A stretch of DNA of 64,000 bases. Source: Paracyclopina nana (lineage: Eukaryota; Arthropoda; Copepoda; Cyclopoida; Cyclopettidae). The position numbers were made by a program, and so were the translations under genes. The DNA lies in the NCBI GenBank assembly GCA_019096065.1, contig JAGUCH010000001.1, positions 6,882,001 to 6,946,000 of the forward strand. The letters run 5' to 3'. Position 1 is the stretch's first letter. Every line of letters starts with the position of its first letter. The notes beneath the pieces are model-generated. The model was not told where the DNA came from and did no database searches. It was given only the letters and a program-made list of their open reading frames with translations. Shown in pieces: positions 1-64,000 of this stretch.

Positions 1-1312
1 GGTGACGCTTGTACCCACCTCCCTTGCCCCAAAAAGTACGATTATAAAAAGAAACGAAGCACCACCTTTTGCGGTCTTTCAAAATGCATAGTACGCCACT
101 GCAACGATTAAATATGATATTAGACAATAGTCTCCCTCTGTATTACTCATCCTCTCGTTTAATATTTCTCATGTACCACAACAATGGAGCCCCCTCTATC
201 ATTTGGGGGTTGTTTTGTGACATACAATAAAAAGCAGCTGGACGCGGAGATGACACGCTGAAAGAGCTCTAATAAAAACCGGAAATTACCACTGCACCAG
301 CAGCACTCTTTTATGCTAACCGATCATCATCATAGAATTTCTAACGGGCAATGAGGGAGAAAATGCGGTGGCAATGACTGCATTCATCAATATCACCACG
401 TATCGGCTCTTGATAGAATTGTGTACTAGACACACATGCACAAGTTGGTAGTCACGTTGGAAGCCTACTTGCGCCAGTCAGCGCGGGCCCCCCACCACCA
501 CAATCATTATCCGCAGATCATTTAGGCACACCGGACGACACCTAACGGGCAAACGCGAGAACTAGACGGCGTGTGCTTCACACTAAACGCCACTCCAATC
601 AGGAGGCGCATTTGGCCAAGTGGAAGCCTCCATTGGCGGGTGCTTTCCCGGTCGCCATCGGCCCAGCTCGGCGACTGCCAGAGCTGTGAGCGTCGGATTC
701 CTGAGCCGGTCGTGCAATTGAGTAGTTTCTTAACGGCCATCTCTGGTCTGCAGCTAGCTCCGTCGTAGGTCGGGGTCCGTGAGGCCATTATTATCCGAAG
801 TGGCGGGAGATTGGTGCAGGAGAAGGCCAGCCAACACATGTTTATTGCCGAGGACCCCTGGTGCACTAATGACGGCTTGTCACTTGAAGGCTCAACTGGA
901 ACCAATCCGCCGACTCTTCCAGCACGCAAAATGAATCCGTCAATGCGAACAACGCTCATTAAGGAATAGCTCGATTTTTATTTCTCTTCATCAAAAAAAT
1001 GATCATTGTAGACGCTCTGCTAATCAGCGCAATATAGACTGGCCAACGCCAATGCTGCCGACAATCAACGAGGGTAGCTACTAAATTCTCGCACGTTCAG
1101 GGGCGGATGGGGGCAGTAATAAGCAGAGCCAAAACGGGGAATCATTTAGAGAATAATAATAATACTGGCCAGACGTCGTCTCATCTTCTTCTTCGATATA
1201 GTGTAATTATAGGGTGTATCAATGGTGCCTTGTGGGGTCAATCATTTCTTCTTCATCATGGATGAAGAGGCTTTGGGATCTTGTTGTACCACTTGCTTCA
1301 ATGAATGCTCAG
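1..1312. other. Region downstream of groucho; probable 3' UTR plus intergenic
   Basis: No gene is recognised here. The part next to 1313 lies just past the groucho stop codon on the minus strand and is probably its 3' UTR. A minus-strand AATAAA at 977-982 is a possible polyadenylation signal, and another minus-strand AATAAA lies near 840-845. A 145-codon minus-strand open frame (522-959) has no recognisable motif and no sign of splicing, so it is not called. Confidence 0.4.
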
Positions 1313-7460
<6,148 letters not shown>

Positions 7461-8841
7461 GGCGTTGAAGAAATTTTGTTCGAAAATTTTTAGACTGGAT
7501 TAAGGACTGTTGAGAAATGAAAAAGTTCGTGGCAGCCTTCGTCGCTGTTGGCGAGAAGCACTTTTAGATCATCCAGCTTCGGGATGACGACGCACTGAGG
7601 CCCCTCGGGCCGAAACTCGGGCACAAACTGGGGCCGATTCGGGCTCAGGGCCGGGAACCGGGTGACGACGGGCTCAATCGGGATGTAGCCGCTCAAAAGC
7701 GCGGGTGAAAGCCGCGTAATTTCTTCGAAGACATCCGTGGAGTTTGGCTGGCACAACGCAACTGAGCTAAAAACCCGCACGTTTCTGCCACGCCGGTCAC
7801 CGCGGCCGACGTCGGCCAAAATGGCCGAAACGCGAAACAGAAAAGCCGCTTGCATTTTCTGACCAATGGCCCGCCACCTTGTTAACTTCGGGCCAATCAC
7901 AACGCCTTGCTTACCTTTCGTCTCCACGTGGACTGGAGCCCAAGCGGGGTGACTAGCAGAAATTGACTAGAAGTCGACTCGGGCCTACGGCTGCTCCACG
8001 TGACACTGCGATTGGTGCAAAGTTAAGCTGACCGCTCCGATTGGCTGGGAAATTGGAGGGAAAATGGAAAAATTGCGCCTTGCCGTTTGACGAATTCGCA
8101 CGAGGTAAACAAAAAATAAATGCGCTCAAAAAGGGGCAAAAATGGGAGAAGCGTAGTGAGCTGCTTCGAAGGCTGCCAGGGGTGAGGCGAGGGGCCGACA
8201 TCGGCCTTTTTCCCGGTATGTAGTGGCCTTTTAATGCGAGTAGGGCCCGCCAGGGCGCTCTGCAATGACCTTTGGTTGGCGAGTTGTTGCGAGCGCCCCC
8301 TATTTTCCGCGGAAAGCTTTTGCTCCGATCTCGGTCCGTGCCGTGTGTTTCGTATGTGTTGTGGAGTTGCGCGTGACTTGCGCCTTGTGTGAGAAAAGAT
8401 GGCTGGCAACGCAGCGAGGCAGCTGACTTGTAATGCACCCTGGTGGCCTGTTGTTGCAACACTTGAGCTTGCTCCTCAGTTGGCTTTTAGCTGCAGAGGC
8501 CCAAAGTTGTCGCTAGTAGTCGATCTTGAGTGCTCTCAAATCTTTTCGCTGCCCAAACTCGCAAAAGAGGAGAGCCCAGCTGCCAAAGGGGAGTTCAGGC
8601 CAGAAGAATCCGCTGTGTGAACATGAGGTTACCACCTCAGCTACAACTGCTGCTTTCCCATGGCAGTTCCGGAGGCCTGTAGCCCCTTGGATCGAAGTGC
8701 TAGCTTGTGACACTTGTCTTTGGATTGGAAAGGCCAAGCTACGTTTTACCAGTGAACACTTTTTTCGAAGAAAAACAAACAAAAGGTGCAGGGTGATTGA
8801 TACACTAGAAGAAGTCTTGTTCGTTTCCAATGTCGGTCAAT
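7461..8841. promoter_or_regulatory. Shared divergent promoter region of groucho and FEM1
   Basis: This is the 1381-bp gap between the groucho start codon (minus) and the FEM1 start codon (plus). It is GC-richer and has more CpG than flanking introns. It must hold both 5' UTRs and transcription start sites, whose exact positions cannot be read. Open frames at 7490-7927 (minus) and 8526-8927 (plus) overlap it but match nothing and are taken as chance frames in GC-rich DNA. Confidence 0.6.
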
Positions 8842-15681
<6,840 letters not shown>

Positions 15682-17770
15682 ACTCAAAACATTTGACAGA
15701 TCAAGCTGTTCCGGAACGGAGAGCCAGTTTGACTAAAGCTCCGATTTCCGGCTCGTGCTTTCACTTGTCTTCCACAACTACAAAAGTTAAAAAGCCTCTT
15801 TCAGAACTCTGTGTAATATTGGGAAGTGTGCATGACGACTCAAGAACTAGAGGGCATGTGATACATTAAGTAGTTATTTTTGATGATGTAACCAATCAAG
15901 AAGATCATGAAGAGAAACTCAGCTAACATTTGCTGCTCAAGGCTCCACTCATTGGAAAATGATTTGCTCATACTTTAATTTGTCAACTTTTAGTTTACCA
16001 GAAATGTGGCCTAACCAGTTTTTTGGGGATATTAACACCGTGACTAATTTTTCTCCACCCACCACCACAACTACCCTGACAACTACCATTTCCTTATTCG
16101 AAATCACCTGAATTGAATGGCATTATTTATCACGGTGTATGAGTCTCTATTTTAGCAGAGATTTCGTTGAAAGAGAACAAAAAATCGTGGGCATTATTAA
16201 ACTGACGTAGAATGCAAAACATTTTTGCGAAAAATGGATGATGACCTGTGGCTGTTTTATCAAAAAAAAATGTTCATATTAAAGTAGTCTTTGCTACTTT
16301 AGTCCATATTATACTCAGGAAATAAAAGAAGACTTCACTACTGTTCAAGTTCTCGCTGATTTTTTAGGCTGAATGCTCGAGGCTTGATGGTCAACAAAAT
16401 TCTTTTGGCTAACTTGCTTGTAACAGCAACTGCTGTTGTCGGCAAAGACTTGATAAGTGGCTCATTACTTTCGAGGGACTCATCAATAACATTAACAAGA
16501 CCGAAGCTGCCCATATCCATGATACTAGTGGAATCTCGGAATTCCCATTTTCTGCAAATGAAAACATCGAGGAGCATAACTCATCTAAAGTCCTATATTA
16601 TAACAATCATAATTTACCTACTCTACTCTTAATCTAATATTTTATTTCAGTAGCTAATTCATAGTAGCCTTCTTTCAGAGGCTTCGGTTGTATTATTAGC
16701 CTTGAATAGACGCATAGTGGAATCTTTGTGAGCTAATGTTACAATAACATTATAAGCCATGGCAGGTAGTTGCTTTCTTAGGCCAGAAAATATGCAATAT
16801 TGTTGATTCCGTTGCTTATAAGTTGTATATTAGCATTCTTCAGTAGTTAGCAGGTGATAGAAAAGCCAACATTGTATAAACTAAGAGAACTAGCCTACAA
16901 GACGTTTGTTTTGCTAAGTAAAAAATGGCCACACGGCCAAAATGATGATACACTCATCAATCGGGCAGCTCGTTATGGCTGCCTTAATGTCCAACTCTAT
17001 GGAAAAATTGAACTCCACACATCAGCCAATTTGTTTGCTTATAAGAGATTCAGATGTTTCTACAGTTACATTAGCTATTCATAAAGAAGGAGAAGCCTTT
17101 GAAAACAGGTGGATGAAATTCGCCTGAGAAAGGGAAATATCCAAAAATCAACAAGATCTGTCCATTTACATGTGGTGGTGCCAATTCTCGTATGAAAATG
17201 AAAGAAAGGAACATTGAACAATTTTGAAAATGGCGAACCTCGAACCTACCATAGCAACAGAAAGTGTTCCATGCTAATTTCTCGTAACGGCGGAAACTGA
17301 GAGCTGAAGAGCAACAGCCACACTTTATTAATGAGAATCAACTGTCTCAGCGTTTTCAGCTCAGCGGTGAACAGAGATTTTTGCTGTAGTTTATTCGGAG
17401 AGATCGAAGGCTCCGGAATGTCCGATGTGTTCGGCAGAATAAAGTGATTGAACCTTCAACTGGAATTGTGCTTTTTTTTTTAATAAGTGAAAGCTACTCG
17501 ATGCCCTACGTAACAAAGTCCACTAAATTGATAGAGCAGTGTATCAAAAACATACCATAAGTGGTTGATCCTGTTGTTACCGTTCCCTTTCCCCTAGAGT
17601 TCCTACTGCGTTTGACTTATGTGGAAGGACTTAACGATGATTTGTACGAATTATCAGGTAAGAAATCCTAGTTAAAAAGTTCACAAATACTACAACCTAT
17701 ATGATTCCAAATACTTAGCGAAGCAGTCCGTCATTGTTTCAAAAAATTGTTCATCAAACAGTAAAATAAG
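15682..17770. other. Convergent intergenic region between FEM1 and the CUB gene
   Basis: The 3' ends of FEM1 (plus) and the CUB gene (minus) face each other here. A plus-strand AATAAA at 16321-16326 suits FEM1; minus-strand AATAAA motifs in 17320-17395 could serve the CUB gene. Open frames at 16384-16632 and 16854-17084 are short and unsupported. Confidence 0.5.
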
Positions 17771-20700
17771 TTAGGCAAATGAAATCATGTCCATAGTGGA
17801 GAGTGAGCAAGGAATTTGTTTGTAGGCCAAGTTGAAACCTCGGTTCGCGAGAGCTACTCCACTGTAATGTTCAGCTCCATCTGTTCGTACTTTAACCAAA
17901 AAGGGCCTTGAGTTAGAAATCACAGGACCTGGCACGTGATTGCCGAGCCTGAGGCCACAATATCTCTCAGAGCTATATTGATTTAGAAAGTCCTGAAATT
18001 AAAAGGTTTCGGGACTCGCATGTTATGACGTTGCGCTAAATGAAGTTAGTTGAAATCCTCTTTACCTCCGGATGGTGTCCCCTAGGGATAAAAACGTAAT
18101 CCTCGTGACAATGTTGCTCACCGAAGCTAGGTGGAACTTCTTCCCAATCGAGCTCATTTTTAAAGTCCATGATGCCATTCATTTGAAAGTCCCAAGAGTT
18201 TTCTGCGCTGAAGCTAATGCCACAATACCCTTCAGCATCCTTGAAGCAGATGGCGTAGTCGAGGTCATTCAAGTGTCCTAGATGAGAGATGTCGTAAGTG
18301 AATGTAACGTTATTAGCAATGCAAATGTACCAGTGTGGTAAATGTCACCACAAAACGGATCGTTCGTTCCATTCCCGTTGTAGCAAGGCTCGTAGTTGCG
18401 AATATAGCCATCAAAATTGAATGCTTGGATTTTTCCACTTATCCCCGAGTGATATTGTAAACAACCTAGGGAAGAAAAATTTGCGTTTAACCTGAAGTAA
18501 TTGAAATCTAAAAAGTAAAAATCTCGACTTTTCTTCGATTAGTGCCATGATTTTAAAATGCAAGTAAAATGCTTAGCAAAAAAAGCTCGCAAGGAGGGAC
18601 AACACACACTTCACAGGAGTGCATACTGCATACCTGGGGGTGCTAAATCCACTTTTGGATCCTCTGTGTCCCTACAATCACAAGGAATTTGGGTCACTTT
18701 AATTCTCCATTTTCGTGGCTGGTCCAATTCCGGCTTCCATTCGGTTCTGAAATGTTTTGAGACAGCTCGTTTCGTATTCAGTATTGGAAATTGAATTTTT
18801 TGCTTACTTCAGGCTATTCGTTTCCAGATCGAATACACCTATCGGCTTGGCCTTCAATACATCAGTGATGATCGTCAAATCAGTCATTTTTCGGCCCCTA
18901 ACATCGACATAGATATGTTGCCCAGAATTCCGTCCTAGATACACAAATGGAAAAACAAGACTGTAAACAACTGGAGGAAAAAACGATAATTTATGGCAGC
19001 TACTGCATTCAGCTTTTTTGCCAAACACTTTGAGCACGGTTTTTTGTGAAAGCTAGAGAGAAAACAGACATAATTGTGAATCCCCTTAAACACTGAAGAG
19101 GCTACTTATTTACAGGCTGAAAAAAGAAGAAACCATTTGGGAGAGCAAGCGAATGTAGCATAGAAAGAAGCACGAGAGTGGGCGCGAGTGCTAAAATGGT
19201 TCGTCCATTTTCGAGCCAGAAAGCTCCTCAAGAAGGAGACTTAATGGACTTTTATTACTTCTTTTAGGCAAAGTAGCTAGCCTTGTTGTTAGCAATATCT
19301 CGTGGCTTCAAGGCTGAACGATCTCGGCATAAAAAATAAGGAAATTCATCTCTTCAATCAATGCGAAGACAGCCTCGCAGACATATGATGTAATTAAGTG
19401 CAATCATCAGTCTTCTCGCATTCGTAGATGAATCGCCTTGTCAAGGTTCAGGATTAGGGCACGAGTCGACTTTTACTCTTTCTCATCTGGGAAAAAGGGA
19501 GATTTCCAATCTTTTCTGAGGGCCTCTTGACACCATTGCTGAGCTTTGCATCATTTTACGTCAAAAGTCGGCATGCTGGATGATGATGCCCTTCGTTACT
19601 TCTAGCTGCTATGGGGGGCATCATTAAGACAACTCTAATCTTGTCATGGTCCGTTTCCCATGAAGCTGCTACCTCGTTTTTCTCCAAGGGGAAAAAGATG
19701 ATAATAATGCAAAACTGAGTAGCTACCACAACGGCAAAGAAGAAAGTCGTGCTTCTGCAACAAGATGGATCTCTCACTTGTGCTTGCGAAAATGCACTGG
19801 GGGTACGTACGCAGAAGTAATCTACAGCTCATCTGGGACAAAACGAGCAGCACCCTTTAGCTCCAACAAGAGAGGGACACTACTGCTCAAATTGGTAAAT
19901 ATTGATAGTGCGTGTGTTCCTCTTGCATGTGAGCCGGCTCAAGATAAATATTTCAGATTCATCCCCTTTGCAGTCTGGAAGTTGAAGAAAAACTAGTCTA
20001 GCCCCTCGCTCAAACCAGCTCACTGCAAATGATGACAGCCAGCTAAAATCAAACAAGATGATTTGGAAAAGCGGAGAAAATTGGTCGACAACTTGTGTAT
20101 TTGAACTGCGTATGAGTCATCATCCCCTGCGAGAGACATATCAAACCACACGATGAGCAAGATGCTGCTGTATTCCTTGTTTCCAAATAGTATTTGCAAC
20201 AATGACAGGAAAGTCAGTGAAAATGTTTGGTAATTCTGGAAGTAAAAGTGCATCCGAGCCCGAAATGAAAGTGCATCTGATGCTCAATTTGGCGGAAAAA
20301 TGTCACCCTCGTTGGAGCCTCGCAATAATTGATATGCCCCAGTCAACTGGAGTTGGAACGGAGTGCATCCATCGAACAGATGACTTCGGCTATGGAAAAT
20401 AGAGCCTGGAAGAAAACCGTGCTGACAGATGAGCACGGCGGGGCCATGATGATGATGGATTTCATGCCAGCGACTCACATAAAAAAGGACAAAAACGAGC
20501 TTTCCTTTTCCATACAAAATAATAATTTGTAACTAGCTGACGACCACACTTTTCTGATTGTTGCAGCTACATGCAAGCACAAGTCTATTGACCCGAAAAA
20601 GTAAGCAGGAAAAAAACAATGGACTTGGCTTGTAATCAAAGAAGAATCTTTTTAGAAAGCCTACCCTTTCTTGCCTTGTAGTTGTAAAGTTACAACGTTC

Positions 20701-23700
20701 CACAGGGAGAACCAGCTCCATTTTCTGCAGGGTGCACCGCAGAGCGGCACCCCTACCCTTATCTTCCTAACACCACAAACATCCATTCCATTTTTTGATC
20801 AAAAGAACCTCGAAAACCATCATCATGGTGTACGGTCTGGGTCATCAACTTCACGTGCGTACTAGCAAAAGAGCAATTTCTTTCTTTTCTTCCCTCCCGG
20901 CTCTTCTTGCTCCTTACAGCATAACGTGTGTTCCGCAATCTTGTTTCCATTTTGCTGGTCATCCTCGTCCACTCGGACTTTTAGCATATGCCAGTACTAA
21001 AAAGAACATCTTGAATGTTCTGGTGGATTGGCTATTTGCTGCAAATTGCAGCGACTGCTGTGGTAAATGAGTATCGTAGCAAGAAAATTGCTTTGATATA
21101 AAAATATGTGTGTTTCGCCGTAGCAGGGCGACATTCAAGGTAACAGAACTAAGAAGTAGCGAAATACGCTCTAGGAAAGCAATCAAAGTAATGAATTTGT
21201 GGATCTTGCACTGTCTGAGACTTAGGGTGGCTAGGAACGGACCAAATCTCACGGTTTCATGCCCACTCAGACACTTTTACTTTGATGTACAGTACTGTAG
21301 AAGACGACCAAAAAGTGAAAGCCATCCACCCGTGAAAATTGAGCAAAAGTAAAGGAAAATTCAGCATTTTACATCACCTTTCTTTTAAGGTACCTTGGGC
21401 AACTCATAAGAGCAAAAACTAGCAAAATGTTTTTGACGAATGAGAAATGAGGATTGATGGACCAAAAAAGTCTTGCTTGATTCTAAAAACTGTTTCAAGA
21501 ATAATAATCCTGCCCCGATTCGATTCGTTGCAAAGCACAATGCTGGCTGAGGTTTCTTTTATGAATAATCTAGCGAGCGCAATAAATCCAAAGCAATGCT
21601 TTTTTCCCTCCGAGCTGTGAAACCGTATCAAAGCAGTATTATTTCCATTTTGGAGGGAAAGATAGCAAAAAATGACCCTTTTCCTGTCAGTAAATGGTGC
21701 AATGTCCGCATTGTGCTTCAGAAGTAGCGAGGCCTCACCTTCTTAGCCTGGTAGGAAAAAGTGCAGATTTGACAGAAAATATAGGGATTTTGAACTCATC
21801 TTTGCGCAAACTGGGATATTGTTAAAGCAACCCTAAGGGAAATTCTTCACTGCCTCTCTTGGGGATGTGCATCTTCTTCTACTACTAACCCTATTCATCT
21901 ACTATGAGCTATCCACATAATTTTGTGCTACTAAATCCATGGTTTCCAACTGAATTATAAAATGGCTCTTTAGCAATTCGGTACAAATCCATCAACTGAT
22001 GCATCCCGTATTTTTTGACTAAATAACGTCAAGTGACCATTACATAAAATGGTGTGTATTTGTAAAGTAAGTTTTTTGAAGTTGGAAAAGTGGCCTTTTT
22101 TATAACTGTTTAGATGATATCGGCCAAGTTGTAGTTTAAGAACTAGCTAGACTCTGGCACTACACAAATACAGCCATGATGTCAAGAATTCTGTTTCATT
22201 TAATATTAAGAAGGGGCACGTATTTGTTTGTGGCTTTTGCATTCCCCACTGGTTAAAGTGAATTTCTGATGGAATCCAATGACCATTTTCTCATGGGAGA
22301 GCAAGAAAATTCTAGCATAGGCTGAGCAAATGGAAAAATTATGCAAACTCTAGTGGCTGGCTAGCCTATCGCAGCAGAATTTCATTCAATTTATGTCTGC
22401 TAGCCAGATAGAAAAGGCATTAAATTGATTTTCAGGCTGTTTGCACCACCTTTATTGAGTTGTAATGGCCTGCGAAAGCTTCATGGTACTGATCGTCTTT
22501 CAATTTTGCAATTCTGCACGAATACTTGCATATAGGAGACCCCGCGAACGTTTGCATTATATCAAATCAAGAATCAAAAAAAGAGCTTGAACTCTGGCAG
22601 AAAATCCTATCGAATCAGTTTTGCATTCTTTATCCAGCCTTGAAGCCATGCCATAAGGGCGTTCTCATATCGCAGTTTGGTCTAACCAAAACTGATTTTA
22701 GTTAAACCACGCTGATTCTGGTTAAACTAAACACTACAAGAATTCTGACGTTTGTCCGGACAAAAGTCAGTTTGGTCTAACCAGTATCAGTTTTGGTTAA
22801 ACTAAAATGCAATATGAGAACGCCCTTTTGTTACTTACACAGAATCAGCTGTTCCAACTAAATTTCGTCTTGCCTTATCTCTTTTGACTTGACTGAGTAA
22901 AAACTCTGGCTGCTGCAGACAATGCAATTTGGGAAATCAATTTCATGCCAGCTTTTTTAACAGAACTGTTTTTGCTGCCCAGGGCAATGGCCAAAGCTGA
23001 GAAATTGTACTGGATACAAGAGAAGCCATTGGCAAATTCGTGGACCTCCTGAAAATGCTCGTATTTCTATCGGTTGCGTCATAAAATAGTTGTATACGTC
23101 ATGGCAGACATCCTTTGGCAGTTTGAGCCTTTGCTTTTTGAATGCACAACGAGCTAGCGTGGTTAAAAAGTGCTATTCCATTGACGATACGATATGTGAA
23201 TACTCTATAAATGTGAGGATGCTAGCAGGGCATCTCAGCATATCATTGAATGGGAAATGACTTCTGCCATCGTGTGCATTAAGTTTAGGGTAACGAATGA
23301 GAAATGTAGGTCATATTTATTGTACTACTGTTGCTATTTTTCCTGCATAACATGCATACATTCTTGCAAGCCCATGCCATTTAGAGCGTGCATGAATACT
23401 TTTTCATTCTTTTTATCCCTTATCCGGATTGAAGATTCTCATTTTTTACTCTTCCTCAATACACATATATCTGAAGCTCTCCAAGTGATAAATATGACTA
23501 CTAAAGAACTAGAGAATGGTAAACATTAGCAGGCCTACTAGGACTTCTTCTAATTCATCGGCTCATAATTTGTGCAGGTTGAGGAAAGACCAAATGAAGA
23601 GGGCCCTCTACTGCCAATTAATTGCATCTGCATCTTTATTTTCTCCATGGCTTGCAAAATATGTCATCTCGGTCCCATGGGCTGTTTCTGCAGCTTTCTT

Positions 23701-26700
23701 CACACATTGACATGCGGCTAGATGGTTCCTTGTTTTTATGCATGGCCGGAGCCTTCACTGAATGATTACTATGCAAATGTAGACAGCAAGAATTGTCCCA
23801 AGTCTTTTTGTAAGCGAAGCAAAAAGAGACAAGTACATAGCTCGTATACAGCCACCATGCAATAGGCGTACTATAAAGTAGGCTTTCCAAAATGCACACA
23901 CACTTTTACGACTTTTTCAAAGCCACAACCCATTGCTTCCTACAAGCTACAAGCCATTTTTGTGCCAGCCACAGTTTTTCTTACAAGAATGAAGTTTACA
24001 TGAATTTATCCTCGTAGTAGCTACATAACGTGTGGACCGTTTAGTACAAGGTCAGCAAAACCAATGGCATTTTCAAAAGCACAGGCTGGCTATCGGAAAA
24101 TGTTAACACAAACTTTGTAAGTGTGTTTCCAAAGTATTGGAAAGGGTCACCCAAGCAGTTGATGCTTGCAGATTCAGTAATTCACAGGGGTGCTTTTGAC
24201 GGCAATTTTCACCGCGTATTGACAATGCGCACCTTCACATAAATTAATTAATTGCCATAAACATGGGGAGTAGGGGAAGGAGTGTGAAAAATAAAGGCTT
24301 GCAACCAGATAATGGGATACTGCGTTGCGGCGTAAATAAAAGAGTTTTTATGGGATGGCGATTTTTTGTGCAGTTCCGATGCTTTAGAAACGAAGGAAAC
24401 TGCACCAACCAGCCCAAACATCTTGGGGCTGATGCACATTGAGTGTGATACTTTTGAGTTTTAGGAATTCAAACAAACGACTCTGCAGAGATCTCCTTTA
24501 TTTCCAAAGACACTGGCTTTAAACCAACTTTTCCCGCTGAAAAACGGATACTTTCATTCTTACGCAAGACATATTTTCGTTGACTTTACGTTTATCGAGG
24601 CGAAAAGACACGAAAAGCGGCAAGTCAAAATGTCAGAAAAGAGGAAAAGTTTTGACAAGTTTTTTTTTCATGCTAGATTTATGGTTTGCTCAATTGAGTG
24701 CACACGAAATGAGAGATGTAGAAATTAGCATCTTATTTGCTTTGACAAATAGGCTACAGCTTGGGAATCAGAGGTTTTATGAAAAAAGTTTTGAAAAACA
24801 GCTGATTATCCTGCTGGATCTTCATGACCAAAATCTAATTAACAAAAGCACCGTGTTGCAATAATTTTGGGGTTTCTGGAACACTGTGTGGCCTGTCAAA
24901 ACAACATCAGCCAACAGCAGTGGTTTTCCAGCTAAGCTCTGAATTAATTGGCTCCATTTCTCTCTCGTAGCGGTATAATGATGCAAGCATGCATAATGAA
25001 GAGCATCGTCTTGACGTCCAGAAACTTCGACGCGGACATAAGTGGAGTTAATTTTCGCACTTTTTTCTTCTATGGGAAACTTTCTCTATAGAAAGAGAAA
25101 AGAAAACGGAAGTGCTAAATCAGCCTCACCTAAGGCCCTCTTCGCCAAAGCATGTTTCAATATCCATAGATTCGTAAGGGGCTCAAGGGGAATTAGTGAA
25201 AAAAGTGACGCAGTCGCTTTCGAAATGCGGCTCTTCTCCCTTGAGATAGGGTAATTTCCACGTTCAAATGTAGCGTACGTAATAACCCCATCTTAGCACT
25301 CAGAAAATCAAATCCCTGCTGGTTAGAGCCGAGGTAACCTTTTCGTGGAAAATGAACCTGCTACTGCCAAGCTTGACCTCAATCTAAGTACAATCAAAGA
25401 GGCTTGGCATGGATCCGGGATCTCGCCAAACCATGTCATAACTTGTCAAGACCAACATCTTAATGGCGGCGAAGCAATTATTTCTCCCGCTCTCTTTTTG
25501 TTACAATGGGTTTTCTCTGCGCGAGTTTCTATTGTAAATCTAGATTTACTGCAGTTTTGCTACACGCTGCTTTTTTCACTCGTACTGCAGCATTAGCTTA
25601 ATGATATATGGTCTATCCAGAATTTGCTACTTTTTACACAATGTTGGCTCACTGTACGTTTTAGCATGGCTCATTTCAATTTTAACCATGGCTCTGAACT
25701 TTCTCAGCATGCAGCTCGCTTTATGTCGAACTCTGCCATAGAAAAAGCAATACAGCTGTGAGTGATAATTGGAGAGGGAGCCATAAAGGGTTATTAAGTG
25801 TCGCTATAAATTGCTACAACAGGCTGAGATTCTCGCTTTTAGGCGCTGCAACCTGGTTTGAGCTCTCCCAGATTCGATGGTATCAGAGATTCCCCTTTAG
25901 ACCATGTCATCAACTTTTATGATGCCAAGATTGTACCAGCATTACACACTTCCCCAGCTTTATGCCATAAAATACAGACACGCGCTCGCGCGTCGGGCTA
26001 GTGAGGAAGCTGAAAAATGTGCTCTGGCATTTCATGGCTGGAAGATTTTACAATAACGAACCACAAAGAAAAAACGGCCAATAGCAGACCTTCGTAGCTC
26101 GATATCCTCACACTTTCAGGGAGAGAACTTGTCTTCTTGGCCACTTTTAACTGTCCCTGGCATTTTCCCTTAAGGCAATGCTAATATCAATTAGCAAAAC
26201 CACTGAGATGCTGTTTGTAGTATCTACATAGTTTGTGATCGCTAGAGAACTGGGTGAGCTAAGCAAATCATCAAGATTTTATGTCACAACATATGATTTA
26301 ACCAGTGTGGGGTTTGAAACTTTTGCATAGCAAATAAATCCTCAATCACTTTGTAGGTGTACCATTCCAGGCACTAGAGAGCTGGAGAATCGAAAAAGTT
26401 CATTTGAAAAAGGGGAGTTGGAAAGCTGGTTAGGAGACCATATAGGAGTTGTGCACTACAAATTGAAGATCTAAAAAGGGGTGGCTTCAAGATGTTCCGT
26501 GCTACCATATCGGAAAGTTATAGACAGGTGCACAGTGGGCTCTTTCTATCATTTATGGGGCCCTATAAACAAAGGTCCAATGTTTTATTCATTTCCCCGG
26601 AGATAAATGTACTTTTTATTATGGGTACGTGCATTGGAAAAGAGGAGAAAAGTTCAGCTGCTCAAGCTTTATGGAGCATTTTGGCCAACTGTGAAATGAC

Positions 26701-29700
26701 ATAAGGACTTACCACAAAGAATGGGAAGGGGCTCGTTAGCTCTCACGATGAACTGATCGTGATCGCAGTTTCCAGCAGTCGGAGAAGCCAGCTCAAAGTC
26801 CATCAAATCCAACCTCAACTGGCAAATCGGCTTTTCACAATCGTGACTCACCTAAAATCAACAGAACCACTGCAATGTACGGTTACTTCAACTTTAGCTC
26901 TAATCAGGACAAAGTCTTTTGGCTTGCTTTGCTACGGCCGCTAGCCCCCAGCAGTAACAACAAATAAGGGGTGCCAAGTTAGTGAGAGCAAGTTGGAACT
27001 TGAAAAGCCATGTTGAAGTGAGGGGAGTGGCAAACTGAGTCATTTGAAATTCAGATGCTGACAAAATTGAAATATTGAGCCCCGGCTTAGCGTAATTTAA
27101 AACATAGAAGACGCAAAATGTTGCAAAAATTATTGCCTCAACAGAAACAAAACCCGCAATAAGTGAAAAATTAGTAAGCAACGGTTACTCTGATAAATAG
27201 AATAAAGACGTAACTTAGCCTTCCCCTAATAAGAGCTGATTTTGATTTATCATGCTAGATGGCGCCGCTTTAAGGTAGTACAGCTACAGGTAGTACGCAT
27301 GACGCTATGACGGAAAAGTCGAAAAAATCTTCTTTTGGAAACGCAGTAAAAGTTACATAAAAGCGCCAATTTTTGCATAAAACAGCCCAAATCACTCACC
27401 AGGCGAAGAAAAAAGTGTTTCTTGTATAGTCTAGATCAAGGCATTTAGTTCAGGCAATTTTCCGCTACGCAAATCGATGGCGCGTCGGTAGGGGTGGATA
27501 ATGGCTACTAGATATTTACAAAAATGCTCATTTATCGCTAATTTTTGGTTTTTTATGCTAAATCTGCCTAATTTGATTACATAAATAACGTGGTGCACAA
27601 ACAACTGCGACCACATTGAATTAAGAATTTTAAGGCCATTATAGATGGAAACATTTACATTTTCTCAAAAAATGTTACCTTAAGTCGAAAAAATATTGCC
27701 AATATTAATGTTAATAAATGTTTCTAGTTGAATAATGAATATGCATCAAGAGGCAAGCAGTGTATTGATGTGCTAAATTGAGTTATGAAATATTTCATCC
27801 TTGACTTAAAATTGATCATATTCTAATCTAAACTATGGCGCCTTGATCAGTTTTGACTGTTGAATTTCAAATTGCATCTCCCTATAGCAGATTAGTTTCC
27901 CACGTGTTTTGAACTAGGCTATTGCCTAAAAAAGCCAACATTTTCTTATTCTGCTCTGATTGGTCGAGAAAAAGGCGGAAATTTTCTAATTATGGCTCAT
28001 TATCTTCCGCGTCTTTGATCGTAGCATAGTTGCGGTTGTTATCGGTTCTTATTTACTGACGAGGTTGCGATGTCAGTAAATAAGAAGCGATAACAACCGT
28101 AACCAAGTCACGATCAAAGACGCGGAAGATAATGAGCCATTGTCTCAATTTCAGAAATTCAGCATTTTCACGCTTTTTCCAGCTGATTCGACGAAATTTT
28201 TTTACTAAGGTGCATGAAACATAGTAATGATTCATGCTTTTTTTTGAAGTTTTGGCAATTCAAAAGGGGAGACCATTTTTTCGGCAAATTACGAATTTCT
28301 ACGTAGCTGCCTTTCTAGTGAAGGTACTTCACGGCTCTTCACGCTAGGGCGCGCTGATTGTACTATGCAACAGAAGCCATCGTTCCTTATATCAGATCTT
28401 TACAGTACCGTAAAAATAAAATAGAAATGCCACTTTGCAATTCTGGAATAAAGCTGTAAGTATGCGCCACCCACAATCAAAACAAAAGTTTAAGCTCGCT
28501 TGGCTAAATTCTCCTTTCGGATCTCATTGTTCGTGAATAGGTTATTGTTTCTTATTTCCACAAGAAAATTCCTTTACCTGAGCAGTACAATGTTGACTGT
28601 CGTTTGCCACGGACTCTGGGAATTCAGTGTTGGTAAACTCAAACTCGGAACTTGACGAAAGTCCTCCACAAGTCACATGACCTAAGGGCAAAAAAGCACA
28701 CAGAAGGGTTTAGCCTTTATTCCCAGCTCTTTTTAATCTTTTGCTACAAACTTTAGGCAACCCTCTTGAATAATCCCCTTATGAAAGATGCATTTTAATT
28801 ATGCAAGTGCTTTCATTTTCCCAAATGTATTCTCTCTCATGTGTGAACCGAGAGAAGTCAGCTGGATGTCGCCCTGTCCTGCAAAATTCTGTCTGACGTG
28901 TTTAACTTGGTGACTACCATCGTGTAGAGGGAACTGGTGCTGAACATTGCATTTCACTACATGGGAACCCTTCTTTTCACATTTCCAAACTTGAAATAGC
29001 TGCCTTTGCTAGGGTGCTGCACTCTTTTTCAATTAACTCTAAGCTGAATTGTATCGACATTACAAGCATTCTGCATTGTCAAGATGGAAGCAAGAAAAGA
29101 AAACCTGAACCAACCCGATCCGATCGTAGAGAAAACCTATAAAGCAAATTCAAATAGGATTTCTCTACTTCTTGGTTACACAGTGCGTGAAAATTTGTCT
29201 TGGGCTCAATTTAGGAGTTTAGGATTAGATATTGGTTAAGTTATGCAAAGGCTCCTTACTTGTTTCTACTTTGTATTGGAAGGCAAATCCTTTGCAGGCA
29301 TCTCCTTGGTTGGTGTGAAAGACCAGCTTCAATTCCGAAGCCCCGTCAGGTTGGATAAACTCCTTGGGGGCAGTTTTACCGCAATGCCTACCCACTCCTG
29401 CTTCATGTTTGCTTCCATCAAAGCCGCCTACAATTGTTGCATAATTTAATGGACATGACACTTTTTCATCAAAGACCAGAGGGCGATCCCGTATTCGAAT
29501 TTTTAGTCAAGTTACCTTGCTAAATCAGTAACCTTACTTGATCAGTTAAGTTCAGTTTGTTCTAGCCAAGTTCGGTTCGTTCTAGCCATGTTTAGTTGAC
29601 CGCAGAGCTGATACACCAACGCGTTGTGCATCAGCAGCTGATGAGCAAAGTTAGCTTTTCTCAATTAAGCAAGCTTCAGTTGTAGTAAATGAGACCACTT

Positions 29701-32700
29701 TTTGTAGCTAAGTTCATTTTGGCAACTTAACTTAGCTAGGCAAGCAAGCTACTTCTACATAAACTTAAGCTAAGTTAAGTTCTACCTACATAAATATCTG
29801 GGAACGCTTTTTTTGATCGACAATGGCTCGTTTGAAGAAAGGAACACAAAACAATATTTTTTTCAAAAATGCTCAGAAAGATTTTAGTAGTAGAAAGCAC
29901 TAGGCATATGGTCCTCTTCTAGTCTCTCTGCTGCACATTTAAATGTGCTGGATTTCCAGTTTATGAGGTTTAAAACATGAGTTATAGCAGTGATTATCTG
30001 TCTTATGCGATCGCGATATGGTGCTAGCTTTGCTATGGCCTTTTTAAATCCTCACAGTCCCTTGCATCTACCCGCTCTAATTTAGGTCCGTTCGAGAATA
30101 AGTACACTCGAAATTAAGCCTCCCATTTATTTAGTTTCAATTAAGGCTTGGTTCATCTACAAAATTACGGCCTACTTTTTAGGAAAATTACGATGATATT
30201 TGCCAATTACTGATGAGAAGACGCAACTTTTTGACCTGTTTTCTTTGAAATTGTACTATAACATTAAGGCTAATTCAAAATATTTGACAAAAACCACTGC
30301 AATTTCCACCGTAATTTGCAGGTGAATCTGGAATCGAACATTTTTATCTAAGTCCGCGTCCGAAATTAGGTTCTTGCGAAAATGACAAACTTTATTTGCG
30401 AAAAGCTAGTCTTCAGCTTAGATTAATGCTACAAAGTCGGTTCAGATAGCGCTAGTTGCATTCTGAAATAACTCTGTTTGTGGGCTTTTTTCGGAATCAA
30501 ATCGCCCATTGCGGTATCTGTCATCAATTAACACATACAATGTGCTAGGTTGAAACGCCGGCCCGCGGTCTTGATAAAATCACGCACCCGCTTTTGTTCG
30601 CGCCCAAATTATGACGTCATTTTGATCTGAAGAGCCCTCTGTGTACGAGTGCTGCGCCATCTAGATAAGAATGGCTTGTTTTGATAGTCAAGTTAATTAC
30701 CGGATACTTGGACGTAATCAGACTCGCAGTTGTCACTGTTGGTCAAATCAAATTCAGTGAATTGTCCTATCACTTTAAATCCTGGTGGAGGTTTAATCGT
30801 CCAGACGCAATGAAGGTTCGAGGGATAGCTGACAGGATATCCTGAAAGGGTGGAGTGAAAGTCGCAGTTTTTTCCGAGAGTCCGCGCTATTGTGTAAAAT
30901 CAATTCACCTGGCGAAAATAGGGTGTCCACTTCATTAACCCGTGCAATCACATTCCCACCACAGGAGACTATTCCAAGGGCACTAGACTCATTTTGGGAC
31001 AACGAGGACCCAGTTGATGAATAGGGCAAGGTTGGTATTCCCTCGATAGTGTTCGCCGCAGTTGAAAAATCAGGTCGTAAGTCCAAGATTTCATTAACTA
31101 AATCGTGCCCTGGGTGAAGTGGGACATCCGAAGCCAGAATCTATATGCAAATGATGAAAACTATTTTAATACAATAAAATATATACATAAGATTGTAGTG
31201 CCCGGGTAGCTCAGTCGGTAGAGCGTTAGGCTTTTAACCTAACGGTCCAGGGTTCGAGCCCCTGCTCGGGCGTCTTTTTAAATTTTTTTGTTGTAGTTAA
31301 AATCACTGAAATCGGTACCAAAAGGCTCGAAAGCAAGTCTATTCTCTGGAATTGCTTTACAACAAGCTTTTTTAAGAGCCCCTGTCGTAGTTATCAGAAT
31401 TACTATTTTAGCACTTGTAAAGCTTGCTAGCGCTAGCTCAGGTTTCCATCTGATATAAGGCCGTTCTCATATTGCCGGAAAAAGCTAAGCTAAGGTAAAA
31501 TTAGCTAAGCTAAGGTAAAAATTATGCAACGAAAACCGGTTATTTCGCTCAACATTCACAAAAAGCAGCTACTTTGCTTGAAATGTTGAGCGTTTGCTTA
31601 GCTATTTTTACCTTAGCTTAGCTATTTTCACCTTAGCTTAGCTTTTTCCGGCAATATGAGAACGGCCTATAGTTATCTCCCAACTCGGCCCAAGCTCAAC
31701 TGAACATTCGATTCACGAAAAACACCTCTGAGAAGAGGCAAAAATTGCCATTGTAGGTAGATGGCAAAGAAGTACACAGAAAGATTGAAAGTAGTCAACT
31801 GCTAAAATGGTTCGAAAATTATGAATCGTATTGGAGCAAATTCAAGACGGGTCAACAACTTTAAGGTGATTTCTTTTGTTTACAAAATTGAGCTTGGCCT
31901 TTCTAAAGTGTTTTTGCGTTAATTGTGCCAGCGTATCAATAGTTGACCTTACTTCGTCAAAAAGATAAAATGCCCAAATTGCCGAAACCCTTTATATAAA
32001 AATTGAACTCATCAAAAAGCTTTGTCCCAGAGACTTATGTAGAAAGAGAAGTGCTTAGGTCGACCTAGAAGTGCTACTTCTTGCATTCTCACTGCACGCG
32101 AGCGCGCGCCAAGTGCTCCTAGTGATTTTGAAAACATTTGGGTCAGCTGTCCTAATAAAATAGTCAGCGGGCTGCATTGATCCAGAAAGGAAAACGCCAA
32201 CTGGCACCTCTGTTTTACAGCTTTTAATTCCTAATAGTTGGGAAAATATTAATAAAAGACAAAAGATAGCCCTAGCAAAATTGAGCACCTCGTAAAATAG
32301 GACTATTTTGGCTAAGTGGACTCATTTCAGAGTTATTAGCAACCAAAAGTCTGCCCCGGCCCAAATTCAGGCAGCCGCCACCAAAATTCCAAAGTAGGCT
32401 CTTTTGGGGCGTGCAGCAGATCTGCAAACGCACCCCCATAAGCCCAGTAGCACTTCTTGCTTCTCTGCTTTGTCCCAAAAGCGTGAAATTAGCCGGCTTC
32501 ACTTAATTATTAATAAAAAAATTATGGTTTATACAATTAATTAACGTTGCCCGGGTAGCTCAGTCGGTAGAGCGTTAGGCTTTTAACCTAACGGTCCAGG
32601 GTTCGAGCCCCTGCTCGGGCGAAGAAGAGTTTTTTTTTGTTTAGATCATTACGTTATCAATTATTACCATCTGTGGCGGCTTCAAGTATTGTTGTGCTTT

Positions 32701-33501
32701 TTAATATCCTTTAATTCTAACCTGTGTGTGAAAGTCCTTTGTTACAATGTGAACGAGAGTTGCTAACAGTCCAAAATGTGTAGCCAACATCATTCAGCAT
32801 CGTTTGGCGGCTTTCGAGGGAATGGGAACAAATTTCAGCTTTGCTGCAACTCATTTAAGGGCATATGTTTTTTGCCACTCTTTGAAGTTAGTTGAATTAC
32901 TTTTCAGAGGTAATAACAAGATGTCTTTAACGACAGGTCCAATTAGTGAAAAATGGCCTGCTGTAATCCCACAAATAATTTTTCTCAGAGATACATTATT
33001 CAAAAGAAATGGATTCTCTCATTTTCTCTGGGCTCTGTCTGAGTAATTGATTCCCATTTTGTTGAAAAAGTCTGCAAAGAAAATGAGAGCACGGAAATGA
33101 AAGACTATTTGATGCTCACTGGGTCGATAAAGAAGCTAGTCATTTCTTAGATGAAGTTTCCCAGAGAAAATAATTATTCCACCTACTACATGACTTCGCT
33201 CATTTCTCTTGCAGCGTTTGTAGAATGGAGAAAAATCTTCTGTTTGGATCTCTTTTAAATACGAGCAGCATGATCGAGCTTTTGTTTCAAATCTGATTGA
33301 GAAGCTAATCTAAAGTATCCCCCAACAAATACGTATGATGAAAGCAAACTTTCTACCAATCGAACAGAAAGTTACTCACTGCCAGCCTTAATTCAAATTC
33401 AAATTTCACTTCATCATCCTCTGGAGTAAGATACAGAACAGTAGAGAAAGCAGCCTCTCGGTTTTTATCATCCTTAGCTCTAAGAAGTTTTGATGGTAAA
33501 T
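17771..33501 (-). CDS. Secreted CUB-domain protein (11 exons, 5' end not found)
   Basis: Exons in coding order: 33380-33501, 30909-31140, 30701-30841, 29260-29427, 28578-28681, 26713-26851, 18808-18934, 18634-18746, 18331-18465, 18066-18277, 17771-17992 (stop TAA at 17771-17773). Phases agree across every join, giving 570 aa after a partial first codon. The first CUB domain spans CGGNVIARV..SPGYPVSYPSNLHCVW..DNCESDYVQVSG..HCGK..LKLVFHT and ends FAFQYKV. Then comes a cysteine-rich middle (ICQLRLDLMDFELASPTAGNC, SGQHIYVDV) and a C-terminal CUB-like segment (GCLQYHSGISGKIQAFNF, DYAICF..GYCGISF, SERYCGLRLG, RGFNLAYKQIPC). This order is known from uncharacterised arthropod extracellular CUB proteins; the ligand is unknown. 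The signal-peptide exon must lie upstream of 33501. The intron 18935-26712 is unusually long, and intron 31141-33379 hosts two antisense tRNA genes. Confidence 0.85.
18935..26712 (-). other. Long intron (7.8 kb) of the CUB gene
   Basis: It separates exons 26713-26851 and 18808-18934. It holds one 169-bp MITE-like element (22657-22825) and otherwise unique AT-rich DNA. None of the many short open frames shows a recognisable motif or splice partners, so no nested gene is called. Confidence 0.7.
22657..22825. mobile_element. MITE-like element, 169-bp family, copy 1
   Basis: The ends are inverted copies of GGGCGTTCTCATAT. The interior carries repeated and inverted TTTGGT(T/C)(T/A)AAC motifs. An almost identical element of the same length is at 35921-36089. 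It is too short to code, so it is presumably non-autonomous. No clear target-site duplication is seen for this copy. Confidence 0.8.
27993..28139. repeat. Near-perfect 147-bp palindrome (hairpin element)
   Basis: The outer arms, TGGCTCATTATCTTCCGCGT and onward, are exact inverted copies for about 30 bp. Pairing continues with a few mismatches through TTATTTACTGAC almost to the centre. It lies in the CUB-gene intron 26852-28577. It may be a foldback MITE; a target-site duplication is not evident. Confidence 0.75.
29481..29808. mobile_element. ~330-bp repeat family, copy 1
   Basis: The ends resemble inverted GGCG(A/T)TCCC. The interior shares a long ordered series of segments with 33978-34272 in the opposite orientation, including TTCTAGCCAAGTTC, CATCAGCTGCTGA (reverse form), AGCAAGCTTCAGTTG and GGCA(A/G)CTTAACTTA. 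Divergence between the two copies suggests an old family. Confidence 0.65.
31200..31272 (+). tRNA. trnK-UUU: tRNA-Lys (anticodon TTT), copy 1
   Basis: This is a 73-nt cloverleaf. The 7-bp acceptor GCCCGGG pairs with CTCGGGC, with one G-U pair. There is a D-arm with GTCGGTAGAGC, an anticodon loop CTTTTAA with TTT at 31233-31235, and a T-arm CAGGG-TTCGAGC-CCCTG. The A-box and B-box are intact and a T-run follows directly as a Pol III terminator. No intron. It lies antisense within intron 31141-33379 of the CUB gene. Confidence 0.97.
31458..31667. mobile_element. 210-bp palindromic MITE with TATA duplication
   Basis: The inverted ends run GGCCGTTCTCATATTGCCGG and on through repeated AGCTAAGCTAAGGTAAAA units. 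The right arm mirrors the left. TATA flanks both sides (31454-31457 and 31668-31671), a plausible target-site duplication. The terminal GG(C/G)CGTTCTCATAT is shared with the 169-bp family, suggesting one mobilising transposase. Confidence 0.8.
32549..32621 (+). tRNA. trnK-UUU: tRNA-Lys (anticodon TTT), copy 2
   Basis: The 73-nt sequence is identical to the tRNA at 31200-31272; anticodon TTT at 32582-32584. Its flanks differ from copy 1, and a T-run begins about 10 nt downstream. Same orientation, 1.35 kb apart, both antisense in the same CUB-gene intron. Confidence 0.97.
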
Positions 33502-33977
33502 CTAAGAATGCGAGAAGTGTTGAGCTCTTTTGTAGATTACTCCCGAGAGAAATGAAAAGCTCGAGCTAGTGAGTACATAGCATGTCCTCAAAAGGGCTCT
33601 ATAAGTACTACATAGTTGCCATATTTTTTGGCCTTGAATAATAATCTAGAGTGGTGAAAGCTCGTTTGTTTGTTTGCACGCACACAAAAGGTTCATCTTG
33701 TAAACGAGCATGTCCTTTATTCCTTATCTAATTTCATAAAACGAGAACCGCTGCCTAGAATCACTTTTCTACGCAAATTGTTTTCCTAAGATAAAAAATA
33801 CGTCACGATTTGTTGAATTCCCTAGGAAAAATAAAACTAAAGTCTTGAGGAGTTTTCTTTTTCAAAGTAATACGCTCCCATGTTGACTGGTTAGTCAAGT
33901 TTAATTAGTCTTAAGAAATGCATAAAATGTTTTTAAATAGCTGCTATAGTTCTGAAAAAAGTTAAGCTTGGTTCCGT

Positions 33978-34272
33978 TCCGTTCTCAGACATTTGTCTAG
34001 GTATATCCTAACTTCGGTTAATTTTATGTAGCATTGCTAGCGATGTTAAGTTAAGCTGCCAAACCGAACTTAGCGTTGCAACTAATTGCAACTGAAGCTT
34101 GCTCTATTGGAAAAAAGTTTAGTTAGCTCATCAGCTGCTGACGTCCAACGTGTTGGCGCGTGGATGTCAGCATAGCAGCTACCTTAACTTAGCTAAAACC
34201 AACTGAACTTGGCTAGAACGTTGTAAACGTAAATAATCGAGAATGGTTACTTAACTAAAAATATGGGATCCT
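33978..34272. mobile_element. ~300-330-bp repeat family, copy 2 (inverted relative to copy 1)
   Basis: Its reverse complement aligns along its length with 29481-29808, with many substitutions and indels. It ends with a GGATCCCATATTTTTAG-like terminus on the minus strand. Non-coding. Confidence 0.6.
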
Positions 34273-35920
34273 CTGCATTGTGGTTAATTAATTGCCTTTC
34301 CGCAATTACTTTTACTGCAGTGTTCTTACCCTTCTAGCGGAAGGCCGAATGCTCACCTTCTAGTAGCTCAAAAACGGTTGCCAAATAGAAAAATGATCAT
34401 GGTGTCAGCAGCATTCTTTTTCTTTTCTTTTGCTAGTTGGCACTTTTGCATTATGGCAAAGGTTCTTGCAATAAGTCGGCCTTCAGCCACTTGAAGGATT
34501 TTGACAAATTCAGTTAAGTAAACAAAAGGCCTTCGTGACAAAATAAGAATTTGCGGAACCTTCCCAAAAATTACCAAAATGTAGCAGCCTTTCTCAGTCA
34601 ACTTTTGTGAGACGATTGCGTCATGCATCTCCTTTGGCTGGAGCAAATGTCAGCATAATTTATCAAAGATGACTTTGTCGCATGTTCTCATTTTCCAAAA
34701 TGGCCTTGGGAAGCTCATGCCTATTCTCGTTAGCTGTTGTTGGCATGTTCAGCGACTTCAACCCAAAAGCAGGAATTTAAAAAAGTCTTAACATCTCGAT
34801 ATATTCCTTCGCTGAAGACATTTGTAGCCTCTTGTAATTAAAAAAGGCAGGGCAACATTTCGGACGAAGTTTGCCTAGGCTGGCAACCATAAATTATTTC
34901 CAAGGTAGCACCCATGACGATAAGCCTTGAGCCAAAATAGCTACAATTTTGCTTACACAATTTATAAATCAAAAGTTACAAAAATGGCTTTTTCAATAAT
35001 TTGAATACAGCCAAACTCCATTTGACACCGTGATGAAAGGTTTTCATGTGTCTTCAAGCTGATATGAAGCTAGAGAGCCTGTAGCTAAAAAGCTAATTTC
35101 TGGGACTTCATACTCTGACATTTTCGAGGCAAAAAAAGCAAGCTACCGACGTGACTACTAGTATTATAGGCTGAGTGCATCATGTTGAAAGCTACAATGT
35201 TTAAAGCTGTCTTGTTTATGAGGCAACCATTAGCACAGCTTCTAATGGGTCACGTTTTCATCATCTGACACAACGAATTGTGCTTTCAAGATTACTGTGA
35301 AGCCTAGCTTAGGAGTTCACCCCACTTCCTGGAGCTACTAGCTTGGACTACTTAACAATTGGATTATGCTATTATTTTTGCGCAGTTTCTCCATATTACG
35401 GAGCGTTGATAAAAACGAGGCAAAAAATATGTTCCAGCTCGGAATAAGAACGCCAAGCTAACAAATTGTAATAGGTCATTGTTCAGAAGTAAAATTTACC
35501 TTTCAGAGCCATCTGCAACCCGTAAAGTCTAGAAGTTGCTTTGCATAAAAACTGGAGGCAAGTTGCCTTGGCTGAGTTTCGAAAGTATTCTGCGTCAAAG
35601 CTTGAAAAAAATGCAGCACATTTGTACGTATAACTTGGTAGGCTATTTTTCAGCAATTCATGGACTGTGGTGGAATGACTCTTGCAAATGATAGAGAAGA
35701 ATTACAATTAGGAAAGTGAAATCTGTTTCAAAGGAAGATTGAGGCATTTATTCTCTTCCGGAGTTTCATCGCATCCTTCTCAGTGCATAAGAATCGAAAA
35801 CAGCCATAGCAATGTCACGATGAAATCTCCAGAAGAGGCTATAGAAGCCTCAATCACATACTTTGACTATGGAAGATAGATTATTTGCAGGTGAAAGGCA
35901 TTACTGCATGTTCTCCTCTA

Positions 35921-36089
35921 GGGCGTTCTCATATCGCAGTTTGGTCTAACCAAAACTGATTTTAGCTAAACCACACTGATTCTGCTTAAACTAAACACTA
36001 AAAGAATGCTGACTTTTGTCCCGACAAAAGTCAGTTTGGTCTAACCAGTATCAGTTTTGGTTAAACTAAAATGCGATATGAGAACGCCC
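35921..36089. mobile_element. MITE-like element, 169-bp family, copy 2
   Basis: Same length and nearly the same sequence as 22657-22825, with inverted termini GGGCGTTCTCATAT(C). TCTA precedes the left end and follows the right end after one extra T, a possible 4-bp duplication. Confidence 0.8.
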
Positions 36090-36132
36090 TTCTAACAGCG
36101 AGGAGGGTGGAACCCTTTTTTGGAACATAACA

Positions 36133-36352
36133 ATGAGGTGCGCTCCACATTGTAGTCACTTATGCACGATACAACAAAAGTGGAGGCTACAAAACGCCGA
36201 CGTCGACTTCGTCCCACCGACCGAGAGAGAAAGCTTCAGCTTCGACGGCTTAACTCCAGCACCAAGATCAGTCAGCTCTGGTCGCAGAGAGGAACTGAAC
36301 GTGCGTACCATTGAGGAGCACTGCACTGCAGATACATCAGAATACACGCGGT
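36133..36352 (+). other. Candidate 5' exon with strong splice donor
   Basis: This segment is richer in GC and CpG than its surroundings, is open in one frame from ATG at 36133, and runs into CACGCG|GTAAGCAC. It could be a first exon, coding or 5' UTR, of a plus-strand gene, perhaps the LRR gene 4 kb downstream. No homology is recognised and the partner exon is not identified. Confidence 0.25.
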
Positions 36353-39300
36353 AAGCACATTTTGTTCATGCTCATGTTCACACTGACTCAGAATACATTA
36401 TTACACATTGCGTGCGCTGTCAAATCTCGCAGCATTCTATTTGCGCACTCATGGGCATTTCTGCGCACTTCTATCACACTTTCTTCGGGATGTTCGCTGG
36501 GATACATAAAAAGTGACATTTCTGGAGAAAAATGGCGGCATTACCCCTGTGACTGCGATGTCATTTCATATTGTGGATTTTGTAGCCTTGCTGATGTCTT
36601 TGCTTGCTGTCATAACCTTCTAGCTCGTTCGAGATCATTTTTTCAAACAGATGATATGGTGTATGATTAAGTAAAGCAAAGATTGCATTCACTTTAGTTT
36701 TCACCTGCTGCTAGGAAACGGAGGTTGATTGGATTCGGTTGTAATTAATACTCTGGCAATAAGTGTAGCTTGCGATTTGTGCTCTTCATATTAATTTCCC
36801 TCTGCAACTGCTATCGAAGCAGACCTAGCCCAAGCGCAAAGCACCTCTAGGGAAGAGTGTGTATTCGTGTGCTACATCAACTCTAGTACATACGTAGCAC
36901 TGCGAAAAAGTTAGTGCAAAGAAGGTTTATTTTCACCAAGAGCAAAATGATGTGGAAGTCTAAAACTAGTTTAGGAACCAAGGAAGATGCTCAATTCGAC
37001 GATGGGCTTGATTGCCAGCCCATTTTATTGCCGAATGCCGATTGACTACTCGAAAATTGCCTATGGGATAGGTAGTAATGAAGGACATGTTCTCGGTGGC
37101 ACACATTGGCTAAGCTTGCATGTTCATCGCGCATTTGCAAGCAGGTACTATGCACTCGTATTGTCCCAAAATACCAGGAGCAATTGTTGGGTGACCACTG
37201 CATGCTCGAAGTATCTACCGATAAGTACGTAGAGAAGCAACCCAATACTATTGGAGTCGTATATGTAAGATATCGCGTGCCAAGGGACTAGGAAAAATTG
37301 CCCATAATACGTGTGTCCTCGCGCACAATTAATCTGCTGCTGTATTTTGTATAGTAATATGTTGCCATATGCCTCCATAATGGACCCTGCTCATGTGATT
37401 ACGTTGAACACTCTTAAAGGAGTCAAATTAGCAGAGCGATTCGATAATCTTATCCATTTTAGATAGAGAGAGCTCGGTTTCTCGCAAACGCTCGGTACAA
37501 TTAGGGAGTTGTTTTAAAAGTGATGCGAGGTAAAAATGGCTCGATTTATCACTCTAGAAAGCTAATGGGTGTAATATAGGTTCTTATATGGAGGTGCTAC
37601 AACAATAACAGATGACACTTTCCTGGGAGCTCTCATCTCCAAATCTGTGCTGCTTTTGTGTCGAAAAGGGATTAGAAAGTATTGTCCCGTGGTCACCCAA
37701 CAAAGGCTCCACCCAAACAAAAATGCACTTATGCAGCATGAAAGAAGATTTCAAAGCAACTCATATTTCAGCAACTCTTTGGGTCGTTGATGCATTGGTG
37801 TAGGTACGTGGCAACGGCATTAAGTGAAAAACTTTATGGTGAAACAGTAGCAGCTGAGGAGAAAGCCTGTCTATAAATTCTGGGGAAGAAAGTTTCAATT
37901 TAGTGAAAAAAGAAAAGTTGGTTCGTTCAATTGTCCTGTTTCATCTTGACAAAGAGTCGATTGGTTGGGCGTTTCTGAAGTGCACAGGATGTTGTCAGCA
38001 AAGACTGCCAATGAAAGACATCCACACAAAAGAGGGCTACTTCCAGTTTTCTCGCAGCCTTTTTTAGTCTTTCTCGAGAAGCAGCAGCAGAACTTGACAA
38101 CCCACTAGAAATGACAACAGCAAATACAAGGCCTTGATGAGGACCACAGCAGAGATCAAAAAGATATCAAAATGCCTCTCCCCTCCTCTTCTCCGCTGCA
38201 GTCGCAAAAGTTTCTTTCAATCTCGGAATTGTCCATTTCGTTTTCTCTTTGCCTCGTTATTCCAGTACGACGCGAGAGCCTTAAAAGTTTTCCACAATTT
38301 TCTCCCCAGTTCTGCCGTCCGGCCCTTTTTGAGGCCGTTTAATCAAAGAGAGTAGAGGAAAAATTGGAGTCTTGGGCTCAAACTTTATATGCACAAGGAG
38401 TGGGCTATACCAATAAAACCTATGAAGACATAAGTTTTGAGTGCAAAAGTAGGTTAATTTAGAGACTGATATGGCTTGCCTTCTTCCTGTCGTCGCCTCA
38501 ACTTTTCAAGGATAGTTTAGGGCTGAATTGTCTCGCTAAGCTATGCGACAGTATATCAAAATTGGACACATCTGTTTACAGCGGCGACCGTGATTCGTGA
38601 TCTTCTTGCACGTCTTGCCGTCAGAGTTCACAGATACGAAGCTGAGCATCATGATTTTAATATTTTGATGACTAACCAGAATTTAGCTTGTGGGTGACTA
38701 AGGCACTTTGCCCAGAAGCTGAAATTCTTCTGGGAAGAAAACTATTTCCCAACTATTTTCGTGCTTTTCTAGAAGCTTTTACGTTATTTGCTTCGGGTGG
38801 AAGAACAACAAACCACATAATAAGCGTGCCATGCAACGCGCCCAGAAATGACATATGAAGACCATAAAAACCAATGAACAGAAAGGAAAGAATCATTCGA
38901 CAAGGCCATTACTGAATCCTACAGTGACTTGACTCTCAAATGTCCTTGAAAGTCACGAACTATGAAAAACACATGCGACAAAAAAACGAGATGGCAACTA
39001 CTTTCATCGGGAGAAGCTAGCTGGAGCGAGTCCTTTTTTCCCGCATGAATTACCCTGAGCTAGAAGTGGGTTTTTTCTAATCCTGAATTCTGAAGCTTTC
39101 TGTTGGCACAAAAATGCCCGAGTTCAATTATGGAAACTTGATATATAGGAAGAGGAGGTCTACTCGAGAGAGGCAACCATCTATCTCCATTTTCAATGCC
39201 GATTCTCTTACGTAATGTAGAGCCGTTTGTAAGTGCCCAAACCACTTTGTAACCTTATCATCTAGAACAATGGAAAAGCTGCGCGAGAGCACAAAGTCTA

Positions 39301-40460
39301 AAAGCAAGCAAATTTTTGTAGTCTGTTCACGATCTCAACACCCAAAGAGCTTCTTCTCCTCCTTCTTCTCTACCCCAAGCACTACATAGTACAATACTGC
39401 GACGTCTCTGGGTCTATTTTACACACTTGCCTATAAATGTTCGCGCCAGAGCTTTTCTATATGATACTCGTTACAAAACTGTATGTAATGTTGGCGCAAA
39501 AAATGCTGCTGCCAACGATGTATGCGAAAAGGATAGTGTGTTTCATGTTATTAGATTATAAACCACTTTCATTCATCTGAGCAGAAATGTAAGGTTTACG
39601 TAGCTACATGAAACTTGCGGTTCATCCGAAAGCTGGGCAATTGTGGGCTTTTCTTGCCGTCCTTTTTCTGTTTCGTCGGTCGTAAATCTCTAAACAGACA
39701 TGGGACGGACGACAAGACATCTAAAAAAAGGCCTTACCTTCTCAACGGCAGGAAAAGATATTTTGGCTTTATGTACGTGTATGTCTTCTTCTACGAGCAT
39801 TGCACGCCCTATTCGTGTTTTGCGGTCACCACTCTATGTACGCACCTCCTTTCCTTGATTTTCCAAGCCTTCGTGCAATCACAGCGTGGAGTGAAGAAAA
39901 CTGCGATCTTCAACCGATATCAGTTCGCTTTTGTTTCTCCATCATCTCTGTAGCCTTCATTGGCAAAGACCAATTTCTCACTCAAGTGCTCAGATTCTGC
40001 GAATAGCAGAGGGCAAAAAAGCGGGCCAAAAGGGATGAATGGCTCGCCCTGCAAGTTTTTCTGATCTGGAAACGCTCAGAAGACTGCTCAACTGAACATG
40101 ACTGGCTAAAGGCCACAGAAAAGGCCGATCCATTTTCTGCCATGGCTAAATTGTTCACATTTTTTGCCTTCCAGATAGAAAACGTCCGTGGCATTTATAG
40201 AAAAAACCCTGGCATTATTTTGAGGTCATTGGTGGTAAATCGCGCAAGAAAGCATAGCACTGTTGTTGGCCTTGAAGGTTGAAAAAAGTGTCAGCAGGAT
40301 TCAATTACGTCCCTGGCCAGCCTCGGTTGGCAACCCAACATGCGGGAGGAGAAGTCCCTCAGGAGGAAAATTGGCCTTCAACAAAGGCCATCAGACGATA
40401 AAGGCCGCCGATTGATGATGAGTTTCCGCTTATGAAAGCAGCACAGCTCTTTTATGCAAA

Positions 40461-42994
40461 ATGGGACTGAATTTTCTAGCAGTAGCCTTGATGGCCTCGG
40501 TGGCCTTTTCAGACATGGCACAAGCATTCTGTCCGCACTTGTGCGAATGCGATGACACAAAAATGAAGGTCGTCTGCTCACCCGAGGCCAGCTTGGACAT
40601 AATTCCCATAACACTAAATCCTGGTATCAGAGAGGTCCATTTACGGGGAAATCTGATCAGGTAAGCTATATTTTCGGTTGATAGCCTTCCCCAGAGGCCC
40701 ACATTTCCCCTTTTCACTTTCAGGACTGTTGACGCGTCTTTCCAATTTTACGGCCAATTAGAGCTTGTTGACTTTTCTGGCAACCAGATGAGAGAGCTAC
40801 CAGATAGGTGTTTTGCAAAGCAGTCGAAGCTGACTACCCTCATCATGGATTTCAATGAAATTGGAAATGTGACCAATAGCACTTTCATGGGCCTCAAATC
40901 CCTAACGAATTTGTCCATGAGGGGCAATAAGTTGACCGCCATCAATAATACCTTATTCGGCTACTTAACAGAGGTAATCTTTTTAAAGGCTTATTTTCAT
41001 CAGATATGTATACCATAGCACTCAATACTAGCTTTCTAATGAAGGTACTTTTTTGTCTCACATGTATTATTCTCAGTCAAGTGCAAAATATTATTGAAAA
41101 GTTGCCCATCAAAAAGCACGGGCTATAAACAGGAAATAGGCCATGTATGACGAAGGGCTCGAGATTTAATTGATTGTAAAAGTTGAATGGGTCTTGAGAC
41201 AACACCTTGTTGCAGGAAGACGGCAATAAAAGAAATATGGCGGCTTTATTTTTGCTCTATACCTAGCTGCTTCAAGGATGAGACCTCGAAGCCCAAAAGG
41301 CCAATTTAGTGATTGAGCGTAATAATTACAGCTGGTGCAACTGGATCTGGGCCAAAACTCCATCGAGTTCATTTCTGAGGACGCCTTCAATCCTCTTGGA
41401 AAACTCGAGTCACTCCATTTAGATGCAAACAAGCTTGCGGCCGTACCATCATTGAGGCCTCTGGCCTCCAGTCTACGCAGCCTTAATCTGGGCCAAAATG
41501 CCATTCAAACACTCGAGGCTAACGTCTTTCTCATTTTAAAGAGGCTCACCTACCTCAATTTAACGGGGGCCTCAATAGTCAACATTTCTGAGGACGCCTT
41601 TAGGGGTCTCGGAGGCCCGTTCGGCGGCCTCAAGAGCCTAAGCCTCGACTCGAATGCCCTCGACAGGTTTCCAAACCTGGCACACTTGAGCAGTTTAGAA
41701 AGGCTCTTCATAGGTGGAAACTTCGTGGAGAGGTTGACCGCCGGCGACCTCCGAGGCCTTGGCCAACTCAAGGAGTTGGATCTCAACCAATCGCCCAACT
41801 TGGTTCACATCGGTGCTCATATTTTCGCCAGCTCTCCTCATGTGAACCTGATTTCGGTATCGGGTTGCAACCAGTTGTCCATCGAGGCGGAAGCTTTCAC
41901 TTTACCATCCAAGCCGGAGGTCAAAATGAGGCTTAGGCTAGCAGATTTGGGGTGGACTGGAGTGCCAGCCAATATCGTAGCTGACTGGACTCAAGTGGCC
42001 TCTATTGACCTCACATCCAATCCGTTAGATTGTGACTGTAAGATGCTTTGGCTGAAAGACGTCCTTTCGGCCTTTGAAGCCTCAAACAATACAGAGCAGA
42101 GTGTGGTCTTTTGTCACCACCCTCACGACCTAGAGGGCAAATCGTTGCAGGTGAGTCACGACCATTTACCCAAATTATCCTCTAGACAGCCTAGTGTTAA
42201 GCCCAATTCGTGAAGTCGTGATAGTACATAGCAGAAGTAAGTCCCTGCCCTGGCCCTGCTTGGATACATACACTTCCAGTCATTTTTGCATGCAAGACTA
42301 TCCCGCAGTGCATTGCTTCGGCAGAGCAGGATTTTCCCTAGCTTACTGCATGATCCAGATGTCACAAGAGATCGAGTTTTCACCAACACCAACAACTTTT
42401 TTTGGGAGAGTAAGCCATATCACGTAGTACATGTACTATTGTGCAGTGGGAATAATGAGGGGAAACATAATGTAGTGAAATTCATTCTTTTAGGCCATTC
42501 AAAGGTCAGAGCTGACCTGCTCGTCTCTGTTGAACGTTGCCAGGAGGCCACCCGAGGATCAGCTCATTTTGGTCAGTATTTGTGTCAGCGCGGCCTTGAC
42601 CGTGGGCCTTATAATTTTTGTCGCTGTGCACGGAGGCTGTCGCAAGTATTTGAAGACGGACAATTGCTGCAACCCTTGCAGTAGCCTGTTTTCAAGGCTA
42701 CACATGCCTGCAGAGCGTCTCGTTCGACCTCGTTGGTGCTGTGATAATGATGTGATTGCTGACTCCTCAGAAATGGCCTCGTCACCAGATCAAATATGCT
42801 GCAATTGTGCCATCCACAATTACAGTCGACGTCCCAAGACGATTTGCAGCAGCACTCGAGACTTTGAATTTTTCCATGCCGATTTCAACACAGTGAACAC
42901 AAAATCTTCATTTGTCTGTGAGGATGATGACTATTTCTTGTCCTTGTCCAAAGATAGGCGATACCTTACTCCCATTCCAGTGTCGGAGCTATGA
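40461..42994 (+). CDS. Single-pass leucine-rich-repeat receptor-like protein (complete, 4 exons)
   Basis: Exons 40461-40660, 40724-40973, 41332-42150 and 42494-42994 join in phase to 589 aa. Residues 1-22 are a signal peptide (FLAVALMASVAFSDMAQA). A cysteine cap CPHLCEC follows. LRRs with the xxLxxLxLxxNxL pattern run over about residues 50-375 (LELVDFSGNQM, LQLDLGQNSI, LRSLNLGQNAI, LTYLNLTGASI). Then comes an LRRCT cap (NPLDCDCKMLWLKDVL, with cysteines near 410 and 432). Residues about 447-468 (LILVSICVSAALTVGLIIFVAV) form a transmembrane helix, and a ~120-aa cytosolic tail has CC pairs and ends in VSEL. It resembles the Tartan/Capricious type of adhesion receptors in layout, but orthology is not shown. 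The third exon carries most repeats, so the ectodomain is largely intron-free. Confidence 0.92.
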
Positions 42995-45555
42995 ACTTTC
43001 ACTGTTGGCATCATGCAAAGTGTCTTAAAAGTTGAAAACTCTCTATGATATGTTTGTTAAATTTTGGCTTGAAGGCATTACGATTCTACCCATCACTCTT
43101 AGAATATTTTCTTTCATAGAATTTATTGCTTGACTGGACTTGCCCTTGCATTTTAATGCATTTTAATCGAAGAATATTTATTTTGATGGCAATATGGTAC
43201 GGTTTTTTACATCATGCATTTATACATATTTTTTGGATCTTCCCCCATTCCTTCAGAGCTAAAGCAAACTTCAGATAATAGGTTGGCCATACTGCAAGTA
43301 ACCTTTTGCACCAATACCTGCTCGAAATAATTTACCAAGCTTGGGAGAAAATCAGCTCAGTAGTATCATGAGATGCAGTATTTTCCTCATGACGGCGCAA
43401 CACAAGCCAGCAAACTAGTTTAACCGTAATAATGGTTGAAACTAGGCCAAGCCACTCTCTCAACCAGCTGAAGCAAAAACAAAGCTCAAGTCATTTATAA
43501 TTCCTATATATGTACTACTACTCACAGTATCTTACAAATTGTTGTCCTCTTATCACTCTCAACTACTGGCATCATTCTGGCTTTTCTCAGTAATAAAGAA
43601 AGCTGTAAGCATTGTATTTGCTACAGACAAAAAGCATTAATCCTCTTCCTGCTCCAGAGTTGTCTGTCCACTATTTACAAACTTGTGCCTTACAAGTACA
43701 ACAACTAGTACATAAAAGAAAATAACTTTTGTGGAACAAGGTAATCTCCTTTTATCCACTCTTTTGATGGCAAAATAAGCAAACAAACAAGGAGGAGAAA
43801 GCAAGAAAGAAGAAAAAAGGCTTTTTGCATGATTTATTTGATTCTATCTAGCCATAGAGAGTACGCTAAAGAATGGCAGTATTTCCTTGAAATCCATCAT
43901 GGTCTTCCTGTAAGTATCCGGCCTCGCACAATGGTCAATTTTCTCAATAGAAATAAAAGGCAGCGAAGCTTGTTTTCTTACATCTTATGTAAACAAACGA
44001 GGCATGATCGCTGCAGAGCTCGACAAATCAGTAATACATCTGCAATATTGAATAGTACCACAATTAAGATTGGTCGCGAAGAAATGTGTCACTTTCAGGG
44101 CACAGCACTATTTCTTTCATGATAATGTGTTTGTTAATTTAGACTTTTGATGGTATTTTTAAAGAAATTAAACAATTTTAGTTTAGTTTCGATAAGAATT
44201 GCTTGTTGTCGAGTCGCTTGATATTGTAGTTCTTGCTAGCAATTATATACGAGACGAACTATTAATACTCATGGGAAATAATGGCTGTTAAGAGATTAGA
44301 TTGCTCACTCGAGTAGCAGACGAAGAATCTGCTATGTTAACTAGTCACTGCTGCGTGAATAAGCACACAAAAAGAGATGCCACCTTAGATTACAAAAGAT
44401 TTTACCAAAAGGAAAGCTTGCTCTGCATATAATGATTGTAAGCTCCTCTCACCTTCGTACCGGAATTTTTTCTCCTCACTGCATGAGAACTTTGCCCAAA
44501 AACGCAAGAAGGTTTCTCGGGCACACGCCACATTGCCAAACGGCTTTTTTTGCTACCAGCTCATCAAGCTTGTATCGAAAGTTAGGCCTGTTACGGTATC
44601 CTTTCGCCTGCTTTAAAGATTCGAAAATATTTTAAGCCAGCCAAATTAGAAGGAGGACATCTTAAAAAGTTTGGTAGCTGAGAAAAAGACCCAGCCTGCC
44701 CAAACAAATTATGCATGAAACTAGATTAGGCATTCAAGTTTGAGCCTCTGAAATGACAATGATCAAATTACGCATTTTAATAGCTCCGAAGCCTTTTGCA
44801 GTTTCACATTGAGGCCAACACCAGAAGGCCAGGTTTAAATTGCTGTTCCGAACGTGTGTGATGCGGACAGATTTACTTTATTGCCCACTACGTGCAGCAA
44901 CTTGTACGTATTTCTTGAGTATGTCTACCATAAATTCCATAAACTTCCGTTGCCAACTCGTAGCCACACTCTTCTGAAAGTATTTCAACAACTTTCTTAG
45001 AATGGTAGCTGGCGGAAAATAATTTTCTCAAGGACAGACACTGGCATTCCTGAACCTTAATTGAATCACAGCTTCTCTTAATGGGCGTAAAACAATCAAG
45101 ATGTATGGTAGCGAAGAAAGGAGAATTTTTTAACTCCCAGTCCAATATCCTACTTTTGAAATTGGCCAACAACGCTACACGAAGCTTTTAATTAAAATTC
45201 CACCACACGGTTTTGGCTGGCTCAGAAACAGAAATTGGAAAGCTGCTAGCTGGCTTTTAATTTTTTGGCTAATCGGAGTCTGAACTACCCTAGGTTATCG
45301 AATTCTACTGGTTTATTACCCAATAGAAGAATAAATTCAATTAAATGCACTTATAGAAAACAACATGTTCGTATTAGCCATCATTGAGTTGGATACTAAT
45401 TTCTAATATGGCTATGGAATTATCAGATTTTGTATGATGCATTGCTCGAACGCTCTTTCACCGTGATTGTTTCTATCATTTGATTGCTAGGTACTTGAGG
45501 GATTGGTGCTAGGCAATGGAAGGGCCTAGGAGGGTAAAAAGTTTTCGTGGCTTTT
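42995..45555. other. Convergent intergenic region, LRR gene to 199-aa gene
   Basis: It holds the 3' UTRs of both facing genes. A plus-strand AATAAA near 43592 may end the LRR transcript. A 97-codon frame at 43829-44122 is AT-rich, matches nothing and is not called. No repeats were recognised. Confidence 0.5.
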
Positions 45556-46269
45556 TTAAAGCATGGCGTGAGGGGTAATCACTGGGTCGCGCAGGAATCG
45601 GCCTGATCCGTATTTTTTCACAAAGCCCACACGTCGATGTGGATCATTTGGCAGATTAGCGTAGCGGCTTTCAGAGCCATCGTCAAGCTTTTCCTCAGCT
45701 TGAGCTCCATGTTGGTCAAACGAGTTGCCATTCGGATCAGAGGCGTCACCAGAGTCCTAAGGATATGGTTGTGAGCACTAATTTAAATAATTTCACTTTA
45801 AATATTAATTACCTCTTTGTTGGAGGACGAAGAGGAAGGCCTACGGCTATCGGTGGGACTGCCCCCGCTGCAATATCCGGATGATGATGCCTCCAACGAT
45901 TGCTCCATATTTGGTTCTGCAAATTGAGCCCCAATTTGCTCCATAAGTTGGCGCATCGGAGAATCGACCACCTCGTGGAAGAACTCTTCCCGCTGCTCCT
46001 CAGATAGAGGAAACAGCAGAGCTTCCTTGTCAGCTGGTGGAACCCTGGCCAAAAAATTCACATTAGTAATAAGCGAGTGACAGCAGTAGAGAATTAACTT
46101 ACTCCACCGGGTCGATGCTGTACATGGCCATTGGGGCCGGCCACATGGCCCTCTCCTTGGCCAACATTTGCATATGCGCCTCGCGCCGAAAAACCTTTTC
46201 CTCCTTCTCCTTTACCTCCAAATACTGGGTCAACTTGGCCATCAAGGCACCGGTGAATTCAGTTGACAT
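45556..46269 (-). CDS. Unrecognised acidic, Ser-rich 199-aa protein (complete, 3 exons)
   Basis: Exons in coding order 46103-46269, 45813-46044 and 45556-45756 (600 bp) join in phase with good GTAAGT/GTAATT donors and pyrimidine-rich acceptors. The ATG at 46269 is the only one upstream in frame within the open exon. The N-terminus (about 5-50) is helical and charged (LTQYLEVKEKEEKVFRREA). The middle holds EEQREEFFHEVVDSP, then a low-complexity SSSGYCSGGSPTDSRRPSSS linker, an acidic stretch, and a basic conserved-looking C-terminus (HRRVGFVKKYGSGRFLRDP). No signal peptide or membrane segment. I do not recognise the family. Its start is about 0.8 kb from the RpL36 first exon, transcribed divergently. 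Confidence 0.8.
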
Positions 46270-47078
46270 GGTTAAAGGATGGTAAGGTAAATTGATACCT
46301 TTAAAATTACACCCAAAGTTGAAGACTGAACTTTAAAAAATTCAAATGTCGTCAACGGTTGGTGTCAGTCGGATATTACACGTTTCCCGCCGCGCTGGTT
46401 AGCTGCTCAGGTCACCACCAGCTCAGCTGAGCTACCGGGCACGTGCCGGCACGACAGTCCGGTCAAGGGTCAACGGGTCAAGAAACGGATCTTAGGCGTG
46501 CCAGCCCAACCTTCGCCTTGAGGTAGATGGCAGGCGTCCCGTCACGACTTTCGATGAAGAGTTGACTTTGAGCGTGTCAATTTAAGGCGTGCCAGCTCAG
46601 CTGCTAAGTCAAATCGAAGGAAAAGATCAAAGATCAGCACTGATTACATAATAGATTCGTTCAGCGATATGTCTTGAAGAATCTTGAAATTCTGCGATTA
46701 TCATAGCGCACGAGATGATAATTATTGCGATCAGCAATTTTTTTGCAGAAAAGTGACGTGATAGGTTGCTCTACATTTCCGTGAATTGTTGCGTTGTACT
46801 AAATGATAAAAATTTTTCGTTGGTTTGCAATTATAGCTCAGAAACATGGCGTAATTTGGGAATCAAGAACAATATTCGCCTTAGATTTGCGTCTTCTACC
46901 AACAGAAGCTACAAGATCGCTCATTTAATTGCATTGACTGAGTAAGACTATGTAGAGATGACTAGAGTTTTCAGTCTATTGCATTCTCTACTTTCCCACT
47001 TGCAAAGCGCGTTCTTATTATTGGTGTCAAGTATCTAGTGCAGCTGATTTCACAATTCAAAACAAAAACAACATTCGT
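46270..47078. promoter_or_regulatory. Divergent promoter region of the 199-aa gene and RpL36
   Basis: The half near the 199-aa gene is GC-rich and contains an E-box palindrome GGCACGTGCC (about 46438-46449) and GGCGTGCCAGC twice (near 46495 and 46586). The half near RpL36 is AT-rich. The TSS of RpL36 is inferred at the pyrimidine tract starting at 47079; the other TSS is not defined. Confidence 0.5.
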
Positions 47079-47110
47079 CTTCCTTTTCCGTTAAAAATCA
47101 CGAAGGAGAG
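47079..47110 (+). other. RpL36: Non-coding first exon of RpL36 with 5' TOP-like tract
   Basis: It begins CTTCCTTTTCCG, a C followed by a pyrimidine run as in ribosomal-protein TOP mRNAs, and ends GGAGAG|GTAAGC at 47110. The matching acceptor CCGTTTCAG ends at 47463, one base before the ATG. The transcription start is inferred from the TOP pattern, not observed. Confidence 0.7.
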
Positions 47111-47464
47111 GTAAGCTGAAAAATTATAAGATTATTTTGTCGTTTTGCTCGCATTTTATGCTAGTTTTTGGCCACATAGAATAGCAATTTTTAATGAGTA
47201 GTTTGTTAACTAACTGGGGAGAGCCTCGCTCGTGTCTCATTAACGGAAGCTTGTGGCTTTAAGGACCTTACCAATTTCAATGTGTTTGGGATAAGATTAT
47301 TTTTGTTTATTTGAGCTTCAGTTCAAGCTATTTGTCAAGCAGTTGGAAAAAGTGAATTCTTGACGGCACTTCAAGTCTTCGTTTTTCATTTTACTCTCTT
47401 TTTCTGAATTCATGTTACATGTCTATCAATTATTCGGTAATATAGCCTGCTTTACCGTTTCAGG

Positions 47465-47773
47465 ATGGCGCCCAAGTACGAGATTTGCGCTGGCCTCGAT
47501 AAAGGCCACAAGACCACCTTGAACGAGGTGAAGAAAAGGCCCGGCAAGTCCAAGGGCAAGTTGACCACCCACAACAAGTTCGTGCGTGACCTCGTGAGGG
47601 AGGTGACGGGCTTCGCTCCCTATGAGAAGCGCGCTATGGAGTTGTTGCGTATCTCCAAGGATAAGAGGTGCCTCAAGTTCTTGAAGAAGAGGATCGGCTC
47701 TCACATCAGGGCCAAGAGGAAGCGTGAGGAGATGTCCGCTGTGCTCCAGGCCATGCGTAAGCACGCCAAGTAA
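47465..47773 (+). CDS. RpL36: 60S ribosomal protein L36 (eL36), complete
   Basis: The 102-aa protein is uninterrupted, basic, and of the family's usual size. Diagnostic stretches are [57 protein letters not shown] and the tail LQAMRKHAK. It is a cytosolic large-subunit component. The ATG sits one base after a splice acceptor, so the 5' UTR is split by a ~350-bp intron. Codon use is strongly biased to C- and G-ending codons (AAG, CTC, ATC), as expected for high expression and unlike its neighbours. AATAAA is 35 bp past the stop. Confidence 0.98.
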
Positions 47774-47807
47774 TCCTTGTGTCCTCGTCCCGCGGTGTAA
47801 GAAAAAC

Positions 47808-47813
47808 AATAAA
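47808..47813 (+). promoter_or_regulatory. RpL36 polyadenylation signal
   Basis: AATAAA lies 35 bp after the RpL36 stop and is followed by a T/G-rich stretch. The stop codon of the convergent mucin-like gene is only about 75 bp further on. Confidence 0.75.
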
Positions 47814-47886
47814 ATTGTATCCAATCTACATGTGGTACCCAAAAAACAGTCCGTATATTTCATTCAAAATATCCCTTCAAATTCTG

Positions 47887-49966
47887 CTACTTGCTTGTCA
47901 GCCCCAGTGTGCTGTTCAAGCTGGCGAACAGTATGGAAGAAAACCTGACTGCTTCGCTATCTATGCTAGTTTCATTAAGCTGCTTAAAAAGCGCATCCAA
48001 GAAGACGCTACTTGGAAAGCTTGGCAGGTTGGGCGGTAGGCGTGAGAAATTAAAAGTGGGCAATGTTGTCGTCGTAGAAATTGTGGCCATCGAGATTGTA
48101 GATGACACGGTTGCTGTGTTTGTTGAGAGAGAGCCTTCGCTGATGGATGATGATGTGGAAAGCATGATTGGAGAAGTCGATTGGGCGATTGTTGCAGATG
48201 ATGTTGTGGCCATTGTACTCGGTTGACTTGAGGTTGACCTCTCGCTCATTGTTGTTAGAGGAGAACTCGAGAGAGATGTGAAATCGATTGTTCCTTGTGT
48301 AGTAGTTGTGGCTGAGCTTAAAACTTCCGGCTTGGTTGTGGTCGATGGCAAGTTAATACGAGTTGTGGTTACCGTAGGAAATTGGGTAGAAATTGGCTGG
48401 GCTGCAGTCGATTCAGCTGCTACCGTAGTATCGACAGAAGACAAAGGTGTTGTCAGAGAAAGCGTCGATTTTTGCCTTTCTGTGTCATCCACTCCGAATT
48501 CCGGATCCTCGAGTCTGACAGAAAGGGAAGATTCGGTAGCGAAGGACATTACAAAGCTAGTTGACATCTGCCTAATCGTGTCATCTACTCCAAACTCGGG
48601 ATCCTCCAGCAATTTACCACCAGAACCAAAAGAAGATTTTGTTGGTGAAACAGTGGTTGTTTTTTGTCGAAAGGTATCATCTACTCCAAACTCGGGATCT
48701 TCTGAGCTGACACCATTAGAGTCAATTGATGAGTTAGTAGTAAATGAAGTTGTTGATTTGTGCCCAATCGTGTCATCAACTCCAAATTCGGGGTCCTCTA
48801 GGAATTTACCTGAACCAAAGGAGGGTTTCGTTGGTGAAAAAGTGGTTGCTTTATGTCTAAAGGTATCATCTATTCCAAATTCGGGATCATCTTGTCTTTC
48901 ATCATCATTAGAGCCTACAGAGGACTTTGTTGTTAATGAAGTTGTGAATTTTTGCCTAATTGTATCATCCACTCCAAATTCGGGATCCTCCGGTACGTTT
49001 GGTTCACCACTAACGACTAGAAAATCTTGATCAGGTGTCGTACTCAAATTGAGCAGCGGCTGAGTAAATGTAGAAGCAAAAGTAAAAGTTGGAGCTGTCG
49101 TGCCTCGAAAAACACTTTGGGCTGTTGTATTAACTATGACCGTTTGAGTCGCTCCGGAATTTCTCATTTTATCTTCTGTAGCAGCAGAGCTAATGGTAGG
49201 CATCACGGTTGTTGGCTTTTCTGGTGGAATGACTGTTGTCATTGTCGTGGAAACGTTAATTTCGTTTCTGGCCGTTGTTGCACTCATCTTCTTGAATTCT
49301 TCAGCTGCAAGATACTCTCGAATTATGAGATTGATTGAGCCATCATCAGGCCCCAAATTGGGTGGCGTACGTGTAGTCTTGGGCTCCAGCCTCCCAATTT
49401 CGCCCTCAATTACTTGATTGATATTGATTTCTACTGACATGCTCGTGTTTTTCTTTGCTGGTTCATTGATGACGACGGGCTTTGATGGTGGTGGCAAATA
49501 AGAGCCGTACTGAGGAAGACCATCATATATTTGCTCGATGACTTTTGACTCTTTTGTAGGCTTCGGCTGCTTTATGCCTTTTGAGGCTCCGACTGAGGTT
49601 TTTGGCCTGCAAAAATGCAGTTATAGAGTCATCATCGAGAAGAGAAAACTGGAGTAAAAAAACATTACCTGGTGGAGAAAGGCCGAATAGCGGACTTTGG
49701 CTGAGCAGAAGAAAATGGACGTTTCTGCTGTTGGGCTTGAGCATCCTCACCGAGGCTGTGATCACGATCGCCATAGCTAGGGAGGCGGTCATTAGTGAAC
49801 GTCAGGAGGCCATTTGAGACTGCTGCTCGGTTTTCGTTTCCGGCTTGGTCACTGACCTTGGCCTCACCAAGGCCAGGTCGTCCAGAAGGCTGGATGCTGC
49901 TTGTTGGAGGGCCTCTCTGATGCAATAATGGAGGTCGAAACTTGAAGACGAATTTGTGAGCAACAT
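47887..49966 (-). CDS. Mucin-like Ser/Thr-rich protein with six DPEFG(V/I)DDT repeats (5' incomplete)
   Basis: Two exons are secure: 49669-49966 and 47887-49606. They join in phase (AG|G) and end in TAG at 47887-47889, coding for about 672 residues. The first part is basic/Gln-rich (LPSYGDRDHSLGEDAQAQQ). The middle carries six ~32-residue repeats with core (E/D)DPEFG(V/I)DDT, each followed by a Thr/Ser linker. The next ~200 residues are almost pure Ser/Thr/Ala/Pro and likely O-glycosylated. The end has FNFSRLPPNLPSFPSSVF. N-glycosylation motifs are frequent. It is inferred to be extracellular or cuticular; no homologue is recognised. The first codon is split (phase 1), so at least one exon lies upstream; candidates are described at 50581-51018. 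It converges with RpL36. Confidence 0.82.
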
Positions 49967-50580
49967 CTGCAACCAAAGATGGCCATCAACTTTTGTACAC
50001 TTATACTCCCACTTTTGACCAATAAACAGTGAACCAGAACCAATGTACCTCCGTGCTACTTATATTATCATGGCTATCCCAAAGCCCCACGTCATTGAGG
50101 TGCTAATGGAACTTTTGCACAGTACACCATTTTTTCACCCAAGCCAGGCTCCTCCATAATTACTTATTCTGGCTTTGCTCTAGGCCATTTAAAAAGTGCG
50201 AATCTGTTTTTCATGTTTCCTCAAACAACTGCCATTATAACTGAAAAGCAAGCTCAGCTCACTGTTCAAAGAGGGCTATCCATTTTACGGCCTTTTTTAT
50301 GTGTGGTGCTGCTTCTATGTATGTATGTTTAAGGGATATGAAAAAAGTTTTCTTCAGAGTGTCGATCGCAACACGAGACATTTCCCCTTGCATCTTGGGT
50401 ATGTAGAATGGTACGAGAAAGAAGAGGGTTAATTTTAAAGAGATTTCTTCTGAGAGCTTTCTTTTTGTGCTGGAAAACTTTTTATCGTAGTGTACCGCCA
50501 AAAACATGGGAAACATGGTTGAATAGTTCAAAAATGCCTTCCACCAACTAGAACCCAAAAAATAAGGAATAAAGATCTAC

Positions 50581-51018
50581 CATTCTTTGAAGGGGTCGGG
50601 GACAAAGCTTTCAGCTTTCCCATCGAATGCATTTTGGCCTGCATCTTTGCTTTCAACTATTTCGGAAAAGCCTCAGTATAATGATAAAGGCGACTTTTGA
50701 GATCCGTTTTACCTTTGTCCTCCAGGGTGCAGGTTCCATTCTCTTGTCAGGAAATCTCAGTCCTACAGAGGTCCAAGGTCCAGGGCTCAGTTGCAAGTAA
50801 CGCCTACCTGAAAGAAGCAGGAATGTTAGTACAGCCAACAAAAATCCCTGGGGAAGTATTAAGTGCCAAAATCTCAACCCCAAAGGACCTTGGTGACCAC
50901 AAGTATGGACACCAAATGTCGATAATGGTCCTTCTCCTTTTCTCTCTAGATCCCAAACATAGCACACCTTTGAGCCTCTCGTTACAGTACATTTTTCGCT
51001 TGGGTGGACTTGGCTCAT
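50581..51018 (-). other. Candidate upstream exons of the mucin-like gene
   Basis: Two segments have good splice borders. Segment 50581-50638 is bounded by ATGCAG|GCC and AATG|GTAGAT. The other ends at 50713 (AAAG|GTAAAA) and is open back to an ATG at 51018. Read as one chain they enter exon 49966 in phase 1, and include a hydrophobic stretch (FLLAVLTFLLLSG) that could be a signal or membrane helix. Another frame reads NGTCTLEDK then GQNAFDGKAESFVPDPFKE across the same junction; it looks more protein-like but does not enter exon 49966 in frame. RNA data must decide. The gap 49967-50580 otherwise shows nothing. Confidence 0.3.
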
Positions 51019-51286
51019 ATCCTTCTATTATTATAGCATGAATGGCAATACTTAAAAAAATGCCTTTCTCCTAATTATGATGGCTACTTTTGTTCCAAAT
51101 GGCTTATTAGAAATGCATTATGCCGCAGTGATTAAGCGTCAATCACGTGTGCAGCTCAGCATGAATGATTGCGTTGAAGCCTGTATCGTAAGATTTCAGA
51201 AGCTTGGCTTGCTTTCTAGAAGGAAATGATCAACTAGGTTTTGTTTGCATCATAGTATCGTAGGTGAGCTTAGCTATACTAGTATT

Positions 51287-51294
51287 CATATTTT
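51287..51294. repeat. 8-bp target-site duplication, left copy
   Basis: CATATTTT lies immediately before the left terminal inverted repeat (GGTAACACTC). An identical copy is at 59803-59810. Confidence 0.9.
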
Positions 51295-52928
51295 GGTAAC
51301 ACTCTCATGTTCAGCGCACAAAAATGCTCAAATTGACATAGATATCAAATAAAAAAACACAAAAAGTCTGAGCAGGGCACATACAATCAAAATTTTTCTT
51401 TCCCAACCACCACCAATCACCACCCAAATTTGATTTTGGATTTGGTCTTTTTTTCTGATCACCACCCATCACCACCCAAATATGATTTTGGATTTGGTCT
51501 TTTTTTTCTGATCACCACCCATCACCACCCAAACTGATTTTGGATTTGGTCTTTTTTTTCTGATCACCACCCATCACCACACAAATATGAATTTCGTTTT
51601 GCCTCTTTTTTCCCAATCACCACCCATCACCACCCAAACTGATTTTGTATTTGGTCTTTTTTTTCTAATCACCACCCATCACCACCCAAATATGATTTTG
51701 GATTTGGTCTTTTTTTCAGATCACCACCCAAATTTGAATTTCGTTTTGCCTCTTTTTTCCCAATCACCACCCATCACCACCCAAACTGATTTTGGATTTG
51801 GTCTTTTTTTCTGATCACCACCCATCACCACCCAAATATGATTTTGGATTTGGTCTTTTTTTTCTGATCACCACCCATCACCACCCAAATATGATTTTGG
51901 ATTTGGTCTTTTTTTTCTGATCACCACCCATCACCACCCAAATTTGAATTTCGTTTTGCCTCTTTTTTCCCAATCACCACCCAAATTTGAATTTTGTTTT
52001 GCCTCTTTTTTCCCAATCTCCACCCATCACCACCCAAATTTGAATTTCGTTTTGCCTCTTTTTTCGCAATCACCACCCATCACCACCCAAAATGATTTTG
52101 GATTTGGTCTTTTTTTTCTGATCACCACCCATCACCACCCAAATTTGAATTTCATTTTACCTCTTTTTTTCCAATCACCACCCATCACCACCCAAAATGA
52201 TTTGGGATTTGGTCTTTTTTTCTGATCACCACCCATCACCACCCAAACTGATTTTGGATTTGGTCTTTTTTTTCTGATCACCACCCATCACCACCCAAAT
52301 ATGATTTTGGATTTGGTCTTTTTTTTCTGATCACCACCCATCACCACCCAAATATGAATTTCGTTTTGCCTCTTTTTTCCCAATCACCACCCATCACCAC
52401 CCAAACTGATTTTGGATTTGGTCTTTTTTTCTGATCACCACCCATCACCACCCAAATATGATTTTGGATTTGGTCTTTTTTTTCTGATCACCACCCATCA
52501 CCACCCAAATATGAATTTCGTTTTTGCCTCTTTTTTCCCAATCACCACCAATCACCACCCAAATTTGATTTTGGATTTGGTCTTTTTTTCTGATCACCAC
52601 CCATCACCACCCAAACTGATTTTGGATTTGGTCTTTTTTTCTGATCACCACCCATCACCACCCAAATATGAATTTCGTTTTGCCTCTTTTTTCCCAATCA
52701 CCACCCATCACCACCCAAATATGATTTTGGATTTGGTCTTTTTTTTCTGATCACCACCCATCACCACCCAAATATGATTTTGGATTTGGTCTTTTTTTCT
52801 GATCACCACCCATCACCACCCAAATATGATTTTGGATTTGGTCTTTTTTTCTGATCACCACCCATCACCACCCAAATTTGAATTTCATTTTACCTCTTTT
52901 TTCCCGAATACCACCCATCACCACCCAG
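51295..52928 (+). repeat. Left arm: terminal repeat plus ~30 tandem ~51-bp units
   Basis: The first ~100 bp are unique terminal sequence. From about 51400 two unit types are interspersed. Type A contains GATTTTGGATTTGGTC and TTTTTTTCTGATCACC; type B contains GAATTTCGTTTTGCCTC and TTTTTTCCCAATCACC. Both are joined by CACCACCCATCACCACCC. The opposite strand is G-rich (GGGTGGTGATGGGTGGTG). Confidence 0.95.
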
Positions 52929-53151
52929 ACGATGCTAAAGTTAGCACTATGACAAATTCAAAATTAGTCAAAACATGGTGAAAAAATGCAAAACTTTGTA
53001 AAACGTTGTCAAAAATACAATTTTGCTCAGGCAAATATGCTCTCTTCATCTACAAACTCCTTAAGGAATCGGAACTCAAAATTCCTTTGCGCCAAAGAGT
53101 TCTCAGTACATAAATTAGCTGCGTAGAGTTGTATGCATGGATTTGTCACAA

Positions 53152-55263
53152 CCCCACAAAACAAATCCGCAAACCATACCGATTTGATCCTAATTTAGTA
53201 CGTATTTTTGATCAGTATTCTTGTTACAAGAATATACCTAAAAGCGTAACACAACCGTTTCATAAAATTTTTGCGAAATCCTGATCTCTAAAACTTATCG
53301 CTATCAACTTAATTTCATTTTTATTTTATCCTATGGTATGCATGTGTGAAAATAATACATGAATTTTTTTGTTTCATAAGTTATTATAGATAGTATTAAT
53401 AATTTAATTTATAAATTAACAGTATTGAATCTGTTTTAAAAGTGTTTTCATCTAATAAAAGACTTATTTAAAAATAAATTTTTATTTTGACAAATTTCGA
53501 ATCTGCTATGCCTATTTTATAGGTATTTATTGTAAATTTTTCTTGTTTTCTAGGTATGTACTATACTTTTAAAAAAATTAACAAGTACATTAAATCAAAG
53601 GGGAATGATGTTTTTATCTGGCATTGTGAATTCTGATGTCAATTTCATCCCAATTCTTTGTCAATTTTTATGATAAAAATGTGATTTCTTTATTACCTTT
53701 TTTCCCCACTTTTATGTATTACAAATACATTAAAGGGGGATATAAGACTGATTTTAATTCACAACTAATTAACAAGATACAATGCATAAAAATTCTGAAA
53801 ATAAACTATGTTACATAATGTTTATGAATTTTTATGTGAGTCTGAAATTTGCAGGCTCTCTCCACTCTAATGACCCATTTCATGTGTAAGTCTTTAGACA
53901 TAGAAAGTTCTGATTTTGAAAAAATAGAGTGGACTATTGTGGTACATGTAAAAAAATATTGAAATATTCTAAAAATCTCAGTTTTTTGTATAAAAACTGA
54001 GGTTCATGATACTTTCTAACCCAGTTTTCATGCTGTTCTAAACAACATCTATTAATGATGATTTTTGAAATCTCAAAACCATTAAAAGTTATTGATAAGA
54101 ACAATTTCACAAATTATTGAATTGCAAGCAGAGCCATCTCTGAACAGTTTACTAAGTTCAATTTAAGAAAACAGATAAAATACAGATTTTCTACCCACTT
54201 ATTAAATCTGTAGAATCTACATTTACACCCGACTTAGTATACTTGTAGATAGCAGCACCAAAAGTAAGAGGATGAGACTCAGTGTAGAGTCCTAAGTGTA
54301 TTTAGGTGTGATTAAGAACATGCAATTTTTTTAATAGCAAAATGATGTCAATCTACATTTTGTACCAACCTACTTATTCCAGTAAATATACTTTAAAACT
54401 TGACTTAGTATACTTGTTGACAGTATAGCTGAATAGTAGCGGATGATTCTCAGAGTAGAGTCGTTACTGCATTTAGGTGTGATTAAGAACATGCAATTTT
54501 TTTAATAGCAAAATGATGTCAATCTACATTTAGTACCAACCTACTTATTCCAGTAAATATACTTTAAAAATTGACTTATTATACTTGTTGACAGCATAGC
54601 TGAATAGTAGCGGATGATTCTCAGTGTACAGTTGTAACTGCATTTAGGTGTGATTAAGAACATGCAATTTTTTTAATAGCAAAATGAGGTCAATATACAT
54701 TTAGAACTAACCTAGTTAATTAGAAGAGTGGGGATTTAAAAGAGATAAAATATAGAAAAAAACATAAATAAAGTAATATTGATGTTGTTAAAAAATTCAC
54801 ACCTAAAATTATATACTATTTGGCATTAGTATATATTTCATTTAAACAAATATCATTAATAATGAAGCAAATCAGTAGGGAAAAAAATTAGTGTAAACTT
54901 TGTTACAATTAAATCAAATAAATAGGTGATTAATATACTTAAAATAGGGACATTGATTTTTAGGTTTATTAAAAAAAAGTTAATGATGAATGACTTAGTT
55001 ATATGCTATAAAATTCATATCAATTTGAAAATTAAAGAATAATGAAAGTATTTTAAAGACTTTAAGTAGGTCATTTTGTCGCCATTTCAAATCTTTTAAA
55101 ATTGAATATCTTAAAGACTAATTATGATAGAGTGAAAAAATAACATGCGAGTAATCTATGGATATAGATGAATTGATGTATATCAAAATTAATCAATTTG
55201 GACACTATTGATTTTCCAACTGGCTTTACTACAGATTTACTATAGACTTTTTGTTTTGTGGGG
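53152..55263. mobile_element. Internal module A with CCCCACAAAACAAA inverted ends
   Basis: It starts CCCCACAAAACAAATCC and ends with the inverse TTTGTTTTGTGGGG (2112 bp). It is homologous in direct orientation to 55264-57596; shared blocks occur at 53842-54150 and 54955-55263. It contains a 171-bp sequence repeated three times (starts 54231, 54402, 54573). AT-rich and without a convincing coding frame. Confidence 0.75.
54210..54720. repeat. 171-bp tandem triplicate in module A
   Basis: The recurring GACTTAGTATACTTGT-like segment begins at 54231, 54402 and 54573, exactly 171 bp apart. Each copy also carries GGTGTGATTAAGAACATGCA. Confidence 0.85.
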
Positions 55264-57596
55264 CCCCACAAAACAAATCAAAAAATAGTAGGGAATTAAG
55301 TTGGACTAAATTGTGAATTAAAATGTGTCGTAATGCCAGTTACTACAGCTTGATCCGTAACTATATCGCTAAACATAAGAAATTGTAAATAGGGATGACT
55401 AAAATTTACTGCTACGACTTATTTTTTGATTTTGTAATAATGAACACCCTCTAAGGATTACCAATATAAAAATAAAAAATTTAATATATTAATTATTAAA
55501 AGACTTATACATTGTTAAAATTTCGACCTATATAGTCTTTATTCCTATTTTTTCCCATTCATGGGGAAAAAGACACAAATTAAATTTTTTTTTGTTTTTG
55601 TTTTTGTTTTTGCTCCCAAACTTGTTTTTTTTAACTATGAAATGTCTATTTTTGCCAATAAATCTATAATCAAACTGGATTTCAACAATATTTTGTTCCT
55701 AAATAATTCTATTAAAACTTGTGTTATGACTGTTATAATACATACTTATATTCTTATATTTTCTCATCGGAAATGTCAATTATTGATTACATTTGTTTGG
55801 ATTAATTAAAATGTGAATTATTTCCATCACTTTTTTCTATATTCCTTACTGTTAATCTTGATTTTTTATTAATTATGTAATTTTGTATTTATTACATTTT
55901 ACTTCTTTGCTCTATTTTTAATTTACAATTTGTACAAATGGTAAGCCTGAAATTTGTAGGCTCACTCCACTCTAATGACTCATTTCATTTGTAAGTCTTT
56001 TAGACATAAAAAAATCTGACTTTAAAAAATATTGTGTTACATAGCATAAAATATTGAAATATTCTAAAAATCTCAGTTTTTGTATAAAAACTGAGGTTCA
56101 TGATACTTACTAACTCACTTTTCATGTTGTTCTAAACAACATCTATTAATGAAGATTTTTGAAATCTCAAAACCACTAAAAGTTGTAGATAAGAACAATT
56201 TTACAAATTATTGAATTGCAAGCAGAGCCATCTCTGAATAGTTTTCTAAGTTAGATTTGAAATTTCTTAAAAACATGGAATAAACGCACAATGAATACTC
56301 CCAGAAATTTACATTTAAACTGGAATTAGTACAATGGTTGATAGCTTATAGAAAGGTTTGAGGATGAGACTTGGTGTAGAGTTGCAACTGCATTTAGGGT
56401 GGATTAGGAACATGTTTTTTCAGCAATGGCCCGAAAATCAAAATATACTTTAAGTTCTGACGAATTAACTCCAAGAAATCTACATTTAAACTGGAATTAG
56501 TACAATGGTTGATAGCTTATAGAAAGGTTTGAGGATGAGACTTGGTGTAGAGTTGCAACTGCATTTAGGGTGGATTAGGAACATGTTTTTTCAGCAATGG
56601 CCCGAAAATCAAAATATACTTTAAGTTCTGACGAATTAACTCCAAGAAATCTACATTTAAACTGGAATTAGTACAATGGTTGATAGCGTATAGAAAGGTT
56701 TGCGGATGAGACTCGGTGTAGAGTAGCAACAGCATTTAGGGCGGATTAAGAAAAGGTTTTTTTAGCAATGGCCCAAAAATCAAAATCTAGACATAGCACT
56801 GAGTTACTAAATCCAAAAAGTGGAAATTTAATAGGCAATTAAAATACAAATTTCATTTTATTCAAATTCATGACAATTGATTATTAGGCTGCAGTCTTTA
56901 AGCAATTTTGAGCCAATATAAATGGGATCAATTTGCAATTGGCGAAAGTAGCAAAATTGTAATAAATTAGTTACCTACTAAATCAGGAGAATTGTTATAT
57001 AAAGTGAATTTTTATTGTAGTGAGTTAAAAAGCAAAGTCAGGATTAAATAGCTACATACAAAATCAAGAAAGTAGGGATTTAATAGGTTAAAAATGAACC
57101 GTAAAGAAACAATCGAGTAGTAATAAAATTCACACCTATAATTCTAAACTATTTTTTATTAGTATACATTTCAACATAACAATTTTCGGTACAATGGAAG
57201 CTTGACAGTTGTAATAAAAATAAGTGTAAACTTTATTTCTATTAAATGAAAGAAATAGGAAATAAATATAAATAAAATAGGGATATTGTTTTTTAGGTTT
57301 TCGAAAAAAATTAAACATGAAATGACTTGATTACATGCTGTAATTTTCATATTAATTCGAAAATTAAAGATTAATGAAAATTTTTTAACGCCATTGAGTA
57401 CGTCAATTTGTCACCATTTTGAATCTTTTAAAATTGAATATCTTAAAGACTAATTATGATAGAGCGAAAAAAATAACATGGGAGTAATCTATGAACATAG
57501 ACGAATTGATGTATGCCAAAATTAATCAATTTGGACGCGATTTATTTTCAGACTGGCATTACTAGGGAATTACTACAGGCTTTTTGTTTTGTGGGG
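55264..57596. mobile_element. Internal module B with CCCCACAAAACAAA inverted ends
   Basis: It starts immediately after module A with CCCCACAAAACAAATCA and ends TTTGTTTTGTGGGG (2333 bp). The A/B junction is therefore a perfect palindrome centred on GTGGGGCCCCAC. It aligns with A through its outer and middle parts and has a matching 171-bp triplicate (56322, 56493, 56664). The 82-codon frame at 55561-55809 is low-complexity and not called. Confidence 0.75.
56300..56800. repeat. 171-bp tandem triplicate in module B
   Basis: GGAATTAGTACAATGGTTGA recurs at 56322, 56493 and 56664, exactly 171 bp apart. Copies 1 and 2 are nearly identical. It is homologous to, but diverged from, the triplicate in module A. 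Confidence 0.88.
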
Positions 57597-57654
57597 TACG
57601 TGGAGAAACTCCGTGCGCCAAATCGAAATTGGGTGACAAGCTCTTATGGATAAG

Positions 57655-58600
57655 GTCAATTTTGAGTCAAAATGTCTATAATGGCTGATAATTTGAGGCA
57701 TTTGGACCCTAAATGTGAGGCAAAGTCAAGCTTTGACTCATTTTTGACTATGCTAGAAATAAAAACTATTGAGAAAATGCAAAATTCTGGACTTGTCAAT
57801 TTTGAGTCAAAATGATAATTTGAGGCATTTGGACTCTAAATGTGAGGCAAAGTCACGCTTTGACTTATTTTTGACTATGAGAGAAATAAAAACTTACGCA
57901 TCCCGTAACGCTAGTAATAAACTATTGAGAAAATGCAAAATTCTGGACTAGTCAATTTTGAGTCAAAATGTCAGTAGTGGCTGATAATTTGAGGCATTTG
58001 GACCCTAAATGTGAGGCAAAGTCAAGCTTTGACTTATTTTTGACTATGAGAGAAATAAAAACTTACGCATCGCGTAACGCTGCTAATAAACTACTAAGAA
58101 AATGCAAAATTCTGGACTAGTCAATTTTGAGTCAAAATGTCAGTAGTGGCTGATAATTTGAGGCATCTGGACTCTAAATGTGAGGCAAAGTCAAGCTTTG
58201 ACTTATTTTTGACTATGAGAGAGCCAAAACTTGCGCATCGCGTAATGCTGCTAATAAACTACTAAGAAAATGCAAAATTCTGGACTAGTCAATTTTGAGT
58301 CAAAATGTCAGTAGTGGCTGATAATTTGAGGCATTTGGACCCTAAATGTGAGGCAAAGTCAAGCTTTGACTTATTTTTGACTATGAGAGAGCCAAAACTT
58401 ACGCATCCCTTAACGCTACTTATAAACTATTGAGAAAATGCAAAATTCTGGACTAGTCAATTTTGAGTCGAAATGTCAGTAGTGGCTGATAATTTGAGGC
58501 ATCTGGACCCTAAATGTGAAGCAAAGTCAAACTTTGACTCATTTTTGACTATGCGAGAGCCAAATTTTGCGCATCGTGAAATGCTTTACTTTTGCAAACT
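57655..58600. repeat. ~168-bp tandem array, six copies
   Basis: GTCAATTTTGAGTC(A/G)AAATG starts at 57655, 57795, 57951, 58120, 58288 and 58455. Spacing is 140, 156, 169, 168 and 167 bp; the first two copies carry internal deletions. Each unit has a short palindromic AAGTCAAGCTTTGACTT-like core. It lies between module B and the right arm, with no counterpart next to the left arm. Confidence 0.9.
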
Positions 58601-58644
58601 TTCAAACTCAAAATGAGTCAAGAATCTCATATTTTGAGTCATAT

Positions 58645-59802
58645 TTTGGGTGGTGATCAGAAAAAAAAGACCAAATCCAAAATCAGTTTGGGTGGTGATG
58701 GGTGGTGATTGGGAAAAAAGAGGCAAAATGAAATTCAAATTTGGGTGGTGATGGGTGGTGATCAGAAAAAAAAGACCAAATCCAAAATCAGTTTGGGTGG
58801 TGATGGGTGGTGATCAGAAAAAAAGACCAAATCCAAAATCAGTTTGGGTGGTGATGGGTGGTGATTGGGAAAAAAGAGGCAAAACGAAATTCAAATTTGG
58901 GTGGTGATGGGTGGTGATCAGAAAAAAAAGACCAAATCCAAAATCAGTTTGGGTGGTGATGGGTGGTGATCAGAAAAAAAGACCAAATCCAAAATCAGTT
59001 TGGGTGGTGATGGGTGGTGATTGGGAAAAAAGAGGCAAAACGAAATTCAAATTTGGGTGGTGATGGGTGGTGATCAGAAAAAAAAGACCTAATCCAAAAT
59101 CATATTTGGGTGGTGATGGGTGGTGATCAGAAAAAAAGACCAAATCCAAAATCAGTTTGGGTGGTGATGGGTGGTGATTGGGAAAAAAGAGGCAAAACGA
59201 AATTCAAATTTGGGTGGTGATTGGGAAAAAAGAGGCAAAACGAAATTCAAATTTGGGTGGTGATGGGTGGTGATCAGAAAAAAAGACCAAATCCAAAATC
59301 AGTTTGGGTGGTGATGGGTGGTGATTGGGAAAAAAGAGGCAAAACGAAATTCAAATTTGGGTGGTGATGGGTGGTGATCAGAAAAAAAAGACCAAATCCA
59401 AAATCAGTTTGGGTGGTGATGGGTGGTGATCAGAAAAAAAGACCAAATCCAAAATCAGTTTGGGTGGTGATGGGTGGTGATTGGGAAAAAAGAGGCAAAA
59501 AGAAATTCAAATTTGGGTGGTGATGGGTGGTGATCAGAAAAAAAAGACCAAATCCAAAATCAGTTTGGGTGGTGATGGGTGGTGATCAGAAAAAAAAGAC
59601 CAAATCCAAAATCATATTTGGGTGGTGATGGGTGGTGATCAGAAAAAAAGACCAAATCCAAAATCAAATTTGGGTGGTGATTGGTGGTGGTTGGGAAAGA
59701 AAAATTTTGATTGTATGTGCCCTGCTCAGACTTTTTGTGTTTTTTTATTTGATATCTATGTCAATTTGAGCATTTTTGTGCGCTGAACATGGGAGTGTTA
59801 CC
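58645..59802 (-). repeat. Right arm: inverted array of ~20 units plus terminal repeat
   Basis: Reverse-complement of the left arm with the same two unit types, but shorter (about 1.16 kb against 1.63 kb). The last ~190 bp match the left terminus with one difference. Confidence 0.95.
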
Positions 59803-59810
59803 CATATTTT
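59803..59810. repeat. 8-bp target-site duplication, right copy
   Basis: CATATTTT immediately follows the right terminus (GTGTTACC) and is identical to 51287-51294. Confidence 0.9.
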
Positions 59811-60842
59811 GCTCAAGTGGCCCATTTTTCTTTGGCTAGGAGCTTTCGTCGCACTTCCTGCAGACTTCTTCCTAGTAATTACTCTTTAATGCTCTCGAGA
59901 GACCTGAAAAATCTGGGTAAATGCTTTTTTGATGGCCCCCATTTCATCTCTTTAGTCACTTTGAACTAGTCACAAATCTCCAAGGAATTGTAGAGTGCTG
60001 AAGAAGTCTTCTCTTGATATGTACTCGATTTATCACCTTTTTTCAATGGCTGACTGGAAAGTCACGAGATTTCAAATGACTCTAATACCTGCCAAGTTTT
60101 ACATCACATTTTTAAAACACATATGGTAGATGATGAAGTGAGAAATGTCTCTTCAAAGCCTTATGAAACTTACAAATGCCTCGTGCAATAGCCTAAGGCT
60201 TAAGCTTCTCGTAAGTAATTGGCTTACTAGCGTGCAAGGTTTGGCAGTTAAATATTATGAGCAATTTGGGTTTTTACTACGTTCTGAAAGGAGATCAAGA
60301 TAAGTTTGCTAAGACGCTTTATTACCCAATTGTCCCACTTGTCGGCATATTTAGCTCAATATACGTATATAGTGGCAGTAGTTGTGCTCTCTTGCCCACG
60401 AAAAGGGCTTTGCTTTGCCAACATGTTTCCCCTGTGCTTCCGTCCCATAGAAAACGTCTTCTTGTCAGCAATACATAAAAGTCTATATAAAATAGTGACG
60501 GCTCATCTGCATTTGCATTATGAGCGCGTAGTGCCTCCTCCTTAATATAATTTAGAGGCCGGCCATGCTTATGAGTCAGACCAAAAGCAATCCACTTATG
60601 CATTTTTCGGATAAGATTTTCTTTATTCATTGCACCAAATAGTATGGAAGCAAGATAAAAAAACCTAGCGTAATGTTCTTTTGGAGGAATAGCCTCTACA
60701 GTCGGATCTCGTAGCTTGACTGGATTTTTGTGACTTTTTCCCCACCGTGCAATTATTGGTGTGGACTGGAGTGCACTGTTTGTAACTCAATTATCGTGAT
60801 ATAAGACATGCAAATGGTGCAAGAGCTTGACTTTTTTAATAC
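59811..60842. other. Unassigned region right of the foldback element
   Basis: It probably contains the 3' exon(s) of the minus-strand gene whose exons are at 60843-61720. A 102-codon minus-strand ATG frame (60322-60630) matches nothing and has no matching splice phase. Confidence 0.4.
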
Positions 60843-61720
60843 CTTTCCAGAAGACGTCTCTTCAAAGAGCATGAGTGGTGGCCTACCTTCTTTAGTCGAA
60901 TTTTTTCTGCTGTTGTTGCTTGAACGTTTCGCTCTTTTGGCAGCTGGCAAGGATTCTTCTTTCGACTTGGCGGCCTCCTAATGAAACAGCAAAAAAGTTG
61001 TTACAACAATGGAAACGCTGCGTCTACAAAAATATTGTGTACCAGAAATAATATGGGATTGATTCCATCCATCTTGGCAACTTCTTCATTGAGATCTGCA
61101 TGATGTTCTTGCTCAGATCCATCTTGAGCTGGAAAACAGATGAGGACACTGCACTGGGGTCATTCAAAGAAAGCACTCGTGTGCTGTACGCATTCTCAAG
61201 AAGAGGAAGATAACATATAGACATGTACCTATATTTTTGTGATCCTTAATGCGGTGTGGTTGATTTATCTTTGAAACCTACCCGACTTTTTTTTCAAAGC
61301 CTCCCTCCTTAAAGGTTCCCTTCGCGCTTGAGAGCCTCTAAAAGAATCGAGTCTTCAACCACCTATATACTAGCTATGAATAATAGCCTTTTTTACATAA
61401 AACCTCATAAATTATGATAAGATGAATAAATTGCAGAAGCCAGAAACAGGAGGACGGAGAAAGCTCAAGAAGAATCCTGGTGCACGATGGAAATCACAAC
61501 TCTGCTAAATATTTTTCATAGTACCTTGTTTCGCAGGGACTTCACGGCTTGCAGTCATTTTATTGATGCTGCGGAAATGGACGTCTCTTTCAGATGGCTG
61601 TCCAGGAGTGGTAATGAAATCAGTTACGCTGCAACCCCAATCCTGCTCCTCCCTTGGGACATTGCTTTCACCACAAGCCTTTTCTCCGTTAGCACAGGTG
61701 CTCTGCTGAGGCTGGGAAAC
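60843..61720 (-). CDS. Unrecognised gene, three phase-consistent exons (partial)
   Basis: Exons in coding order: 61525-61720, 61043-61128, then 60887-60977 or, with an alternative donor, 60843-60977. Phases fit (CAA G|CT CAA; CTG|GAG), giving ~130 hydrophilic residues. The first exon includes CANGEKACGES and DVHFRSINKMTASREVPAKQ. The second is acidic (DGSEQEHHADLNEEVAKMDG). The third has a lysine/arginine cluster PAAKRAKRSSNNSRK, a possible nuclear localisation signal. No family is recognised; the 5' and 3' ends are missing. It could belong with the exon at 62033-62254, but the phases do not join directly. Confidence 0.5.
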
Positions 61721-62032
61721 CTAAAATATTGCGAATTTCTGGTGCACTTCTAAATTTGTTTCAGCTATTGCTTCAGCCAAATGACGAGTGGAGAGCCAGC
61801 TAACTTTAGCTTCAAACTAATCGGCCTTCTCTCTCCACCCTAAGTAGCTTACAGTAACTTTGAAAAGGCCAACAAATTTGTGGACCTAGGACAGATTTGT
61901 CTCGCTATTATAAAGTTGTTGACAGGAAACATATTGCCGAGAAGGAAGCAGCAAGAGCGTTCCGCTTTAAATGGCTCTATTGTATTTCGTACTTTGAAGG
62001 TCCGGTACATAACACTAAATCAATGGAGTTAC

Positions 62033-62254
62033 CAACATTGTCATTGAATGTGCAGGTCCTCGATCGAGTCCTCGTCTCTTGATTACACCTGTAGATGGCG
62101 TTCAGCGAATCGTTGTGCGGAAAGTACTCAATTCGATTAACGCTGATGACGACGAGGCCCTCATCACCCGGGTTATTGATGGCATTATAATCCTTGTGGC
62201 CACCTTGCATGAAAAGGCCCATATTACATCTCCCTTCCAAGATCCATTTGGGAA
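62033..62254 (-). CDS. Candidate exon with thrombospondin-type-1-like motif
   Basis: It is bounded by a good acceptor (TTTATGCTGACAG|TT) and donor (GTTG|GTAACT), and open throughout. The 73 codons read like protein: PKWILEGRCNMGLFMQGGHK, NPGDEGLVVISVNRIEYF, then CNQETRTRSRTC, which resembles the R-layer strand and cysteines of TSP1 repeats. Both ends are phase 1. The opposite strand is also open, so strand assignment rests on splice sites and the cysteine motif. Confidence 0.35.
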
Positions 62255-62874
62255 CTGTCAGCATAAACGAGAAGCAGATTATTATTAAACGCGTAAATAT
62301 CGAATCCTCTGCGAAGAGATTTAAGACGGCGCTAATTCTTCTTGCCAGAGACACTCTTTGAATGGACCATAATTTATGGGACACGAGCTATGATAGATGA
62401 CGATACGTTTTCAATGAATTCTTTTGAAAAATATGAGCTCTTGGTGCACGAGCACACTGTAGAGATCGTTTTCAAAAGCTGACAAAATAAACGTTTTCCA
62501 CTCTGAAATTGCCATTTTCCAAACATCATGATGATCCTTGACGCATTTTCCGCGCTCGAGCATTGACTGTGCACGCTGAAAAACTCGAGTTTTTCCACTC
62601 AATGGATTGCCATCAAAATAAATGTGGAAGATATGATTTTCAATGAGCTTGCAGGGTAGCCTTTAAAGGCGCTCTGACACTGATGCATATGTAAAACGTA
62701 CAGCCTAACCTTGTCCACTCTAAAAATTGACCATGACAAATGGAAATAAGAAATGTTTACTTTAATCCTACTCGCAGCCCCTCCCGCTCAAAAGTACACA
62801 GTCACCCTATAGCTCGCTTGCTAGCTCGCCTAAAAGCCATTCTGAAAGGGCACAACAATAGTTCACATCTAGCT
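62255..62874. other. Gap upstream of the beta-lactamase-like gene
   Basis: It presumably holds the promoter of the plus-strand hydrolase gene. The hydrolase frame is open upstream to an ATG at 62740, giving a possible 45-residue N-terminal extension, but the extension is unlike the family. Minus-strand frames (62374-62598) are not supported. Confidence 0.4.
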
Positions 62875-63841
62875 ATGGCCAAGTCAAGTGAAAAAGTTCA
62901 AATACGGGGAACTTGCGAGCCCAGCTATGCTCCAGTTCGAGACAAGCTGGAGCAAATGCTTCGTAAGGGATCCGAGGATAATGTGCAGCTCTGTGTTTAC
63001 GTAGATGGCAAATGTGTCGTTGACTTGGCAGGAACTGCCAAAGGAAACTCTTCGTATAACGAAGAGTCATTGCAGGTGCATTATAAATATCCTGAGAATT
63101 AATAGTAGCAGCTCACAGCAAATCAGCTTGCCATGTTTATTGTAGCCCAATGTATAGAATTATGGACGCAGCATCAAAGCCTATTACTAGCGTTATTATC
63201 TTAGTGATTAAGGGATGCACGTACTCAATTATACGCAAGCTTGGTTCGGATATGTATTGCTTTTAGTAGACATTCATCACGCAGTAGTATTTGAGCTAAA
63301 CTTTTGTATTTCTGAATATTTTGATAATTGCCTCCGAGAAATTACCTTAAAAAACACGATGATGATTTCTTAAGATACTGTGCAGCTAGATTATCCGAAG
63401 GTAGTAGAGGTAATAAATGGACCATTTCATGGCATTATGGACTGCCGATTAACAGAGAGAGAATATTAATGATGTTTTGTATATGCGTAGACCATCTACA
63501 GCTCTGGAAAGTCACTGGAGTCAGTGGTTATGGGCATGCTGTATGACAAAGGGCTCTTCAAGTTCGAGGATAAGATAACTCAGTTTTGGCCAGAATTCGG
63601 GCAGAATGGCAAGGATGACGTGCGGATTTGTGACGTCTTGAGACATGAGGCCGGTTTGGCCTGGTTTACTGAGTCAATTCCGACCGTCAAAGATGCCTTC
63701 ACCGAAAACATCAAACTGAACAAAATTGGGCAGCACATCGAGAAGCAAAAGCAGCATTTTCCAGAGAACGCCAAATTGGAATATCATGCTTTGACAAGGG
63801 GATTGATCATCAACGAAGTCGTACGAAGAGTTGACCCTAAG
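62875..63841 (+). CDS. Beta-lactamase-fold serine hydrolase (5' part; runs off the window)
   Basis: Exons 62875-63075 and 63491-63841 join in phase (TTG CAG|ACC ATC) to 184 residues. The next exon lies beyond the window. Exon 1 carries the family opening VQLCVYVDGKCVVDLAG. The splice junction places TIYSSGKSLESVVMGML, giving the catalytic S-x-x-K motif (SSGK, Ser about 71 and Lys about 74). Then DKGLFKFEDKITQFWPEFGQ, a DVLRHEAGL segment and YHALTRGLIINEVVRR, where Tyr is the expected second catalytic motif (YxN equivalent). Family knowledge: class C beta-lactamase/EstB-like animal proteins (LACTB2-unrelated) act as esterases or peptidases; substrate unknown. MAKSSEKV is chosen as start by family length; an in-frame ATG at 62740 is the alternative. 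Short single-exon frames over 63328-63546 are intronic. Confidence 0.85.
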
Positions 63842-64000
63842 GTACGAACAACTCAACTTCAGCAAGTCAAAACCTAAAAAACCATAAACTACCCGCCAAG
63901 ATTCTCCAACTTTTCATATTAAGGCTTTGCTTTCACGTCAATGTGAAATACTCGCATAGCTCTGTTCTCTCAAAGAAATATTTCCAAAGGATTTATGCAT

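Follow-up and report, generated by a model that had tools for sequence, protein, structure and literature searches.

The 64,000-nucleotide stretch of the Paracyclopina nana genome analysed here (the window) contains a long inverted structure lying between two copies of one short sequence, and raises the question of whether this is a mobile element and, if so, of what kind and moved by which transposase. The element, E1, occupied positions 51295-59802 of the window (8,508 bp) and had GGTAACACTC ends; its inverted arms were built of ~52-bp repeats and also showed higher-order periods, 105 and 156 (Table 1). An earlier note on this DNA had described a perfect 8-bp duplication abutting both termini, and CATATTTT was indeed found directly at either end, with a probability of a chance 8-bp flank match at this locus of ~2e-5, calculated from the base composition of the window.

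Table 1. Features of element E1 and its target site (coordinates are those of the window).
Feature	Position	Strand	Remarks
Left target-site duplication CATATTTT	51287..51294	+	Adjoins GGTAACACTC starting at 51295
Left outer terminus, GGTAACACTCTCATGTTCAGCGCAC...	51295..51407	+	T-type at position 11; non-tandem
Left arm, tandem array	51408..52927	+	TRF: period 53 with 29.4 units (14.7 units at period 105)
Interior, no credible coding sequence	52928..58646	.	Longest stop-to-stop frame within is 96 aa
Uninterrupted site GAATTTTT	53361..53368	+	Copy E9 has a nested family-3 foldback element here, with GAATTTTT as its duplication
Interior tandem array	54231..54718	+	Period 171, 2.9 copies
Interior tandem array	56297..56786	+	Period 171, 2.9 copies
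Interior ~169-bp tandem module	57813..58576	+	Period 168, 4.5 copies; occurs outside the family too
Right arm, tandem array	58647..59689	-	Inverted relative to left arm; TRF: period 52 with 20.2 units (6.7 units at period 156)
Right outer terminus	59690..59802	-	Position 11 is C-type; positions 90, 96 and 101 are left-type
Right target-site duplication CATATTTT	59803..59810	+	Adjoins the reverse complement of GGTAACACTC, ending at 59802

Matching termini were found at 29 places in the 92-Mb genome, representing 14 complete copies plus a copy with a single end (E11), and a repeat search from a diverged terminus returned the same 29 places. Relaxing the search of the ends to tolerate three mismatches or fewer per 20 bases returned 38 places, compared to 8 for the reversed control; of the 38, 29 were the known termini and the other nine had 2 or 3 mismatches. 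All 14 complete copies had an exact 8-bp duplication, every one of a different sequence; lengths from 1 to 15 were tried and 8 was the longest that fitted in each complete copy. With exact duplications in 14 of 14, chance is excluded. The 8-bp targets preferred A at position 2 and T at position 7 (18 of 28 symmetrised rows). Comparison of 27 flanks of 900 bp from 14 unnested loci resulted in a sole match, between the two flanks of E6 itself (inverted, 75% over 196 bp), and since the flanks are unrelated the copies did not arise by segmental duplication. The other copies likewise had inverted arms composed of tandem subrepeats, with arm size ranging from ~0.4 to ~4.3 kb. E1 and E2 had two interior stretches of ~1.17 kb in common (99.1 and 99.7% identical), and this high identity indicates that the spread was recent. 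The genome search for a second copy with the same ends, proposed together with the reading of E1 as a complete foldback-like element, therefore upheld that reading, and copies lacking the 8-bp duplication were sought among the 14 complete ones with none found. E1 is a genuine mobile DNA element and belongs to a small family within the genome.

Two sister families had different arms and likewise GG ends and 8-bp duplications, and the exact 8-bp duplication was present in 17 of 17 when these were counted in. Families 1 and 2 had CAGCGCACA in common at an equal offset (18). A complete copy of family 2 was located inside E13. A further locus (C3) was tried as a family 2 copy and rejected, with no duplication found and a right end without the terminus. 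The unusual feature of this system is the co-residence of mutually nested families with common interior modules.

Within 200 bp of their outer edge, the two E1 termini differed solely at position 11 (T on the left, C on the right), in agreement with the earlier count of one difference in the outer ~190 bp. Alignment of their first 400 bp had 392 matching positions, with 6 mismatches and 3 columns with gaps. In the comparison of ends over 400 bp, the right end was closest to its own left end (391 matches), followed by the right-type end of E2 (381). Over the 104 bp compared in group A, the ends of E1 had 1 mismatch compared to 4-6 between the two ends of each other group-A copy, and the right end of E1 combined the right-type base at position 11 with left-type bases at the remaining three of four end-specific sites (Table 1). 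With E1 the only copy in group A whose ends differ at just one base, and with these left-type bases at its right end, the near-identity of its outer ends is best read as conversion between its arms; as the right-type end of E2 comes second in similarity, this is not the only reading of the right end. Of the two options proposed for the near-identical outer ~190 bp, recent insertion or recent arm homogenisation, the latter fits better. The tally of end sites left out E8, which has a small insertion and whose ends show the same pattern in alignment. The single end of E11 carried the C-end base at position 96, and the T-end of E6 carried the C-end base at position 90.

Reading frames in E1 were either short or made of arm repeats. 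A Pfam scan of 10 of the 17 wholly interior frames of at least 50 aa gave none over the curated cut-off (best E 0.0057), and frames of at least 120 aa in the other copies, judged by eye among the frames listed with arm-repeat frames left out and E8 covered in part, yielded no transposase. E12 holds an LTR-retroelement-like insert, the remaining frames of at least 120 aa in other copies looked repeat-derived or had no identity assigned, and the gene-type frames at E11 lay outside the element, beyond its right arm. Nine transposase pieces taken from the genome (two MULE, seven P-type) were run by tblastn against all 15 elements and gave two 24-residue matches (E 0.30 and 0.47) and nothing more up to E 1; the same queries recovered their kin in control loci. 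Remnants of transposases of other types could still be present in the elements. An autonomous relative carrying a transposase with the same ends, which the earlier note had suggested looking for, was sought in the genome and none was found. No copy yielded a transposase, and the family accordingly looks non-autonomous.

Two features of the foldback class, inverted arms made up of tandem subrepeats and duplications at unrelated sites, were both found, and we regard the E1 family as a new family of this known kind. FB and FB-NOF of Drosophila melanogaster have long inverted arms of tandem subrepeats, NOF being a Mutator-like transposase, and the 9-bp duplication of FB is absent here, where it was 8 bp in 14 of 14. 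TU elements of sea urchin resemble the E1 family, by description and not by sequence, in their foldback build and 8-bp duplication, and are unlike it in their short outer repeats. Galileo is placed in the P superfamily, with foldback-like arms containing repeated transposase-binding sites (PMC3688188). Two sources (PMC3573991, PMC3688188) describe Galileo arms of ~300 bp to 1.2 kb, with internal tandem repeats in some subfamilies, repeat numbers unequal between the two arms and signs of exchange between copies, all of which recall the present family; compared by description and not by end sequence, Galileo differs in its 7-bp duplications and the P-type transposase in some copies, whereas here duplications were 8 bp, no transposase was found and arms reached ~4.3 kb. 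Tetris of Drosophila virilis (PMC4079207) is also a non-autonomous foldback element with 8-10-bp duplications, no autonomous copy found and arm tandem repeats that also occur as satellite-like arrays, but its arm repeats are ~220 bp and its duplication length differs among copies. Tm1 of Meloidogyne (PMC3169594) has foldback-like ends with tandem ~14-bp motifs and groups of non-autonomous elements, and differs in duplications of 8-10 bp (mostly 9), described elements of 1.1 and 2.6 kb and a Phantom-like transposase in one group. The suggestion of an undescribed family is plausible, the 10 literature matches listed, of 18 for the 10-base terminus, being on unrelated subjects by title; however, 8 bp alone does not separate the family from foldback-like elements such as Tetris, Tm1 and Muta1.

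Given 14 complete copies at unrelated sites with 8-bp duplications, together with four nested insertions (of this family and the two sister families) that match uninterrupted paralogous sites, the E1 family is very probably a foldback-type DNA transposon that moves by cut and paste and is non-autonomous, whichever element supplies the transposase. A transposase from another element would recognise the outer ~110 bp, and perhaps the repeated sites in the arms as well, cut at the GG/CC ends and join these to a target opened by staggered cuts 8 bp apart. The arm repeats and interior satellite arrays may grow and shrink, probably by unequal exchange, and the two arms of one copy could convert each other.

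It is very improbable that E1 is instead a segmental satellite structure or an artefact of assembly. Tandem repeats in long inverted arrangement are difficult to assemble, and the round lengths of some contigs (6,825,000; 6,305,000; 7,647,500) may point to Hi-C scaffolding, but different exact duplications at 14 sites with unrelated flanks, uninterrupted sites and no N in the 14 unnested elements all argue against it. For the mover of the transposon, our best single guess, held tentatively, is a P-superfamily enzyme, as for Galileo. Duplications in this superfamily are 7 or 8 bp (Galileo 7, P1 and P2 8), and were 8 bp in all 14 complete copies here. Eleven P-type matches were found in the genome, none of them in the elements; the P-like elements P1 and P2 had perfect 14-bp inverted ends and 8-bp duplications, with ends (CAGAGACTTA...) unlike GGTAACACTC, and the ends of P3 and P4 were not found in the partial flanks examined. 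A Mutator-like (MULE/Phantom) transposase moving the same element, like Drosophila FB-NOF, Tm1 and perhaps Tetris, appears somewhat unlikely. Five MULE-domain matches exist in this genome (frames of 252 to 537 aa), and the Mutator-like element Muta1 duplicates 8 or 9 bp and carries terminal tandem repeats (PMC5225508), with the duplication lengths of Tetris and Tm1 also consistent with such a mover. The uniform 8 bp in 14 of 14, however, would have a probability of ~4e-7 at the rate of Muta1, for which 21 of 60 duplications in yeast were 8 bp (PMC5225508); other MULEs may differ from this rate. All five MULE matches were more than 1 Mb away from any matching terminus. At the one MULE locus whose right flank was extended, a search for inverted ends bordered by a duplication gave none, and the two MULE query proteins had no match in the elements. 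Strings resembling the terminus near P-type and MULE loci had no partner and, by estimate, were about as frequent as expected by chance.

A transposase superfamily unrecognised here, whose marks in this genome would be an AT-rich 8-bp target, GG ends and the subterminal position-18 site, is unlikely. It would account for the GG ends and 8-bp duplications common to three families with different arms and for the motif at 18 in two of them, and none of the five transposase families searched in the genome adjoins the termini; an enzyme that was not found is nevertheless weak evidence for a new superfamily. The searches for hAT (PF05699) and Zisupton/KDZ (PF18758) gave no match in the genome, but no control gave a match either, so both superfamilies are possible. 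The hAT target pattern is nTnnnnAn, the opposite of the preference for A at 2 and T at 7 found here. The Merlin IS1016/IS1595-type transposase (PF12762) had 0 matches at E <= 0.001, with the control detected in 1 of 14 genomes.

Given that the families are inserted into one another and have interior satellite modules in common, they might form a modular system that picks up, expands and disperses tandem-repeat DNA by transposition. On this reading, which we consider doubtful, one unrecognised transposase would serve several foldback families of this genome that have different arms, through their common GG/CC ends, an AT-rich 8-bp target and a subterminal recognition site near position 18. Less is understood about foldback elements than about other DNA transposons. 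This one genome contains 14 complete, cleanly duplicated copies whose arms span ~0.4 to ~4.3 kb, as well as nested copies for which uninterrupted counterparts exist, so that the driving transposase, the role of arm repeats as binding sites or passengers and the seeding and spread of satellite DNA are jointly testable here. In E12, the second base was changed at one end and the last C was missing at the other, and its 8-bp duplication was read from there.

The element in the window (E1; 51295-59802, 8,508 bp) is flanked on both sides by CATATTTT and its arms carry inverted ~52-bp arrays, bearing out the earlier note's reading of a complete foldback-like element with a perfect 8-bp duplication. 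No credible gene was identified in its interior, either among the reading frames or in a Pfam scan of 10 of the 17 interior frames of at least 50 aa. Structurally, E1's family (family 1) is a foldback element.

Coordinates of E1 parts (window positions), nested sister-family elements and P-superfamily elements (contigs C1, C2, C3 and C5)
Feature	Position	Extent	Description
E1 outer termini		~113 bp each end	inverted, non-tandem; start GGTAACACTC
E1 left arm array	51408-52927		inverted relative to right arm; unit ~52 bp
E1 right arm array	58647-59689		inverted relative to left arm; unit ~52 bp
E1 interior		~5.7 kb	two 171-bp arrays and one ~169-bp array
Family 3 in E8	C2:511188-515933 (stretches L017/L018)	4,746 bp	duplication TGCTGCTA; ends GGCCGCGACTGC
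Family 3 in E9	C3:10560601-10566602 (L019/L020)	6,002 bp	duplication GAATTTTT; ends GGCCGCGACTGC
Family 2 in E13	C1:11039710-11052974 (L026-L028)	13,265 bp	duplication CATTTTGA; ends GGCAGTGGCCAGATATCCAGCGCACAGAAT / GGCAGTGGCCAG
P1	C1:7812068-7816943 (with P2: L038, L039, L049-L052)	read to both ends	duplication AATTAATC; perfect 14-bp ends CAGAGACTTA
P2	C5:1231642-1236949	read to both ends	duplication ACTGAAAC; perfect 14-bp ends CAGAGACTTA

A search of the 92-Mb genome (10 contigs) with the 116-bp end returned 29 termini, 23 at 95-100% and six at 78-80%, and a diverged end used as a second query returned the identical 29 places. These termini make up 14 complete copies and the one-ended E11. 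Group A comprises eleven of the complete copies (E1-E4, E5 outer, E5 inner, E6-E10), 4.0-13.1 kb long; the remaining three, E12-E14, make up group B and measure 16.3-23.3 kb. The further copies with E1's ends and 8-bp duplications that the earlier note had proposed to look for were both found: each of the 14 complete copies is flanked by an 8-bp direct repeat, exact and with no longer one fitting (CATATTTT, CAACCGGC, GTTTTTAT, CTTTACTT, GAAAATGG, CTTTTTTT, CAAAAATC, AAATTCTC, CATTTACT, CAATTATG, CGAATATG, TGAATTTA, GAAAAATA, GTTGCGTC). When the duplications were symmetrised into 28 rows, A/T occupied the six central positions in 23 or 24 of them, G/C the two outermost positions in 19, and A position 2 in 18. 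Comparison of the flanks with each other gave no match between different copies, the sole match being an inverted one between E6's own two flanks.

Group A has spread recently: the ends of E1 and E2 with T at position 11 (T-ends) are identical across 200 bp, and the two copies share two ~1.17-kb interior stretches at 99.1 and 99.7% identity, one of which includes a 171-bp array. Arm arrays differ widely in length: one arm of E12 has ~0.4 kb, and ~0.6 kb is seen in E5 inner and in E10, whose second arm reaches ~4.3 kb. The ~169-bp array likewise varies, with a few units in some copies and dozens in others.

In group-A copies, one end is not equivalent to the other. With copies turned so that the T-end came first, the opposite end had C at position 11 (C-end) in all ten complete copies counted (E8 was omitted owing to its insertion), and positions 90, 96 and 101 were also end-type-specific with single exceptions. 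E1's C-end is the exception among C-ends, with T-end bases at each of these three positions. When 400 bp were compared, the right end of E1 agreed with the left end of the same copy at 391 positions, with the T-ends of other copies at 332-372 and with their C-ends at 306-381, the highest being E2's C-end, itself a close second to E1's left end. Because the right end is closest to its own left end and has T-end bases at 90, 96 and 101, the near-perfect outer 200 bp of E1 are best read as conversion between its own arms; of the recent insertion or arm homogenisation proposed earlier from the near-identical outer ~190 bp, homogenisation is the better fit. End-to-end mismatches in the first 104 bp numbered one in E1, 4-6 in the other ten group-A copies, three each in E13 and E14 and none in E12. 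Local likeness between arms is not confined to E1: E12 had no mismatches over 200 bp, and E4 equalled E1 with six over 400 bp, but with four of these in the first 104.

Family 1 is apparently non-autonomous. No transposase was found in any copy among the frames listed, by tblastn of two MULE and seven P-type pieces from this genome, or in the Pfam scan of 10 of E1's 17 interior frames, and the transposase-bearing relative with E1's ends that the earlier note envisaged did not appear among the copies. Genome-wide there were five MULE and 11 P-type matches; Merlin gave none with a working control, and hAT and KDZ gave none in searches where the control was silent in both. P1 and P2 show that P-type elements have generated 8-bp duplications in this genome; their ends are unlike those of family 1. 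Family 1 may belong to the P superfamily. A Mutator-like (MULE) source of the transposase is possible though rather doubtful: Muta1 has 8 bp in 21 of 60 duplications (PMC5225508), so the constant 8 bp argues against a Muta1-like MULE, though not against MULEs in general. Partial flanks of two more P-type loci and of a single MULE locus were examined and showed no ends. Each P-type domain match contains a single in-frame TAG in an intron-free reading. In the MULE frames at L033:1057-2667 and L035:1432-2661, a RING-type zinc finger follows at the C-terminal side, the second RING match lying slightly below the curated cut-off.

Foldback families are nested in one another. E8 and E9 each contain a family 3 foldback element with ends GGCCGCGACTGCATAGGCAGGGATC and 19-bp arm repeats, and E5 inner is a family 1 copy within a family 1 arm. 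The E9 insertion has an uninterrupted counterpart in E1 (53361-53368) and E2, with two mismatches in 58 bases; such sites were matched for all four nested insertions with at most three mismatches in 58 bases. They are paralogous, lying in different copies or different repeat units, and are not allelic. E14 carries a family 2 terminus with a 10-base flank identical to that in E13, so a composite of families 2 and 1 may have moved as a unit. Taking the three families together, every one of the 17 complete copies is flanked by an 8-bp duplication, and GG/CC ends are shared by all but E12, in which each end is altered by one base. Families 1 and 2 share CAGCGCACA, starting at position 18 of each terminus, a candidate transposase site.

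E1's ~169-bp module also occurs outside family 1, with at least 356 matches (39 of 202 candidates scored). Two such loci, partly read (C3:6562900-6572150; C5:6706800-6712600), have inverted CTCACCTCAC-type repeat arms enclosing ~160-bp and ~169-bp modules, the former 81-92% alike to those of E9, E13 and E14. The family 2 terminus was originally read from the C3 locus and was found in E13 and E14 with three mismatches in 34; the opposite end of that locus lacked it and no duplication was found there. A short, MITE-like repeat, its inverted ends reading GGGCCTGTTCACCTGC...GCAGGTGAACAGGGCC, lies at two places at this locus (L059, L061).

Drosophila FB elements duplicate 9 bp, and that family was ruled out as the identity of family 1 by the 8 bp here. 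Compared with the elements in PMC4079207, PMC3169594, PMC3573991, PMC3688188 and PMC5225508, family 1 works like Galileo (PMC3573991, PMC3688188) and Tetris (PMC4079207). The family was not found in print in searches of the open-access literature. Family 1 is real, recently spreading, apparently non-autonomous and, as far as searched, new; it is ordinary in kind, and the interest lies in at least three co-resident, mutually nested foldback families with shared modules.

E12's interior also holds an LTR-retroelement-like insert (L024:6082-9501 and L025:271-2763) with frames for an integrase, a gag-like protein (PNMA match below cut-off) and a viral fusion glycoprotein (PF24664, E 6.8e-76). In the window, outside E1, two tRNA matches of equal score (31200-31272 and 32549-32621) lie on one strand.
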